DNA of 61,386 nt from [Clostridium] symbiosum. Lineage in GTDB: Bacteria > Bacillota > Clostridia > Lachnospirales > Lachnospiraceae. Where the stretch lies: assembly GCA_021769625.1 (NCBI GenBank), contig JAETSN010000019.1, positions 1 to 61,386 on the forward strand, in the 5' to 3' direction. Under the pieces are notes generated by a model. The model did not search any database. It was not told the DNA's origin and was given only the letters and a program-made list of their open reading frames with translations. Both the position numbers and the translations under genes were made by a program. This document shows positions 1 through 61,386 of this stretch, one piece after another (positions within the stretch are counted from its first letter, which is position 1; each line of letters begins with the position of its first letter).

Positions 1-267
1 TGCTGAAATAAACTGGTCCTCCAGCGTATGCCCCTCGTATTTTTCATGGTCATTGACCATAATGCCGATGATCCCGGAGTGATTCTGTGCCAGCAGGATA
101 CCCGCCATGCTGGGAATATAACCCCTCTTCTCCATCAGTTCCTGCACCCTTTTTATCGTTTCTTCGGATACCTTTTTTGTCTTTCCGTGAATGACATTGG
201 ACACCGTTGCGCTGCTTAAGCCCAATTCCTCCGCGATATCCGATATTCTGACCCTTCCGTTCTCCAT
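1..267 (-). CDS. LacI-family transcriptional regulator, N-terminal part (gene runs off the window)
   Basis: Translating the minus strand from the ATG at 267 gives 89 uninterrupted codons to the window edge. Residues 7-26 read RISDIAEELGLSSATVSNVI, the canonical LacI-type helix-turn-helix, followed by the hinge region and the start of the periplasmic-binding-like core (GIIGIMVNDH). It is a DNA-binding repressor or activator that responds to a small molecule in this family; the effector is not visible because the sensing domain is cut off. It is divergent from the bile salt hydrolase at 535, and a LacI-type palindrome lies between them, so it probably controls itself and perhaps that gene. The longer open frame at 50-349 on the same strand is a shadow in another frame. 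Confidence 0.93.
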   Translation of the reverse strand, partial: MENGRVRISDIAEELGLSSATVSNVIHGKTKKVSEETIKRVQELMEKRGYIPSMAGILLAQNHSGIIGIMVNDHEKYEGHTLEDQFISA

Positions 268-349
268 ACTCCGCCTCTTTTCCGTGATCCGGACATACCT
301 GTTTCTTCGGATTCCTTTTCATTATACCCGCGCCCTGTTCCGTTTTCAA

Positions 350-367
350 AGGTTAAACGCGTAACCT
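350..367. promoter_or_regulatory. Candidate LacI-family operator
   Basis: An 18-bp imperfect palindrome with 6-bp arms AGGTTA and TAACCT and a central CG dinucleotide, which is the typical symmetry of LacI-family operators. It lies 83 bp upstream of the regulator's start codon and 168 bp upstream of the bile salt hydrolase. The match to the family pattern is by eye; binding is inferred. Confidence 0.55.
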
Positions 368-391
368 CTCACAAAAATCCATGTCGTTTTT

Positions 392-455
392 TGTGCATTT
401 TGCACAGTAAATTTTATAACTGTAATCTGCATAAACGTATATAATAGTATATAAT
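392..455 (+). promoter_or_regulatory. Probable promoter region of the bile salt hydrolase gene
   Basis: Two overlapping candidate -10 hexamers TATAAT occur at 440-445 and 450-455, with no strong -35 at the right distance, which suggests activator dependence. A second palindrome TGTGCA-TTT-TGCACA lies just upstream at 392-406 and could be an operator for another regulator. The expected 5' leader is about 75 nt. Confidence 0.5.
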
Positions 456-534
456 GATGAAAAGGCAAGAAAAACATCTATGCAAAGCAAATGCAGGCAT
501 ATTATGAAAACAGATGCCATGAAAGGAGCCCGCT

Positions 535-1509
535 ATGTGTACCTGTATCGATTTTCAGACAAAAGACCACTATTTCGGACGAAATCTGGATCTGGAATAC
601 CGTTTTGAGGAAAAAGTTGTGATCACGCCGCGAAACTACGGATTTGAACTGAAAAACGGTTCCGCGATCCGCACAAGCCACGCCATGATCGGCATGGCAT
701 CCCTTGCGGACTGCTATCCGCTTTACGCGGAAGCCACCAATGAAAAAGGCTTGTCCATGGCAGGTTTAAATTTTCCCATCAGCGCCCGTTTCGGCGCGCC
801 GGATCCGTCCAAACTCAATTTAACCCCCTATGAATTAATACCGTACTTCCTCGGGCAGTACACTGCCGTCGCCCAGATACGCCCTGTACTGTCCGATCTG
901 AACATCACGGATATTCCCCTCGCGGAAGATCTCCCGGTGGCAACGCTGCACTGGATGATCAGCGACGATACGGAATGTATTGTCGTGGAGCAGACGGCGG
1001 AGGGACTGAAAGTCTATGACAATCCGGTGGGTATCATGACCAATGAACCGCCCTTTTATTACCATCTTTACAATCTGAACTGCTATATGAACCTGTCCCC
1101 CTGCTATGGGGAGAACCGTTTCTCCAGCAAATTAAACCTGAAACAATACGGTATGGGCATGGGCGCCATCGGCCTGCCGGGGGATGCCTCCCCCACCTCA
1201 CGGTTTGTGAGAGCCGCCTTCAGCAAATTTAACTCCGACTGCGCGGAAAGCGAAAAGGACTCCGTCACCCAGTTTTTCCATATTCTGGATTCCGTCTCCG
1301 TCGTAAAGGGAACGACGCTGACAAAGGGCGGCATGGATGAGCTCACCCTCTACTCCTGCTGCACCAATACCACCAGAGGCATCTATTACTACAGAACCTA
1401 CCATAACAGCCAGATCACCGCCATCCGCATGACCGAAAAGGAAAAATGCCGCAGGACGCTCAGCATCTACGGACTGATCGACACCCAGCAGATCCGGTAC
1501 GTGAACTGA
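535..1509 (+). CDS. bsh: Choloylglycine hydrolase / conjugated bile salt hydrolase
   Basis: A 324-residue Ntn hydrolase that cleaves the glycine or taurine amide of conjugated bile acids. The residues of the family are all present: nucleophile Cys2, exposed after Met1 removal, Arg16, Asp19, Asn79 in GLNFP, Asn170 in MTNEPPF and Arg223 in the PTSRF segment. Segments TLHWMISD, GLPGD and the C-terminal GIYYYRTY stretch are typical of clostridial bile salt hydrolases rather than penicillin V acylases. There is no signal peptide, so it is cytoplasmic. The start is fixed by AAAGGAG and by the required Cys2. An 89-nt gap separates it from the response regulator at 1599. Substrate preference cannot be read from sequence; penicillin V acylase activity is the alternative. 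Confidence 0.93.
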   Translation: MCTCIDFQTKDHYFGRNLDLEYRFEEKVVITPRNYGFELKNGSAIRTSHAMIGMASLADCYPLYAEATNEKGLSMAGLNFPISARFGAPDPSKLNLTPYELIPYFLGQYTAVAQIRPVLSDLNITDIPLAEDLPVATLHWMISDDTECIVVEQTAEGLKVYDNPVGIMTNEPPFYYHLYNLNCYMNLSPCYGENRFSSKLNLKQYGMGMGAIGLPGDASPTSRFVRAAFSKFNSDCAESEKDSVTQFFHILDSVSVVKGTTLTKGGMDELTLYSCCTNTTRGIYYYRTYHNSQITAIRMTEKEKCRRTLSIYGLIDTQQIRYVN

Positions 1510-1598
1510 GTAAAACGTCAATCCCCGCATGCCGGGATAGAGAACACCGGACAGCATGCTTTGATCCCGGAAAACATCAGACGAAAGAAGAACATATT

Positions 1599-2276
1599 AT
1601 GCCCTACAAAATTTTGCTCATTGAAGATGATCCGCTCCTTCGCAGGGAAGTGAAGATCCTGCTGGAGAACGCCCTGTATCAGGTCGCCGCGCCGGATACC
1701 TGCGCGGATGCCGCACAGACTGCCGTTTTGGAAAAAGCGGATCTGGTCCTTTTAGATATCAATCTGCCGGGCTGCTCCGGCTTTGATCTCTGCACACAGA
1801 TCCGTTCTGGATCTGACATACCTGTCATATTTCTGACCTGCCGCACCGATTCCATGGACGAGCTGACCGGGCTGTTGAAGGGAGCCGACGACTATATCAC
1901 AAAACCCTTTGAACCCGCCCTTCTGCTCGCCCGCATCGGCACAGTCTTAAAGCGCTCCGCCAGACAGGGGACTTGCCCGGATGCCTCTTCCCTGCAGTAT
2001 AAAGATGTAACGCTCTCTCCCGCAGCATGCCGCCTGTATTACCGGGAGCAGTCTCTTGACCTGACCAAAACGGAAATGAAGATCCTGCATCTTCTGTTCA
2101 CACACGCGGGAACCTTCGTCGCAAGGACCGATCTGGTGGAATATCTGTGGGAAAATCAGATCTTTCTGGACGACAATACGCTGAGCGTCCACATCACAAG
2201 GCTCCGGGAAAAGCTGAAGTCCGCCGGGCTGCATGATTTTATCGAGACAAAGAGAGGCATGGGATACCGCATATGA
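1599..2276 (+). CDS. OmpR-family response regulator, BceR-like
   Basis: A 225-residue regulator with an N-terminal receiver domain (acidic pocket IEDD, phosphorylation Asp in LVLLDINLPG, conserved Lys in ITKPF) and a C-terminal winged helix (LTKTEMKILHLL, SVHITRLREKL). The ATG at 1599 is chosen because MPYKILLIEDD aligns with the receiver fold; the frame stays open upstream to 1446 over the end of the hydrolase gene without a plausible start. It overlaps the sensor kinase by an ATGA junction. In this subgroup the pair controls a peptide-antibiotic ABC transporter. The matching transporter sits 4.4 kb downstream behind a perfect BceR-type box, so that is the likely target. Confidence 0.92.
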   Translation: MPYKILLIEDDPLLRREVKILLENALYQVAAPDTCADAAQTAVLEKADLVLLDINLPGCSGFDLCTQIRSGSDIPVIFLTCRTDSMDELTGLLKGADDYITKPFEPALLLARIGTVLKRSARQGTCPDASSLQYKDVTLSPAACRLYYREQSLDLTKTEMKILHLLFTHAGTFVARTDLVEYLWENQIFLDDNTLSVHITRLREKLKSAGLHDFIETKRGMGYRI

Positions 2277-3337
2277 AATTTTCCGCATTTTTAAAAGACA
2301 AAACCCTTCTGTTGCTGCTGCACCTTACGTGCATGTCCCTGCTCGCAGGTTTTTTACATATCACGGGCTATGCGGGCGCAAATATCATGCTGATCTGCCT
2401 GTTCTGGTTTATGATCCTCTGCGCATGGCTCGCTGCCGTCTATCTGCAGCGCCGGAAATACTTTCGGGAGGCTGCCGATATTCTGGAACATATGGACAAG
2501 CCCTATCTGCTCTCCGAAGTGCTGCCGGATTCCTGTCTGCTGGAAGATAAACTCTACCGGGAAATGCTCCGCATATCCAACAAATCCGTGATCGAGAAGA
2601 TCCACGCGCTGGAAGATGCGCAGAGAGATTACCGGGAGTATCTGGAAAGCTGGGTGCACGAGATCAAGACGCCCATCACCGCCATCTCGCTGCTCGGCGA
2701 AAACGCCCGGAAAACCGGCGCGGGCGGCATGACGACAGATGCCATTTCGGAACTTCTCCGCAGCATCAGCATAGAAAACGGCAAGATTGAAAACTATGTG
2801 GATGTCATACTCTACCTCGCACGCTCCGAACAGGTGTATCAGGATTATCTGATCCGGGAGACTGATCTGCAAAAGATCGTCCATGAGGTCCTGGGGAAAG
2901 AACGCCTGCTGCTCATCCGGCACCATGTGCAGGCGGAAGTCCTGTGCGCCGACAAGGTGTTCACCGACAAAAAATGGATCGCCTTTATCCTGAACCAGCT
3001 TATCTTAAACAGCATCAAATACTGCGGCGCCGCCCCTGTCCTCCGCTTTGAGACACACCGCAGCAAAAACAGCGTGACCCTCGCCGTGGAGGACAACGGG
3101 ACCGGCATCCGCCCGGAGGACCTTCCGCGGATCTTTGAGAAAGGTTTTACCGGCAGCAACGGGCGGGACCACGAAAAGGCTACCGGTATAGGGCTCTACC
3201 TGTGCAAAAAACTCTGCGACAGGCTCGGCATCGCCCTCTCGGCGCAGTCTAAATACGGCGAGGGGACGAAAATGCTGCTGACTTTTCCGCTGAGCAGTTA
3301 TGCATTAAAAACTACGGAAAACGAAATTTCATCTTGA
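2273..3337 (+). CDS. Intramembrane-sensing histidine kinase, BceS-like
   Basis: A 354-residue kinase with two N-terminal membrane helices (about residues 12-31 and 36-57) separated by only a few residues, so it has no real extracellular sensor. This is the hallmark of BceS-type kinases that sense through their transporter. The phosphoacceptor is His129 in WVHEIKTPI. The ATPase motifs follow: N box LILNSIKYCG, DNGTGI, and the GIGLYLCKKL segment. It is translationally coupled to the response regulator. The transporter it would need as sensor is not adjacent but is encoded at 6666-9504, with an unrelated two-component pair in between. Confidence 0.92.
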   Translation: MKFSAFLKDKTLLLLLHLTCMSLLAGFLHITGYAGANIMLICLFWFMILCAWLAAVYLQRRKYFREAADILEHMDKPYLLSEVLPDSCLLEDKLYREMLRISNKSVIEKIHALEDAQRDYREYLESWVHEIKTPITAISLLGENARKTGAGGMTTDAISELLRSISIENGKIENYVDVILYLARSEQVYQDYLIRETDLQKIVHEVLGKERLLLIRHHVQAEVLCADKVFTDKKWIAFILNQLILNSIKYCGAAPVLRFETHRSKNSVTLAVEDNGTGIRPEDLPRIFEKGFTGSNGRDHEKATGIGLYLCKKLCDRLGIALSAQSKYGEGTKMLLTFPLSSYALKTTENEISS

Positions 3338-3370
3338 CAAAACTGCTGAATCCTTTTAGAATCGTAATAT

Positions 3371-3427
3371 AAAGAAATGAGTTTTTCGACCGTACAGCTA
3401 TTGCTCAAGCGGCTTGCTCGTTTCTTT
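3371..3427. terminator. Candidate bidirectional terminator between convergent genes
   Basis: Arms at 3371-3381 and 3417-3427 pair over 11 bp with one G-T wobble (AAAGAAATGAG with CTCGTTTCTTT). The 35-nt loop holds a small CAAGC/GCTTG hairpin. The A-rich and T-rich flanks of the arms give a T run in both directions. It lies between the kinase ending at 3337 and the lipoprotein gene ending at 3440. Confidence 0.5.
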
Positions 3428-3439
3428 TGGTTTACAAAA

Positions 3440-4258
3440 TTATTTCATAAACTCTGTAGTCTTTGAACGGATCACAAACCCATTTTCATTATCCTCCGGC
3501 GAAATGCGGAATGTCACTGTGCCGACATTGCTCTCCCCCATAAAATCAATTGTATATTTTACAATAGTGTTTGCACTGTTTTCCTTATCCGCCGCGCACT
3601 CTGAAAATGTATATTGATAATCCGGCAGGCCTGAAACACCAATATAGTAATAACCGTCTTTATAATAAAAAGAAGTCTGGCCTTCTTCCATATCCTCAAA
3701 AGACGGCCTTACATCCGGCAGTTCAACGCCAAAAGCCAGTTTCACACGCTCCTGTGCTTCCTGCAGGCTTACTTTTACAACCGTTTCCTCAAATCCCAGA
3801 TCCTCACGATATACCTGCTCTGTCACCGCATTTTCTGATGTTCCGCCGGTATAGGAATAAAACAGGAAATCCCGCCAAAATTTTTCATCCAATGTCTGTC
3901 CGGAATTGAAATCATTCAGTTCGTTACACATCTGTGCCAAAAACGTTTTTCCATTATCCGTCAATTTGACTGATGTTTCCGCCTGCGGCTGTGATCCAGC
4001 CTCTTTCTGTGTCGGTGTCTCTTTTGTTTCCGAGCCATCCTTCGCCGGAACTGTCGTTTCCGCACTGTCCGGCGTATGTTCCGTGTTTATCTGTTCCGTC
4101 TGCTCTGTCTCCCGATCTTCAGGCTGTTCTTCCTCATAAATAACAGCATCTGTACTGTCCTGCTTCGCCGTATCACCCGCACATCCCGATAGTGACATCA
4201 CCATGACGAGGCCGGCTGATAAAAAAATCCCTTTTGTACCAATTGCTTTCTTTAACAT
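3440..4258 (-). CDS. Secreted lipoprotein of unknown function
   Basis: A 272-residue protein starting at the ATG at 4258, preceded by GAGGAG at good spacing. A lipoprotein signal peptide ends in the lipobox LSGC (Cys26). About 75 residues of low-complexity Glu/Thr/Gln-rich linker follow, then a globular domain of about 170 residues (from KTFLAQMCNELNDF to RISPEDNENGF). I do not recognise the domain. It is divergent from the LytTR response regulator at 4478 and convergent with the BceS-like kinase. Sitting inside a cell-envelope-stress neighbourhood it may be an output or sensor of the LytTR pair, but that is inference. Confidence 0.8.
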   Translation of the reverse strand: MLKKAIGTKGIFLSAGLVMVMSLSGCAGDTAKQDSTDAVIYEEEQPEDRETEQTEQINTEHTPDSAETTVPAKDGSETKETPTQKEAGSQPQAETSVKLTDNGKTFLAQMCNELNDFNSGQTLDEKFWRDFLFYSYTGGTSENAVTEQVYREDLGFEETVVKVSLQEAQERVKLAFGVELPDVRPSFEDMEEGQTSFYYKDGYYYIGVSGLPDYQYTFSECAADKENSANTIVKYTIDFMGESNVGTVTFRISPEDNENGFVIRSKTTEFMK

Positions 4259-4477
4259 TTTTTTCTCCTCACTTTCCAGTTTTCTGCGGCACAATGCCAA
4301 TTCTCATTATCCTTTTATTTTCCATAATTGCAACAGGTTTTGCATGAAACGACGTTACCTGCCCTTTTTTGGGCGCTCCCGCACCAAAATTGACAAAAAA
4401 ATGTCTTTTCGTGCAGATCCACTGGAACATTTCCATTTTTAATGTATACTGTAAGAAATATGTGCGAGGTGAAAATA

Positions 4478-5185
4478 ATGCGAATAGCGATCTGTGATGA
4501 TGATATTCTGATAATCAGACAAATTGAATGCTATATCAAAACATTCTTTGAAGCAAAGGGACTAAAATGCCCTGAGATAAGCAGTTTTTTAAACGGGGAA
4601 TCTCTGTTGGCCGATAAAGAAGACAAAGACATCCTTTTTCTTGATATAGAAATGCCCGGCATCAATGGAATTTATGTCGGAAAGGAGCTTAAAAAGGCAA
4701 ACGAGCGGATCATTATCTTTATCGTTACCTCCTACCCCGAATATTTAGACGAAGCAATGCGTTTCCATGTATTCCGTTATCTTTCAAAACCTTTGGACAG
4801 GAAACGTTTCTTCCGTAATATGAAAGATGCTGTCGACCTGTATAACACCATAACAGTCAAAGTGCCGATCGAAACAAAACAAGGCCTTCACATGCTTCTC
4901 GCCTCATCCATTATCATGATCGAGGCCCGGGGAAGAAATGTGATCGTGCATACCACCCTGCACGATTTTGATTCCATCCATAATATGCAATATTGGCTGG
5001 AAACGCTGCCGGAAAACTGTTTTTTTCAGACACACCGCAGTTTTATTGTTAATTTTGAGCATATATCAGATTTTGACCATTCCCTTATACGTTTAGCAGA
5101 CAACCAATTTCAGGCATATCTGACAAAAAGAAAATACAGTGCATTTAAAAACGCTTATCTGCTCTATTTGGAAAGCACAAGATAG
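4478..5185 (+). CDS. LytTR-family response regulator
   Basis: A 235-residue regulator: receiver domain at residues 1-120 (acidic CDDD, phosphorylation Asp56 in FLDIEMPG, Lys104 in YLSKPL) followed by a LytTR DNA-binding domain (residues about 135-235, with FFQTHRSFIVN and the terminal KRKYSAFKNAY helix). The start at 4478 is preferred over the in-frame ATG at 4442 because AGGTGA precedes it. The kinase gene follows after 39 nt. AgrA/BlpR-like regulators often work in peptide signalling, but no agrB, agrD or bacteriocin precursor gene is visible nearby. The segment 3440-6529 looks more AT-rich than its neighbours, consistent with insertion. Confidence 0.92.
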   Translation: MRIAICDDDILIIRQIECYIKTFFEAKGLKCPEISSFLNGESLLADKEDKDILFLDIEMPGINGIYVGKELKKANERIIIFIVTSYPEYLDEAMRFHVFRYLSKPLDRKRFFRNMKDAVDLYNTITVKVPIETKQGLHMLLASSIIMIEARGRNVIVHTTLHDFDSIHNMQYWLETLPENCFFQTHRSFIVNFEHISDFDHSLIRLADNQFQAYLTKRKYSAFKNAYLLYLESTR

Positions 5186-5224
5186 AACGCCTCATTTGAC
5201 TGATAAGCATAGAAGGAGCATGAC

Positions 5225-6529
5225 ATGGGAAAGATCATCTGCTGTTTTTTTAGTTTTCTTACAGAAGCCGTTATACTCTGGCAATACGCTTCCGGGCTTT
5301 TTGCCGCCGGACAAACCACAAAAAAGAGGTGCATCACACTGTGCGGGCTTTACCTCGTTTTGTTTGCCGCCTCGCTTTTTGACTCAAAGTTAGTGAATAT
5401 CGCTTTATATTTTGTCTTTAACTTTATTTTTCTTGTCACGCAATACTGCCTGAACACTTATTCTGCCTTTTTTCATTCTTCCATACTGGCATCCGTGATG
5501 ATACTCTGCGAAGTGATGGTATATTATATTATCAGATATTTTTCACCGCATTTTTTTGAAAAAGGAGAAAGCTTTCATTTTCTTGCCATATTCGCCATAT
5601 TTTCAAAGTTAATGTTTTTCACGGTTATCTATGTCATACTGCATTTCCTGAAGGGACTGCAAAATCGCGGCGAACAGCAGGACAGATCCGCCTTTTTACT
5701 GGCATCCGTTCCCATAACTTCAATCTTTGCCATGATCACCTTTACGAAAATCACCGATTCCTTTGACCTCCCGTCCGGCCTGAACTGGATGGTGACGCTG
5801 AGCGCTGTCTTACTGCTGGCGATCAATCTGCTCACATTCGGGATCGAACAGCACAACAGAAAAAAGAATCTGGAATTCACGGAAATGCAGTTATTGCTCC
5901 AGAAGGAATCCGATTCTGCACAATATTATGAAATGCTGCTCTCCCAGCATGAGAATCAAAGTATCATGATACACGATATCAAAAAGCACCTTCAGTCCAT
6001 AAATACGCTCAACGATAGAAGGGAACACGATAAAATAAAGGAATATATCCATGAACTGATGCGGTCTTCCGATTTAAAGGAAGTGCCGAGGCTGTGCGAC
6101 CATGAAATGCTGAATGCGATTCTGGCAAGATACGGGCGTCAGTGCCTCGACAGACATATTGCTTTTCATGCCGATATCAGAAGCGGGACCATTGATTTTA
6201 TAGCAAACACGGATATCACTTCACTGTTCTGCAACCTGTTGGACAATGCAGTGGAAGCTGCAGGATGCATTCCCGGTTCTTTTATAGAGATCAGCGTCTG
6301 CAAACATGAAAAAACTCCTTTTATCATAATAACTGTTATTAATTCCAGCAGAAAAAATCCCAATAAGGAACCAAACGGCAGGCTGATCACTGCGAAGCCC
6401 AACAAACGCAAACACGGTTTTGGTATAAAAAGTATTCAAAAAATAGTTGTAAAATATCATGGCGATATGCAGATGTATTACGATCAGGAATCTCTTACTT
6501 TCCACACCGTCATCACCTTAAAACAATGA
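5225..6529 (+). CDS. GHKL-domain sensor histidine kinase (AgrC/ComD-like)
   Basis: A 434-residue membrane kinase. The N-terminal 210 residues contain about six hydrophobic helices. The dimerisation segment carries the His in IMIHDIKKHLQSI, the pattern of HPK10 kinases, and a C-terminal GHKL ATPase follows with N box LFCNLLDNAVEAAG and a glycine-rich KHGFGIKSIQKIV. The start has AGAAGGAG seven nucleotides upstream. It pairs with the LytTR regulator at 4478. The ligand is unknown; peptides are typical for this family. Confidence 0.9.
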   Translation: MGKIICCFFSFLTEAVILWQYASGLFAAGQTTKKRCITLCGLYLVLFAASLFDSKLVNIALYFVFNFIFLVTQYCLNTYSAFFHSSILASVMILCEVMVYYIIRYFSPHFFEKGESFHFLAIFAIFSKLMFFTVIYVILHFLKGLQNRGEQQDRSAFLLASVPITSIFAMITFTKITDSFDLPSGLNWMVTLSAVLLLAINLLTFGIEQHNRKKNLEFTEMQLLLQKESDSAQYYEMLLSQHENQSIMIHDIKKHLQSINTLNDRREHDKIKEYIHELMRSSDLKEVPRLCDHEMLNAILARYGRQCLDRHIAFHADIRSGTIDFIANTDITSLFCNLLDNAVEAAGCIPGSFIEISVCKHEKTPFIIITVINSSRKNPNKEPNGRLITAKPNKRKHGFGIKSIQKIVVKYHGDMQMYYDQESLTFHTVITLKQ

Positions 6530-6556
6530 ACGGCATATTATCACCGCGTCCCTATC

Positions 6557-6621
6557 TTACAAAAATGTAACCTGCCTTTAACCTATCCTGATACCAAAAT
6601 CCCCGCTCCCTGTGTTATCAT
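6557..6621 (+). promoter_or_regulatory. BceR-type operator and promoter of the BceAB-like transporter
   Basis: At 6557-6570 the sequence is TTACA-AAAA-TGTAA, a perfect match to the TNACA-N4-TGTAA box described for BceR-like regulators. A -10 candidate TATCAT lies at 6616-6621 with a poor -35, as expected for an activated promoter. The transporter gene starts 44 nt after the -10. This links the regulator at 1599 to this operon across the intervening genes. Confidence 0.7.
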
Positions 6622-6665
6622 GGTCTTATCCCGGGTGAAAACACAATGCATAAGGAGCCATCACT

Positions 6666-7433
6666 ATGAACAGCTACATCAGAGTATGCGACATCGAAAA
6701 ATATTACGGTACCGCCGCCCATGTGACAAAGGCCATCGACCGCCTCAGTTTCACCGTGGACAAGGGGGAATTTATGGGGATCATGGGGGCTTCCGGTTCC
6801 GGCAAGACCACCCTCTTAAACCTGTTAGCCACCATCGACAGGGTGAGTTCCGGCCACATCCTCTACGAAAATACAGATATTACCGTCCTTTCTGAAGATG
6901 CGCTCTCGGAATTCCGTAAGCGCAATCTGGGGTTTATCTTTCAGGCGTACAACCTGCTCGACACCCTGACCATAGAAGAAAATATCGTCCTTGCCCTGAC
7001 CCTGCAGGGAGGCGGCAAAAAGAAAATACGGGAAACATGCGATAACCTGCTGAAACTCCTGCACATTGAAGATGTCCGCAGGAAGTTCCCCTATCAGGTA
7101 TCCGGCGGACAGGCGCAGCGCTGTGCCTGCGCAAGGGCGCTGGCAAACGATCCTGTGCTGCTTTTGGCGGACGAACCCACCGGCGCGCTCGATTCTTTCT
7201 CCGCCAGAACTTTATTGGAAACTTTCACCGATCTCAACCATGCGCTCGGCGCCACGATCCTGATGGTGACCCACGACGCCTTTTCCGCCAGCTACTGCAG
7301 CCGGATCCTGTTTTTGAGGGACGGAAAGATCTTTCATGAACTGGTGCGCGGCGAGAAGTCCCGCAGGCACTTTTTACAGGAAATCCTGGACGTGCTTTCC
7401 CTGACAGGAGGTGAATTATCCGATGTTAAATAA
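6666..7433 (+). CDS. BceA-like ABC transporter ATP-binding protein
   Basis: A 255-residue ATPase of the MacB/BceA class. Walker A is GASGSGKTTLL, the Q-loop is IFQAYNLLDTLT, the signature is VSGGQ in place of LSGGQ, Walker B is LLLADEPTGALD, and the switch His is in MVTHD. It starts after AAGGAG. It overlaps the permease start by 11 nt. In this family the complex frees lipid II-cycle intermediates from peptide antibiotics such as bacitracin and also relays flux information to the kinase. Confidence 0.93.
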   Translation: MNSYIRVCDIEKYYGTAAHVTKAIDRLSFTVDKGEFMGIMGASGSGKTTLLNLLATIDRVSSGHILYENTDITVLSEDALSEFRKRNLGFIFQAYNLLDTLTIEENIVLALTLQGGGKKKIRETCDNLLKLLHIEDVRRKFPYQVSGGQAQRCACARALANDPVLLLADEPTGALDSFSARTLLETFTDLNHALGATILMVTHDAFSASYCSRILFLRDGKIFHELVRGEKSRRHFLQEILDVLSLTGGELSDVK

Positions 7434-9504
7434 ACTGGCTTTCCGCAATATGAAACGTTCCGCTAAAGATTATCTGGTCTATCTGCTGACCATGACGCTT
7501 GTCAGCGCGCTGATGTACACCTTTAACAGCCTGCTCTTTCAGAATGAGATCAGGGAATATTGGAATGCGGAAGATATGCTGGAGGTTCTGACAACGCTTG
7601 CCACCGTATTCATCGTGTGGATCACGGCATGGCTGATCGGCTATATGGTGCGCTTTATGATGGAAAAGAGAAGCCGTGAATTCGGCATCTATCTCCTGCT
7701 CGGCATGAAAAAAAGCGCTATGGCAAAACTGTATCTGCGGGAAAACATCCTGCTCGGCTGCTTTTCCCTGCTGCTCGGTATCGGCCTTGGCATCCCGCTT
7801 CAGCAGGGGCTGATGGCAGTTTTATTTTCCATGCTCCGGCTGCCCTTTCGCCTTCGCATCGCGCTCCACCCGGGCACCCTTATCATGACCGCGCTGTCTT
7901 ACGGTTGCTGCTTTATCTTCTCCCTGTTCCGCTGCCGCCGGAAATTCGAAAAAATGAATATTCATGACCTGCTGGAAGCGGAACGCAAGAACGAACAGAT
8001 CATGGAAAAGCATGAAGCGCTGAAACAGTTTTTCCTGCCGTTGTCCATACTGTTTCTATTCCTTTTCTGGACGCTTTTCGGCGCTCTTTCGAACGACATG
8101 CAGGTTGCCCTGTTTCTGATCGGGTTGGTCCTCACGATCTATCTGTTCTACATCGGCATCTCCGCCCAGATCATCTGTTATATCCGAAAGGGCGGCAGGA
8201 GGATCTACAAAGGACAGAACCTGTTTCTGCTCCGGCAGTTTTCCGGAAAAGTCCGCACCATGCAGTTTACCATGGGAACCCTGACCGCGCTTCTCACGCT
8301 GGCGCTGATGGGGGCTTCTTTCGCCCTGATGTTCAGCGCCTGGCACAACACGCTGTCCGATCATAAATTTCCTTTTGATATCCTGCTCTACAGCCCCGAT
8401 CCCGCGGACGATTTTGAGCGGGAGATCCAGTTTCTGGAAGAAAGGACAGATATACGGGATGTCTTCCCCTACCGCATTTACACCGACGGCGGGAATCAGG
8501 TAAACGCCTGGATGCTGACCCATCTGGCAGAGTGGGGCGCCATGTTCCGAAATCCCGACGGCAGCCCCGACATGGATGCGGTCAGGCAGAAACTGAAAAA
8601 CGAAAGCGTTTACTGCACTTATGACACATACATGGGACTTTCCGATTACAATACACTCCGCGCCATGCTGGGCTATGGGGAGATAAGCCTCGGCGATGCG
8701 GAATATGCCCTGCAGATCAAGCCCCGCCTGGAAAAAGAAGTGCAGGCGGTCGGGGACGATCTGAAACTTGCCGATGCAGACGGCTTTTTGTCCCTCTCCT
8801 GCGGCGGCATCTATGCGGAACCCTTTTCACAGGACGGGCATAACGGCGGCGATTATCTGATCATCGTACCCGACCGGGTGCTTGCGCGCATGTATCCTTA
8901 TTACGCGGAACTCGCCGTGGATATAGACGGTTCCGCCCCCTACACCCTGCGGGATGAACTGGACGAACTGAGATATGAAAAGATAAACGACGACATGATC
9001 GGGGGAGAAAGTCCTGATCCCGCCTTATATGGTAACAGGTGTTATGGCTCGGATATCCTGTTTGTCTTCAACGCCGTCAACGAAGTGAAAGACAATCTCA
9101 GATCTTCCCTCACCTACATGCTCGCCTCCCTCATGATCCCGCTGTTTTATATCGGGCTGGTCTTTCTCTGCGTGGCACTGGCCGTGCTGTCCGCACAGCA
9201 GCTCAGCGACTCGGCAGGCTGTAAATTCCGCTACGACATCCTGTCCAAACTGGGGATAAACGAGTCCGGGATCCACCGCCTTGTCCTGAAACAACTGGCG
9301 GCATACTATCTGTGTCCCGCCCTGATGGCAGTCCTGATCAGCGGAAAGCTGATGCTTTTTGCGGGGAAACGCTTTGTGATGGCAACCGGCGTGCCGGTAT
9401 CCTCCGGTTCCTTCTTCCTGAAGAGCACCGCCCTGTTTTTCGGGATCTATCTGGTCTATTTCGCGGTCACTTATATCAGTTTCTGCAGGAATATCACAAA
9501 ATAG
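7423..9504 (+). CDS. BceB-like FtsX-domain ABC transporter permease
   Basis: A 693-residue permease that begins with the typical LNKLAFRNMKRS. The ATG at 7423 is chosen because AGGAGGTG lies just upstream; a GTG at 7411 is the alternative. About ten membrane helices are visible. A large extracellular domain of roughly 200 residues lies between the seventh and eighth (from about WHNTLSDHKFPF to YGSDILFVFN), which is the BceB architecture that senses peptides together with a BceS kinase. It is the last gene before the convergent anti-sigma gene. Confidence 0.92.
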   Translation: MLNKLAFRNMKRSAKDYLVYLLTMTLVSALMYTFNSLLFQNEIREYWNAEDMLEVLTTLATVFIVWITAWLIGYMVRFMMEKRSREFGIYLLLGMKKSAMAKLYLRENILLGCFSLLLGIGLGIPLQQGLMAVLFSMLRLPFRLRIALHPGTLIMTALSYGCCFIFSLFRCRRKFEKMNIHDLLEAERKNEQIMEKHEALKQFFLPLSILFLFLFWTLFGALSNDMQVALFLIGLVLTIYLFYIGISAQIICYIRKGGRRIYKGQNLFLLRQFSGKVRTMQFTMGTLTALLTLALMGASFALMFSAWHNTLSDHKFPFDILLYSPDPADDFEREIQFLEERTDIRDVFPYRIYTDGGNQVNAWMLTHLAEWGAMFRNPDGSPDMDAVRQKLKNESVYCTYDTYMGLSDYNTLRAMLGYGEISLGDAEYALQIKPRLEKEVQAVGDDLKLADADGFLSLSCGGIYAEPFSQDGHNGGDYLIIVPDRVLARMYPYYAELAVDIDGSAPYTLRDELDELRYEKINDDMIGGESPDPALYGNRCYGSDILFVFNAVNEVKDNLRSSLTYMLASLMIPLFYIGLVFLCVALAVLSAQQLSDSAGCKFRYDILSKLGINESGIHRLVLKQLAAYYLCPALMAVLISGKLMLFAGKRFVMATGVPVSSGSFFLKSTALFFGIYLVYFAVTYISFCRNITK

Positions 9505-9546
9505 CGGGCATCCGATCCGCACAATATTATTCAGTTAGCACCTCAA

Positions 9547-9643
9547 CCAGCTGGCAAGAACATAAAATACTTAAGGAGCCCTTTGAAAAACAGAGCCTGC
9601 GAGAGCGTGGCGACGAAGTATTTTATGTTCTTGCCTGCGTCCG
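9547..9643 (+). repeat. Dispersed nested-hairpin element, copy A (shortest form)
   Basis: A 97-bp element bounded by CCAGC and GCGTCCG. Its outer arms at 9553-9572 and 9616-9635 are perfect 20-bp complements, and after a T-T mismatch the GC/GC of the boundary motifs also pairs. The loop starts AAGGAGCCC and contains a GC-GAGA-GC tetraloop hairpin at 9599-9606. Unlike copies B-D it lacks the inner AAAAAGCG-type stem and its apical hairpin. It lies between the convergent BceB-like and RsiV-like genes and could terminate both, but other copies occupy non-terminator positions. Confidence 0.8.
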
Positions 9644-9657
9644 GTATCAACCATCCC

Positions 9658-10734
9658 TTATTTCAGAATATCCTCAAACACCTCCCTCTCCACCGTAAAT
9701 TCCAGTGCCCCCATATACCCCGGCGCCACTTCGTACTCGTCAAAGGAGATCTCGATATTCCCCGCCTCGTCAAAATAAAAATTCTGGTCTTCTTTCAGTT
9801 TCTCAAAGTTCCATCCGGGCACATCCTCATAATCCACCCAGTAGATCTTATTCTCATCCTCCGCCATCTCAGCCCGCATCTGGTCTTTAATGTTCTCACT
9901 GAGCCTCTCGTTATAATCGCTGCCTTCCTGGAACAGATCCCCCAGCTGCACCTGCTTTCCGGTCCTTTTATCAATGGTATAAAATTTATAGGACTCAAAT
10001 CCACTGCCTGCCCCCTGATACATGGAAAGCTTCAGCGTAAAATAACGGTCATTATTCGTCACTGTCTCATGGTGGATCTCCAGAGAACCGTAACTTTCTC
10101 CAAGGTCCGCCGATGCCTGAAACTCTTCGATCAGCTGATTTGTCACCGCTTCGATATCAAAGTTGATCTGATCCAGTGTTCCCTGCAGCTCATCGGAAAT
10201 CTCTCCTTTACTCTGCCCCGCCGCACTATCCTTCTCCTGATCCTGTCCGGGGGTTTTCTCCCCTTCTCCTGCCATATCATCCACCACGATCTGCGGTACT
10301 TCCACATTGGCGTCAAACCGGTCGCTCTCATACTGATAATCCCGGAATGTCACCGCCTGAAACAGCTTCCCAACCACCGGGATGGAACCCATCGCATGGG
10401 CCACGCTGGCTCCCGTATTCGGTAAAATGATCAGGACAGCCGCTGCTGCCGCTGCCACCGCCGCAATACGGAATCTTACCGTTTTCTTTTTATTCCTTTT
10501 CCTATCCTTTCTGCTTCCTCCCAGATCTTTGTCCAAACGACTTTCCTTTTGACGTTTCTCCACTTTCGTTTCCCTCTCCTCTTCTCTCTCTTTCATCGTC
10601 TGTCCTTCCTTCTCTGCCTTTGCCCGCATGATCCCGGCTTCCACCTTCGCCCGCATCTCATCCGGCACAGGGATCTGCTGATAATCATTCCGTCCCTCCG
10701 ACAGCCTTTCCTCTATATCTCTGTGATCTCTCAT
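9658..10734 (-). CDS. RsiV-like anti-sigma factor (DUF4179/DUF3298 type)
   Basis: A 358-residue protein with a cytoplasmic N-terminus of about 95 highly charged residues, one membrane helix (FRIAAVAAAAAAVLIILP) and an extracellular domain ending in an RsiV/DUF3298-like region (YFTLKLSMYQGAGSG, TGKQVQLGDLF, NFYFDEAGNIEISF, EFTV). RsiV holds an ECF sigma factor and in Bacillus and enterococci is cleaved after binding lysozyme. The ATG at 10734 is preferred, with AGGA six nt upstream, because the residues after it resemble an anti-sigma start. An upstream in-frame ATG at 10866 would add 44 residues. It follows the sigma gene on the same strand. Confidence 0.85.
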   Translation of the reverse strand: MRDHRDIEERLSEGRNDYQQIPVPDEMRAKVEAGIMRAKAEKEGQTMKEREEERETKVEKRQKESRLDKDLGGSRKDRKRNKKKTVRFRIAAVAAAAAAVLIILPNTGASVAHAMGSIPVVGKLFQAVTFRDYQYESDRFDANVEVPQIVVDDMAGEGEKTPGQDQEKDSAAGQSKGEISDELQGTLDQINFDIEAVTNQLIEEFQASADLGESYGSLEIHHETVTNNDRYFTLKLSMYQGAGSGFESYKFYTIDKRTGKQVQLGDLFQEGSDYNERLSENIKDQMRAEMAEDENKIYWVDYEDVPGWNFEKLKEDQNFYFDEAGNIEISFDEYEVAPGYMGALEFTVEREVFEDILK

Positions 10735-10950
10735 ATGATATCCTGCCTTTCCTCCCACTTCCGGGATATATGTCCGCTTATCATTTATATTCAGAAACTT
10801 CATATACCTTTCAAACCTGCCCTGTCCGATCGTTCTGCCGGCGCAGCCTTTATCTTTCAAGTTCATTTTCTTCCCGCGATATATCTATATCTCCGCGTTT
10901 TGCTGATATACTCCTTATTCTCCGGCCTGCAGTTTTCTGTAATGTTTCTC

Positions 10951-11421
10951 CTACGCCGGGACTTCCAACTCTTCCCTCAGCTTCTTCAGGGTCCTGTACA
11001 GCCTGCTCTTTATCGTACTCAGATTTTCCTGCAGGATCTCCGCTATCTCCGAAAGCTGCATATCCTCATAAAACCGCAGGATGATCAGCGTCTTCTCCTG
11101 TTCCGGCAGTTGATCCACCACTTCCTTCAGTTCCAGATCGTTATAGCCCTTATCCCCCGCCGCTATTTCCTCCGGCTCCGCATATTCCTTTCTGTTCTTT
11201 CTCAGATATTCCTTCGCTTCATTGATCATGATGCGGTACACCCAGGTTCCCGCATAACTCGCCTCCTGCAGCGTATCCGCCTTCAGCATGGCCCTGTAGG
11301 CGCCCTCCTGCACGATATCCATGGCATCCGCCTCCTGATGCACATAACTGAAAGCCAGCCTGTAATAGCTTTCATAATTTTCCAATAAGATATCCCGAAT
11401 CAGTTTTTCCTTCTCCGTCAT
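10951..11421 (-). CDS. ECF RNA polymerase sigma factor, SigV-like
   Basis: A 156-residue sigma-70 factor of the extracytoplasmic-function class. Region 2 carries YYRLAFSYVHQEADAMDIVQ and TWVYRIMINEAKEYLR; region 4 carries LPEQEKTLIILRFYEDMQ, LSEIAEIL and TIKSRLYRTLKKLR. GGAGG precedes the ATG. The partner at 9658 is an RsiV-like anti-sigma factor, so lysozyme or envelope damage is the probable signal. A self-type promoter lies upstream at 11487-11515, indicating autoregulation. Confidence 0.93.
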   Translation of the reverse strand: MTEKEKLIRDILLENYESYYRLAFSYVHQEADAMDIVQEGAYRAMLKADTLQEASYAGTWVYRIMINEAKEYLRKNRKEYAEPEEIAAGDKGYNDLELKEVVDQLPEQEKTLIILRFYEDMQLSEIAEILQENLSTIKSRLYRTLKKLREELEVPA

Positions 11422-11486
11422 CTCTGCCTCCGCTCTACATAACTAAAAAAATCTTTCCAAAACTCTTTTTACAGATCTGTACCCAT

Positions 11487-11515
11487 TAGACGGATGCATC
11501 CTGTCAAAAGTTTCA
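11487..11515 (-). promoter_or_regulatory. ECF-type autoregulatory promoter of the sigma/anti-sigma operon
   Basis: On the minus strand TGAAAC (11515-11510) is followed after 17 nt by CGTC (11492-11489). This matches the TGAAAC-N16/17-CGTC pattern recognised by SigV/SigM-type ECF factors. It lies about 70 nt upstream of the sigma gene and downstream of the SGNH gene. Confidence 0.7.
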
Positions 11516-11541
11516 AAAAGATTTTTATTTTTTCATGGTCA

Positions 11542-12465
11542 TTATATACCGTTTTCCCTGATCCAGTCGGCCCACTGCTGGTAATATTTTCCCAGCACAT
11601 GCACCTCGTCATGGGTATATTCCGGGTTTAAGCCGCCTGTCTCGTCATCGAATATCTCATTGACGTCAATATAGGAAAATCCGTATTTCTCCGCGATCTG
11701 CCGGATGTTCTCATTAATCCTGTCGATATTCTCGTTGTTGAATATCGCGTCCCGCTCCGACCGCGCCGTAGTCACATGAAGGTTTGCCTCCAGCACGATC
11801 TCCGCCTCCGGCTGCAGCCCGCGGAGCTTTAAAACCTCCTCCTCAAAACGCTTTACGGTCTGCTCCGCGTCATAGCCCAGCTCATTGATCCCCAGCATCA
11901 GATAGATCTTCCGGTACTGTTTTTCCGTCAGGATATCCTCCAGATAAAGCTCCTGATCATGCACCGCGTTTTTCAGGGAATAGAGCCGGTAGATATTCAT
12001 GCCCGTGTTGGCAAAGAACACCGCACCCTCGATATCCGCATACTCCGCCAGGCCCATGGTGCGGGAATCCCCGATAAACAGCGTATCCTGAAAGAATTCT
12101 TCGGGCGGCAGCTCTTCCTCCTGCTCTTCTTCTCCTGCCTCCAGGGCTTCGCCGGACTCCCCTGTTCCCTCCATCCCGTCTGTTTCGTCCCCCGGGGAAT
12201 CTTCTTTGTCCGGATCCTGCCCTGCCGCCATCTGCTCCGAAGGCTCCTCCCCTGCGGCCTCGTTATTCTCCCCTTCCTGTGCTTCCCCGCCCGACACATC
12301 AGAAACGGCCGTTTCTTCGCCCGGCCCCGCGGTATTGCCCACTCTTGCCCGTTCCACAAAAGCTTCCACATTTTTTGCCTGTTCTATATATAACTTGTGC
12401 AGCATAAAAGGCCATAGCACAAGAAATCCGATCATAAACAAGACCAGATAATGATATTTCCGCAT
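11542..12465 (-). CDS. Membrane-anchored SGNH hydrolase-fold protein (O-acyl transfer partner)
   Basis: A 307-residue protein: N-terminal membrane anchor (residues 5-24), then about 90 residues of acidic, Gly/Glu-rich linker, then an SGNH domain. The four blocks are visible: Ser134 in IGDSRTMG, a Gly in the ANTG block, Asn194 in LGINELG, and Asp286/His289 in DEVH. It starts 17 nt after the MBOAT stop with GGAG upstream. Such pairs move acyl groups, usually acetyl, onto cell-surface polymers: the MBOAT protein exports the acyl group and the SGNH protein attaches it. The acceptor here, whether peptidoglycan, teichoic acid or exopolysaccharide, is unknown. Confidence 0.85.
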   Translation of the reverse strand: MRKYHYLVLFMIGFLVLWPFMLHKLYIEQAKNVEAFVERARVGNTAGPGEETAVSDVSGGEAQEGENNEAAGEEPSEQMAAGQDPDKEDSPGDETDGMEGTGESGEALEAGEEEQEEELPPEEFFQDTLFIGDSRTMGLAEYADIEGAVFFANTGMNIYRLYSLKNAVHDQELYLEDILTEKQYRKIYLMLGINELGYDAEQTVKRFEEEVLKLRGLQPEAEIVLEANLHVTTARSERDAIFNNENIDRINENIRQIAEKYGFSYIDVNEIFDDETGGLNPEYTHDEVHVLGKYYQQWADWIRENGI

Positions 12466-12482
12466 ACTCTTCTCCAGCCATT

Positions 12483-13892
12483 CTAAAATCTATAATACAA
12501 AAACGGATCATTCAGCCCCCGGTACATACAAAAGACCGCCGCGCCGAAAATGATCAGCAGTAAAAGGGACATCCAGAACTTATTTCTCCATTTTATAAAG
12601 ATCTTTTCCACAAGACCGGTACAGCAGATCAGTCCTGCCGCAAGCCCTATCCCGTACATACCGATATACTTTTCAAAATCCCCGTAAAACACGATGCTCT
12701 GGTTGCCTGCGCCCCCGATAAAGGGAAACAGTTTCAGAAAATAGACCTGCAGCATCACAGGATCTGTGATGGCAAATACCGCCCAGCTCACCGGGATCAG
12801 AAAACACATATAGAGATGCCCCAGTATCTTCCACCGCTCAAGCACCTTCAAAAGTCCCGCTTTTTCCACCGAAATAATGAGAAACAGCAGAAGTCCCCAG
12901 AAGAGAAAATTCCAGTTTGCACCGTGCCACAGGCCCGTCAAGAGCCAGACGATGAGCAGATTAAAAAACTGTCTCGCTTTTCCTTTTCTGTTACCGCCGA
13001 GCGGGATATACACGTATTCCCTGAACCAGCGCCCCAGCGTGATATGCCATCTGCGCCAGAATTCCGTCATGGACAGCGCCATGTAGGGCTGCCGGAAGTT
13101 GTCGGGAATCCGAAAACCCAAGAGCTTTCCAAGCCCTACCGCCATCAGCGAATACCCGTAAAAATCAAAATAGATCTGCAGGCTGTACGCCAGGATCCCG
13201 AGCCATGCAAGCGGCGTCGATATGCTCTCATAGCCGATGGTCTGGATATCCTCCCAGAGATTCCCGAGCTGGTTGGCTAAAAGCACCTTAAAGCCCAGCC
13301 CCAGCGTAAAAAACTGCAGGCCGTGATTACAGCCGATCAGCGTGATCTTTCTTCTTCTGAGCCGTTTGCACACCTCGCTGTAATTGACGATAGGACCGGC
13401 GATGAGCTGCGGAAACATCGTCAGATAGGCTCCCAGCCTTATCACATCCTGCTCCGCCCTTGTCTTTCTTTTATATACATCAATCAGATAGGAAGTGATC
13501 TGAAAGGTATAAAAGCTGATGCCGATCGGCAGGATGATATTCTGTACAAAAAATCCCGCGTACTTGAAGAACAGCAGCAGACCAAAATTGTAGCACAGGC
13601 TCAGGATCAGGATCACTTTCTCTCCCGCGCTGCTCTTTCCTGCTGTCTCCTCTCCTCTTCGTATTCTGTTTTTTCTTCTGCAGTGCTCAATGCCCTTCGC
13701 CGCCAGAAAATTCAGGACGACGGAAGCGACGATGAGCGCCATATAGTAAGCGTTCCACTCTATCCCAAAACCGTAAAAGACCAGACTCCCGAGAAACAGA
13801 AAAACATTTTTCCCTCTCAGGGGCAAAAGGTAGTATACGAGCAAAAACAGGGGCAAGAACAGGAACAGAAATTCCAGACTGCTGAATACCAC
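12483..13892 (-). CDS. MBOAT-family O-acyltransferase (AlgI/DltB/PatA-like)
   Basis: A 469-residue multi-pass membrane protein starting with the AlgI-like FSSLEFLFLFLPLFLLVYYL. The MBOAT signature is present: FWRRWHITLGRWFREYVYIPLGG and the catalytic His in TGLWHGANWNFLFWG. The start codon is GTG at 13892 with AAGGAG ten nt upstream. It lies 18 nt after the DAHP synthase stop and 17 nt before the SGNH gene, so it is probably in an operon with both. It transfers an acyl group across the membrane for surface-polymer modification. Confidence 0.93.
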   Translation of the reverse strand: MVFSSLEFLFLFLPLFLLVYYLLPLRGKNVFLFLGSLVFYGFGIEWNAYYMALIVASVVLNFLAAKGIEHCRRKNRIRRGEETAGKSSAGEKVILILSLCYNFGLLLFFKYAGFFVQNIILPIGISFYTFQITSYLIDVYKRKTRAEQDVIRLGAYLTMFPQLIAGPIVNYSEVCKRLRRRKITLIGCNHGLQFFTLGLGFKVLLANQLGNLWEDIQTIGYESISTPLAWLGILAYSLQIYFDFYGYSLMAVGLGKLLGFRIPDNFRQPYMALSMTEFWRRWHITLGRWFREYVYIPLGGNRKGKARQFFNLLIVWLLTGLWHGANWNFLFWGLLLFLIISVEKAGLLKVLERWKILGHLYMCFLIPVSWAVFAITDPVMLQVYFLKLFPFIGGAGNQSIVFYGDFEKYIGMYGIGLAAGLICCTGLVEKIFIKWRNKFWMSLLLLIIFGAAVFCMYRGLNDPFLYYRF

Positions 13893-13910
13893 TTGTTTTC
13901 CACTCCTTCC

Positions 13911-14939
13911 TTACCATTCTTCCGCCAGTTCGTAGATCAGTCTCTCCGATTTATCCCACCCGAGACAGGGATCGGTGATGGACTTCCCGTAACAGTGCGC
14001 TCCCACTTTCTGCGCACCGTCCTCGATATAGCTCTCTATCATCAGCCCCTTCACAAGACGCCGGATCTCCCCGGACATGCGGCAGCTGTGCACCACATCC
14101 TTGCTGATGCGGATCTGTTCCATAAAATCCTTGCCTGAATTAGAGTGGTTGGCATCCACCACCACCGCCGGATTCTGAAATTCCCGCTCATGATAGATCT
14201 CCAACACATGCCGCAGATCCTCATAGTGATAATTGGGCATATTCCGGCCGAATTTATCCACATATCCCCGCAAAATGGCGTGGGCAAAGGCATTTCCCTT
14301 CGTCCGCACTTCCCACCCCCGGTACAGGAAGGTATGGCCGCTCTGGGCCGCGATAATGGAATTCATCATCACAGTGAGGTCGCCCCCTGTAGGATTTTTC
14401 ATTCCCACCGGAATCCCGAGCCCGCTGGCTGTCAGCCGGTGCTGCTGATCCTCCACGGAACGCGCCCCCACCGCCACATAGGCGAGAAGATCCGATAAAT
14501 AACGGTGGTTTTCCGGATACAGCATCTCGTCCGCACAGGTAAAGCCCGTTTCTTTCACCGCGCGCATATGCATTTCGCGGATGGCGATGATACCCTTTAG
14601 CATATCTGTCCCCCGCTCCGGGTCCGGCTGATGCAGCATCCCTTTGTATCCCGCCCCGATGGTCCTGGGCTTGTTGGTATAAATTCTGGGTACCACAAAA
14701 ATCTTATCCTTGACCTTTTCCGCCGCTTTCCGCAGCCTGCAAAGATAATCCAGCACGGCATCCTCGTTGTCCGCCGAACAGGGACCGATGAGCAGCAGCA
14801 GCCTCTCATCCTTCCCCTCAAAAATATTTTTTAATACAACATCCCTTTCCGCTTTGATCTGTTCGATCTCTTTATGTAAAGGAAACTCTTCCTTGATCTC
14901 CGAAGGAGTGGGGAGTTTCCGTAAGAATTCCATTTCCAT
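13911..14939 (-). CDS. aroF: 3-deoxy-7-phosphoheptulonate (DAHP) synthase, class I
   Basis: A 342-residue enzyme condensing phosphoenolpyruvate and erythrose 4-phosphate, the entry to the shikimate pathway. Motifs of the AroFGH family are present: LIGPCSADN, PRIYTNKPRT, GYKGMLHQPD, VGARSVEDQQHR, GMKNPTGGDL, VDANHSNSGK. The start is set to the ATG at 14939 because AGGAG lies 8 nt upstream; an in-frame frame extends to 14972. The gene is compact and lacks an added chorismate mutase or regulatory domain. The esterase gene ends 29 nt before it and the MBOAT gene follows, an unusual pairing of metabolism with surface modification. Confidence 0.95.
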   Translation of the reverse strand: MEMEFLRKLPTPSEIKEEFPLHKEIEQIKAERDVVLKNIFEGKDERLLLLIGPCSADNEDAVLDYLCRLRKAAEKVKDKIFVVPRIYTNKPRTIGAGYKGMLHQPDPERGTDMLKGIIAIREMHMRAVKETGFTCADEMLYPENHRYLSDLLAYVAVGARSVEDQQHRLTASGLGIPVGMKNPTGGDLTVMMNSIIAAQSGHTFLYRGWEVRTKGNAFAHAILRGYVDKFGRNMPNYHYEDLRHVLEIYHEREFQNPAVVVDANHSNSGKDFMEQIRISKDVVHSCRMSGEIRRLVKGLMIESYIEDGAQKVGAHCYGKSITDPCLGWDKSERLIYELAEEW

Positions 14940-14968
14940 GATCATAACTCCTGATAAATTTGCAGATA

Positions 14969-15874
14969 TCACCTGCAGATACTGAATATAAACTCCGCAT
15001 TTTTGTCCATGGCTTCCGTCGCCGTCTTAAACGGGGACATCTGGAACACATGCCACATGCCCTTAAAAACATCCAGTGTCACATTGACCCCCGCCTGCTG
15101 CATCTTTTTATACAAAAGCACGCTGTCGCTCTGCAGGATCTCCTGATCCCCCACCTGGATATAGGTCGGCGGGAATCCCTCAAAATCCCCGAACAAAGGG
15201 GAAACCGAGGGGTCCTTCAGCAATTCTCTGGGATAATCCTTTCCCAGATAGTTTTCGATCGCTTCCTCCAGATAGGCGGCGTCCAGCACCGGATCGATCC
15301 CCTCCTTCGTCTGGTGGGATTTGCCGGATCCGGTCATATCCGTCCAGGGTGAGAGCAAAACGATCCCCCTCGGCAGAAGCCGTCCTTCTTTCTTTAACTG
15401 ATGGGTCAGCGCAAGGGCAAGATTGCCGCCGGCGGAATCCCCAACAAGGATCACATCCCTCGCTCCATAGCCAAACAACATCAGATGGTTCCAGGTCGTC
15501 ATCGCATCCTCGATCGCAGCGGGGTAAGGATGCTCCGGCGAAAGGCGGTAATCAAAACTGAGCACATCCATGGAGGTCGAAGAAGCCAGTCTGGTCGTCA
15601 GCGTCCTCCCGTACAGGCTGCTGCCCGTGGCATACCCGCCGCCGTGACAGTACAGGATCACATACTTTTTCATATGCGCCCTGTTGACGCAGAGCCACTC
15701 CCCGTACATCCCCTCAATATCCACTTCCTTGATCAGGATCGCCTTATTCTGCCCGAATAACGCGCCGAGCTGATCCTGAGACTGCCGGTGTTTTTCAATG
15801 TCCGCATTTTCCACGATACCGTGCACTCTCTTCACAAGATTTAAAAGACCCTGATTCTTTTTGCTGATCGCCAT
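14969..15874 (-). CDS. Alpha/beta hydrolase, hormone-sensitive-lipase-type esterase
   Basis: A 301-residue cytoplasmic esterase. The oxyanion motif HGGGYATGS, nucleophile elbow GDSAGG, acid residue in VGDQEIL and catalytic His in MWHVFQM are all in order, as in the HSL (family IV) esterases. The segment DYRLSPEHPYPAA is also characteristic. No signal peptide is present. It is divergent from an acyltransferase at 16104, which raises the possibility of an acyl-ester metabolic pair, but the substrate is unknown. Confidence 0.92.
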   Translation of the reverse strand: MAISKKNQGLLNLVKRVHGIVENADIEKHRQSQDQLGALFGQNKAILIKEVDIEGMYGEWLCVNRAHMKKYVILYCHGGGYATGSSLYGRTLTTRLASSTSMDVLSFDYRLSPEHPYPAAIEDAMTTWNHLMLFGYGARDVILVGDSAGGNLALALTHQLKKEGRLLPRGIVLLSPWTDMTGSGKSHQTKEGIDPVLDAAYLEEAIENYLGKDYPRELLKDPSVSPLFGDFEGFPPTYIQVGDQEILQSDSVLLYKKMQQAGVNVTLDVFKGMWHVFQMSPFKTATEAMDKNAEFIFSICR

Positions 15875-15947
15875 ATATCATAATTCCAATCTATTCATAA
15901 CACTAGTTATTTATTCTTTCCGCCAATAACAGAAAGCCACATATGTT

Positions 15948-15976
15948 AGTATGTATGATTTTCCTCTTAATTTCAA
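15948..15976 (-). promoter_or_regulatory. Probable promoter of the esterase gene
   Basis: On the minus strand TTGAAA (15976-15971) is followed after 17 nt by CATACT (15953-15948). Spacing is ideal and both hexamers are fair matches. The intergenic region 15875-16103 is very AT-rich and holds this promoter and the divergent one at 16068. Confidence 0.45.
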
Positions 15977-16067
15977 TAGGTTTTGACATTTTTCAAAAAA
16001 TTTCTAAAAAAAATTGTTACGTTTTTTAAGTTGGTTGTCAGTCCGCTATCAATAAAATTTTTTCTTA

Positions 16068-16097
16068 TTGCCATCCCTTCCATTTTAGGGGTATACT
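16068..16097 (+). promoter_or_regulatory. Promoter giving a probably leaderless acyltransferase transcript
   Basis: TTGCCA at 16068-16073 and TATACT at 16092-16097, 18 nt apart. The ATG of the next gene is at 16104, six nt after the -10, where transcription would start. AGGGG at 16087-16091, 12 nt from the ATG, overlaps the promoter and would not be in this transcript. Confidence 0.55.
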
Positions 16098-16103
16098 GTT
16101 TAT

Positions 16104-17408
16104 ATGAAAAAAGAAAAGCGTATCAAAAAACCGGTGCGGACCACCTGGTATAAACTGGATCTGTCGGCGATCGTTTATCCGACGCTGCAGCGTCGGGATT
16201 TTTCCTCTGTATATCGGCTTTCCGTTCTCTTAAAAGAACCGATAAAACCGGACATTCTCCAAATAGCGGTAGACAAGACGCTGCCCCGTTTTCCCACCTA
16301 TAAATCCGCGATCAGAAAGGGACTGTTCTGGCGTTACTTAGAGCCGAACAACAGGCCCGGGCCTTTTGTGCAGCGGGATATCAATAACCCCTGTATGCCT
16401 ATGCCTTTTAAAGCTAACAACCGTTATCTTTTGCGTATATATTATTACGACTGCCGGATCTCTTTAGAGGCGCATCATTCTCTCGGGGACGGCACCGGCG
16501 GCATGTATCTTTTGCAGACGATCACCGCACAATATTTAAGGGAACTCGGCGCTTCCATCAGATGCGGCGGCTTCGTCCTCGACATTCAGGAAGAACCGGA
16601 CCCGGAAGAACTCGAAGATGCCTATATGCGGTATTCCAACGCCGATGTGCGGCCGCCCCGCCCCAGTGAAAAGACTTACCGGGTGCGTGGGACAAAGGAG
16701 CCTTTTTATACATTAAATATCATCAACGGGATCCTCTCCGCATCACAGGTAAAGAATGTGGCAAAGCAGTACCATGTGACTATCACGGAATATCTGAATG
16801 CCGTGCTGCTCTATGCCCTTTTGGAAAAACAGGAGAGCGACAAACCGTTAAAGCGCCTGCCGGTCAGGATCGCCATGCCGGTCAATCTGCGCAGATTTTT
16901 CCCATCCAAAACGCTGCGGAATTTTATTACAATGATCTACCCTTCCGTAGATCCGAGACTGGGAGAATATAGTTTTGAAGAGATCGTCCTGCATGTCCAC
17001 AATTATATGCAGTACTATATCAATGAAAAATTTCTGCGTGGGGATATCACCACCAACGCCGCTACGCAGCGCCATCCGCTGATCCGGATCGTCCCGCTGT
17101 TCTTAAAGGATTTTGTGGTAAGGCTTTTCTATACCCGGGTACAGGATAAAAACTCCTCCGCCGGGCTGACGAATATGGGTGCGCTCAAAGTGCCGGAAGA
17201 TATGATCCCCTATCTGGAGCGGTTCGACATCTGCATGGGTCAGCCCTTTTCCCGCCGCACCAACTGCGCTATCATCAGCTTTCAGGACACCCTGACCATC
17301 GGTTTTGCCAGCAGCATCAAGGAAGCCGATGTGGAACGGTACTTTTTCCGCAGGCTGGTGCAGGACGGCATCCATGTAACAATAGAAAGCAACCGGGAAA
17401 CATCCTGA
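16104..17408 (+). CDS. Condensation-domain-like acyltransferase (alcohol acetyltransferase type)
   Basis: A 434-residue protein with the HxxxDG active-site motif of the CoA-dependent acyltransferase/condensation superfamily (EAHHSLGDGTGG, near residue 128). The N-terminal WYKLDLSAIVYPTL segment and a second half with RLPVRIAMPVNLRRFFPSKTL fit stand-alone alcohol acetyltransferase-like proteins of Firmicutes. Donor and acceptor are unknown. A zinc-ribbon membrane protein follows after 165 nt on the same strand and an esterase lies divergently upstream. The start overlaps the promoter exit point, as noted for 16068-16097. Confidence 0.75.
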   Translation: MKKEKRIKKPVRTTWYKLDLSAIVYPTLQRRDFSSVYRLSVLLKEPIKPDILQIAVDKTLPRFPTYKSAIRKGLFWRYLEPNNRPGPFVQRDINNPCMPMPFKANNRYLLRIYYYDCRISLEAHHSLGDGTGGMYLLQTITAQYLRELGASIRCGGFVLDIQEEPDPEELEDAYMRYSNADVRPPRPSEKTYRVRGTKEPFYTLNIINGILSASQVKNVAKQYHVTITEYLNAVLLYALLEKQESDKPLKRLPVRIAMPVNLRRFFPSKTLRNFITMIYPSVDPRLGEYSFEEIVLHVHNYMQYYINEKFLRGDITTNAATQRHPLIRIVPLFLKDFVVRLFYTRVQDKNSSAGLTNMGALKVPEDMIPYLERFDICMGQPFSRRTNCAIISFQDTLTIGFASSIKEADVERYFFRRLVQDGIHVTIESNRETS

Positions 17409-17573
17409 GACAGGAAGTTGCCGAAAAACCTAAAACCCTGGCAGTCTGTTCCCATCACAGCAAGAAGCACTCAGGAAACACTCTGAGACAATTATACCAG
17501 CATTGAAAAACAGACTTCTGGCCGATAACAGCATTTGCCAAAATAGATCAATGAAACAGAAAGGTAAGATATT

Positions 17574-18278
17574 ATGTCATATTGCGTACACTGCGGAGTA
17601 GAACTGGATCCTTCTTTAAAGAAGTGCCCACTCTGCAACACTCCGGTCCTTGATCCCAACAACATACCCTATTTTGAGGCATCCTCCCCCTATCCCGCCC
17701 AGAGAGGAAAGGTGGAGCCTGTCCGCAGAAAGGATGCCGCGATCTTTGTCAGTGTACTTCTGGTTACGATCAGCCTCACCTGCGGCCTTTTAAACAGACT
17801 GGTCTTTTCCCGAAACCTCTGGTCCCTGCTGGTGATCGGTTTTTGTGTGGTCATCTGGGTGATCTGTATTCCCTTTATCTTTTACAGAAAGCTTTCGCCC
17901 TACCTCGCCGTTTTACTGGACGGACTGGCAGTCTCCTTCTACCTGTATCTGATCTCCCGCCTGACCGGTTCCGCAGACTGGCTCTTTTATTTAGGACTGC
18001 CGATCGTTGCCCTGTTCACGCTCCTTTTGGAACTTTTTATGGTGCTCATCTCAAAAATAGGGCACTCCTTTTTCCCGATGACGCTCTATATCTTTTCCCT
18101 GATCCCCATATTCTGCATCGGCATCGAACTGCTCTGCCGGAATTTTCTGGAAAGCCCCATGCGGATCACCTGGTCCGCCATTGTACTCACCGTGTGCGTC
18201 GTCTTTATCATCGCCATCGTCACGATCATCCTGCTCCCCAGAGTCCGCGAGGAGGCGAGACGCCGCCTGCACTTTTAA
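17574..18278 (+). CDS. Zinc-ribbon membrane protein, DUF6320-like
   Basis: A 234-residue protein with an N-terminal zinc ribbon formed by Cys4, Cys7, Cys18 and Cys21, a short linker, and about six membrane helices from residue 55 onward. This matches my recollection of the DUF6320 family, which commonly follows alcohol-acetyltransferase-like genes in Lachnospiraceae. Function unknown. AAAGG lies nine nt before the ATG. Confidence 0.7.
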   Translation: MSYCVHCGVELDPSLKKCPLCNTPVLDPNNIPYFEASSPYPAQRGKVEPVRRKDAAIFVSVLLVTISLTCGLLNRLVFSRNLWSLLVIGFCVVIWVICIPFIFYRKLSPYLAVLLDGLAVSFYLYLISRLTGSADWLFYLGLPIVALFTLLLELFMVLISKIGHSFFPMTLYIFSLIPIFCIGIELLCRNFLESPMRITWSAIVLTVCVVFIIAIVTIILLPRVREEARRRLHF

Positions 18279-18288
18279 AGCAGGCGGA
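18264..18288 (+). terminator. Hairpin at the end of the DUF6320-like gene
   Basis: CCGCCTGC (18264-18271) pairs with GCAGGCGG (18281-18288) around a 9-nt loop that contains the stop codon. The downstream sequence is A-rich rather than T-rich, so it is a weak terminator at best. Confidence 0.4.
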
Positions 18289-18446
18289 ATAAAAATAACT
18301 TTGCAGTAACTCCCTATAACTATAACATAATTGTTAAATATTTGATTGTTTTTCAAGGATTTTCATATCCATAATATCCATATTTTCACCGTATTTGCAG
18401 TTTCATAGCAAATAGGCACATACGGGTATCACAGATTTTCTCCTTG

Positions 18447-18917
18447 TTATCTGCCTTTCCTCAAATTCTCCAATATTGCCATAACGTCCGGCTGTGTTGG
18501 AGTGAATTTTATGCCGCGTTTCAACATGCCCATGACTTTTCTTGCTTTCTGCTCAATCTCTTTGGCGGTATGCTCACTTGTTAGCATCAGATGATTTCCG
18601 GCGATTGTGTATTCTCGCTCTATGTATTCTTCCGTTATTGGAAACATATCCTGTATCAGAAATGCGCTCTTCCGGTTGTCATCCAATTTAACGATATGGA
18701 GAATATCGCAAGGTTTCCCGGCTTTTTCTTTTTTCTCCATAATTTGTTTGTATTTGTCAATGCGGCTGGACAATGGTATCATCCAGTATATTCCGGCACT
18801 TGTATCTTCAAAACAGTAATAATGCGGTCTGTTTCCCGCTTTGTTTCCTTTGAGATACGGATCGGGCATATCTTCAAAAAATTGATCTTTGATAATATAA
18901 AAGCCTGTTTTCTTCAT
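18447..18917 (-). CDS. Type III toxin-antitoxin endoribonuclease toxin, CptN/ToxN-like
   Basis: A 156-residue protein (MKKTGFYIIKDQFFEDM... ending in ILENLRKGR). I recognise it as the CptN type of type III toxin by sequence character and by its context. Immediately upstream on the same strand are a promoter, two 45-bp tandem repeats and a hairpin terminator, the layout that defines type III systems. In these systems the toxin is an RNase that cuts its own repeat RNA into units which then inhibit it. GAGGG precedes the ATG. The locus is AT-rich compared with its flanks, consistent with horizontal gain. Active-site residues cannot be assigned with certainty by eye. Confidence 0.8.
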   Translation of the reverse strand: MKKTGFYIIKDQFFEDMPDPYLKGNKAGNRPHYYCFEDTSAGIYWMIPLSSRIDKYKQIMEKKEKAGKPCDILHIVKLDDNRKSAFLIQDMFPITEEYIEREYTIAGNHLMLTSEHTAKEIEQKARKVMGMLKRGIKFTPTQPDVMAILENLRKGR

Positions 18918-18935
18918 TTGTCTGCCCTCATCACG

Positions 18936-18965
18936 GAAAAGTCCTCCGCCTTACGGCGAAGGACT
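18936..18965 (-). terminator. Leaky terminator between antitoxin RNA and toxin gene
   Basis: On the minus strand an 11-bp stem (AGTCCTTCGCC with GGCGGAGGACT, one G-U pair) closed by a GTAA loop is followed by TTTT. It sits between the repeats and the toxin ATG at 18917, where type III systems place a terminator that sets the RNA-to-toxin ratio. Confidence 0.85.
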
Positions 18966-18967
18966 AC

Positions 18968-19063
18968 ACTTTCGACCCAACCATTTATATACCGCATATC
19001 GGTCAGCGGTAAACTTTCAAACCGACCATTTATATACCACATATCGGTCAGTGGTAAACTTTC
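18968..19063 (-). ncRNA. Type III antitoxin RNA repeat array (CptI-like, two 45-nt units)
   Basis: Two exact-length 45-bp tandem units start at 18968 and 19013, with a 6-bp third start (ACTTTC) at 19058. The units differ at five positions. Two of these differences are compensatory: the stem ACCGC/GCGGT in unit 1 is ACCAC/GTGGT in unit 2, so the pairing is kept. Unit length and copy number fit the CptI family (short arrays of about 45 nt). A strong promoter lies upstream and a terminator downstream. Confidence 0.85.
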
Positions 19064-19074
19064 TTTGTACCTAC

Positions 19075-19103
19075 ATTCTAGCAAGCGCAAAGAGAAAAGT
19101 CAA
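19075..19103 (-). promoter_or_regulatory. Promoter of the type III antitoxin/toxin locus
   Basis: On the minus strand TTGACT (19103-19098), a 17-nt spacer and TAGAAT (19080-19075) form a near-consensus promoter that starts transcription just upstream of the first repeat. The 183 bases between here and the DUF4125 gene end hold nothing else I can identify. Confidence 0.8.
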
Positions 19104-19286
19104 CAGGACTTTTCATGAAAATTTTATGGAGCATCCACTCAAATTATTCCTATTTTATGGACAAATATCAAATTAAAATCACTATATTTGCTATCTTTCA
19201 TAACATCATATGGGATACCGGTTTTGCAATACAGCCGCACCAGTAAAAATCAATTCACTGTTATACCCGTCCGCTGTCAATGCCCT

Positions 19287-19925
19287 TTATATCGCAATCT
19301 CCCCATGTTTCTTCTCCGCCTCATCCAGCGTCTCATACCCATAAAACCTGGTCTCGTTGGCAATGATATCCCGCAGGGTGTTTTCCCCCTGCTCATAAGC
19401 CTCCTTCGTCTCCCTATAGATCAGCTCCCTGGTCTTCTCGGAATAGGACATCAGCTCGCAGCGCAGATAGCTTTCCATGGAAGAACCCGCCATCGGGTCA
19501 TCCTCCCCGGTGGTCGCCACCCTCCCGCGCTTTCTGATATTCGGATAGTGCTCCGCCATATAAGCGTCCCACTCCATATGGATCTTCACGATCTCCTCGA
19601 TCTTCTCCCGGCTCTCCTTCGAGATTTCCGGCAGATACTGCTTCACATTCTCATACTCCTCGGGATAGGTCGTCTCCATCATGCGGGCATATTTCTGCCA
19701 GAGCAGATTATCCCCGTTCTCAATGGCGCGCACACAATCCTCCTTATAACTCTCCAGCGTCTCTTCCGAATAAGCCAGCCACTGGCTCATGCGCATCTTA
19801 AAAAAAGTATCCGGATTGTCCTGGCAGGATGCCCTGCCCCCCGTATTATAGACATGCTGGAACATATCCCACTCGAGCTGTGTGATCTCAAAAACAAGCT
19901 GTTCCTTTTTCCCTAATTCCGCCAT
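19287..19925 (-). CDS. DUF4125-family protein
   Basis: A 212-residue soluble, helical protein beginning MAELGKKEQLVFEITQLEWD, with conserved-looking segments QHVYNTGGRASCQDNP, FFKMRMSQWLAY and METTYPEEYE. I recognise it as DUF4125, a family of unknown function common in clostridia. No catalytic motif is evident. It lies 45 nt downstream of the SEC-C protein gene on the same strand and may share a transcript with it. Confidence 0.8.
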   Translation of the reverse strand: MAELGKKEQLVFEITQLEWDMFQHVYNTGGRASCQDNPDTFFKMRMSQWLAYSEETLESYKEDCVRAIENGDNLLWQKYARMMETTYPEEYENVKQYLPEISKESREKIEEIVKIHMEWDAYMAEHYPNIRKRGRVATTGEDDPMAGSSMESYLRCELMSYSEKTRELIYRETKEAYEQGENTLRDIIANETRFYGYETLDEAEKKHGEIAI

Positions 19926-19970
19926 TTCCCGCTCCTTTCTATGAATCTGTCCTGATAAACAGCGTGTGGC

Positions 19971-20483
19971 TCATTTCCCTCTGCCGCAGCACTTCTTATA
20001 CTTCTTGCCGCTGCCGCAGGGACAGGGATCATTCGGATAGATCTTCTCCTCCTTCACAACAGTAGTGGATGATTTCTGCTCCTTATAGAGCTCTTTTCTC
20101 TTTTCCTCGTCAAAGATCGGCTCCCACTCCTCCAGATTGTAGAGCCAGTCCGCACCTGCCGCCACCATGTTCTTGTACAGCAGTTCCTTCTCGAACCCAA
20201 GGTTTACCTCGGTATCCTCCTCCATCTCCTCAATGGGGTTTTGCTCCTTCAGGCTGTCATTGATACCGTCCAGAAAACCTGTCATGGTCATGATATCCAC
20301 ATCATATTTCTCAGCCAGCTCCTTTACGGTCCCTCTCACCACTTCGTCCGGATTTTTCAGAAGCTGTGCATAGATCCCTTTCTCATCTTCGAAATACTGA
20401 TTCCACAACCTCTGCAGATCACCTTTGTTCGCGGTCTCTGAATATGCCATATCCCGCCATTTCTTTAATAAAGCCATTGTCAT
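19971..20483 (-). CDS. Helical protein with C-terminal SEC-C zinc motif
   Basis: A 170-residue protein whose last 25 residues form a SEC-C motif ([19 protein letters not shown]), the zinc-binding module found at the C-terminus of SecA. The N-terminal 130 residues are helical and not recognisable. SEC-C motifs usually mediate ribosome or SecB binding; the role here is unknown. AAGGAG lies four nt before the ATG at 20483 and ten before an in-frame ATG at 20477, so the start could be either. Confidence 0.85.
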
Positions 20484-20510
20484 TTATCTCCTTCAATCAT
20501 TTTCTATATT

Positions 20511-21119
20511 TTACAGTGTATCCACACCCAGTTCTTTCAGCGCCGAAACCGCCTGCTCCCTGTCCTGAAACAGAATCGTTTTGATGCCCAGCTCCGCAGC
20601 CGTCGGAAGGTTCTTTTCCGTGTCGTCCAAAAATACGCACTCCTGCGCCTTCAGTCCATACCTGTCCAACAAAAGCTGGTATATCTCCCTCTGGGGCTTG
20701 ATCACCTTGTCCTGATAGGATAAGATGCCGCCGTCCATATATTCCAGAAAATCCAGCGCATCCGCACATTCCGTGTGGGCTTTATAGCTGAAGTTGGAAA
20801 GATAATAACAGCGGTAGCCCGCCTCCCGCAGGCTCCTGATCCACGGAATGGCATATTCACGCCTTGACACCATCCCGTGGACATTCTGGAAGATCCGCCT
20901 GATCTCCGGCTCCATGGCCGGATCATTTCGGATAAATCCCTCCACCAGTTCTTCCTCGCTCCAGACGCCTCTGTCCACCTCATTCCACACGGGACTTTTC
21001 ACGGTGGCGCGCCCCAGCCTCTCCAGCACTTCTCCCTCATAGCCAAGTCCCCTGTAGAACGCTTCCCAGCAAAAGTCCGCCAGCACATTGCCGATATCAA
21101 ATATAATATTTCTGATCAT
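20511..21119 (-). CDS. HAD-superfamily hydrolase (phosphatase-like)
   Basis: A 202-residue haloacid dehalogenase-fold protein: motif I IIFDIGNVLADF, motif II YYLSNFS, the Lys of motif III in IKPQREIY, motif IV FLDDTEKN. It belongs to the HAD-IA group that dephosphorylates small metabolites; the substrate is unknown. The ATG at 21119 has a weak GGTG six nt upstream. A GTG at 21128 overlapping the purA stop would add three residues. The tight junction suggests translational coupling with purA. Confidence 0.9.
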   Translation of the reverse strand: MIRNIIFDIGNVLADFCWEAFYRGLGYEGEVLERLGRATVKSPVWNEVDRGVWSEEELVEGFIRNDPAMEPEIRRIFQNVHGMVSRREYAIPWIRSLREAGYRCYYLSNFSYKAHTECADALDFLEYMDGGILSYQDKVIKPQREIYQLLLDRYGLKAQECVFLDDTEKNLPTAAELGIKTILFQDREQAVSALKELGVDTL

Positions 21120-21124
21120 ACCAT

Positions 21125-22414
21125 TCACCGCAAGCTGCTCTCCCTGTAGATGATATCCTCTCTTCCCGGCCCGTTGCTCACCATGGTGATGGGATATTCG
21201 ATCTGTTTCTCGATAAACTCGATATAATTCCGGCAGTTCTCCGGCAGATCCTCATATTTCTTAATACCCCGGATATCGCTCTTCCAGCCCGGCAATGTCT
21301 TCAGCACGGGTTTCGCCTTCTCCAGCTTATATGTCACAGGGAAATCCGTCGTCACTTCCCCGTCGATCTCATAGCCGACACAGACCGGGATCTCATCCAG
21401 ATACCCCAGCACATCCAACACCGTAAACGCCACATCCGTTGTTCCCTGCAGGCGGCAGCCGTACTTGGAAGCCACACAGTCAAACCAGCCCATTCTCCGG
21501 GGACGTCCCGTGGTCGCGCCGTATTCGCCGCCGTCGCCGCCGCGGCGTCTCAGTTCATCCGCCTCGTCGCCGAAAATTTCAGATACAAACGCCCCTGCGC
21601 CCACAGCGGAGGAATATGCCTTACAGACCGTCACGATCTGTTTGATCTCATAGGGCGGGATACCTGCGCCGATCGCGCCGTAGGCCGCCAGCGTGGAAGA
21701 ACTCGTCACCATCGGATAGATTCCGTGGTCCGTATCCTTCAGCGTACCGAGCTGCCCCTCCAGCAAAACTGTCTTTCCTTCTTTCAGCGCCTTATGCAAG
21801 TAAAGAGACACATCGCAGACATAGGGTTCCACCATCTCTCTGTATTCCCGCAATGTAGAGAGCAGCTCCTCCGGATCCAAAAGAGGTTTGTGATACAGGT
21901 GCTCCAGCATCACATTCTTCATTTCACATACTTTTTTCAGTTTTTCCCGCAGCGTCCCCTCATCAAAAAGATCGCTGACCTGAATGCCGATCTTCGCATA
22001 TTTGTCCGAATAGAAAGGCGCGATACCGGATTTTGTGGAACCGAAAGATTTTCCGCCGAGCCTCTCCTCCTCGTACTGGTCAAACAGGATATGATACGGC
22101 ATCACGATCTGCGCCCTGTCGGAAACCAGCAGCTTCGGCATCGGCACGCCCTTCTCGGTGATCGACTTCACCTCCTGAAACAGCACGGGAATATTTAACG
22201 CCACACCGTTTCCTATGATGCTTGTCGTATGTCCGTAGAACACACCGGAAGGCAGCGTATGCAGCGCAAATTTGCCGTACTCGTTCACGATCGTATGCCC
22301 CGCGTTCGCACCGCCCTGAAAACGGACGATGATATCCGCGTCTTCCGCCATCATATCCGTGATCTTGCCTTTTCCTTCATCTCCCCAGTTTGCTCCTACA
22401 ACTGCTTTAACCAT
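21125..22414 (-). CDS. purA: Adenylosuccinate synthetase
   Basis: A 429-residue GTP-dependent enzyme making adenylosuccinate from IMP and aspartate. Signature motifs are WGDEGKGK (catalytic Asp and P-loop), QGGANAGHT (catalytic His), STKSGIAPFY, GQLGTLKDTDHGIYP and TTGRPRRMGWFD. The start at 22414 is set by GGAG seven nt upstream and by MVKAVVGANWGDEG alignment; the frame is open to 22447. The sequence is more divergent from the B. subtilis type than usual in places, such as GQLGTLKD where GAQGTMLD is common. It ends the pur gene series. Confidence 0.95.
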   Translation of the reverse strand: MVKAVVGANWGDEGKGKITDMMAEDADIIVRFQGGANAGHTIVNEYGKFALHTLPSGVFYGHTTSIIGNGVALNIPVLFQEVKSITEKGVPMPKLLVSDRAQIVMPYHILFDQYEEERLGGKSFGSTKSGIAPFYSDKYAKIGIQVSDLFDEGTLREKLKKVCEMKNVMLEHLYHKPLLDPEELLSTLREYREMVEPYVCDVSLYLHKALKEGKTVLLEGQLGTLKDTDHGIYPMVTSSSTLAAYGAIGAGIPPYEIKQIVTVCKAYSSAVGAGAFVSEIFGDEADELRRRGGDGGEYGATTGRPRRMGWFDCVASKYGCRLQGTTDVAFTVLDVLGYLDEIPVCVGYEIDGEVTTDFPVTYKLEKAKPVLKTLPGWKSDIRGIKKYEDLPENCRNYIEFIEKQIEYPITMVSNGPGREDIIYRESSLR

Positions 22415-22612
22415 CTTTTTTCTCCATTCTTCACCGCCGTTTTTCAATCCCGCCCCGCAGGCCGCACGCAGTGATCTTATTTGCTGCTTATCTGTTCCAT
22501 GAAATTTTTATATCTTACGCTCACGCTTTCTGCCATCCCGCCGTCATCGGCACAAACGATCCATGAAAAACGCTGTCCCTGCGTTCTTCTGTGTGAAGTT
22601 TTGTATTTCACA

Positions 22613-24046
22613 CTAGACATTGATCTCCGCCTTCATCCCCAGCAGTTCCCTGTTCTCATCCATGATCGGAAGCACCACTTTACTCAGGAAAGCATCCACC
22701 TGCTCCGGCGCGCGCCCGACATATCTGGAAGGCTCCATACAGGCCTCCAGCGCTTCCCTTGTCAGCCCGAAGGTTTCGTCCGCCGCGATCAGATCCAACA
22801 GGTTATTTTCACCGCCTTCGATCTTCACGTTCTTACCGGCCTCCATGGACAACTGGCGGATCTTTTCATGGATCTCCTGCCGGTCGCCTCCCGCCTTCAC
22901 CGCATCCATCATAATATTCTCGGTCGCCATAAAGGGCAGTTCGCTCATCAGCCGCTTTTCGATCACCTTCGGATAAACCACAAGGCCATCCACCACGTTC
23001 AGGCAAAGATCCAGCACGCCGTCTATCGCCAGAAACGCCTCGGGAATGCAAAGCCGCTTATTCGCGGAATCATCCAGCGTTCTCTCAAACCACTGCACGG
23101 CGGAAGTCATGGCAGGGTTCAGCGCCTCCGTCATCACATATCTGGACAGGGAGGCGATCCGCTCGCTCCGCATCGGGTTTCTCTTATAGGCCATCGCGGA
23201 AGAACCGATCTGATTTTTCTCAAAGGGCTCCTCCACCTCTTTCAGATGCTGCAGCAGCCTGATATCGTTGCTCATCTTGTGGGCGGACGCCGCGATCCCC
23301 GCCAGCACGTTCAGGACTCTCGTATCCACTTTTCTGGAATAAGTCTGGCCGGACACTGGATAGCATTCCTTAAAGCCCATCTTCTTCGCGATCATCGGAT
23401 CGATCATGTCGATGATCTTCTGATCCCCGTCAAACAGCTCCATAAAGGAAGCCTGCGTGCCGGTGGTTCCTTTGGACCCCAGCAGTTTCATGCCGCCCAG
23501 CACATGGTCCAGATCCTCCAGATCCAGGCAGAATTCCTGCATCCAGAGCGTCGCCCTCTTTCCCACCGTGGTGGGCTGCGCCGGCTGGAAATGTGTGAAA
23601 GCGAGCGTCGGCAGTCCCTTATAAGTATCCGCAAACTGCGCCAGTTCATCCAGCACGTTGACCAGTTTTTTCTTGACCAGCTTAAGCGCCTCCGTCATCA
23701 CGATAATATCCGTATTATCGCCCACATAACAGGAGGTCGCCCCCAGATGGATGATGCCCTTTGCCTTCGGGCACTGCTGCCCGTATGCATAGACATGGCT
23801 CATCACATCATGGCGGACTTTTTTCTCCCGCTCCTTCGCCACATCATAATTGATATTGTCCGCATTTGCCTTCAGTTCATCGATCTGTTCCTGGGTGATA
23901 TCCAGCCCCAGTTCCTTCTCCGTCTCCGCAAGGGCGATCCACAGCTTTCTCCATGTCCGGAACTTCTTATCCGGCGAAAAAATGTACTGCATCTCCTTGC
24001 TGGCATACCGCTCCGAAAGCGGGCTCACATACCTGTCCGTCGCCAC
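22613..24046 (-). CDS. purB: Adenylosuccinate lyase
   Basis: A 477-residue fumarase/aspartase-superfamily enzyme that removes fumarate from SAICAR and adenylosuccinate. The family signature GSSAMAYKRNPMRSE with the catalytic Ser is present, as are HLGATSCYVGDNTD and AFTHFQPAQPTTVGKR. Both an ATG at 24052 and a GTG at 24046 are possible; GTG is preferred because AGGAGG lies eight nt before it but only two nt before the ATG, and because the protein then starts with the usual MATDRYVSPLSERYA. The 198-nt gap to purA holds a GTGTGAA/TTCACAC hairpin right after the stop and no strong terminator. Confidence 0.95.
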   Translation of the reverse strand: MATDRYVSPLSERYASKEMQYIFSPDKKFRTWRKLWIALAETEKELGLDITQEQIDELKANADNINYDVAKEREKKVRHDVMSHVYAYGQQCPKAKGIIHLGATSCYVGDNTDIIVMTEALKLVKKKLVNVLDELAQFADTYKGLPTLAFTHFQPAQPTTVGKRATLWMQEFCLDLEDLDHVLGGMKLLGSKGTTGTQASFMELFDGDQKIIDMIDPMIAKKMGFKECYPVSGQTYSRKVDTRVLNVLAGIAASAHKMSNDIRLLQHLKEVEEPFEKNQIGSSAMAYKRNPMRSERIASLSRYVMTEALNPAMTSAVQWFERTLDDSANKRLCIPEAFLAIDGVLDLCLNVVDGLVVYPKVIEKRLMSELPFMATENIMMDAVKAGGDRQEIHEKIRQLSMEAGKNVKIEGGENNLLDLIAADETFGLTREALEACMEPSRYVGRAPEQVDAFLSKVVLPIMDENRELLGMKAEINV

Positions 24047-24052
24047 AATCAT

Positions 24053-24229
24053 CTCCTCCTGTTCTGGTATACTATATGATAATACCGCGAATGGCTCCGC
24101 TCTTCGAGCTCCCGCCATTCTGCAGCCATTCGCAATCCGCCTTTTCAAGCTCCCTGCTCATGTTTGTTCGGGTTCCAAGGCCATGTACTGGCATGCAAGC
24201 ATGCCGTCCATAACTTTTGAACCCCGGTA
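24053..24229 (-). other. Structured purF-purB intergenic region
   Basis: This 177-nt gap inside the pur series holds three inverted repeats. On the minus strand GGGTTC pairs with GAACCC around a GGCATGC/GCATGCC hairpin, and GCGAATGGCT pairs perfectly with AGCCATTCGC further on. No T run follows any of them and no ORF with a ribosome binding site is seen. Possible roles are mRNA processing or a weak internal promoter (TATACC near 24070). Confidence 0.4.
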
Positions 24230-25678
24230 TCATTGTACATATTCCCCCCGGATGTCCTCTTCCGGCGGGTCGATCGGATAATTTCCCGTAAAGCAGCCGT
24301 CGCAGATGCCAAGGCCGCCAACCAGCTCCCTGAGCCTCTCGATCCGCAGATACCCCAGCGTATCGGCGCCGATGATCTGCCGGATCTCCTCTATGCTCCT
24401 GTTATAGGCGATCAGCTGCTCCCTTGCGGGCACATCCGTGCCGAAATAGCAAGGCCATAAAAAGGGCGGCGCACTGACGCGCATATGCACCTCTTTCGCT
24501 CCGGCATCCCGCAGCATGCGCACGATCCTGTCCGAAGTGGTGCCCCGGACAATGGAATCATCGATCATCACGATCCGCTTGCCTTCCACCGCTTCCCGGA
24601 TGACATTCAGCTTCACCTGCACACTGCTCTCCCGGCTCTTCTGCCCTGGTTTGATAAAAGTCCTGCCGATATAAGTATTCTTTACAAAAGCCTGTCCGCA
24701 GGGAATCCCGGACTGCAGCGAATACCCGAGCGCCGCCACGTTTCCCGACTCCGGCACTCCCACCACGAGGTCCGCTTCCACCGGCGAATCCATCGCGAGA
24801 TATTTTCCCGAAAGGATTCTGGACTGATAGACGCTGACGCCGTCAATGCGGCTGTCCGGCCTTGCAAAATAAATATACTCAAAAATGCATCTGCCATGCT
24901 CCTCCGGGCTGATACACATGCTCTTATCCGATTCGATCCCCTTCTCCGGGCTGATCGTCACGATTTCCCCCGGTTCCACGTCCCTGACAAACTCCGCGCC
25001 CACCGTATCCAGAGCACAGCTCTCTGAAGCAAGGATATAGGTGTTATCCCTCTTCCCGATGCAGAGCGGCCTGAAGCCAAAGGGATCTCTCGCCCCGATC
25101 AGCTTTCTGGGCGACATGATCACCAGCGCATAGGCACCCTTTATCTTCTTCATGGCGCGTGCCACCGCCTCCTCGACGGACCTGGAATTCAGACGCTCCC
25201 TCGCCACATGGTAGGCGATCACCTCGGAGTCGATGGTAGTCTGGAAAATAGCGCCTGTATACTCCAGTTCCCGGCGCAGTTCCGGCGCGTTCACCAGATT
25301 GCCGTTGTGGGCAAGCCCCAGCGTACCTTTCACATAGTTTAACACGAGAGGCTGGGCGTTTTCCCTTGAGGAAGAACCGGCTGTGGAATACCGGACATGG
25401 CCCACGCCGATATCCCCGATCAGTTTTCCCAGCTTTTTAGCACTGAAAGATTCGTTCACAAGCCCCATATCCCTGCTCGAAAGGACCTTCCCCTTCGGCC
25501 CGTTCGTATCGGAAACCGCGATACCGCAGCTCTCCTGCCCTCTGTGCTGCAGGGACAAAAGGCCGTAATAAATCGTTTCCGCCACGTTTCCGCCGTCAAA
25601 ATCATAGATGCCGAAAACGCCGCACTCTTCCCGCAGATCGTCATTTAACTCTTCGTTAACAAAAATTTCTCCCGGCAT
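24230..25678 (-). CDS. purF: Amidophosphoribosyltransferase
   Basis: A 482-residue enzyme catalysing the first committed step of purine synthesis. The Ntn glutaminase nucleophile is Cys19 (REECGVFGIYD), so residues 1-18 are a cleaved propeptide as in the Bacillus enzyme. Glutaminase motifs (LQHRGQESCGIAV, HVRYSTAG, AHNGNLVN) are followed by the phosphoribosyltransferase half with the PRPP loop VMIDDSIVRGTTS. The C-terminal CDGCFTG supplies ligands for the iron-sulfur cluster. The start is three nt after the purC stop. Confidence 0.96.
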   Translation of the reverse strand: MPGEIFVNEELNDDLREECGVFGIYDFDGGNVAETIYYGLLSLQHRGQESCGIAVSDTNGPKGKVLSSRDMGLVNESFSAKKLGKLIGDIGVGHVRYSTAGSSSRENAQPLVLNYVKGTLGLAHNGNLVNAPELRRELEYTGAIFQTTIDSEVIAYHVARERLNSRSVEEAVARAMKKIKGAYALVIMSPRKLIGARDPFGFRPLCIGKRDNTYILASESCALDTVGAEFVRDVEPGEIVTISPEKGIESDKSMCISPEEHGRCIFEYIYFARPDSRIDGVSVYQSRILSGKYLAMDSPVEADLVVGVPESGNVAALGYSLQSGIPCGQAFVKNTYIGRTFIKPGQKSRESSVQVKLNVIREAVEGKRIVMIDDSIVRGTTSDRIVRMLRDAGAKEVHMRVSAPPFLWPCYFGTDVPAREQLIAYNRSIEEIRQIIGADTLGYLRIERLRELVGGLGICDGCFTGNYPIDPPEEDIRGEYVQ

Positions 25679-25680
25679 CC

Positions 25681-26385
25681 CTATAATCCCAATCTGTTGA
25701 ACACTTCGTTATAGGCTTCCTCCACATTTCCCAGATCCCTGCGGAAACGGTCCTTATCCAGTTTTTCATTCGTATGTACATCCCAGAGCCTGCAGGTATC
25801 AGGACTCACTTCATCCGCCAGAATGATCTCGCCGTGGTAACGTCCGAACTCTATCTTAAAATCGATCAGCTTCATGTCTGCCTGCAGGAAATAGGCTTTC
25901 AGAACATCGTTCACCTGAAAGGCATACTTCTTGATGGTTTCGATCTCCTCCCATGTCGCCAGCCCGAGCGCCACCGCAAAATAGCTGTTGATCAGGGGAT
26001 CTCCCAGATCGTCATTTTTATAGGAAAACTCGATGGTAGGGATCTTCAGCGCCGTCCCTTCCTCCACGCCGAGCCTCTTCGAAAAAGAACCTGCCGCCAC
26101 ATTCCGGATGATCACTTCAAGGGGTACGATCTCCACCTTCTTCACAAGGGTTTCCCTCTCACTCAGTTCCTCTATATAATGGGTGGGCACGCCTTCTTTT
26201 TCCAAAAGCTGGAACACCCTGTTCGTCATACGGTTATTGATCACGCCTTTTCCCACGATAGTGCCCTTTTTCTCGCCGTTAAAAGCTGTGGCATCATCCT
26301 TATAATCCACGATCAGCCGATCCGCGTCGTCCGTCTTAAATACTTTCTTTGCCTTTCCTTCATAAAGCTGCTCTAATTTTTTCAT
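25681..26385 (-). CDS. purC: Phosphoribosylaminoimidazole-succinocarboxamide (SAICAR) synthase
   Basis: A 234-residue enzyme joining CAIR and aspartate. Motifs are [23 protein letters not shown], the VEVIVRN-like [24 protein letters not shown] and [20 protein letters not shown] precedes the ATG. It is the first gene of purC-F-B-A and has a strong promoter at 26429-26457. I saw no purine riboswitch or obvious PurR box in its leader. Confidence 0.96.
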
Positions 26386-26428
26386 GTTTTCCTCCTGATG
26401 GTATGTGGTTACCTGTTATCCATTCCCT

Positions 26429-26457
26429 ATCATAACGCATGAACGGATTTTATGCAA
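26429..26457 (-). promoter_or_regulatory. Promoter of the purC-purF-purB-purA operon
   Basis: On the minus strand TTGCAT (26457-26452), a 17-nt spacer and TATGAT (26434-26429) make a near-consensus promoter. The leader to purC is about 37 nt. Confidence 0.7.
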
Positions 26458-26557
26458 CCAAAGTTGTCGGAAAAATTGTAATATGGACTTTGCACCCAAA
26501 ACATAGTATACTGCCCTTATAACAATATAGGTTGCAAGGCTGAAAGCAGGTGATCAT

Positions 26558-26701
26558 ATGACAGAAATTGAAATGATGCAGAAGAATATCGAAGAATTTG
26601 CAAGGCTTCAAAAATATATGATTCTTACCTCGGATAAAGAATCTGCCGCGTATAAAGAAATGAAAACAAGCGGCTTTACTCTTGAAAAAATCTCCGCCTA
26701 A
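26558..26701 (+). CDS. Small protein of unknown function (47 residues)
   Basis: An ATG-initiated frame of 47 codons preceded by GCAGGTGA at good spacing. The protein is charged and helical (starts MTEIEMMQKNIEEFARLQ and ends FTLEKISA) with no membrane segment. It is divergent from purC and its stop overlaps the stop of the convergent ABC ATPase gene by four nt. I do not recognise a family. The composition reads as real coding sequence, but length makes this uncertain. Confidence 0.5.
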   Translation: MTEIEMMQKNIEEFARLQKYMILTSDKESAAYKEMKTSGFTLEKISA

Positions 26702-27474
26702 CTGTCTGACAATTTCCCGATAAATTCCTGCACCCGTTCTTTGGATGAATGGAATAATTCATCCGGCGTTCCTTCCGCCTGGATCAGGCCGCCTTCCATA
26801 AATATAATCCTGTCGGACACTTCCCTGGCGAAACTCATCTCGTGGGTGACGATGATCATCGTCATATGTTCCAGCGCCAACTGGCGGATCACCTTCAGGA
26901 CCTCCCCCGTCAGTTCCGGGTCCAGCGCGGAGGTCGGCTCGTCAAAGAACAGGATCTCCGGTTTTAAAGCCAGCGCCCGCGCAATGGATACCCTCTGCTG
27001 CTGCCCGCCGGAGAGCTGGCAGGGATAGGCATCCGCTTTATCCGCCAGTCCAAGCTGCACAAGCAGCCTTCTCGCCGTCTCCTCCGCCTCCTGCTTCGGA
27101 ATACCCGCCACTTTGACCGGAGCGTCCGTAATATTTTTCAGCACGCTGTAATGCGGAAACAGGTTGAAATTCTGAAAGACCAGTCCGAAATAGCGATGAA
27201 ACTTCCTCAGTTCCTTTTTGGAAACATAGACAGCCTCACCCGACTCTCCCTGTCCCGGCGCACAGACCGTGTGCCCCAGATAGGCAAGGCTTCCGCTGTC
27301 CATCCTCTCCAGCAGAGCAGCGCACCGAAGCAGCGTAGACTTCCCCGAACCGGAAGGCCCGATAATGGATACCACTTCCCCCTTCTTCACCGTCAGGGAA
27401 ATATCTTTCAGTACCTCCAGTTCGTCAAACGCCTTCCGCATATGCTCAATTTCCAGTAAATTTTCCGTTCCCAT
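26698..27474 (-). CDS. Polar amino acid ABC transporter ATP-binding protein (GlnQ/HisP-like)
   Basis: A 258-residue ATPase: Walker [14 protein letters not shown]-loop [10 protein letters not shown], signature LSGGQQQR, Walker [15 protein letters not shown], switch His in IIVTHEM. FNLFPH and the short form are typical of the polar amino acid uptake family. The start at 27474 is chosen because GGAG lies five nt upstream; the frame stays open to 27513. It is separated from its permease gene by the hairpin element B. Together with 27738 and 28435 it forms an import system; the exact substrate is unknown. Confidence 0.95.
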
Positions 27475-27532
27475 CGTTTCTCCGTATATCAAATATGTAA
27501 AATCCAACCTCACCTGTCAGTTAAAACCTCAA

Positions 27533-27729
27533 CCAGCCGGGAGGAAAATAAAATCCTCAAGGAGCCCCTTAAAAAACGCCGGCACTTTAGCCAATGTGAA
27601 GAGATTTTCTAAGACGCTAAAGCACAGCGTCCAAGAAAATCTAAACTTCACATGCGAGCTTAGTGTCCGCTGCGTTTTTTTGGAGCGAAAGCGCGGCGAT
27701 GGAGGATTTTATTTTCCTCCCGGCGTCCG
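27533..27729 (+). repeat. Dispersed nested-hairpin element, copy B (longest form)
   Basis: A 197-bp element bounded by CCAGC and GCGTCCG. Outer arms at 27536-27558 and 27702-27724 are perfect 23-bp complements. Next come AAGGAGCCCCTT and an inner stem AAAAAACGC/GCGTTTTTT. The apical loop of copies C and D is replaced by a long extra hairpin at about 27593-27653 (ATGTGAAG with CTTCACAT, GATTTTCT with AGAAAATC, GACGCT with AGCGTC). A GC-GAAA-GC tetraloop lies at 27685-27692. It sits inside an amino acid transporter operon, between the permease and ATPase genes, where a strong terminator would be unexpected. Confidence 0.85.
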
Positions 27730-27737
27730 CCCTCCAA

Positions 27738-28391
27738 CTACCCCTCATAATACCGATAATGCTTCTCGATCCTCTCCATCGCTACCGCCACCACCAGATT
27801 AAACACATAGTAATACACCCCGGCGATCATCAGCGGCACCACCGTTGTCTCCGCCGCCGCAATCTGCTTCGCCACGGTGAACATCTCCGCCACCGCTATG
27901 ACAAAGGCAAGAGAGGTATCTTTCACCAGCGTAATGATCTCGTTTGTCACGGAGGGCAGGATCCGTTTGACCACCTGCGGCAGGATGATCCGGAAAAATG
28001 TCTGTATTTTACTGTAGCCTAAAACCTGCGCCGCTTCGTACTGCCCTCTTGGCATGGATTCTATGCCGCCCCTGTAAATTTCCGCAAAGTAGGCGGCATA
28101 GTTCACCGCAAACCCGATGATCACCGCAATAAACCGATAAGCCGCCGAGATCCGCACATGGAACAGATAGTAAGGACCGAAATATACCACAATGAGCTGC
28201 AGCATCAAAGGTGTGCCGCGCATGATCGATATGTACACTTTTGTAGCCGTCCTTAAAATGCCGTTTTTCGACATCCGCCCGAAAGCCACGATCAGCCCCA
28301 GAGGTAACGAAAACAGCAGTGTCAGAAAGAAGATCTCCACCGACACCGCAAGCCCTTCGCCAAGTTGTAAAAGTATTGTTCCGAAATTCAT
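27738..28391 (-). CDS. Polar amino acid ABC transporter permease (HisM/GlnP-like)
   Basis: A 217-residue permease with about five membrane helices and the family's EAA loop (EAAQVLGYSKIQTFFRIILPQ). RGTPLMLQL and the YAAYFAEIYRGGIESMPRGQ segment are typical of the HEQRo amino acid permeases. It lies 43 nt downstream of the binding-protein gene and upstream of element B and the ATPase gene, with only 8 nt between its stop and the element. Confidence 0.95.
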   Translation of the reverse strand: MNFGTILLQLGEGLAVSVEIFFLTLLFSLPLGLIVAFGRMSKNGILRTATKVYISIMRGTPLMLQLIVVYFGPYYLFHVRISAAYRFIAVIIGFAVNYAAYFAEIYRGGIESMPRGQYEAAQVLGYSKIQTFFRIILPQVVKRILPSVTNEIITLVKDTSLAFVIAVAEMFTVAKQIAAAETTVVPLMIAGVYYYVFNLVVAVAMERIEKHYRYYEG

Positions 28392-28434
28392 TGCTGCATC
28401 CCGCCTTATCCGCCGTCACGCCATATCCGTGATC

Positions 28435-29223
28435 TCACTTGTAATCCTCTATGCAGAGGAAATCGGTAAGCCCGTACTTATCTGCCAGTTCCGCCACTTT
28501 GCCGTCCTCATAGAGTTTGTAAATATCCTTCTGTACCTGATCGCGAAGCTCCGTATTGCCCTTCAAAAAGCCCACCGCATATTTTTCGGAGGCAAGGCGT
28601 TCCTCCAGCATCACATAGCCTTCCCCTCTGGACTCGATCTGATATGCCGCCACCCCGATATCCATCGCCAGGCAGTCTATGCCTCCCGCTTCCAGATCCA
28701 TAAACGCCGTATTGTAATCCGCATACTGGGTCAATTCCCCGAAACTTGCAAGAAGCGCCGCATTCTCTTCGCTCTCCAACGCCGCCAGAGCGGAGGAGTC
28801 CTTCTGAACCCCCACGACTTTCCCCGCCAGATCCGACGGAGTGCTGATACCAGAATCCGCCGCCACCACATAAACCTGGCTGTTGTCAATATAGGGATCG
28901 CTCCAGGTGTAATCATCCTCTCGCCCGTCCATCGTAAAGCCGTTCCAGATACAGTCGATAGCGCCGGAAGATAACTCCATATCCTTCGCGTCCCAGTCAA
29001 TCGGCTGTTTTACTAACTCCCAGCCCTCCAGATCGCAGACCGCCTGCGCCATCTCCAGGTCAAACCCGGTATACTCGCCGTTTTCATCCGCATAGCCGTA
29101 GGGCGGGAACTCCGCGTCAAAACCTACCGTAAAAGTCTTTCCTTCCTCTTCCTTGCCGCCGCAGCCCGTCAGCATTCCCGCCGCCAGTACGCCGCATAAC
29201 ATAAGTGCCGTCACTTTTTTCAT
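28435..29223 (-). CDS. Amino acid ABC transporter substrate-binding lipoprotein
   Basis: A 262-residue extracellular solute-binding protein of family 3. A lipoprotein signal ends in LTGC (Cys21). The mature part starts with the family's FTVGFDAEFPPYGYADENGEYTGFDLEMA and continues with LSSGAIDCIWNGFT and DGKVAELADKYGLTD. GGAGG precedes the ATG. It is the first gene of the uptake operon. The leader holds a CTTTAGT/ACTAAAG inverted repeat near 29257-29290 that could be an operator. Confidence 0.95.
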   Translation of the reverse strand: MKKVTALMLCGVLAAGMLTGCGGKEEEGKTFTVGFDAEFPPYGYADENGEYTGFDLEMAQAVCDLEGWELVKQPIDWDAKDMELSSGAIDCIWNGFTMDGREDDYTWSDPYIDNSQVYVVAADSGISTPSDLAGKVVGVQKDSSALAALESEENAALLASFGELTQYADYNTAFMDLEAGGIDCLAMDIGVAAYQIESRGEGYVMLEERLASEKYAVGFLKGNTELRDQVQKDIYKLYEDGKVAELADKYGLTDFLCIEDYK

Positions 29224-29405
29224 AATGTTCCTCCTCGTATGTCATCCAATATTTCCGCTTTGCCCTTTAGTTGTTTATCAATTTATCAGACTAAAGCGTT
29301 CTTATATTACCATACCGCAGGGAAACTGTCAACACGGATTCCATCATAGTAAGGTAAAATTACCATTCCATGCTCTCTCAGTACTAAGAAACCCGTAATT
29401 TACCA

Positions 29406-29428
29406 AAGGGAGCCTGAACGGCTCCCTT
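29406..29428 (-). terminator. Terminator after the rubredoxin/glutamate-synthase-like gene
   Basis: A 9-bp perfect stem (AAGGGAGCC with GGCTCCCTT, 5-nt loop) lies 38 nt beyond the stop codon at 29466. The minus-strand tail TTTGGTAAATT is moderately T-rich. A near-palindrome, GGTAAAATTAC with GTAATTTACC, lies beyond it at about 29352-29405. Confidence 0.6.
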
Positions 29429-29465
29429 CAATTTATACCACTTATCTGCTTTTTCGGACGAAAGC

Positions 29466-30866
29466 TTACGCATGCGCAATATCGGTATGCTCCGAAATCT
29501 CCCTGTTTATCGTACACAGATCCTCCAGGGAAAGCCCGTGCACATCGTCATGGCCGGTGATCCTGGCAAAGGTCTTTAACTCTTCCAGCGAGCAGTTTAA
29601 GTAATTTGCCACCCTCTGCGCCGCCGCATCTATCTTCAGCCTCGCCCTCAGCGTTTCATCCTGCGTCGCCACACCCACCGGACAAAGTCCCGATCCGCAG
29701 ATGCGGTACTGCTGGCAGGCAGCCGCCACCATCGCCGCGGAAGCCACAGCCACGGCATCCGCCCCCATGGCAAGCGCCTTCGCGAAATCGGAGGATACCC
29801 TTAATCCTCCGGTGATCACAAGGGAGATATCCGATCTCACCGCATCCAGATACTTCCTTGCGCGGTGCAGCGCGTAGATCGTGGGCACGCTGGTGGCATC
29901 CCTCACCAGAGCCGGAGATGCACCGGTAGCGCCGCCCCTGCCGTCTATCGTAATGAAATCCGGCTCCGCAAATACGCAGTATTCCAGATCCTTCTCGATC
30001 TTTCCCGCAGCGATCTTGATGCCGATGGGCCGCCCGTCGGAGCGCCTGCGCAGTTCCGAAACCAGTGCCTTTAAATCTTCCTTCGTATCGATCCCCGGGA
30101 ATTTGGAGGGGCTGATCACATCCTGTCCCAGCGGTTTCTGGCGCACCGCCGCAATCTCCGGCGTCACCTTGCTGCCCGGCAGATGCCCGCCCATCCCCGG
30201 CTTTGTCCCCTGTCCGATCTTGATCTCAACGGCGTCCGCCTTTCTTAAATTTTCGTCCGTCGCGCTGTATTTATTCGGCACATACTCAAAAATATAGGCA
30301 TAGGCCGCCTCCATCTCCTCCGGCAATATACCGCCTTCCCCGCTGCACATAGCCGTATGCGCCATCGCACTTCCCTTTGAGAGCGCGATCTTTGTCTCCT
30401 TTGAAAGGGCGCCGAAGGACATATGGGATATGTAGACAGGGCTCTGCAGTATCATCGGGCGCTTCGCATTCTTTCCGATCACCGTCATGGTCTTTACCGG
30501 CGCATGTTCATCCAACGGAGGCGGATTTAACTGTGCTCCCAGAATCAGGATATCATCCCAGTTCGGCATGGGCATCTGCGTCCCCATCGCCTCAATGATC
30601 GGCTTTCCCGTCACCGCCATCTCGTGAATCTGTTTTATATAACGGTAATTGCTGTCCCGCTTCCTCGTCTCCGCCGGATAATCCAGATCCGATGCGCATA
30701 CCTCACATGAGTCCTCTTTCCCCTGTTTCTCTTCCGCTTCCTCGATTTTTTCAAAAACCTCTGTGCTCTTTCCGCACATCGGACACTTTTCCAGCTCTGA
30801 AAACGCCCTGCCCTCCTTCTCCTCATCGAACGTATACCCGCATACGCCGCATTTGTAAACCGCCAT
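29466..30866 (-). CDS. Rubredoxin-like domain fused to an FMN-binding glutamate synthase-type barrel
   Basis: A 466-residue protein. Residues 1-35 carry a rubredoxin-like knuckle pair (Cys6, Cys9, Cys28, Cys31) and a further CEVC lies near residue 54. The rest is the central FMN domain of glutamate synthase (SPVYISHMSFGALSKETKIALSKG, GGHLPGSKVTPEIA, DGRGGATGASPAL, GGLRVSSDFAKALAMGADAV). The cysteines in QYRICGSGLCPVGVATQ resemble the cluster ligands of GltS. It lacks the glutaminase and C-terminal domains, so it is not a full glutamate synthase large subunit. Archaeal-type glutamate synthase or another flavin oxidoreductase using ferredoxin-like electrons are the options. Confidence 0.9.
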   Translation of the reverse strand: MAVYKCGVCGYTFDEEKEGRAFSELEKCPMCGKSTEVFEKIEEAEEKQGKEDSCEVCASDLDYPAETRKRDSNYRYIKQIHEMAVTGKPIIEAMGTQMPMPNWDDILILGAQLNPPPLDEHAPVKTMTVIGKNAKRPMILQSPVYISHMSFGALSKETKIALSKGSAMAHTAMCSGEGGILPEEMEAAYAYIFEYVPNKYSATDENLRKADAVEIKIGQGTKPGMGGHLPGSKVTPEIAAVRQKPLGQDVISPSKFPGIDTKEDLKALVSELRRRSDGRPIGIKIAAGKIEKDLEYCVFAEPDFITIDGRGGATGASPALVRDATSVPTIYALHRARKYLDAVRSDISLVITGGLRVSSDFAKALAMGADAVAVASAAMVAAACQQYRICGSGLCPVGVATQDETLRARLKIDAAAQRVANYLNCSLEELKTFARITGHDDVHGLSLEDLCTINREISEHTDIAHA

Positions 30867-30898
30867 CTCTTTCTCCTTCCTTCTCTTCTTTTTTAATA

Positions 30899-32107
30899 TT
30901 ATTTTCTGACAGCTCCCGCCGTCTTCTGTTTTCTCTCGTATTCCGAGATCAGCCCCAGTATCTCGTCTCTGTATTTCGGATACTTTCCGCTGACCTGCGT
31001 CACCTCCGCCTGCGCCGTCCTTGCCAGCTCCCTGTTATAATCGAGCTGCTCCCGCAGGGATTTTCTGCGTCTCACCAGCCCCTGCCGCAGCTGCATCATC
31101 TCCCCCTCCTCGATCACCGCCCTGACCTGATGCAGCCAGACACTGGTATCCTTGATGCGGGCCTTGCGCAGCAGTTTTAAAAATTCTTTCTGATAATATA
31201 CATAGTCCTGAGAAGCCTGCTCCATCTTCTCCCGCTCCTGCTTCTCCTCCGTATACATATCCCAGAGAGTCTGCAGATCCGCCGACCGCTTTACACGGAA
31301 CTTCATGCACAGATAATCCAGCAGGTTTTTGTTGTTTACATACCGTATCTTCACGGTATTCTGCAGCAGGATCAGCCGGTTGATATCCTTCTCCACCCGG
31401 ACGATATCCCGTCCCGCATCGCCGTGTTTCAAAAACAGTTTCAAAATCACGACCGCAGCAATACCGACTGCCAGTACATACCCGATCTTCATATCGAGCC
31501 GCAGTGTTGTCTGTAAAACAAACAGAATGATCAGGCATGCCACCAGCGCGCCGAAACAGATCATCGCCATACCGGAAGCATTTTTCAGCTCATGCTCCAG
31601 TTCTTCCTGCCGGTACTCATAGGCGTGGCGCTCCCCGTTTAACCTGCGCATATCGCTCTTTACCAGCTTCTGGTAATCTTCCGCCTCCCTCAGTTTCCGG
31701 ATGCCGTCCTCCACATCCCCTTCCACCTGCTCGATCTGGGAAAATTCTTCATCCGATATACGGTTTTTCTTCCGCTTGTAGACCGCCTGCGTCTCCTCTA
31801 TGGTACACAGCTTTTCCGCCACCTCCCTGATATCCATCCGCATCATCTCCGGCAGGCGCTCCAACTCCTCGATGTCTGTCAGATGGGATGTCACCAGATT
31901 ATATTCATATTCCAGATGGCGCAGCTCCCGCTCCGCATCGGCGATCTGCTCCAGCGCGCTCCTGATATACTGTTCTCTCTCCTGCTTATTGTGGATATTG
32001 ATATTCTCCCGGTGAAAGACAGGTACCGACCGCTCTTCCCCCTCCTCGATCACACCGGGGATACTGTTTTTTCCTTTTCTCCTAAAGATCCTTTTCCAAA
32101 AACTCAT
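30899..32107 (-). CDS. Coiled-coil membrane protein of unknown function (DUF5716/5717 cassette)
   Basis: A 402-residue protein. Residues 40-175 are a long predicted coiled coil rich in Glu/Arg/Leu, followed by two adjacent membrane helices (about 182-222: MAMICFGALVACLIILFVL and YVLAVGIAAVVILKLFL) and a second charged coiled-coil half (235-400). No enzymatic motif is seen. The layout suggests a membrane scaffold with both ends in the cytoplasm. It overlaps the TPR gene by four nt and ends the four-gene operon that starts at 37867. Confidence 0.8.
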   Translation of the reverse strand: MSFWKRIFRRKGKNSIPGVIEEGEERSVPVFHRENINIHNKQEREQYIRSALEQIADAERELRHLEYEYNLVTSHLTDIEELERLPEMMRMDIREVAEKLCTIEETQAVYKRKKNRISDEEFSQIEQVEGDVEDGIRKLREAEDYQKLVKSDMRRLNGERHAYEYRQEELEHELKNASGMAMICFGALVACLIILFVLQTTLRLDMKIGYVLAVGIAAVVILKLFLKHGDAGRDIVRVEKDINRLILLQNTVKIRYVNNKNLLDYLCMKFRVKRSADLQTLWDMYTEEKQEREKMEQASQDYVYYQKEFLKLLRKARIKDTSVWLHQVRAVIEEGEMMQLRQGLVRRRKSLREQLDYNRELARTAQAEVTQVSGKYPKYRDEILGLISEYERKQKTAGAVRK

Positions 32108-32931
32108 GGCTGCGTCACCATCTCCCTGTATTTCTTCCGCATCCCCGCAAGACGCTCCGATATCATCCCATAATACGCCGCATCATGCCCGGAAAGCTGT
32201 TTTGACAGTTCTCTGCAGGCGTCTGATTCCTCATATTCCCTTCTGCTCTTCTCCATCCGGCTCTCCACCTCCAGAGAATGATCATGCCACATCGGATGTT
32301 CCGCAATAAAGGCGATATACTCCCCCTCAGAACATCTCATGCGCAGCGCCGTAAGATAAGCGAAAGCCGCCTCCACATGATCCGGATTCTCCTGATATGC
32401 CGCAAGATACGCCTCCGCCGCCTCCTCAAAGGAAAACAGCCGGCTAAAAGCCACCCCCTTATTATAAAGAAGCTGCGAGCGCATCACATGATTCATGGCC
32501 GGCATTTCTTCCAGCAATTTCTCATATTCCGCAACAGCCTGCACATAACGCTTATTTGCCACCAGATAATCGGCAAAATGTTTTCTTCGCGTGGAGACAT
32601 CCATATCCGCGCTCACCCGCAGCAGTTCTTCCGTCTCCTGCCGCTTTTTCTCGGTGCCGAAATGAGCATATTCCAGTATCATCCCCACAAAAGCACTCGG
32701 CGAACCATTCTGACTGATCAGGGTATAGAGCGGCCTCGCCAGTTCTTTCAACCCGCATTCCTCATCCAGCCATTTTGCCAGATTCAGGTCAAGGATCCCC
32801 CTGTCCAGCAGAAATGTATTCTGGCACAATACAAAACAGAGTTCCTCCACGCAATATACCGATGAATCTGTCTGTGCTATATGATAAGGGTGCTCCGCAT
32901 ATTTCCCCACCGTCTCGATCAATCTTCCCAT
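32104..32931 (-). CDS. TPR-like helical protein of the DUF5716/5717 cassette
   Basis: A 275-residue soluble protein. The middle part contains repeated helix pairs resembling tetratricopeptide repeats (LVANKRYVQAVAEYEKLLEEMP and FEEAAEAYLAAYQENPDHVEAAFAYL-like units, about residues 115-215). The N-terminus (KYAEHPYHIAQTDSSVYCVEEL) is not recognised. It overlaps the downstream gene by four nt and lies 21 nt after the DUF5716 gene. A protein-interaction adaptor is the likely role. Confidence 0.8.
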   Translation of the reverse strand: MGRLIETVGKYAEHPYHIAQTDSSVYCVEELCFVLCQNTFLLDRGILDLNLAKWLDEECGLKELARPLYTLISQNGSPSAFVGMILEYAHFGTEKKRQETEELLRVSADMDVSTRRKHFADYLVANKRYVQAVAEYEKLLEEMPAMNHVMRSQLLYNKGVAFSRLFSFEEAAEAYLAAYQENPDHVEAAFAYLTALRMRCSEGEYIAFIAEHPMWHDHSLEVESRMEKSRREYEESDACRELSKQLSGHDAAYYGMISERLAGMRKKYREMVTQP

Positions 32932-32952
32932 TTTTATACTCTCTTCATCTTA

Positions 32953-34284
32953 TTATAATGTGACATCTTTCTCCCAGATAAGCCCCGAACTCCGGTACAG
33001 TTCTCCAAACCCCAGATCTTCCGTCTTTATGTGCAGTATCTCCGGCTGCTCCATACGCATCGAAATACGGAGCCTCGCTGCTCCCTCCGGTCTTAGCGGC
33101 AGTCCCGAAAGTTCCACCTTCTCATGCCTTACCGGATATTTCCCCGCCGCCTCCTTTTCAGGAAATACATTGGTCAGCGGCGTCAACATCACCTGATAAC
33201 TGCTGCCCGATTCCAGATAAAATTCCTTCTCGCATACCGCGTCATACCAGCTGATGCCTGCATCCAGAAGCGGCAGATAGACCTCTTTGCCTTCCCGCAG
33301 AACCTGCAGCCCGATATTGGTCTTTAACTTTTCCCTTCCGAGAAAAGCATGTTCCTTGCCTTCTTTCGTAGGGCAGAATTTTTCCAAAGCGCCATAGGCA
33401 GCGCCTTTGCTGTACAGATTATTGCCTTTAAACACCCTTCTGCCGCGGCAGATATACTGCAGCATCCGGTCTGCCCAGTTTTCCTGAAATCCGCTTCCGA
33501 TCAGGAAGACCGAACCGACCTGCTTATTCTGAAAAACGCTTATCACAGCTTCCAGAGCCTTTTCATCCAGTTCTTCCATCTGCCGTTTTTTCTCTGTCTC
33601 CTCCTCCGCCCAGACCGGCTGTATACATTCCGGACATTCCTTCCCTGTGACGAAAGATACCACCGGCGTTGTCCGCCTGTTCCATTCCAGCCGGCAGGCC
33701 CGCAGTATCTCCTCAAAATCCAGTATCACAGATCCGGACTGACGGAATTCCGGCGCCTGATGCAGCAGATAATAGTAATAGCTTTCCTCATGATTCTGAA
33801 AAAATACTTTGGTGTTTCTCAGATCCAGAGATTCCACGACCTGCTGGATCACCGCGGCGACACTGCTCTCCGGAGCCCTCGCCGTAAACATCAGCACCTC
33901 GATCTTATCGATCGGCGCTATCATAGAAAACAGCCCGAAACACTTTTTCACAAACAAAGTCAGCAGGGTCAGAAAATCAAATTCCTCCCCCTCTATCAGT
34001 ATCCTTTTCCCCTCTATCGCTCCCGAGAACAGATTATCGACAAAGATCCCTTCCCCGTCCTGCGCCATGCGCAGAGCTTCCCTGCCGTAGATCCACTGTC
34101 TTGTCCCTTTTCGTTTACAGAGCACCACCGGGATATTATACTGCTGGGTTCCCGCCACCGCCGGCACCGTTTCGGCCTCGGTCTGCTGCGTACTGCAAAA
34201 GCTGATCTGGGCGTCCCTGTCCCCCAGATCAAATCCCACCATATATTTAATATTCTTTTTTTCCAGACTTTTTTCCAGCAACAT
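32953..34284 (-). CDS. DUF5716-family protein with an Hsp70/actin-like fold
   Basis: A 443-residue protein in which the Hsp70-type ATPase landmarks appear in order: phosphate-1-like VGFDLGDRDAQISF (residues 16-29), connect-1-like NHEESYYYYLL (164-174), phosphate-2-like SVILDFEEI (185-193), adenosine-like GSVFLIGSGFQENW (257-270) and NLYSKGAAYGALEK, matching the Hsp70 AVAyGAA segment. Phosphate-2 lacks the DxGG glycines, so ATP hydrolysis may be weak or lost. The last 100 residues look beta-rich. It lies 13 nt after the DUF5717 gene. I recognise the DUF5716/DUF5717 pairing as common in Lachnospiraceae; function is unknown. Confidence 0.8.
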   Translation of the reverse strand: MLLEKSLEKKNIKYMVGFDLGDRDAQISFCSTQQTEAETVPAVAGTQQYNIPVVLCKRKGTRQWIYGREALRMAQDGEGIFVDNLFSGAIEGKRILIEGEEFDFLTLLTLFVKKCFGLFSMIAPIDKIEVLMFTARAPESSVAAVIQQVVESLDLRNTKVFFQNHEESYYYYLLHQAPEFRQSGSVILDFEEILRACRLEWNRRTTPVVSFVTGKECPECIQPVWAEEETEKKRQMEELDEKALEAVISVFQNKQVGSVFLIGSGFQENWADRMLQYICRGRRVFKGNNLYSKGAAYGALEKFCPTKEGKEHAFLGREKLKTNIGLQVLREGKEVYLPLLDAGISWYDAVCEKEFYLESGSSYQVMLTPLTNVFPEKEAAGKYPVRHEKVELSGLPLRPEGAARLRISMRMEQPEILHIKTEDLGFGELYRSSGLIWEKDVTL

Positions 34285-34297
34285 CCCTCAGTTTTCC

Positions 34298-37200
34298 TTA
34301 TATTTCCGTTTGAAACAGCGCTCGCTGCATCGCATCCGTTCTCTCATATTCCTTCAGCATATCATCCAGCGTATTATAATCCTGCAGTACTTCCGCGATC
34401 ATAATATCGTTCATCATCTGGAAACGGCTTCCGGGCATCTCCATATCCATATCACTGCGGGTAATGCTTCCGCTGCCCGTGATCTCTTCCTGCCTGCCGT
34501 TTTCATCCTCATATTCTTCCTCTATGTAATAGACCAGCTTTTCCCCGAAAAACAGGACAAACATACTGCTAAAGACGCCTTCGTACACCTCTTTCATCTC
34601 TGTCTTTCTGAAATCTTCTTCCTCATCCTGTTCTATCATATAATGCAGGTAAACTCTCCGCCCGGGCAATGTCCTGTGTTCCAAAACCGTTTTATCACAA
34701 AACCGCCGCACAAACGGACAGATATCCGTATATTCCAGATAATAGGGAAGTATCACACCGTCTTTCGTCAGATGATACAGGCACTCCTCCATGATCTTCT
34801 GCCCATCTTTCCTGAACTTATTCCGGTTCTCCGCGTAGTATCTGGTATAGGCAAGGATGCACACTTTCTGCATCTGTTCCCCTGTGCGCAGCAGCCTTTC
34901 CAGCTCCTCAAAGATCAGGCTTTCAGCCACTTTATTCTTTATAAAGTAATCATAACAGCACTGGGACAGGAAGGCTTTCTCCAGCGCGATATCTGTATCC
35001 CGCTCAATATAGGCTTTGAAAATGTCCGCCATCTCGCCGACAAAACAGCCCGAATACAGCATCTGAAGCAGGATCCGCTCGCTGAAGCTATGTACATCCA
35101 TCCCCTTTTCCTTTGCGCTTTTCCAGATATCCCTCAGGATCTTTGTACTTCCCTGATAATACTCCATCAGATAATCCAGGGTGACCATATCCGCTTTTCC
35201 TTTCCGGAAAGCATAAAAACACATCGAAAGGATAGTCTCATCCCTCGACTTATCGGAAGATTGTATGATCTTCGAGGAAAGCCGGAGCAGCGTCTTTGGC
35301 GAAATGCCGTTCATCCCGTACTCCCGGATCCAGTCCGCCGCTTTTTCCAGCTTTTCCCGGAGCACCAGATAATGTACCATCTCTCCCCTTCTGGATGTAT
35401 CCAGCAGAGACGGGGAAATCCTTTCCAGAAGCAGATCCAGTTCCTCCATCCTGTCATGGTCAAAATAAAACTGTGCCATGCCCGGAATAATGGTCTGTTT
35501 ATAGTCTGCTGCCACCCCGTCGCTGGCAAGAAGGCTCTCAAACCGCCTGATATTGTCCTCCGTGACATGCAACGAACCAGCACCGCACAGGTGCATCTGC
35601 AGGGAGACTGTTCCGAAATCCCTCTCCTGAACCTTTGACAAAAGTCCGTCCTCCGCAAAAAGCCGCTCCATCTCAAAGGTCTCATCCGGCACATAACGGT
35701 TTCCCGTACCGTCTTCCAAAAGGATCGTATATTCCTCCCCATAAAGAGGCAGAACTGCCTGTCCGTCCGTCAGCGCAAAACTTTTTTCTGCCACTTCCCG
35801 TTCATACAATACCAAAAGCTTTCTCATCTGCCTAGCCGATGTTCTGACCTGCACCGAAAACAGAAGCGGCGCCAGCTTTTCCCCCGCTTCCTCCAGCATC
35901 ACATCCCCCTGGATCACCTTTTTATACAAAAAGGCGAGGTGCTTATTGATCAACCCTTTCTGTATCATCTGAACCACAAACTCCTGAATATGGAAACGCT
36001 CTTTCTCGTACAGATCCGGCATGAACGCCCTGTTATCCAACAGCGAAGCATACAGGTAAGCGCTCCTCTCCCAGTCCAGATTATTGTGATAGGCAAAATA
36101 CATATAGATCACCTTCGGAAGCCTGATCAGCTCCTCCATATCCAGACTGTACATATAATATTCATACAGCTTTGTGATCCGCAGATTTTCCTCCACGCCC
36201 GCCGCGTACCAGGGAAAATCCTCTTTCCCACGACAGTTTCCCCTGATCAGCAGCGTACATATATTCTGCAGTGTCTCCGCATCAGGCCGCCTGTCGTAGC
36301 TTTTTTTCAGGATATCGAGAAGCCTGTCCATACTGTCCTGACTTCTGGGCGCAAGGTAGTGGAGCTGCATGATGATCTCATCCGTCAGCAGGTCATGCTT
36401 TGCCGCATAGCGCAGCATCTGTATCTCGAAATCTCCCAGTTCCATAAAAAGGGACGGTTCTGTCCTGATCAGCAAAAGCGCCTCGATATAGAAAACAGGA
36501 CTGTTGCAGCCTCTCTCAAACTGCTGCTTAATGAACATCCATTTTTTGACATAGGACATGCCGTATTCCGGCGACAGGTAAAGCAGAAGCCATCCAAGCC
36601 GCCAGTTATCCGGCTCCTTCTCATAGGAAGAGGCCACTTCCTCCGCGATCTTATTCACATAAGTTTCATCTTTTCCACGAAGCGTACTTAAGTACAGATA
36701 GTATGACCATACCGCATTATCCATATCTCTGCTCTGCAGGATCGCATTTCGGGCCTGATCCAGCATCCATCCCGCTTCGTTCATCCTTCCCTCCGTGATC
36801 AGAAGATGGGCGCGGTAAAGCTTCGGTTCCGGATCGGCGCCATCTATTTCCCCCCACTCCTCCAGAATCTCATAGTTTTTGGTGAGCCAGGTCCTCGTAC
36901 TGATCTTCTTCATGCGGAAAGCCCCGTAATACTCCATGATCCTCACGAGCAGCCCCTGTTTTTTCCGGCAGGCCAGCCCCTGCCTGTAATCCTCATCCTC
37001 CACTTTTACCTCTATCGGTACAGAGGTTTCCACAAAGCTGTTATAGAAACGCAGTCTTCCGTAATTAATGCCTTTATGGAGCCTGTCTTTGTCTACGTAA
37101 TAATAAAAGCGGCAGCGGTCCCCCAGAAAATCATCATCACTCAATACCGTTTTATCCACTGTCAGGAAATCCCCCTGCACCTCGACCTGCAGATAGATAT

Positions 37201-37867
37201 ATCCCCAGCCGTTTTTCGTAAGCAGCACCTCGTGGCGCCCGATTCCCTCCGCCACATCCTCGAGCCGCAGTTTATCTTCATCGATGATATAGTTGGTTTT
37301 CTGCTTTTTATGGATCGCGATCAGAAATTCTTCCACATTCCGCTCATTACCGTAATACTGCGAAAGTCCCCTGTACAGACTTCTATATTTCCGGTCGCTC
37401 CCTTCAAACAGCACTGCAAACCCGGGCCGGTAAAAAAGCGCTACAGCCTCCGTCCAGTCGCTTTTTGCCAGATTTGCAAAATGAAACAGATTTTTAATGG
37501 TCCCCAGACTGGTGTCCAGCGTCTGTCTTGAAACCATCACAACAAAAGGGAGCGTGTATTCTCCCTGATTGCTGACCACGTAAAAATTTCCCTGCAGAAC
37601 ATCTCCGCTCTCCATGCCTTTTCCGTGGAATATATAGCCGATCTCTTCTCCGTTCCCGAAAAACTCCCCGGTCAGACATTCCATTTGGCTGTCGGAAGTA
37701 TAGATAAAACCTTTTGTGATAGTTCCTCTTTTTCCGAACACATGGAAACTCCCCTCATAATCTTCGCCTGCCCGTAAATTGATCTCGATCCTGCTCTCGG
37801 AAAATTCCAGTCCTCCGTTTCCGTATTCAAATTTTCCGTCTAAAATTCTGTCAATAACTTCTCTCAT
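34298..37867 (-). CDS. Large DUF5717-family protein, first gene of an uncharacterised operon
   Basis: A 1189-residue protein without signal peptide or membrane segment. Residues 1-290 are beta-rich (NLRAGEDYEGSFHVFGKRGTI, a repeated SFVETSVPIEVKVE-type strand pattern), suggesting two immunoglobulin-like sandwiches. Residues about 320-1010 are helical, probably a solenoid of TPR-like hairpins, and the last 170 residues are again beta-rich (YYLEYTDICPFV, GRRVYLHYMIEQ). No catalytic motif is seen. The size and layout suggest a scaffold for the Hsp70-like partner downstream. It has its own promoter at 37890-37918, and element C lies just beyond. Confidence 0.8.
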   Translation of the reverse strand: MREVIDRILDGKFEYGNGGLEFSESRIEINLRAGEDYEGSFHVFGKRGTITKGFIYTSDSQMECLTGEFFGNGEEIGYIFHGKGMESGDVLQGNFYVVSNQGEYTLPFVVMVSRQTLDTSLGTIKNLFHFANLAKSDWTEAVALFYRPGFAVLFEGSDRKYRSLYRGLSQYYGNERNVEEFLIAIHKKQKTNYIIDEDKLRLEDVAEGIGRHEVLLTKNGWGYIYLQVEVQGDFLTVDKTVLSDDDFLGDRCRFYYYVDKDRLHKGINYGRLRFYNSFVETSVPIEVKVEDEDYRQGLACRKKQGLLVRIMEYYGAFRMKKISTRTWLTKNYEILEEWGEIDGADPEPKLYRAHLLITEGRMNEAGWMLDQARNAILQSRDMDNAVWSYYLYLSTLRGKDETYVNKIAEEVASSYEKEPDNWRLGWLLLYLSPEYGMSYVKKWMFIKQQFERGCNSPVFYIEALLLIRTEPSLFMELGDFEIQMLRYAAKHDLLTDEIIMQLHYLAPRSQDSMDRLLDILKKSYDRRPDAETLQNICTLLIRGNCRGKEDFPWYAAGVEENLRITKLYEYYMYSLDMEELIRLPKVIYMYFAYHNNLDWERSAYLYASLLDNRAFMPDLYEKERFHIQEFVVQMIQKGLINKHLAFLYKKVIQGDVMLEEAGEKLAPLLFSVQVRTSARQMRKLLVLYEREVAEKSFALTDGQAVLPLYGEEYTILLEDGTGNRYVPDETFEMERLFAEDGLLSKVQERDFGTVSLQMHLCGAGSLHVTEDNIRRFESLLASDGVAADYKQTIIPGMAQFYFDHDRMEELDLLLERISPSLLDTSRRGEMVHYLVLREKLEKAADWIREYGMNGISPKTLLRLSSKIIQSSDKSRDETILSMCFYAFRKGKADMVTLDYLMEYYQGSTKILRDIWKSAKEKGMDVHSFSERILLQMLYSGCFVGEMADIFKAYIERDTDIALEKAFLSQCCYDYFIKNKVAESLIFEELERLLRTGEQMQKVCILAYTRYYAENRNKFRKDGQKIMEECLYHLTKDGVILPYYLEYTDICPFVRRFCDKTVLEHRTLPGRRVYLHYMIEQDEEEDFRKTEMKEVYEGVFSSMFVLFFGEKLVYYIEEEYEDENGRQEEITGSGSITRSDMDMEMPGSRFQMMNDIMIAEVLQDYNTLDDMLKEYERTDAMQRALFQTEI

Positions 37868-37889
37868 ATCTATATATCCCTCTTTTATA

Positions 37890-37918
37890 AGTATATATCA
37901 AGGGGAGTTCTTTCGCAA
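37890..37918 (-). promoter_or_regulatory. Promoter of the DUF5717 operon
   Basis: On the minus strand TTGCGA (37918-37913), a 17-nt spacer and TATACT (37895-37890). The start codon is at 37867, and transcription would begin about 15 nt upstream of it. Confidence 0.6.
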
Positions 37919-37961
37919 CAAAGAAAGTGGGGGATTTTGTCCGCTGGGATACGTATTGTAG

Positions 37962-38110
37962 CGGACGCATCCCGGGCGTATGGATATCCTGTTCAGGACG
38001 CGCTCTCGCTTGATGAAAAGCGCAGCGGTACTAAGCTCGTGAGATACCTCGCTAAGTACCGGCGTTTTTCAACAGTCCTTCACAGGATATCCATACGCCC
38101 GGGATGCTGG
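37962..38110 (-). repeat. Dispersed nested-hairpin element, copy C (reverse orientation)
   Basis: A 149-bp element reading on the minus strand from CCAGC (38110-38106) to GCGTCCG (37968-37962). Outer arms at 37967-37992 and 38082-38107 are perfect 26-bp complements and share little sequence with the arms of A, B and D. Inside are AAAAACGC/GCGCTTTT, an apical hairpin CGGTACTTAGC/GCTTAGTACCG with one T-T mismatch, and a GC-GAGA-GC tetraloop at 38002-38009. An extra hairpin, GTCCGCT/AGCGGAC, abuts its end at about 37940-37966. It fills the space between two divergent promoters. Confidence 0.85.
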
Positions 38111-38143
38111 GTTTTCTATGGATGTATAGCTGGAAACGCGGGG

Positions 38144-38172
38144 TTGCTTAAAATATCAAAATGAGGTATATT
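38144..38172 (+). promoter_or_regulatory. Promoter of the YtrB-like ABC transporter operon
   Basis: TTGCTT (38144-38149), a 17-nt spacer and TATATT (38167-38172). The leader to the ATG at 38235 is about 55 nt. A 22-codon frame at 38162-38230 begins inside the -10 and is therefore not on this transcript. Confidence 0.65.
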
Positions 38173-38234
38173 GAGTTAAGTGATATTGATGAAATACAGG
38201 GGAATAAATTCACACGGATCACGGAGTGATTGCT

Positions 38235-38945
38235 ATGGATATATCAAAACCAATTGTGGAAATTCAGGGGCTGACGAAAATATATGATGGGTCGAAACTG
38301 GCGGTCAATCAGATGAATCTGATCATCCCGCGGGGGCGCATCATCGGTCTGCTGGGTCCGAACGGGAGCGGGAAGACCACTCTGATCAAAATGATAAACG
38401 GGCTGCTCGTACCCACCGGAGGCGAGGTGCTGATCAACGGCGAGCCGCCGGGGCCTTCCTCCAAGGCTGTGATCTCCTATCTGCCGGAGCGCACTTACCT
38501 GCCTTCCGGCATGAAGGTAAAAGATATCATTGCTTTTTTCGCGCAGTTTTATGCGGATTTTTCCATAGAACGCGCCTATAATATGCTGCAGATACTGGCG
38601 ATCCCGCCCGCGGCACAGTTAAAAACGCTCTCCAAGGGCACAAAAGAGAAGATCCAGCTCATCCTTGTGATGAGCAGGCAGGCCCAGCTCTATATTCTGG
38701 ATGAGCCGATCGCCGGCGTTGATCCGGCAGCGCGGGATTATATCCTGCACACCATTATGACAAACTATGACCATCAGTCCTCCATTTTGCTTTCCACCCA
38801 CCTGATCTCGGATATCGAGGGTATTTTGGATGAAGTGATCTTTATCCGTTACGGACAGGCTATCATGCATGCTCCTGCAGAGGCGGTGCGCAGGGCGCAT
38901 GGCAAATCGGTAGATGCTTATTTCCGGGAGGTGTTCGCATGTTAA
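38235..38945 (+). CDS. ABC transporter ATP-binding protein (YtrB/CcmA-type)
   Basis: A 236-residue ATPase with Walker A GPNGSGKTTLIK, Walker B LYILDEPIAGVDP and a switch His in LLSTHL. The signature is LSKGTKEK, the form seen in YtrB-like exporters, where the usual Gly-Gly is altered. The ATG at 38235 has GGAG eight nt upstream; an in-frame GTG lies at 38226. It overlaps the permease gene by seven nt. No GntR regulator gene, the usual neighbour of such operons, is next to it. Confidence 0.9.
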   Translation: MDISKPIVEIQGLTKIYDGSKLAVNQMNLIIPRGRIIGLLGPNGSGKTTLIKMINGLLVPTGGEVLINGEPPGPSSKAVISYLPERTYLPSGMKVKDIIAFFAQFYADFSIERAYNMLQILAIPPAAQLKTLSKGTKEKIQLILVMSRQAQLYILDEPIAGVDPAARDYILHTIMTNYDHQSSILLSTHLISDIEGILDEVIFIRYGQAIMHAPAEAVRRAHGKSVDAYFREVFAC

Positions 38946-39778
38946 CGAAATTATTCAAACAGGAATGGAAAAGCTTTTCCCTTGCCCCCACGATCACCAT
39001 GATCATTCTGGCCGTCCTCACGGTGATCCTTATGACAACTTTCATGACCGCTTTCTGGGATCAGAGCCCCAATATTTTTACGGAAATGTTTGCCGGGCTG
39101 GTCATTCTTGCCTACATTTTTTGTCTTGCGGCAGTTTCTTTCTGCGTTACACTCTGCACTGCCATACGTTTTTATAAAAACTTATTTACCGATGAAGGGT
39201 ATCTGATGTTTACCCTTCCGGTCAAAACTTCCGACCTGCTGCTCTCCAAAACGCTTGTCGCCGCCCTCTGGCGGTTTATCTCCATCGCCTGTATCTACCT
39301 GAGCGTCCTCGGCATCGCCTGTGTCGCCGTCGCCTATTTATCGGATATCGGCATTGTACAGTTTTTTCAGGAATTTTTTGATCTGTTCCGTGAAGCCTTC
39401 GATATGGCATGGCTGCGGGATTCTTTTCCGATCCCTGTCTCCCTGTTTTTTATATGGCTTACCCTGATCGGTATCCTTTCATTGTTTTTTGATATTTTAT
39501 ATATCTATACCTGCATCTGTCTGGGACAGCTTTTTAAGAAGCACAAGATCGGCGGCGCCATTCTTTCCTATTTCGGCCTCCGGTTTGTATTCAGGATCTT
39601 CCGGCAGATTTTGACCATCCCGCTTTCCAACACTTTTTACTATTATGATATGGACGAAATCAGCGGCGGTACCTGGATACTCATGATGTTTGTCTCCCTC
39701 CTTGTTATGGGCGGGTTGTGTTTTGGTATGTACTGGCTCTGCAATTATCTGATGAGCCGGAAACTGAATCTGGAATAA
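38939..39778 (+). CDS. ABC-2-like transporter permease
   Basis: A 279-residue protein with about six membrane helices (first at residues 18-38) and a start typical of ABC-2 type permeases (MLTKLFKQEWKSFS). The loop FYKNLFTDEGYLMFTLPVKTSDLLLSK is a signature of this clostridial permease group. It pairs with the ATPase upstream, and a strong terminator follows at 39783. The cargo is unknown. Confidence 0.88.
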   Translation: MLTKLFKQEWKSFSLAPTITMIILAVLTVILMTTFMTAFWDQSPNIFTEMFAGLVILAYIFCLAAVSFCVTLCTAIRFYKNLFTDEGYLMFTLPVKTSDLLLSKTLVAALWRFISIACIYLSVLGIACVAVAYLSDIGIVQFFQEFFDLFREAFDMAWLRDSFPIPVSLFFIWLTLIGILSLFFDILYIYTCICLGQLFKKHKIGGAILSYFGLRFVFRIFRQILTIPLSNTFYYYDMDEISGGTWILMMFVSLLVMGGLCFGMYWLCNYLMSRKLNLE

Positions 39779-39782
39779 AATA

Positions 39783-39808
39783 ACGCCGCATCAATGCGGC
39801 GTATTTTT
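39783..39808. terminator. Strong bidirectional intrinsic terminator
   Basis: Arms ACGCCGCAT (39783-39791) and ATGCGGCGT (39794-39802) form a perfect 9-bp stem followed by ATTTTTT. It separates the permease from the convergent cyclase gene that ends at 39808. Confidence 0.9.
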
Positions 39809-40815
39809 TATTCTTTTCTTCTTCGTCTGTCATAATGCTGATTCTCATAGTGGGCCTGCTTTGCCTCATACATGGACACATCCGCTTTTTTCACCTGCAG
39901 CCGGACATCGACCTCTCCGTTCTGCCAGATGCTGCCCATCGAAATACTGTACTCTCTGTTCCGGGCAAATTCCTTTTTCAGCTTATCAACCGTATCATTG
40001 AATTCTTTTTCCTCCACGTTCTCCCATAAAACAAGAAATTCGTCTCCGCCGATCCGGTAAGCATTGTCCGGCGCGTACTTTCTGATACACTCCGCTGTTT
40101 TCTGTATCATGGCATCACCGTATTCATGCCCTTTGGTATCATTCATCTGTTTCAGGCCGTTGATATCCGCAAATATCACGCCCAGACTGTGAGGCTTTTT
40201 CTTCTTCAATTCGTTAAATTTCCACATATATTCATTCCGGTTTTTCAGACCGGTCAGCATGTCCGTACAGCCCACCTGGCGCAGTTCTTCGATCAGGCGG
40301 CGCTTTTCCAGATCCGCCGTCACAAAATCCGCCACCGAACGCAAGAGCGTCATATCCCCTATATGCTCCGCAGGATTGTCCACGCCCAGAAATCCTACGA
40401 TCTCCTCATCTCTCATAAGGGGCGCCGCCATAAGGCTTTTGATCCCCTGCGCCTTTAAAATTTCAAAATCGGCCCTGTCGCAGGGTACATCCTCCTCCAG
40501 AACCGCAATATAGAATTCTCCCTTTTCCCTGAATTTTTTCATCCAGTTTGTCAGAACATCAACAGATATTCCCTGCAGCCTGCCTATCTCCGCCTCTACC
40601 CCTTCCGCACACCATTCAAAAGTATTGTCCGCAGTCTGTTTTTTCAGATCTATCTCAAAAACATAGCCCCGCTCCGCCCGATAGTATTTGCAGATCGTCT
40701 CCAAAAAACAATCCAGTGCCGTATTGATATCCTTCTCATAAACCAGTGTGTGGATGCTTTCTATTAAAATAGACTCCAGGGAATCCCTTTGTCTGTCAAG
40801 TTTTCTTTCCGCCAT
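39808..40815 (-). CDS. GAF-GGDEF protein, probable diguanylate cyclase
   Basis: A 335-residue cytoplasmic protein: N-terminal helix, GAF domain (residues about 15-165, including KSLMAAPLMRDEEIVGFLGVDN) and GGDEF domain (about 175-325). The active site is intact (YRIGGDEFLVLW), as are TDMLTGLKNRNEY and the metal-binding FADINGLKQMND. The RxxD inhibitory site five residues before GGDEF is absent (YAPD instead), so product feedback is unlikely. It makes c-di-GMP in response to an unknown GAF ligand. Confidence 0.93.
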   Translation of the reverse strand: MAERKLDRQRDSLESILIESIHTLVYEKDINTALDCFLETICKYYRAERGYVFEIDLKKQTADNTFEWCAEGVEAEIGRLQGISVDVLTNWMKKFREKGEFYIAVLEEDVPCDRADFEILKAQGIKSLMAAPLMRDEEIVGFLGVDNPAEHIGDMTLLRSVADFVTADLEKRRLIEELRQVGCTDMLTGLKNRNEYMWKFNELKKKKPHSLGVIFADINGLKQMNDTKGHEYGDAMIQKTAECIRKYAPDNAYRIGGDEFLVLWENVEEKEFNDTVDKLKKEFARNREYSISMGSIWQNGEVDVRLQVKKADVSMYEAKQAHYENQHYDRRRRKE

Positions 40816-40912
40816 ATTGCCCTCTCCCGGTAACTTTGCACTTTTCGCTATGGTTTTATCTATAGACTATTGTATATGATAAAAAGGGATTTGTCATCAT
40901 TTTATTGTCTAT

Positions 40913-42019
40913 TCATTCTTCCAGCTCAAACTCCATGATCACCGGGTCATGATCCGAATATGCATAACCGCTGTTTACATGCAGATAGGAATCCACGGTC
41001 ACATTATCCGAAACGATAAATCCATCCAGCGTCACCGTATATGTGGTCCCTGCATCATACGGCTCCTTCGCGCTCCGGCAGGTATTATGGGAAATATCCT
41101 CCGCCTCCTTCGCCCCGTCTATCGCCATCCTGAATCCGGCGGGCAGACTCTCCCGCGGAAAAGGATAGGCCCACTCCGGTTCATCCCCTCTTACTTCCAC
41201 TTTCAGGTTATGGTTGAAATCCCCGCCGCAGATCACATAATCTCCGTTTTTATAATCTTTCTCCATATCTTCATAGAGCATTGCAAGCTGGCCTGTACGG
41301 ATCTCATCGCTGCTTCCGTAAGCCGACATATGCATGTTGTAAACACATAGCGTCTTTCCGCTTTCCACAGGTATCCTTGAAACGGAATAACATCTGTCCA
41401 GATCCACCAGTTTGGAAAAAGACTCCGATATGGGCAGACTCCTCCGCACTGCCTCCGCGATCGGCATTTTGGAATAAGTTACAATGCCCGCTCTGTTTGC
41501 CCCATGGGGTTCCCACAGCGGGAAAAACAAAAAAGGAGAATCATAATTCTGGGCATAAGTATAATAATACCCGTCAAAAAACTGATTCATCAGCTCCAGT
41601 TCATCGATATGGTATGAACGTGTTCCGTCCCTGTCCACCTCCTGCAAGAGCACAAGATCAGGCGCCGCATCCTGCATCAGTTTTCCGGCGCCGCAGACTG
41701 CTCCCGCCACGCTCTCTTTATCTTTTCCCCAGGAAGATTTCCCTCCGTCCATAAAAAAGCTGTACTCCGGCAGGTAAGCGCCGAACCCGATATTGTAAGT
41801 CATAATGGAGTATGTTTTCGGCGGCAGAGGATCTCCCGCACCTTCCCCTGTCTGTGCATTTTCCGGGAAAGATTCCCCCTCATTCTTTTCGATCTCCAGC
41901 ACCATGTTGTCAGGAAGCCTTTCATACGCCGAAAAGACATAAACCACATACACTGCAAAAATTAAGATCAATAAAACGATAATACCTGTCAGGTATTTCA
42001 TTCCCTTTTTCATTTTCAT
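40913..42019 (-). CDS. Membrane-anchored endonuclease/exonuclease/phosphatase-family protein
   Basis: A 368-residue protein with an N-terminal membrane helix (LTGIIVLLILIFAVYVVYVF) and an extracytoplasmic EEP domain: MTYNIGFG, LLQEVDRDGT (metal-binding Glu), YNMHMSAYG, CGGDFNHN and the terminal SDHDPVIMEF with the catalytic His. The start is set to the ATG at 42019, four nt after GGAG. The fold covers nucleases and phosphodiesterases such as sphingomyelinases; the substrate cannot be told. The 190 bases between it and 42245 contain nothing I can identify. Confidence 0.85.
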   Translation of the reverse strand: MKMKKGMKYLTGIIVLLILIFAVYVVYVFSAYERLPDNMVLEIEKNEGESFPENAQTGEGAGDPLPPKTYSIMTYNIGFGAYLPEYSFFMDGGKSSWGKDKESVAGAVCGAGKLMQDAAPDLVLLQEVDRDGTRSYHIDELELMNQFFDGYYYTYAQNYDSPFLFFPLWEPHGANRAGIVTYSKMPIAEAVRRSLPISESFSKLVDLDRCYSVSRIPVESGKTLCVYNMHMSAYGSSDEIRTGQLAMLYEDMEKDYKNGDYVICGGDFNHNLKVEVRGDEPEWAYPFPRESLPAGFRMAIDGAKEAEDISHNTCRSAKEPYDAGTTYTVTLDGFIVSDNVTVDSYLHVNSGYAYSDHDPVIMEFELEE

Positions 42020-42244
42020 TGTTCTCCGCTTGAGATTTAGGGTAAATTTATACATCGTCCTGTGAAACCATTCCGATCAATTGATTTGGAAGAATTGCCT
42101 GAACTTTTGATTTCTCATAATCTTTTATTTTCTCCGTCACAATATCTATAACATACAGAGCAACAAGATTCAAGAGATTTATGAGTAGTTATTGTTATTC
42201 CACGGTGTGCGGTAGTTTTCGCGCAAAACTCCCCGTTCCCTCCC

Positions 42245-43021
42245 TCACGCAAACTCCGGCATGACATCCCTGAAATACAGCGGCAGAAACTGTCTCTGCA
42301 GCGCCCGGTTTTCCCGGCTCTCGATCGCAATGGTGTGGCAGAACATCCGAAACAGGTCCTGATAGTATTCCTCCTCCGTGCTGATGCGCCCTGCTATTTC
42401 GCCGTCCAGGTCCAGCGCATCCATCATGTACCAGTCCCTTTCCCTCTCATGAAAAAGCGCTTTCCTGCGGTTCATATCATAGATCAGGAAATTTTCCAGC
42501 GGCAGCCTGTCGGAAAAATGGGGCCCCAGATACATCAGTACATCATTTTTCGGATGGATCTTCGCCAGAAGGACCCCGTTTTGCAGTTCCTGAAATCGCA
42601 AAAACTCCAATTCCCGATGTATCTCGCATCCCACATTTCTCTTTAGATCAAAACATCTCGCCACATACGGATCGGTCACTTTATCCAATACCCTGTGTCC
42701 CTGTTTCATGGACAATCCCGCCACGATAGTCTTATAGACCGCTTCCGCCTTATCCGGCTCATGGGATGCCATGGCATAGCAAAGGCACTCATACACCTCC
42801 TCCCCCAGCCTCTTTCGCAGCGTCCGTATCACCTTCCCGGCCTTCTCCATATCGGCCGCCGTCTCCCGGTAAGTGCAGAACAGCTCCGGCTGCGCCAGTT
42901 CCGTCTGCAGCCTGCAGTGATCGTGTCCAAATCCCGAAGCGATCGCCTCCGTCCAGGCGTCGTACACTCCCGTCAGAATTCCCTCTATACTGTTCTCACA
43001 GAGAAATACTACAATTTCCAT
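42245..43021 (-). CDS. TIGR03915-type putative DNA repair protein (DUF4130)
   Basis: A 258-residue protein starting MEIVVFLCENSIEGILTGVYDAW, the opening of the TIGR03915 family that accompanies a radical SAM partner. Internal segments LDKVTDPYVARCFDLKRNVGCEIHRELEFLRF and HFSDRLPLENFLIYD fit this family. The start at 43021 is chosen because GGAGG lies seven nt upstream; the frame stays open to 43147. It is 147 nt downstream of the radical SAM gene. The pair is thought to act in DNA repair, but the reaction is unknown. Confidence 0.85.
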   Translation of the reverse strand: MEIVVFLCENSIEGILTGVYDAWTEAIASGFGHDHCRLQTELAQPELFCTYRETAADMEKAGKVIRTLRKRLGEEVYECLCYAMASHEPDKAEAVYKTIVAGLSMKQGHRVLDKVTDPYVARCFDLKRNVGCEIHRELEFLRFQELQNGVLLAKIHPKNDVLMYLGPHFSDRLPLENFLIYDMNRRKALFHERERDWYMMDALDLDGEIAGRISTEEEYYQDLFRMFCHTIAIESRENRALQRQFLPLYFRDVMPEFA

Positions 43022-43168
43022 CCTAAAACCTCCAACCTGCCATTCCGTGCCACCGCGTTTTATATTCAAAACCGACCGGATAGTTACCGCTGAAATGACA
43101 AAGTGCTCAAAACCTCCTGCGACACCTGTTGTTTTCCACCCGCCCACGCCATATCATGAATCTGCGAT

Positions 43169-44650
43169 TCATGATCGCCATTCGCCGCTCGCCGAATAAG
43201 CAAACTCATTCTTCTCGCTAACGCTCATTACATCATCAAAGAGCGACAACTGTTTATAGGTAACTTCCCTGCCGTTTATGATATCCGGCTGCGGCGGACG
43301 TTTATTGTCCACATCCAGTAAATTCCTTGTAATATAGTCCTCTTCTATCTTTGTGCGGTACATCATCTTTCCGTTACAGCAGATAAAATAGAGCGCCCGC
43401 TTTAACACCACGCCGATCTTTTTCAGATCATCAAAGCACAGACTGGAAAGCCGCCTCCCCCGCACAATACGCTGAGCCGATTTCACGCCGATCCCCGGTA
43501 CCCGAAGCAGCATCTCATAGGGCGCCCTGTTTATTTCCACCGGAAACAGCTCCAGATGCCTCAGCGCCCAGTCGCATTTCGGATCCAGCAGCACATTAAA
43601 ATTCGGCCGCGCCTCAGATAAAAGTTCTTTCGCCTCAAAGCCGTAATACCGCAGCAGAAAATCCGCCTGATACAATCTGTGCTCCCGAAGAAGCGGCGGG
43701 CCCCCGGGCAGCGCCGGCAGCGTCTTATCCTCGTTCACCCTGACAAAGGCGGAATAAAATACCCTTTTTAAAGCAAATTTCCGATACAATGACTCCGCCA
43801 CCGAAACGATCTGATAATCGCTCTCCGGCGTAGCGCCGATGATCATCTGGGTGGACTGGCCCGCAGGCACAAACTGCGGCGCATGGCGGTAAAGCGCCAC
43901 CTCCTCCTTACTGCTGACAATACCGTTCTGAATCTGCCGCATCGGTTTTAGGATCGTATTCCTGTTCTTATTCGGCGCAAGATTCCGAAGCCCCTCCGCG
44001 GTAGGCAGTTCCAGATTCACACTCATCCTGTCTACCAAAAGCCCCAGCCGGTAGATGATCTCCGGATCAGCGCCGGGGATCGCTTTCACATGGATGTATC
44101 CCTCAAATCGGTAAACATTGCGCAGCCTGAAGATTGCCGTATAGATCAGTTCCATCGTATAAGTAGGGTTCTCGATAATGCCGGAACTTAAAAACAATCC
44201 CTCGATATAATTCCTCTTATAGAAATTCATCGTCAGTTCGCAGATCTCTTCCGGCGTAAAAGCAGTCCTCTCCACATCGTTGCTGGCCCGGTTGATACAA
44301 TATTTACAATCATAAATACAATAATTTGTAAACAGTATCTTCAACAGGGATATGCACCTTCCGTCAGCCGAAAAGCTGTGGCAGATACCGGCAAGCTTCG
44401 TATTTCCCATCCCTTTTCCGCTGCCCTTCCTCTCCACGCCGCTGCTGGTACATGCCACATCATACTTCGCCGCATCCGTCAGGATCCGCAGCTTCTCCAT
44501 CACGGAAAGCTGTCCATCATCCCCTTTAAACAGCATACCCCCCGATTTCACCACTCCGGTTCCCGACAGTTCCTTCCGCCCCTCTACATTCCCCGCCGCC
44601 AAATGTCCAATTTTCATCCCATCTGATAATTCTTTTCTCTCCGTTTCCAT
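43169..44650 (-). CDS. Putative DNA modification/repair radical SAM protein (TIGR03916-type)
   Basis: A radical SAM enzyme of about 493 residues. The cluster motif is CIYDCKYC (CxxxCxxC), preceded by the family's LTDAAKYDVACTSSG and CHSFSADGRCISLLKILFTN. A helix-hairpin-helix, LRVPGIGVKSAQRIVRGRRL, near residue 400 supports a DNA substrate. The ATG at 44650 coincides with the predicted transcription start, so either it is leaderless or translation starts downstream, for example at 44614 or at the Met of MEKLRILTDAAKYD. A LexA box lies in its promoter. It forms a unit with the TIGR03915-type gene at 42245. Confidence 0.88.
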   Translation of the reverse strand: METERKELSDGMKIGHLAAGNVEGRKELSGTGVVKSGGMLFKGDDGQLSVMEKLRILTDAAKYDVACTSSGVERKGSGKGMGNTKLAGICHSFSADGRCISLLKILFTNYCIYDCKYCINRASNDVERTAFTPEEICELTMNFYKRNYIEGLFLSSGIIENPTYTMELIYTAIFRLRNVYRFEGYIHVKAIPGADPEIIYRLGLLVDRMSVNLELPTAEGLRNLAPNKNRNTILKPMRQIQNGIVSSKEEVALYRHAPQFVPAGQSTQMIIGATPESDYQIVSVAESLYRKFALKRVFYSAFVRVNEDKTLPALPGGPPLLREHRLYQADFLLRYYGFEAKELLSEARPNFNVLLDPKCDWALRHLELFPVEINRAPYEMLLRVPGIGVKSAQRIVRGRRLSSLCFDDLKKIGVVLKRALYFICCNGKMMYRTKIEEDYITRNLLDVDNKRPPQPDIINGREVTYKQLSLFDDVMSVSEKNEFAYSASGEWRS

Positions 44651-44656
44651 AATCAT

Positions 44657-44685
44657 ATAATAGAACAAATGTTCGATTATGTCAA
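44657..44685 (-). promoter_or_regulatory. LexA-boxed consensus promoter of the DNA repair pair
   Basis: On the minus strand TTGACA (44685-44680), a 17-nt spacer and TATTAT (44662-44657) form a near-perfect promoter. The spacer contains CGAAC-ATTT-GTTC (44675-44663), followed by T where the Gram-positive LexA box CGAAC-N4-GTTCG has G. Repressor binding there would block RNA polymerase, so the operon is predicted to belong to the SOS response. Confidence 0.75.
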
Positions 44686-44693
44686 CATGAAAA

Positions 44694-45326
44694 TTAAGAA
44701 AACAACCTCTGCCGAACCTGCTCCCTCCTGCTGCACCCCAGCTTCTCAAAAATATTGGAAACATGCTTCTTCACCGTAGCCTCGGAAATACAAAGGCTTT
44801 CCGCGATCTCCCCGTTGCTCATCCCCTGACAGATCAAGATCGCGATCTCGCACTCCCGCCTTGTCAGTCCCATCTCCTGAAACAACGCATAGCTCTCGCT
44901 TGCCGTGATCTCCCTGAAACTGTTTTCTTTTTTCTCTTCCTCCTGCACATTCTGTCTTTTGCCTTCCGTCTCCCCCGCAAAAATACTCCAGATACAGACG
45001 CCGTAAAAAACGGGCCGCAGGCAGAGCACAACGCCAGACAGAAATTCCTCTCTGCTGTGTATCTGCTCCATCGCCGCCATGCACAGCAGAAAACTTTCCA
45101 AAAAGCCTGCCCACAGCGCACAGGAAGAGATGCGTCGCAGCTTCTGCCCTCCTGTCTCCCCTTTAGTCTTTTCCCCCAGCGAGGGAAGGAGAAGAAGCCC
45201 TGTCCCGAGCAGAAATACCAGAAGCTGTTTTATGTCAAACAGTTTTTCCATCCTGAATCCAAAAAAGATCGACATCAGAAAGAGGTAGCAGGCTGTCACT
45301 CCAAATCTTTTTATCACTCTCAACAT
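44694..45326 (-). CDS. Membrane-bound LuxR-type transcriptional regulator
   Basis: A 210-residue protein with about four membrane helices in the first 120 residues and a C-terminal LuxR helix-turn-helix (LTRRECEIAILICQGMSNGEIAESLCIS, TVKKHVSNIFEKLG). There is no receiver domain, so it is a one-component membrane sensor-regulator or is controlled by the neighbouring membrane protein at 45355. The 28-nt gap suggests co-transcription with that gene. Targets are unknown. Confidence 0.85.
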   Translation of the reverse strand: MLRVIKRFGVTACYLFLMSIFFGFRMEKLFDIKQLLVFLLGTGLLLLPSLGEKTKGETGGQKLRRISSCALWAGFLESFLLCMAAMEQIHSREEFLSGVVLCLRPVFYGVCIWSIFAGETEGKRQNVQEEEKKENSFREITASESYALFQEMGLTRRECEIAILICQGMSNGEIAESLCISEATVKKHVSNIFEKLGCSRREQVRQRLFS

Positions 45327-45354
45327 ATCCGATATGCCTCTCCGTCATCTCTCC

Positions 45355-45864
45355 TTACTGCAAAGGCTCCGTTCCCTGTTCTTCCCCTGTTTCCGGCTCT
45401 TCCCCCTCCTCACAGGACGGCATATACTCCAAGATCCTCTGCTCCAGTTTCGCCCCGATCGGCAGCAGAAGTATGCTGACGATCATGGCATATAAGAAGG
45501 TGAGCAGGGTCACGGATATGATCGGTCCCAGGCGGGATGGCTCCGTCATATTGTGGAGCAGCACCACGATCTCCAGCATCATCACAAAAACACTGCTGTA
45601 GATCACCGTCCTGATCATGGTATCCACCGCCAGCTTTGCCCTTTTCATCTCCAGCAGCGCTGCCTCTTTTTTCCTGCCGAATATCAGACGGAACGCATTG
45701 TTCAAATCCTTCAAAAGTCCCGCCGAGAGCATCACCGGTATCGTCAGTACCAGCAGAAAAATAAGGCTCATACTATCCCAGAATTCAAAAAGCCCCATCG
45801 TCTGCTGCGTGATCTCCACCAGCGTAAAACATAACACAATAGCCAAAACAGATAATAAATACAT
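45355..45864 (-). CDS. MotA/ExbB-like four-helix membrane protein
   Basis: A 169-residue protein with about four membrane helices. The N-terminal part (FEFWDSMSLIFLLVLTIPVMLSAGLLKDLNNAFRLIF) resembles the MotA start, where the first two helices are followed by a cytoplasmic segment, and the last helices resemble the proton-channel pair. It ends in an acidic, Glu-rich tail. It is much shorter than MotA, and no MotB-like or flagellar gene is adjacent, so a motility role is not supported. It may feed a signal to the membrane LuxR-type regulator downstream. Confidence 0.65.
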   Translation of the reverse strand: MYLLSVLAIVLCFTLVEITQQTMGLFEFWDSMSLIFLLVLTIPVMLSAGLLKDLNNAFRLIFGRKKEAALLEMKRAKLAVDTMIRTVIYSSVFVMMLEIVVLLHNMTEPSRLGPIISVTLLTFLYAMIVSILLLPIGAKLEQRILEYMPSCEEGEEPETGEEQGTEPLQ

Positions 45865-46030
45865 AACAAAACTCTCCTTTCTTTTTCCTTTTCATCACAT
45901 CACATATATGGCAAACGGCAAATATTTTTGTCATTTGCTATAAATCAGATAAGTACATCCGGCATGCCTTCCCTGACGTATCTGCTCCCATTATTAGCAC
46001 ATTTCGCTCCGAAATACCATACTACTAAAG

Positions 46031-46059
46031 TTGTAATTTGGGCCTATCTGTGCTATGAT
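46031..46059 (+). promoter_or_regulatory. Promoter of the GT-C-like membrane protein gene
   Basis: TTGTAA (46031-46036), a 17-nt spacer and TATGAT (46054-46059) lie 40 nt upstream of the ATG at 46100. Confidence 0.7.
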
Positions 46060-46099
46060 GGGCGCAAAAGAAAAACAGGCGGCAAAAGGAGACACAACT

Positions 46100-47863
46100 A
46101 TGGACCGGAAACCACAAAAAAAGAACTATAAGAAACTGCTTTACATCCTTCTGCTCGCCGGAAGCTTTTTTGCCGCCCTGAAATGTATTTTTATCGGATA
46201 TCAGATGGATGAAGGCTATGCCATCGCCATGTCCTACCGCATGCTGATCGGGGATAAAATGATCTCCCAGATCTGGGATCCCCACCAGACTTCCGCATTT
46301 TTTTCCGCATTTTTGATGTGGATCTATATGACCCTTTTTCATACGACAGCAGGCACTGCCATCTGGCTCCGCATCTGCGGCACCCTGATCCACGGGATGC
46401 TCTCCGTAGGCGTCTATCGTGTCATTCGCCGCTTTCTGTCTGCGGACCACAGCTTTTATCTCGGCATCCTCTATTTCAATCTCCTGCCAAAGGGATATGT
46501 CACGCCGGAATTTTCCAATCTGCTGATCTGGTTTCTGACGCTGCTGCTGTTGGATCTCTCCCTGCTGGGAGATCCGGACACCGGGATTTTCTTCTCTTCA
46601 TCCTCCCACAGGCGATTTTTCCCGTCTGTCCCCGCGGGCAAAAAAAGAGGACTGATTATCCTCCGCTGCGCCCTCTGGATGTGCGGCATGGTATTGTCCT
46701 ATCCTTCCGCAGCAATATTGTTTCCTTTCTTTTTATGGTATCTGTGGAGACAGCCGGAATATGGCAGAAAAAGCGCCCTTTTCTTTGCCGGGACCTGTAT
46801 CGCCTGCGCAGGAGCCTATCTCGCGGGCCTGCTCTCCTATATGTCCCCGGCGCAGATATTTGAAAACCTGAACTGTATGCTGATCGGAAACAGCGGGCAT
46901 ACTGAAGTCTCCCTTCCCTCAAGGCTCGCCGCCTATGGGTTGCAGTTCGGGCAGGCTCTGCTGATCGCCATCCTGTGCCTGTTCGTCTCATGGCTTTTTA
47001 TCAAACTGCGCAGGACGTCCTTTGAGGACAAAAGGGAATATCCTGTCCTGCTCATGTATCTTATCCTGATGGCGGCAGCCGTTTTTCCCGTCATCTATTG
47101 GTTTCTCACGCCGACAAACAACGATTATTTCTTTATTTATACTGTCTACTTTATTTTATTGATCTTTGCATTTTACACGGTGAGGGAGCTGGAGGAGAAA
47201 AACAGGAAAATCATATCCCTCTGGCTCGTCAGCAGCGTGCTGGCCTTCATCGCCGTTTTGATGCTGACGGATCTGACCGTTTTCACCTCCGTCAGATACA
47301 TCCTGCCAGGTGTCATCATGGGGCTTGCCTCGCTCCTTCTCTATGCCGAAAAACACGCTCCCGGCGTTCACCGCAGATATGCCGCAGCCCTGCTCCTTGC
47401 CTTTTGCTTTTCTTCCATCTTCATCAAAGGCTGGGAATACCGCGGCGATCAGGACGTTCCCCAGAACATCACGCGGGTGAGGGGTATTATCTCCGAAGGC
47501 CCGGCAAAGGGCATTCTCGCGGAATACATGCAGTGTGCCATGCATGAGAGCCTCTATGCCGAAATGCAGGAATATGTCTCCCCAGGAGATAATGTGTTCC
47601 TGTTGGAAAGCGATGCCACAGGCTATCTGTTCCAAGATGTAAACATAGCCTCCTACACGACGATCTCCGATCCGAGATACAACGATATTCTGTTAACATA
47701 CTGGGAATTGAACCCCGAAAAATATCCCGACGTCATGATCATTCCCTGCTGGTACGGAGAACTCCACTGGGATCCCGAAAGCTGGATCGTGAAATGGACG
47801 GAAAATGATTTTGGCGCCACCGAGATCATCGACGGCACCTATTTCAGATATTATATCAGATAG
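46100..47863 (+). CDS. Polytopic membrane protein, glycosyltransferase GT-C-like
   Basis: A 587-residue protein with about 11-12 membrane helices. The first extracytoplasmic loop has the acidic MDEGYAIAMSY motif, which fits the Asp-Glu signature of lipid-phosphosugar-dependent GT-C enzymes, and the C-terminal 130 residues form an extracytoplasmic domain. The ATG at 46100 has AAAGGAG eight nt upstream. It is transcribed alone between convergent units and is followed by a nested hairpin terminator. Donor and acceptor are unknown. Confidence 0.65.
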   Translation: MDRKPQKKNYKKLLYILLLAGSFFAALKCIFIGYQMDEGYAIAMSYRMLIGDKMISQIWDPHQTSAFFSAFLMWIYMTLFHTTAGTAIWLRICGTLIHGMLSVGVYRVIRRFLSADHSFYLGILYFNLLPKGYVTPEFSNLLIWFLTLLLLDLSLLGDPDTGIFFSSSSHRRFFPSVPAGKKRGLIILRCALWMCGMVLSYPSAAILFPFFLWYLWRQPEYGRKSALFFAGTCIACAGAYLAGLLSYMSPAQIFENLNCMLIGNSGHTEVSLPSRLAAYGLQFGQALLIAILCLFVSWLFIKLRRTSFEDKREYPVLLMYLILMAAAVFPVIYWFLTPTNNDYFFIYTVYFILLIFAFYTVRELEEKNRKIISLWLVSSVLAFIAVLMLTDLTVFTSVRYILPGVIMGLASLLLYAEKHAPGVHRRYAAALLLAFCFSSIFIKGWEYRGDQDVPQNITRVRGIISEGPAKGILAEYMQCAMHESLYAEMQEYVSPGDNVFLLESDATGYLFQDVNIASYTTISDPRYNDILLTYWELNPEKYPDVMIIPCWYGELHWDPESWIVKWTENDFGATEIIDGTYFRYYIR

Positions 47864-47912
47864 TATATTTTAAATCAATTTTTATATTCTGCAAGTGGAT
47901 CCCTGCCGCCAA

Positions 47913-47975
47913 AAAGAGCAGCCTCCAAAGCCAATGGCATTAACTAAATGACATTGGCAGTCAAAGCTGCTCTTT
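47913..47975. terminator. Nested-stem bidirectional terminator
   Basis: Outer arms AAAGAGCAGC (47913-47922) and GCTGCTCTTT (47966-47975) pair perfectly. Inside them GCCAATG (47930-47936) pairs with CATTGGC (47952-47958). A-rich and T-rich flanks suit termination in both directions, between the GT-C-like gene and aspartate kinase. It lacks the core of the dispersed elements A-D. Confidence 0.75.
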
Positions 47976-47995
47976 CCCGATATTTTCTCAACTCT

Positions 47996-49315
47996 TTATA
48001 TCCTTGCCAGCACAAAAATATCATAAATGGCTTTGATCGCTACCTCGAAATCCTCATTCTTCACACCGATGATGATATTTAACTCCGACGAACCCTGATC
48101 GATCATCTTGACATTGACATTGGCATGCGCCAGTGCGGAAAAGATCCTGCCTGCGGTTCCTCGGGAGGACTTCATGCTCCTGCCCACCACGGCGATCAGC
48201 GCAAGATCCGCCTCAATTTCAATATGATCCGGATTTGCCAGCCTGTGGATCGCAGAGACCACAGACTGTTCTTTATGTACAAAATCATCCTGATGCACCA
48301 GGATCGTCATTGTGTCGATACCAGAGGGCATATGTTCAAAGGAAATATGGTTGTCCTCAAAAGCCTGCAGCACTTTCCTCCCGAATCCCACCTCCGAGTT
48401 CATCATATCCTTGTCCAGCATCACGGAACAAAAGCCCTTCTTGCCGGCAATGCCGGTGATCGTATACTTGGATTTCTGGCAGGTGCTGCCCACGATCCAG
48501 GTTCCCTCATCCTCCGGCTTATTGGTGTTGCGGATATTGATCGGAATTCCCTCCTTGCGCACCGGGAAGATCGCATCCTCATGGAGCACCGACGCCCCCA
48601 TATAAGAAAGCTCCCGCAGCTCCCTGTATGTGATCATATCGATCCGCTCAGGCTTATAGATAATGCGGGGATCCGCGATCAAAAAACCCGACACGTCTGT
48701 CCAGTTTTCATACACATCCGCCTGAATCGCTCTGGATACAATAGAGCCCGTCACATCGGAACCGCCCCGGGAAAATGTCTTTATCGTCCCGTCCTTCTTT
48801 GCGCCGTAAAAGCCCGGGATCACCGCATAGTCTGCTTTCTGCAGCCTTTTTCCAAGAATTCTGTTCGTTGTCTCCGCATCAAAGTCGTCGTTCTCATCAA
48901 AGCGGATCACCTCCGCGGCATCGATGAACTCAAAATTCAGATAGTCCGCTATGATAATACCGTTCAGGTATTCGCCCCGGGAAGCCGCATAATCTCTGCC
49001 CGCTTTGTCTTTAAAATTTTTCTCGATCTCCTCAAATTCCTTTTCCAGAGAAATATCCAGCCGAAGGCCGTCGATGATCTCCTGATAGCGCGCCTTTATC
49101 GCCGCAAACTCTTCCGAGAAATCGCTCTCCGCTTCCGCCATGGCATAGCATTCGTAAAGCATATCCGTCACTTTCGTATCTTTGGAATGCCGCTTCCCGG
49201 GCGCAGAGGGCACCACATAGCGCCTGGCTTCATCTGCCCAGACAATATTCCCTACTTTTTCAAACTGTTCCGCGCTGGCAAGGGAACTCCCGCCGAATTT
49301 GACAACTTTTTTCAC
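47996..49315 (-). CDS. lysC: Aspartate kinase
   Basis: A 439-residue enzyme starting the aspartate-family pathway. The kinase motif KKVVKFGGSSLA opens the protein, FSRGGSDVTGS and the ELSYMGASVLHEDAIFPV segment follow, and two ACT domains occupy the last 140 residues (GIAGKKGFCSVMLDKDMMN, ALIAVVGRSMKSSRGTAG), so feedback inhibition by an end-product amino acid is expected. The start codon is GTG at 49315 with GGAG seven nt upstream; the longer open frame to 49360 lacks support. It follows the PGM-like gene by 155 nt in the hom cluster. Confidence 0.95.
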   Translation of the reverse strand: MKKVVKFGGSSLASAEQFEKVGNIVWADEARRYVVPSAPGKRHSKDTKVTDMLYECYAMAEAESDFSEEFAAIKARYQEIIDGLRLDISLEKEFEEIEKNFKDKAGRDYAASRGEYLNGIIIADYLNFEFIDAAEVIRFDENDDFDAETTNRILGKRLQKADYAVIPGFYGAKKDGTIKTFSRGGSDVTGSIVSRAIQADVYENWTDVSGFLIADPRIIYKPERIDMITYRELRELSYMGASVLHEDAIFPVRKEGIPINIRNTNKPEDEGTWIVGSTCQKSKYTITGIAGKKGFCSVMLDKDMMNSEVGFGRKVLQAFEDNHISFEHMPSGIDTMTILVHQDDFVHKEQSVVSAIHRLANPDHIEIEADLALIAVVGRSMKSSRGTAGRIFSALAHANVNVKMIDQGSSELNIIIGVKNEDFEVAIKAIYDIFVLARI

Positions 49316-49470
49316 AATTTTTCTCCTATTCCAGTTCCGCATCATTCCTCCCGGTATCACTACATGCAGAGAGATTTCCAGCCGTTTTACGTCTGTAAAT
49401 CCTCTGGATACCGTCCGGAATAATGCTGATTCCAGTTCCGCATTACTCCTTCTTTCGGTTCCATATCACT

Positions 49471-50670
49471 TTATTCAGAAAACAGATGCGCCATGATCTC
49501 ATGTCCCTTCTCTATAAAAGGACCGTCTGCCGCTTCCCTCTCGTTATATTTTCGCTCAGAGTGAAGATCCTTCCTGCTATCGTAGAGCAGATAAGGCACA
49601 TTGTCCGCCGTATGGGTCCTCACCCTGATCGGCGTCGGATGATCCGGCAGGATAAGCAGCCGGTAGTCCTCCCCCGACGCATCCATAGCTTCCGTCACCG
49701 GCCGGATCACTCTGCTATCCAGATATTCGATAGCCTGCACTTTTTTCTCCACACTGCCCTGATGGCCCATCTCATCCGGCGCCTCCACATGGATATAGGC
49801 GAAATCATATCCCTGCTTCAGAAGGCCGTCCACCGCCGCCTGCGCTTTCCCTTCATAATTGGTGTTGAGGCCGCCGTTTGCGCCCTCCACCTGCGCCACG
49901 CCCATGCCGGCTCCCACAGCGATCCCTTTTAACAGATCCACCGCTGATACCATCAGTCCCTTTTTGCCGGTCTTTTCCTCAAAATCGGAAAGCATCGGCT
50001 TTGTCCCCGCGCCCCAGAACCAGCAGCAGTTTGCGGGATGCAATCCCTGTTTTTTTCTCTCGATGTTCATCGGATGGTCTTTCAGGATCTGATAGCTCGC
50101 CTCCATCATATGATGCAGATGCGCATCCTCCGGCAGATACTGTCCGATCTTCTGTCCCAACACATCGTGGGGCGGCACAAGCTCCACCACCTGCCCTTTA
50201 TCCCAGATCAGACAATGCCTGTAGCTGGTGCCCACATAAAACTGATATGTCTCATCCTGCAGTTTTTCCTGCACCGCCTTCAGCAATACGGCGCAGTCCT
50301 CCGTGCTGATCTCGTCGGAACTGTGGTCGATGATCGTTTTCTCCTCGAAAACCTCCTCCTCGTCGGAGATCGTCACAATATTACAGCGGATCGCGATATC
50401 CGTATCTTTCATCGGCACGCCGATGGACAATGCCTCCAACGGGGAACGGCCGGAATAATACTGTTTCGGATCATACCCAAGCACAGAGAGATTTGCCGTA
50501 TCCGATCCCGGCTTCATCCCGTCCGGAATGGTATGTACCATGCCGGCCTCTCCCTTTCCGCTGAGCCTATCCATCGTCTCGGTATCGGCATATTCCAGCG
50601 GCGTCTTTCCGCCCAGCGCCTCTATCGGCTCATCCGCCATCCCGTCACCTAATATCACAATATATTTCAT
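49471..50670 (-). CDS. Cofactor-independent phosphoglycerate mutase-like protein, probable homoserine kinase
   Basis: A 399-residue alkaline-phosphatase-superfamily protein of the archaeal ApgM type. Metal and nucleophile motifs are ILGDGMADE, KPGSDTANLSVLGYDP, HVEAPDEMGHQG and ILPDHPTP. The family also contains the proposed homoserine kinases (TIGR02535), and the gene lies between homoserine dehydrogenase and aspartate kinase, exactly where thrB would be. No GHMP-type homoserine kinase is in the window. Phosphoglycerate mutase activity remains possible. Confidence 0.88.
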   Translation of the reverse strand: MKYIVILGDGMADEPIEALGGKTPLEYADTETMDRLSGKGEAGMVHTIPDGMKPGSDTANLSVLGYDPKQYYSGRSPLEALSIGVPMKDTDIAIRCNIVTISDEEEVFEEKTIIDHSSDEISTEDCAVLLKAVQEKLQDETYQFYVGTSYRHCLIWDKGQVVELVPPHDVLGQKIGQYLPEDAHLHHMMEASYQILKDHPMNIERKKQGLHPANCCWFWGAGTKPMLSDFEEKTGKKGLMVSAVDLLKGIAVGAGMGVAQVEGANGGLNTNYEGKAQAAVDGLLKQGYDFAYIHVEAPDEMGHQGSVEKKVQAIEYLDSRVIRPVTEAMDASGEDYRLLILPDHPTPIRVRTHTADNVPYLLYDSRKDLHSERKYNEREAADGPFIEKGHEIMAHLFSE

Positions 50671-50745
50671 GAAGCCACAGACCTCCTATTTCTATCACAC
50701 ATCAACATCTTCCGATGCCTCAATGATTTTAGTTAACGCCTATAC

Positions 50746-50888
50746 CCAGCCGGGAGGAAAATCAAATCCTCAAGGCGCCCCTTAAAAAGCGTCGGCACTT
50801 AGCGAGGTCCCTCACGAGCTTAGTACCGCTACGCTTTTTTGGAGCGAAAGCGCGGCGACGGAGGATTTGATTTTCCTCCCGGCGTCCG
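50746..50888 (+). repeat. Dispersed nested-hairpin element, copy D
   Basis: A 143-bp element from CCAGC to GCGTCCG. Outer arms at 50749-50771 and 50861-50883 are perfect 23-bp complements. They differ from copy B at one base pair (A-T in B at 27550/27710, C-G here at 50763/50869), a compensatory change. Then come AAGGCGCCCCTT, inner stem AAAAAGCGT/ACGCTTTTT, an apical CGGCACTTAGC/GCTTAGTACCG hairpin with two mismatches, and a GC-GAAA-GC tetraloop at 50844-50851. It lies between hom and the PGM-like gene, inside what looks like an operon. Confidence 0.85.
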
Positions 50889-50915
50889 TTACCATTACCT
50901 GCGCGATGCCCCGAT

Positions 50916-52130
50916 CTACCCTTCCATCCGAATCCGCGAGATCGTCCCGTCAATCTCCTCAAACTTCTCCGCAAATTCCCTCTCGCTCATCACCGGCGTG
51001 ATATAACCGTACTCTCCAGGCAGGCTCTCAAGAAATACCACCCTGCCGTTCCCGAACTCGGCAGCCGCTTTCGCCTCCGGCACTTTATCTCTCTCAAGCC
51101 GCACAAAAAAACGCCGTCTGGAGGAAGGCAAGTCCGCGAGCGCGATCTTTTCTTCCGCCCAGTCGATCTGCAGATGGGTTCCCATAAACCTGGCAGCCTC
51201 GATCACATCCGCCGCCACCGCGCTGGCTGTGGGGAGTTTTCCCGCACCGCTGCCATAATACATGGAATCCCCCAACATATTCCCCTTCACAAACACCGCG
51301 TTGAACACGCCGTTCACGCTGTAGAGAGGATGTTCCTGCCCGATCAGCACCGGCGACACCATGGCGAGATAACCGTCCTCCGTCAGCTTGCTCATCGCCA
51401 GCAGCTTGATAGTCCTTCCCATCTTCTTCGCGTACATAAAGTCTTCCGCTGTCAGTTTTGTGATGCCTTCCGTATAAATCTCCTGATAATCCACACTCTT
51501 GCCGCTCATCAGGGAAGATAAGATAGCGATCTTCCGGCAGGCATCATACCCTTCCACATCCGCCTCCGGATTCCGCTCCGCAAACCCCAGCTCCTGTGCT
51601 TCCTTCAGCACTTCCGCAAAAGCCGCGCCGTCTTTCTCCATCTTGGTCAGGATATAGTTGGTCGTTCCGTTCACGATACCGCTGATATCTAAAATATTTT
51701 CCTGTTTCAATGCATTGTTCAATGTCCGTATGATCGGAATGCCGCCGCCCACACTGGCTTCAAAAAAATAATTGCAGTGATGCTCCGCTGCGATCCTGAT
51801 CAGTTCCGCGCCGTGGTTCGCCACCAGTTCCTTGTTGGAGGTGCAGACGCTCTTTCCCGCCATCAGGGCTTTCTTCGTAAATGTATAGGCAGGCTCATTT
51901 CCTCCCATCGTCTCGCAGACGATCTTTACCTCCGGATCATTCACGATCGTATCCACATCATGCACCAGCTTCTCCCGCACAGGATCTCCCTCAAACTCCC
52001 GCAGATCCAGCACATATTTCACATGTACGCCCTGCCCTGCTGCCCTCTCGATCCTGTCCTGATTCTTTTCGATCACTTCCGCCACACCGCTGCCGATGTT
52101 TCCGTATCCGTATATTGCCGCTTCTATCAT
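50916..52130 (-). CDS. hom: Homoserine dehydrogenase
   Basis: A 404-residue NAD(P)-dependent enzyme. The nucleotide-binding motif is IYGYGNIGSG at the N-terminus, and the catalytic region has ASVGGGIPIIRTLNNAL, GIVNGTTNYILTKM, GFAERNPEADVEGYDACRKIAIL. The last 65 residues (RRFFVRLERDKVPEAKAAAEFG) look like an ACT domain that would bind threonine. The ATG at 52130 is chosen because MIEAAIYGYG aligns with the fold; a GTG at 52142 is the alternative and neither has a strong ribosome binding site. It is the first gene of the hom / PGM-like / lysC series. Confidence 0.94.
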   Translation of the reverse strand: MIEAAIYGYGNIGSGVAEVIEKNQDRIERAAGQGVHVKYVLDLREFEGDPVREKLVHDVDTIVNDPEVKIVCETMGGNEPAYTFTKKALMAGKSVCTSNKELVANHGAELIRIAAEHHCNYFFEASVGGGIPIIRTLNNALKQENILDISGIVNGTTNYILTKMEKDGAAFAEVLKEAQELGFAERNPEADVEGYDACRKIAILSSLMSGKSVDYQEIYTEGITKLTAEDFMYAKKMGRTIKLLAMSKLTEDGYLAMVSPVLIGQEHPLYSVNGVFNAVFVKGNMLGDSMYYGSGAGKLPTASAVAADVIEAARFMGTHLQIDWAEEKIALADLPSSRRRFFVRLERDKVPEAKAAAEFGNGRVVFLESLPGEYGYITPVMSEREFAEKFEEIDGTISRIRMEG

Positions 52131-52250
52131 AGGAATAACCACGCCTTTCTCTCTGCTGTCCGGTGTAACCGCCCCGCCTCCCGCAAACTTTGCCGCCGGG
52201 TATAAACCCCTGTTGGATCACCGTATAATATTACCGTTTTGTCGCGAGTT

Positions 52251-52279
52251 ATTTTACCACGAATACCGCAGATATGCAA
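52251..52279 (-). promoter_or_regulatory. Promoter of hom
   Basis: On the minus strand TTGCAT (52279-52274), a 17-nt spacer and TAAAAT (52256-52251). The leader is about 115 nt and contains small inverted repeats but no recognisable T-box or threonine leader peptide. Confidence 0.75.
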
Positions 52280-52287
52280 GGAAAATA

Positions 52288-52319
52288 AAAAGGCAGTTAA
52301 CTTTTGAAAACTGCCTTTT
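52288..52319. terminator. Strong bidirectional terminator upstream of hom
   Basis: AAAAGGCAGTT (52288-52298) pairs perfectly with AACTGCCTTTT (52309-52319). It lies upstream of the hom promoter, so it is not an attenuator of hom; it probably ended transcription from genes now reduced to the remnants at 52396-52669. Confidence 0.8.
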
Positions 52320-52395
52320 GCCCTTATAAACCGCATTATGCCGCTCTGTGATTCCCTGTATCACAAATACCGCAAATATTATTTTTTCTCTTCCT

Positions 52396-52500
52396 TCACA
52401 TATTTTTCAATAACACACTCATGCCCTTCATAACCGGATTTGCATAATAAGCCTTTGCTCTGTAATATGCCGTCAGAATCCCGATGCGGCCAGCGACCTG
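52396..52500 (-). pseudogene. C-terminal fragment of an unknown protein
   Basis: The minus-strand frame that stops at 52396 ends GRIGILTAYYRAKAYYANP...LLKNM and reads like genuine coding sequence, but it runs upstream into the antisense of another fragment without a start of its own. I cannot name the family. Its abrupt junction near 52500 with the plus-strand remnant suggests rearrangement. Confidence 0.35.
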
Positions 52501-52669
52501 ACTACGCCCTCCCATCTGGAGCCGTCTGTCACATTTGAAAATTCCAATCAGTGAGCTGAAGCTTTTAACCATCGGTACTGTGAATGATATGTATACCGAA
52601 CTGCACCGTGACGACACGCTGAAGGAATTTTCAAGATTACCTCTGCAAAGTGACTTTAATAAATTTTGA
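52483..52669 (+). pseudogene. Junction of two gene fragments, possibly of phage origin
   Basis: One plus-strand frame ends at 52554 (TPSHLEPSVTFENSNQ, no start in view) and overlaps a second, TTG-initiable frame at 52535-52669 of 44 codons (LKIPISELKLLTIGTVNDM...DFNKF). The tight overlap and character recall adjacent phage structural genes, but I cannot confirm a family. Together with the fragment at 52396 this fills most of the 430-base gap before the AbiE locus. Confidence 0.35.
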
Positions 52670-52705
52670 TTAAATTCTGCTTATAAAATTAACTGCCGAA
52701 ATTAG

Positions 52706-52734
52706 TTGAAACTTTCTTTTTTTTGTTGTATCAT
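52706..52734 (+). promoter_or_regulatory. Promoter of the AbiE toxin-antitoxin operon
   Basis: TTGAAA (52706-52711), a 17-nt T-rich spacer and TATCAT (52729-52734) lie 20 nt upstream of the antitoxin ATG. Confidence 0.75.
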
Positions 52735-52753
52735 ATAGGCAGAGGTGATTCAC

Positions 52754-53332
52754 ATGAATGGACTTACTGAAAATAAAAAGTTCATCACTACCGCTGAACT
52801 AAAGGATATGGGATACTCCTATTACAAAATAGGCAAGCTTGTAAAAGACGGGCTCATTCGCCGCGTCAATCGAAGCACTTATGAAAATCTTTCATACAAA
52901 GGCGATGAGAATGACTTCTTCAGCGCGGAAGCCTTCGTGCCGAATGGTGTCATATGCCTCATGAGTGCCGCCAGATATTATGAACTAACTAACTTCCTGC
53001 CGGACTCGATCGATGTGGCGATAGATCGAAAGAAAAAGGTTGTCACTCTGCCGGACTGGCCGGAAATAAAGATATTCTACTTTGACCCAGCCCGCATGGA
53101 TCTTGGAGTTACCGAAGTTCGTGAAGGCGATAATGTTTTTCACATCTTCGATATCGAAAAAACTGTCGTAGATATCATCTATTACAGGAACAAGATCGGC
53201 ATTGAAGAAACATCGGAGGTGCTTAAGAATTACCTGAAGCGCAGAGACAGGCAGATTGATAGGCTATATGCCTATGCAAAACGGCTCAGGTGCGAAAAGG
53301 TCGTCAGAACATATCTGGAGGTGCTTGTGTGA
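52754..53332 (+). CDS. AbiEi-family antitoxin / transcriptional repressor (type IV TA)
   Basis: A 192-residue protein with an N-terminal winged helix (FITTAELKDMGYSYYKIGKLVKDGLIRRV) followed by the AbiEi antitoxin domain (GVICLMSAARYYELTN, DIEKTVVDIIYYRNKIG). Such proteins repress their own promoter and neutralise the nucleotidyltransferase toxin. The ATG at 52754 has AGAGGTG six nt upstream; a GTG at 52745 is an alternative. Its stop overlaps the toxin start by one base. The locus looks AT-rich and lies among gene remnants, consistent with recent gain. Confidence 0.92.
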   Translation: MNGLTENKKFITTAELKDMGYSYYKIGKLVKDGLIRRVNRSTYENLSYKGDENDFFSAEAFVPNGVICLMSAARYYELTNFLPDSIDVAIDRKKKVVTLPDWPEIKIFYFDPARMDLGVTEVREGDNVFHIFDIEKTVVDIIYYRNKIGIEETSEVLKNYLKRRDRQIDRLYAYAKRLRCEKVVRTYLEVLV

Positions 53333-54219
53333 TGAATGCAGAAGCCGTTAAAGCGAGATTGAAAAACTTTGCAAAGGATACCGGTCATACATTTCAGGAG
53401 GCTCTCACCTACTACGGGCTGGAACGGACAATCTACCGTATCTCCGTTTCAGAATATGCAGAATACTTCGTATTGAAGGGCGGCATTTTCCTGTATGCGA
53501 TATTTGATCGGAACTATGAACGGGCAACTACGGACATCGATCTTCTGGCGCGTAGAATATCCAACAGCAGCGAGGAAATGAAAGCAGTATTCCAGAACAT
53601 CCTGTCACAGGAAATCGATGATGCCCTCGTGTTTGATATTGATTCCATCACGGTAGAGGAAATTACAGAATTTAAGGAATATCACGGTCTCCACATCTCT
53701 GTCGTCGGATATCTTGACCATACGAGAATACCTGTCGGGATCGATATCGGATTTGGGGATGTTGTTTATCCTGATGCGGTAAAGATGGAGTTCCCGGTCA
53801 TCCTTGACATGGAACCTCCGAAGGTAAACGCCTACTCCCTTGAATCGTCCATTGCAGAAAAGCTGGAGGCTATCATCCATAACGGGTACCTCAACAGCAG
53901 ATACAAAGATTTTTATGACATCTATGTGCTTTCTACGAAATTTACATTCTTGTTTGACAAGTTAAAAAATGCTGTGATTGAAACATTCGAAAACCGAAAG
54001 ACTCCTTTGACAATGGACTCCGCCGCTTTTAGAGATGAGTTTTTGAACGATCCAATGCACCAGACGAGGTGGAAGGCGTTTCTGAAAAAGAAAAAGGCTC
54101 TCATCCAGGTTCCAATGGATGAAGCTATGGCACGCATAAAACTCTTTGTCCGTCCTCTGCTTGAGGATGCGTCATCAGAAGAGATAAGCTGGAAACCAAA
54201 CACAGGCCGTTGGGAATAA
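53332..54219 (+). CDS. AbiEii-family nucleotidyltransferase toxin (type IV TA)
   Basis: A 295-residue protein of the DNA polymerase beta-like nucleotidyltransferase superfamily. The active-site motif is visible: VLKGGIFLYAIF then RATTDIDLLAR with the two metal-binding Asp residues, and an ESSIAEKLEAIIHNGYLNSRYKDFYDIYVL segment typical of AbiEii. AbiEii proteins block growth by modifying tRNA or other RNA and give phage resistance in several hosts. The ATG at 53332 follows GGAGGTG and overlaps the antitoxin stop. A terminator follows at 54242. Confidence 0.92.
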   Translation: MNAEAVKARLKNFAKDTGHTFQEALTYYGLERTIYRISVSEYAEYFVLKGGIFLYAIFDRNYERATTDIDLLARRISNSSEEMKAVFQNILSQEIDDALVFDIDSITVEEITEFKEYHGLHISVVGYLDHTRIPVGIDIGFGDVVYPDAVKMEFPVILDMEPPKVNAYSLESSIAEKLEAIIHNGYLNSRYKDFYDIYVLSTKFTFLFDKLKNAVIETFENRKTPLTMDSAAFRDEFLNDPMHQTRWKAFLKKKKALIQVPMDEAMARIKLFVRPLLEDASSEEISWKPNTGRWE

Positions 54220-54241
54220 AAGCAAACACATACAGATTTTT

Positions 54242-54265
54242 AAAGAGTCGAGCAATCGGCTCTTT
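54242..54265 (+). terminator. Terminator of the AbiE operon
   Basis: A 10-bp stem (AAAGAGTCGA with TCGGCTCTTT, one G-U pair) with a GCAA loop is followed by TCTTTT at 54266-54271. Confidence 0.85.
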
Positions 54266-54275
54266 TCTTTTACCC

Positions 54276-54383
54276 GAGATTGGAAAGGAGGAACCGAATG
54301 GCTGGCAGAATCTTATCTTCTTAAAGAACGGAGAATATCTGAGCACCATCCTCGCAAACCCGCTCCGATCAAAACTGCCGTAA
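54276..54383 (+). pseudogene. Short C-terminal gene remnant
   Basis: A frame without a start codon reads EIGKEEPNGWQNLIFLKNG and continues to NPLRSKLP before a stop at 54381. It reads like coding sequence but no family is recognised. The rest of the 348-base gap up to 54567 holds the promoter at 54500 and nothing else identified. Confidence 0.3.
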
Positions 54384-54499
54384 CCTGATACATCTTTTTA
54401 CCCCTTTCTTCTCTGATATTTCCATTATAGCATCCGTATGCCGCAATTCCTATATCACATATTTGACTCAGGCAGGCTGAAGTCAAAAAAATGAAAACA

Positions 54500-54528
54500 T
54501 AGACTTGAAAATTCTGCTATGTTATACT
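54500..54528 (+). promoter_or_regulatory. Probable promoter of the M16 peptidase gene
   Basis: TAGACT (54500-54505), a 17-nt spacer and TATACT (54523-54528). The -35 is only a fair match; the leader is about 33 nt. Confidence 0.5.
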
Positions 54529-54567
54529 TAACTAAACAATTTACAACAAAGCAGGGGGATACACCAT

Positions 54568-57500
54568 ATGGAACGGAAAAAGAAAACGGCATTCTTATTG
54601 ACGCTGGCGATGGTCCTGCAGCTTACCGCATGTGCCCGAACCTCCGCCCCGTCCACAAAAGGAACAGACCCCGGCAGCCCGGAAACAGCCGCATCTGAAG
54701 CAGCCGCACCCGAAGCGGATGCTGATATCCTTCCCGCTGTGGGGGAGGAAATCTCCGGCTTCACCCTGCAGGAAGCGGCACCCTACGGCCCGCTGAACGC
54801 CGAAATCCTTATGTTTACCCATGAAAAGAGCGGGGCACAGCTCTGCTATATTAAAAATGGCGACACCAACCGGGCGTTTTCCATCGCTTACCGGACTCCC
54901 CTTGTGGACGAGACGGACGCCAACCACATTTTTGAGCACGCCATCATCGCTTCTTCCGAAAAGTATCCCAGCAAGGATCTGTTTTTTGATCTGGCCGGAA
55001 AGACCTATAATACCTATGTCAACGCCTATACACACCTTCCTTTTACCGTATATCCGGTGGGCAGCCAGAGCGAGGAACAGCTCCTTTTGATGGCGGACGC
55101 CTATTTGAGCTGTATGGTCAGCCCGGATCTGCTCCACGATGAACGCATTTTCCGGCGGGAGGCGCTTCGCTATATGCTCTATGATGTGGAGGAGCCGATC
55201 TCCATGGGCGGCACCGTATTCAGTGAGGACATGGGATACATGGCTGACATAAACGCAGAGGCTATGCGCAATCTTCTGCAGGCGCTCTATCCCGGCGAAT
55301 ATGCCGCAAATTATATCGGCCGTGCTCATATCAACTACCGGGATCTCACCTATGAACATATGGCGGAGACTTTCGAGCGGTATTACAGCTTCGACAACTC
55401 CCTGATCTTAGTCTACGGCGATCTGGACTACCGCAGTTTTCTCAAATTTCTCGATGAGGAGTATCTCTCCAAAGCGGAAAAACGAGGCACCGATCTGAGC
55501 GCCTATGACGATCCCGTCTCCGCCCCAGGCTATGTGGAAGAAATCGCCTATGCTCCGGCTTACGAAGGCGACGCCACCGAGGATGCCTCCTGCATTTTCT
55601 ACGGGATAGACCTGGACGGACAAGACTGGGAAACGCTGGCACAGTACGATCTGTTCTCGTCTATGTTAAACAGCGACAGCTCGCCCCTCCACGAAAACCT
55701 GAGAGCGGCAGGACTGACGACTCCTGTCTTTACCGAACTCACTCTGGACAGCGAAAAACCGCTCTTTCTTTTTGAGATGGAGGATGCAGACCCGGAGGAT
55801 GCCGCAGCATTGAAAGCCGCGGTGGACAGCACGCTGTCGGATATTGCCAAAAACGGGCTTGATGAGGGGCTGGTGGAGACGGTCCTGAAAACCAAAAGGC
55901 TCGATGACTATACCGCAATGGAATACACGGACGTTGTCATTGAGGAAGTTTTCCCCCTGATCTGCACAAAATGGGCGCAGACCGGTGAAACAGATATCCT
56001 CCTTGACAGCGAGGACGCTTTCTCGGCAATGCAGCAGGATACACAGCAGACATTGATCCGTAAGCTGGCGGACACACTGAAAAATGCTCCGCGCAGCGCC
56101 ATGGTCACCACCATCCCAAAACCGGGCCTTGCAGAACAGATCCTGGCAGAGCAGGAGGCATACCTTGCCGAAATGAAGGCATCCATGACCCCTGAAGAAC
56201 TGGAACAGATGGTAATAGATACACTGGCGTTTGATGAGTGGAACGCCTCGGAACAGTCCAACAGCGATATTGTCATCCCGGTGGAAGATCTCCCGGAACC
56301 GGAGCCCGCTGCAAAATTTACCAAAGAAACTGTCGACGGGGCAGTGTATTACGCGGCCGCTTCCGATATGGAAAAGATCAGCCTCCACCGGATCCAGTTT
56401 GATACCGGCGCCGTGCCCGAGGAGGACCTTCATTATATCCACCTCTATTCCATCCTGCTTGAGGAACTGGCAGCCGGAGACTACAGCAAGGCGCAGAAAG
56501 ATGATCTGATGGCACAGTACCTTTATCAGTTCAACGTCAGCGACATCTACCCGGAAACCGGGGAAAATCAATACCCCATGCTCAGTATAGAATGGTACTG
56601 TCTGGCGGAGGATTACGAGACAAGCCTCCAGCTGCTGTTAGAGATCATGAGCGGATTAAGGCTGGATGACAGGGACGAGCTGATCCGGGTTCTGGACAAA
56701 CGCCTGCCCTCTTTGGATCATGCAAAGGAGGACCCCTATTCTCTCAGCGAAACGCTCGCCTTAACAGGGGTGAGCAAAAGCCACCGGTATTACGACTATC
56801 TGGCCAGACAGCGGTTTTATGAATTTGCGAGTGAACTGCGAACGCAGCTGGACAAAAACCCAGACGCTATGGACACGGTCGCGGCAAAACTTGATTCGGT
56901 TCAGAAACTGATCCTGCACAGAGACCGCATGGCGGTGATGAATGTCGCTCCCAAAGATGAGCTGGAACAGATTTCCGCCCTTTCCAGACAAATGCTTGGA
57001 GAATTGCCCTCCCTGCCGTCAGTGGAGGCAGACTATGAACTGCCGCAGTACCCGGACAGGACGGCAGTGATCATGGAGGCCTCAAGCTCCTCCACCTTCT
57101 CGGTCAGCGACACCTCGCTGATCGATGGCCTCCCCGGCAGTTTTTACCCCTTTGCCATGGCGTTGAGCGACAGATACATTGTGCCCAGGATCCGCTTTCA
57201 GGGCCTTGCCTACAGCGCGGCAATGGGGCATTACAGAGCTTTGGACTACATCTACACTTACGCCGACAGCGATCCCGATATCGCCAATACGCTTTTGGTC
57301 ATCGACGGGGAAGCGGAGGCGTTGGCCTCTATGGAACTGACACAGGAGGAACTGGACAGTTATATTTTATATTCCTATGCCTTTGTGACCTATCCCTCGG
57401 GAAACCTGAATCAGTATATGGAGGCGATGGACCGGGATCTGTCCGGCTTTGATGTCGAAAATCTGCAAAGGCTTGCCGCTGAGATCAAAACCGCGTCCGT

Positions 57501-57645
57501 CAGCGATCAGGAGCAGGCGGTGGAGGTGATGCGCGAACTGCTCAAAAACCAGCATTTAGTCACGGTCGGCAACGCCGAACTGATCCGGTCGGCGGAAAAC
57601 TTATTCGACCAGATCTATGACTATCGAAAACCTTCAGGCCAATGA
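54568..57645 (+). CDS. M16C-family zinc metallopeptidase lipoprotein (PreP-like)
   Basis: A 1025-residue protein. A lipoprotein signal ends in LTAC (Cys22) and a 35-residue Ala/Ser/Glu linker follows. The inverted zinc motif HxxEH is intact in ANHIFEHAIIASSEKYP (near residue 120), and the second acidic site lies in TVFSEDMGYMADIN. The length and the GSRKYP-like SSEKYPSKDLFF segment place it with the PreP/falcilysin clamshell peptidases, which digest peptides of limited size. Most relatives are cytoplasmic or organellar, so a surface-anchored form is notable. It converges with the kinase gene at 57650, only four nt away, with no room for a terminator. Confidence 0.9.
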   Translation: MERKKKTAFLLTLAMVLQLTACARTSAPSTKGTDPGSPETAASEAAAPEADADILPAVGEEISGFTLQEAAPYGPLNAEILMFTHEKSGAQLCYIKNGDTNRAFSIAYRTPLVDETDANHIFEHAIIASSEKYPSKDLFFDLAGKTYNTYVNAYTHLPFTVYPVGSQSEEQLLLMADAYLSCMVSPDLLHDERIFRREALRYMLYDVEEPISMGGTVFSEDMGYMADINAEAMRNLLQALYPGEYAANYIGRAHINYRDLTYEHMAETFERYYSFDNSLILVYGDLDYRSFLKFLDEEYLSKAEKRGTDLSAYDDPVSAPGYVEEIAYAPAYEGDATEDASCIFYGIDLDGQDWETLAQYDLFSSMLNSDSSPLHENLRAAGLTTPVFTELTLDSEKPLFLFEMEDADPEDAAALKAAVDSTLSDIAKNGLDEGLVETVLKTKRLDDYTAMEYTDVVIEEVFPLICTKWAQTGETDILLDSEDAFSAMQQDTQQTLIRKLADTLKNAPRSAMVTTIPKPGLAEQILAEQEAYLAEMKASMTPEELEQMVIDTLAFDEWNASEQSNSDIVIPVEDLPEPEPAAKFTKETVDGAVYYAAASDMEKISLHRIQFDTGAVPEEDLHYIHLYSILLEELAAGDYSKAQKDDLMAQYLYQFNVSDIYPETGENQYPMLSIEWYCLAEDYETSLQLLLEIMSGLRLDDRDELIRVLDKRLPSLDHAKEDPYSLSETLALTGVSKSHRYYDYLARQRFYEFASELRTQLDKNPDAMDTVAAKLDSVQKLILHRDRMAVMNVAPKDELEQISALSRQMLGELPSLPSVEADYELPQYPDRTAVIMEASSSSTFSVSDTSLIDGLPGSFYPFAMALSDRYIVPRIRFQGLAYSAAMGHYRALDYIYTYADSDPDIANTLLVIDGEAEALASMELTQEELDSYILYSYAFVTYPSGNLNQYMEAMDRDLSGFDVENLQRLAAEIKTASVSDQEQAVEVMRELLKNQHLVTVGNAELIRSAENLFDQIYDYRKPSGQ

Positions 57646-57649
57646 CCTC

Positions 57650-58759
57650 CTACAGATACCGCTCCGCGATCCCCTGCAGGACCTCCCATTTCTCCTCCAG
57701 GTCCTTCACCATCTTAAGCTGCGTCCTGCAGCGGTCAAGGTTATGCCCCGGGCGGTGGATCTTATAGTAATGATCCCCCTCCAGATAATCGGTCAGAAAC
57801 CGGATGCCCTGTTCCAGCGTGATCACCTTTGCGCCCATGGGAAGCATCCGGATTTCCGTCCCGGTCAGGGCCCCCTCGCATCCTTCCACAAACCCTTTTG
57901 TATAGACGGAAAACAGTTCCACATCGCAGGATATCTTCGTCAGATCCTTCTCGTCCTCCGCCCCGGTGCAGGCGCCGAAACGGATGGCATCACCGTAATC
58001 GTACAGCGCGGATCCCGGCATCACCGTATCCAGATCGATCACACAGATCGCTTTCCCTGTCTCATCATCTATCATGATATTGTTCAGCTTCGTATCGTTG
58101 TGCGTTACCCTGAGCGGAATCTCCCCCGCCGCCAGCATGTCGCAGATCACATGACAGTCTTTTTCCCGCTCCAGTATAAACTGGATCTCGTCCTGCACCG
58201 CAGATGCCCGGTCCATGACATCCTCCTTCAGCGCCTTCTTAAAATCTGCCAGCCGGCTCGCCGTATTATGAAAATCCGGGATCGTCTCATGCAGCGTCCC
58301 CGCCGGATACTCCGAGAGCATCTTCTGGAAATGTCCGAACGCCAGAGCGGTCTCATAAAAATCCTCCGGCTCCTTCACCGCGTCATAACATGTGGCGCCG
58401 TCAATAAACCCGTACATCCGCCAGTAAGTGCCGTCCTCCCTCTGATAATAGGAATCGCCGCCCTTTGTAAAGATCACGCGAAGCGTCTCCCGCTCGGGGT
58501 CTCCGCCCTTCTCCGCGATCTTCTTTCTCAGAAATTCCGTCACATTCACCACGTTTTCCATCAATTCCCAGGGCTTTTTAAAAATCTCATGGTTGATGCG
58601 CTGCAGGATATATTTTTTATACTCTGTCTCTGTTTTACATGTCACCAGGCAGGTATCGTTGATATGCCCGTTCCCGTGTGCTTTCACGCTCTCCGGCACG
58701 CCCTCCGTCTCAAACTGCTCCGCGATCTGAAACATTTCCCTGTCCTCTCTCTCCATCAT
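57650..58759 (-). CDS. nahK: N-acetylhexosamine 1-kinase-like phosphotransferase
   Basis: A 369-residue kinase of the aminoglycoside phosphotransferase fold: nucleotide-binding N-lobe with KKYILQRINHEIFK, catalytic loop THNDTKLNNIM (HxDxxxxN) and metal motif VIDLDTVMPG. The residue pattern resembles NahK, which phosphorylates GlcNAc and GalNAc at C1 using ATP, and the gene lies directly downstream of a GH112 phosphorylase that releases such sugars. The ATG at 58759 follows GAGGGGG; a second ATG is adjacent at 58756. Confidence 0.88.
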   Translation of the reverse strand: MMEREDREMFQIAEQFETEGVPESVKAHGNGHINDTCLVTCKTETEYKKYILQRINHEIFKKPWELMENVVNVTEFLRKKIAEKGGDPERETLRVIFTKGGDSYYQREDGTYWRMYGFIDGATCYDAVKEPEDFYETALAFGHFQKMLSEYPAGTLHETIPDFHNTASRLADFKKALKEDVMDRASAVQDEIQFILEREKDCHVICDMLAAGEIPLRVTHNDTKLNNIMIDDETGKAICVIDLDTVMPGSALYDYGDAIRFGACTGAEDEKDLTKISCDVELFSVYTKGFVEGCEGALTGTEIRMLPMGAKVITLEQGIRFLTDYLEGDHYYKIHRPGHNLDRCRTQLKMVKDLEEKWEVLQGIAERYL

Positions 58760-58909
58760 TTTCCCCCTCTTCCTTTTCTCATCCTGCCACGCCGCGTCCG
58801 ATGACATAACATATTCTGCAATACACACTGCCTGCCCATATCATCATATCATGGCATGCAGATATCCTGTCAATCCTATGGGCGTAAAAGGCAGCCGCAA
58901 ACAAATCGA

Positions 58910-61087
58910 TCACTTGTCAATATTGTACCATTTAATCTCGTTTGCCCCAAGATCCAGAGGAAAGCTCTCCCCGTCCCCCATATACACCACAGTGCTCTGC
59001 GGCTCATAGGTATTATTGACCACACAGAATTTCCCGTTCTTCACATAGGCGTGGACATCCACATTGTAATTATCGGAAAACCATTGCCGAAGCTGCCCCT
59101 CGCTGTGACAGCTCCACAGCACGGCGCGGTACAGGATACGACTGTTCTCGAAGCTGTAGGGCAGCCCGGAAATATAAACCGTCCGCCCTTTTCCGTACTC
59201 ATTTACCGCCATCTGCACTTCTTTATCGCGCTGTATCAGAATCTTTGTCCCCTCCAGCGCATACATGCTCTTCTTTCCTTCCCCGAAATTGACCTCCCCC
59301 TCGCTGTCTTCCAGTATAAAATGCCTGCGGTCTTCCTCCCAGTTATACTTATCATACCCCAAAGTAAACCCTGTCTCTTTCTCTACCCCCAGTGCCGAGG
59401 CAAGCTGGATAAAATGCCCCTGATACTGATGGCCGGAGGGCTCCCCGACCCCGATGAAGCCGCCGCCGCTGTAGATAAAACGCCGTATTGCGGAAGAAAC
59501 TTCTGCATTTTCCCAGATGCCGCCTCCTGTGTGCGCCGTATCGCCGTCCCCGATATTCAATATCACATCTATATCTTCCAGGACACGCGGATTTTCAAGG
59601 ATATCGTCAAAAGACAAAAACACCACATCAAAGGGCGCGCCTGACAGAGCCTCTATCACCCCCGCATAGCTGTAATTCTGCTTCTGGTATAATGCATGAT
59701 GTACCATATGGCAGCCCCAGGAACGCATTTTTCCCCAGCAGTTCAGGACCGCAACCCTTTTTTGGCAAAAACTCTCCGCCCCTTTGATATTTTCATACAG
59801 TTCCCTGAACTCCCTGCACACGCTCTCCACATAATCGATAAAATCCGGAAACCGGCACGCCAGTTTCAGATAGCCGCCGTAGCCGATCCTGTCGATAGGC
59901 TTGCGCAGGATAGCCCGTCTGGCCGTCACCCAATTTTCTCTGGCCTCCTTCACCGGATCGCCGCCCTCATGGAAAGTATCCGGGAAAAAGTACGGCAAAA
60001 AACGCCCTTCTGTGTAACGCACACCGGGAATATCAGCGATCAGCCGCAAAGTGGAACCGTTGCCCACAGAGCCCACTACCGCATCAAGCCCTGTCTGAGC
60101 GAACTCCTCCATAAAAGGCTCCGTGCCGATCCAGTGGTCGCCCAGAAACATCATGGCTTCTTTTCCCAGTTCATGGGTCAGATCCACTATCTCCCGTACC
60201 AACGCCGCTACCTCCCGGCGCTGAAAAGCCATGAAGTCTTTGTACTCCCTGCCCGGCACACGGTACTGGTTATTATAGTAGCCCTGATCGATGATATATT
60301 CTGGCCGGAAAGAATACCCCGCCTCTTTTTCAAATTTCTCCAAAATATAAGGCGAGACTGAAGCCGAATATCCGTACCAGTCCACATATTTCTCCCGTTT
60401 CAATTCATCAAAGATCAGTGTAAACTGGTGAAAAAATGTAGTGTAACGTATCACATCCACATAGGGGTGTTCTTCCACAAACTGCCGCAGGCGCTTCAGC
60501 GTATGGGCATGGGTCTTAGGCTGGCGCACATCAAATGTGATCTGGTGCTCCATCCCCTGCCAGTTATTGACCACCGTATTATACATATGTACCGGATCCC
60601 AGATCAGATACGCCAGAAAACTGACCGTATATTCATGGAAGGGCACCGGCTCTCTGAGGATCACACAGCCCTTTTGCACGTCATAGTCCCACATTTGCGC
60701 CGGCACTGTCCCGCCCGTACTGCGGTCCACGACCTCCCACCAGCGCTTTATATCATCGCGTGTATTTACCTTCAGCAGTTCAGGACTGATCCCTTTCATC
60801 AGCGGGATCTCCAAAGCCCCTCCCTCCGCCATATAAAATCCGGTCATAATATAGCACTGCTGTACCTCGTCCGGATTGGCTTTTGCCCATTCATTGTCTT
60901 TCCTCGTCGTATAATAGGTAGAATATACTTTAGCGTCCACTGCTTTCAATGCTTCTGGATAGTCTGTACCGTCACAGTCACGGATCGCATCCGCTCCCCA
61001 CCGCGCGAGCAGCTTTAGTGTCTCCGGCACCACATCCACATCTGTCGGAATCGTAACCCGGCCCCTGTTTTCTGTCTTCTCAATCAT
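58910..61087 (-). CDS. lnpA: 1,3-beta-galactosyl-N-acetylhexosamine phosphorylase (GH112)
   Basis: A 725-residue cytoplasmic enzyme that phosphorolyses galacto-N-biose (mucin core) and/or lacto-N-biose (human milk glycans) to galactose 1-phosphate and GalNAc or GlcNAc. The N-terminal barrel starts RVTIPTDVDVVPETLKLLARWGADAIRDCDGTDYP, a strong GH112 signature. The probable general acid is Asp317 in FLGDHWIGTEPF. A glutamine-amidotransferase-like middle domain follows (VILNIGDGDTAHTGGGIW). Length is close to the bifidobacterial enzyme. GAGGT lies eight nt before the ATG. Its product is the substrate of the kinase downstream. Confidence 0.95.
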   Translation of the reverse strand: MIEKTENRGRVTIPTDVDVVPETLKLLARWGADAIRDCDGTDYPEALKAVDAKVYSTYYTTRKDNEWAKANPDEVQQCYIMTGFYMAEGGALEIPLMKGISPELLKVNTRDDIKRWWEVVDRSTGGTVPAQMWDYDVQKGCVILREPVPFHEYTVSFLAYLIWDPVHMYNTVVNNWQGMEHQITFDVRQPKTHAHTLKRLRQFVEEHPYVDVIRYTTFFHQFTLIFDELKREKYVDWYGYSASVSPYILEKFEKEAGYSFRPEYIIDQGYYNNQYRVPGREYKDFMAFQRREVAALVREIVDLTHELGKEAMMFLGDHWIGTEPFMEEFAQTGLDAVVGSVGNGSTLRLIADIPGVRYTEGRFLPYFFPDTFHEGGDPVKEARENWVTARRAILRKPIDRIGYGGYLKLACRFPDFIDYVESVCREFRELYENIKGAESFCQKRVAVLNCWGKMRSWGCHMVHHALYQKQNYSYAGVIEALSGAPFDVVFLSFDDILENPRVLEDIDVILNIGDGDTAHTGGGIWENAEVSSAIRRFIYSGGGFIGVGEPSGHQYQGHFIQLASALGVEKETGFTLGYDKYNWEEDRRHFILEDSEGEVNFGEGKKSMYALEGTKILIQRDKEVQMAVNEYGKGRTVYISGLPYSFENSRILYRAVLWSCHSEGQLRQWFSDNYNVDVHAYVKNGKFCVVNNTYEPQSTVVYMGDGESFPLDLGANEIKWYNIDK

Positions 61088-61139
61088 TCCGCTCTACCTC
61101 AGTCATCTGTATCGTTATATAAAATATGACATCCACATA

Positions 61140-61325
61140 CTATTCGAACGCCTTATTATACACTAAAAGTGCCGCCAGAAGCAAGACCAACCCTGCCAGC
61201 ATGATCAAAAGCCCTGCCGCCTCTCCCGTCATCGTCCAGCCGAGCGCCACAAGCGCCAGACCCGCCGCAAAAAACACGATCATGATCACAAGCCGGAGGC
61301 TTGCATGTTCTTTCCAAAATTTCAT
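61140..61325 (-). CDS. Small two-helix membrane protein (possibly DUF6903)
   Basis: A 61-residue protein with two membrane helices (about residues 11-31 and 35-55) and a charged start MKFWKEHASLR. GGTGGAG precedes its ATG. Such small proteins occur between sugar ABC permease genes and GH112 genes in Lachnospiraceae; I associate them with DUF6903 but with limited certainty. Function unknown. Confidence 0.7.
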   Translation of the reverse strand: MKFWKEHASLRLVIMIVFFAAGLALVALGWTMTGEAAGLLIMLAGLVLLLAALLVYNKAFE

Positions 61326-61334
61326 ATCTCCACC

Positions 61335-61386
61335 TTATCCTTTCAGGCCGCCAAGCGTCATGCCCTGCGTCAGTTTTTTCTGTACA
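61335..61386 (-). CDS. Carbohydrate ABC transporter permease, C-terminal end only
   Basis: The last 16 codons before the TAA at 61337-61335 read QKKLTQGMTLGGLKG, the terminal signature of MalG/LacG-type sugar permeases. The rest lies beyond the window. It indicates that the GH112 and kinase genes are the tail of a sugar uptake operon, probably for galacto-N-biose or lacto-N-biose. Confidence 0.8.
   Translation of the reverse strand, partial: VQKKLTQGMTLGGLKG

Follow-up and report, generated by a model that had tools for sequence, protein, structure and literature searches.

A dispersed nested hairpin with covarying stems, probably the interior of a new IS66/ISBst12-type MITE family in [Clostridium] symbiosum and its relatives

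Short structured mobile repeats lying between genes include the RUP, BOX, ERIC and Correia elements, which the repeat described here resembles in this respect. REP elements, for which RAYT transposases are known, are intergenic palindromes present in high copy number; the present repeat shares this palindromic, intergenic and high-copy character, differing in its size, in its ends and in that no Y1 gene lies beside it in the genome under study.

Regarding the Bacillus cereus group, the repeats bcr1 to bcr3 are described, in the available extract of the source, as dispersed, MITE-like and often placed in UTRs or operon spacers (PMC3446304), and the present repeat can be likened to them, by that description alone, as a dispersed repeat similar to MITEs. 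MITEs of known insertion sequences, such as MITEPsy1, are likewise short and gene-free, with ends like those of the parental IS; the difference is the covarying interior, of which the extract of that report makes no mention (PMC3189936). Members of the IS66 family with 8-bp repeats appear in excerpts of two further sources (PMC12898284, PMC3281130), and one of them, ISDge4 of the ISBst12 group, has the end GTAACTGCTCAGCA and an 8-bp direct repeat as given in the excerpted text (PMC12898284). Comparing GTAACTGCTCAGCA with GTAACAGTTCAGCC, the end of the present elements, 11 of 14 positions are alike, and the 8-bp repeat is found in both. Moreover, related transposase frames bear the identical 14-bp end of the present elements, which differ from the ISBst12 group in being gene-free and in holding only a nested hairpin. 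No description of this element was found among the best-ranked matches of one open literature library.

The window, that is, the whole stretch of 61,386 nucleotides of [Clostridium] symbiosum DNA that was analysed, contains four copies of the repeat, named A to D. Their coordinates and their shared ends, CCAGC and GCGTCCG, are as the initial annotation had given them, and all four outer stems are listed among the 14 inverted-repeat pairs found by a scan of the window. The same scan bears out the stem lengths reported before, as D and B each have 23 bp of perfect pairing, C has 33 nt at 94% identity with 26 bp perfect at the outer end, and A has 23 nt at 96%, comprising 20 bp of perfect pairing and a mismatch. 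The motif AGTTA, seen upstream of A, B and D, is indeed present and corresponds to the left-arm remnant of a MITE. The features of the window are as follows, the arm remnants being given with their local alignment scores and the copies with their covariance-model (CM) scores.

9547..9643, forward strand: copy A, a deletion form with outer stem and GNRA hairpin, lacking P3 and P4 (CM R1, 75.6 bits)
9522..9546, forward strand: left-arm MITE remnant of A, CAATATTATTCAGTTAGCACCTCAA (score 30, against 19.4 for the 99th percentile of control flanks)
27533..27729, forward strand: copy B, full form whose apical loop bears an additional hairpin (CM, 125.7 bits)
27519..27532, forward strand: left-arm MITE remnant of B, AGTTAAAACCTCAA (score 20, slightly over the 99th percentile of the control)
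37962..38110, reverse strand: copy C, full form, differing in its outer stem and without MITE-arm trace (CM, 123.4 bits)
50746..50888, forward strand: copy D, full form (CM, 165 bits, D being one of the 37 model sequences)
50717..50741, forward strand: left-arm MITE remnant of D, GCCTCAATGATTTTAGTTAACGCCT (score 28)
50890..50900, forward strand: right-arm MITE remnant of D, TACCATTACCT (score 18, against a control 99th percentile of 17.3)
50749..50771, forward strand: P1 left arm, outer stem of D
50861..50883, forward strand: P1 right arm, outer stem of D
50784..50792, forward strand: P3 left arm of D, AAAAAGCGT
50831..50839, forward strand: P3 right arm of D, ACGCTTTTT
50799..50823, forward strand: P4 of D, conserved apical hairpin TTAGCGAGGTNNNTCACGAGCTTAG
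50844..50851, forward strand: P5 of D, GC-GNRA-GC hairpin with the loop GAAA

The observation of a covarying, dispersed hairpin is real and larger than described, and it is partly explained, as the repeat probably represents a new IS66/ISBst12-type MITE family. The copies are probably the interiors of these MITEs, where the nested hairpin outlives the transposon ends, and the fold itself is most likely maintained as a working folded nucleic acid. None of the window copies carries transposon ends, inner-arm remnants being present only in A, B and D, while the left-arm score of C is 14, below the control threshold of 19.4; the assignment of A to D to the family is made because they are related to intact copies elsewhere. 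The initial annotation could not match the repeat to a known riboswitch, intron, MITE or REP family, which holds for Rfam, where no match to the four copies at gathering scores was found, nor in seven further loci, and the matches at D below threshold were dismissed as chance-like. It does not hold for MITEs, as intact copies have IS66/ISBst12-type ends and 8-bp duplications.

For the analysis of the fold, 37 of 71 copies of the host genome, those of 138-147 nt with recognisable ends, were aligned (alignment A1), and the covariance model was built from this alignment. With the structure P1 to P5, 95.8% of the cells are paired, compared to 83.5% in shuffled alignments and at most 47.5% in slid versions of the structure. 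Changes on both sides were found in 29 of 46 pairs (15.7 when shuffled) and the covariation score was 0.350 against 0.131, and none of 500 shuffles came as high for any of the three measures. The compensated arms claimed from four copies are thus seen as covariation beyond the column make-up. RNAalifold, when unaided, produced P1, most of P3 and P4, and P5, with a local AGG/CCU helix near the assigned P2.

Among host-genome copies picked by their core alone, with enough flank, the outer arms match strongly in 64 of 66, and the other two are truncated. The wider set, restricted to outer-arm scores of 24 or more, holds 71 copies of the host genome, 43 of the congener G006, 48 of other genomes and one of the congener G001; 65 of 69 core-picked host copies pass this filter, and the four that were lost lie at contig edges (two) or are truncated (two). 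Considering the 71 outer stems of the host genome, 48 have no mismatch, 12 have one and two have two, and the nine with 5-12 mismatches are nearly all alignments that enter the flanks. In the set of other genomes, 33 of 48 outer stems have at most two mismatches. The P5 loop has the GNRA form in 65/71 host, 40/43 G006 and 44/48 other copies. The loop parser prefers a G in the first and an A in the last place and leaves the third free, giving such a loop in 149 of 162 copies, and the third position is a purine in all 149.

The family was described as dispersed, which is confirmed, and its size of four copies is an understatement, since the core hairpin is present no fewer than 74 times in the host genome. 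With up to three mismatches, the core hairpin TTAGCGAGGTNNNTCACGAGCTTAG is found 74 times in the host genome, nine times in G001, 38 times in G006 and not at all in G024, the reversed pattern giving zero in each of the four. Collection by the core hairpin alone yielded 69 distinct host copies. Copy D compared with its own genome gave at least 40 matches with E 1e-30 or better, D included, among the 40 of 151 candidates scored. A covariance-model search, as suggested with the initial annotation, recovered all four window copies and extended the family to 147 of 397 sampled genomes of one family, presumably the Lachnospiraceae, in 129 of 334 genera (E 1e-4 or better), with eight candidates scored per genome, so that the copy numbers are floors.

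Twenty of these CM loci were read back, one from the host genome, one from a congener and 18 from genomes of other genera. Their left arms are mutually unrelated, with a median identity of 25% over 190 pairs, and the arms are paired in all of them, from 42/54 to 23/23 columns, although the model itself selects for pairing. At L424 (genome G291) the outer stem extends into the flanks as a near-perfect inverted repeat, with 48 of 49 columns paired. By searching named genomes for the exact core, with no arms sought, at least 96 stretches were obtained, with 106 core sites among the matches listed, and long matching arms accompany 52 of the 106, so that the arms in other genomes are also compensated. 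The other sites comprise 16 with a TATAAT-like box just upstream (7% at random places) and 38 with neither.

In these last two groups the hairpin forms short and often tandem units. Apical hairpins of this kind, lacking the nested element and reading CACTTAGCGAGG...CTTAGTG, are seen at L048 385-520, L061, L076, L120, L121, L115, L100 and L072, and in some cases they stand directly behind a TATAAT-like box. Rfam gave no match at these free-standing hairpins.

Regarding the ends of the element, a few copies extend outward into inverted arms terminating in GTAACAGTTCAGCC. The youngest copies are MITEs of 173-226 bp with the ends GTAACAGTTCAGCC / GGCTGAACTGTTAC and terminal inverted repeats starting with GTAA. 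Among the seven two-ended copies scored, all within this size range, four have a perfect 8-bp target duplication (CTGCTCCG, CTATCATT, AACCGTTG and TTTTTCAG), the others matching at 6/8, 5/8 and 3/8 positions. Two shorter elements of the host genome were left out of this count, L290 and L302, of about 70 and 41 bp, which have both transposon ends and no nested hairpin. When at most one mismatch is allowed, the end GTAACAGTTCAGCC is found 32 times in the host genome (control 0) and 90 times in G001 (control 1). In G001, and at L387, L394 and L407, other elements sharing these ends appear to have multiplied in a burst, many of them at contig edges. Further elements of 165-174 bp, in which identical or nearly identical ends enclose hairpins of another kind, are present at L393 and L406 (G007) and L411 (G004); these three have no matching 8-bp flanks, which counts against the MITE reading.

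The decay of the arms is graded, from complete (L256) to none, and in 35 of 68 host copies one side or both retain a MITE-arm trace that exceeds the 99th percentile of control flanks. The remaining 33 without any arm trace count against the MITE reading, as do the low share of host copies with an end motif within reach (about 11 of 69) and the automatic scan of the 20 CM loci, in which no ends with duplication were found except for one weak match. In another genus, at L419, the inner MITE arms are visible by eye. Inverted repeats in the flanks were also considered as a general trait and discarded, the mean score being 13.4 against 13.1 with shuffled partners; young copies alone show them clearly.

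The end motif led to a transposase at the G006 locus L382, where a truncated PF03050 (IS66) frame is followed by exactly GTAACAGTTCAGCC. When this piece of protein was searched against the 397 genomes (E 1e-15 or better), four loci in three genomes were found, all four with GTAACAGTTCAGCC just past the frame; the open frames reach 356-357 aa in G390 and are shorter in the other two genomes, and some of the loci are fragments. The relatives hold 24 PF03050 loci, of which L382 alone carries GTAACAGTTCAGCC and three end in GTAAGCGTC, two of these with perfect 8-bp duplications, and no such ends were recognised in the remaining ones. In the host genome, no PF03050 match was found in the 145 contigs, an assembly from which repeats may be missing, and this again counts against the MITE reading.

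The MITE reading can then be put as a sequence of events. Intact members (173-226 bp, GTAACAGTTCAGCC / GGCTGAACTGTTAC) would insert and duplicate 8 bp of the target, presumably mobilised by an IS66 transposase of the ISBst12 group acting in trans, as the ends and duplications suggest. Their interior is a nested hairpin of about 145 nt, in which P1, of about 20-28 bp and free in sequence, encloses P2, P3 capped by P4, and the GC-GNRA-GC hairpin P5. Once a copy is inserted, its transposon ends would erode and the hairpin would remain paired through changes on both arms. Most likely the fold persists because it works in folded form, whether mobility requires it or the cell tolerates or uses it as an RNA hairpin directly behind genes, and template-switch correction between the arms may help to maintain it.

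Long stretches of the window can be aligned to five congeners, and by sequence A is absent at the matching site in two congeners (G005, G008), B in three (G004, G005, G008), C in four (G004, G005, G007, G008) and D in six (G001, G004-G008), with no CM match at the D loci of G002 and G003. This pattern indicates gains of the present lineage or losses in the others. Conversely, G006 has a CM match in a gap (L219) where the window has none. At the site of D, the same gene gap holds a different hairpin repeat in G005 (L143) and G006 (L144), with outer arms that differ between the two and nevertheless pair (GCAGAATCACC/GGTGATTCTGC; GCATAAATAC/GTATTTATGC) around a similar interior.

Three loci have the element in common, equally oriented, between at least two species. 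The copies at L018/L284 are identical at 161 of 165 columns, compared to 70/112 and 85/100 in the adjoining flanks, and at L016/L325 two of 22 P1 pairs have changed on both sides, with none changed on one side. At L026/L332 ten outer pairs have changed on both sides and one on a single side, and a rare outermost T-A pair is shared; the two belong to different subfamilies, so another copy may have taken the place of the original there. The three old shared-locus copies (L016, L018, L026) have no MITE trace, as expected if ends erode.

The reason why the fold persists is where the explanations diverge. One possibility, given somewhat less than even chances, is that the hairpin was domesticated as a candidate 3'-end RNA element downstream of stops, ending transcription or protecting mRNA ends. 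It is in line with the gene context in the host genome, where 49 of 66 contexts have a 3'-side gene that points towards the element (p 1e-4), this gene ending no more than 40 nt away in 41, and 38 of 49 tandem gene pairs take one orientation, the distances being approximate due to simple open-frame gene calls and element borders set as fixed offsets from the core. However, the bias has the same sign without being significant in the other sets (25/42, 20/36 and 10/17 for the 3'-side gene; 21/34, 14/20 and 6/9 for tandem pairs), and it does not grow with age, since an early impression from few copies failed when the 64 of 66 contexts matched to a flank score were compared (25/33 with MITE traces, 23/31 without). 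Also in its favour, P3 is in many copies an A-run/GC/T-run hairpin in both directions; nevertheless, some subfamilies have no T-run, and a terminator scan around D found none. The invariant purine of the P5 loop, as in RNA GNRA loops, and the better conservation of the shared copy L018/L284 than of its flanks also favour an RNA role, but in most host contexts the strand with the GNRA loop runs antisense to the gene next to it. Moreover, mismatches show no consistent strand. Counted in 37 ungapped copies with 1-3 mismatches, those of P1 are 19 G-U, 17 A-C and 12 others, with G-U/A-C splits of 10/3 in the host genome, 2/8 in G006 and 7/6 elsewhere, and one P3 pair has seven A-C and no G-U; strand assignment by mismatch types was dropped, being balanced overall and opposite between the host genome and G006. 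This lack of strand preference is in line with an explanation judged rather improbable, and slightly more so than the RNA role, that the pairing is a functionless by-product of mutation, in which template switching between the arms during replication repairs the palindrome. The published mechanism can, in the accessible part of the source, both produce and maintain perfect covarying stems (PMC8794818), and it fits the near-perfect arms, the multi-base changes with few intermediates and the very long inverted repeat of L424. Against it, unpaired parts are conserved as well in the host genome, namely the GNRA loop, GAGGT..ACGAG of the P4 loop, CAGC and GCGTCCG, and among the 20 CM loci the GNRA is kept in 18 and the core in 15 despite the unrelated outer arms. 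The initial annotation took compensation to imply selection for a folded form, which is plausible but falls short of proof, as template switching also gives covarying stems and the mismatch types do not decide between the two; the covariation found here may also have such an origin. The conserved loops together with the changes at the same loci suggest selection on the folded form.

It is also conceivable, and regarded as unlikely, that the nested hairpin is an independent mobile unit merely hitch-hiking in IS66-type MITEs in this genus. The sharp borders of conservation at CAGC and GCGTCCG in the host genome would be those of such a unit, which would also be consistent with the wide presence of the hairpin, with ends unrecognised in the CM loci and with an apical hairpin found outside the nested element. 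On the other hand, target duplication at the hairpin's own borders was sought in 33 copies and rejected (best mean identity 0.38, 0.37 when permuted), and the MITE arms decay in a graded fashion. Mobilisation of the IS200/RAYT kind was likewise rejected, since the host genome has one Y1 transposase gene, which looks like an IS200-type gene, and no repeat beside it, the 2.3-kb locus around it (L132) having no CM match. Compared with these readings, the interior of an IS66/ISBst12-type MITE remains the preferred one. A broader and doubtful proposal is that of a structure-first mobile element, defined family-wide by the nested hairpin with its paired stem of free sequence, having IS66-type ends in at least one genus and surviving the loss of its ends at fixed loci by two-arm changes, whose apical hairpin recurs in separate arrays of short hairpins, a part of them directly following promoter-like boxes, as though a single host factor might recognise all of them.

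Covariation usually counts as proof that an RNA is functional, and here it is found in a mobile DNA repeat that reaches dozens of copies in a genome and supplies previously unrecognised hairpins at many gene ends. As close species differ in whether they have the repeat at a site, and share it at some fixed loci, it offers a test bed for distinguishing selection on structure from template-switch repair, the interesting feature being a stem of free sequence that remains paired for so long.

In addition to the copies, the sole Rfam match in the window is a Clostridiales-1 RNA (RF01699) at 24080-24232 on the reverse strand (110.2 bits), away from all four. In three host loci, L293, L297 and L299, the usual apical hairpin is swapped for another one, which reads ACTTAGGCGC...GCGCCTTATGT in L297 and L299, and the apical part then seems to be exchangeable. 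At three other host loci, L006, L008 and L019, the upstream flank GCATATTTAACTGCATGGGCG is common to all three and the downstream flanks differ.
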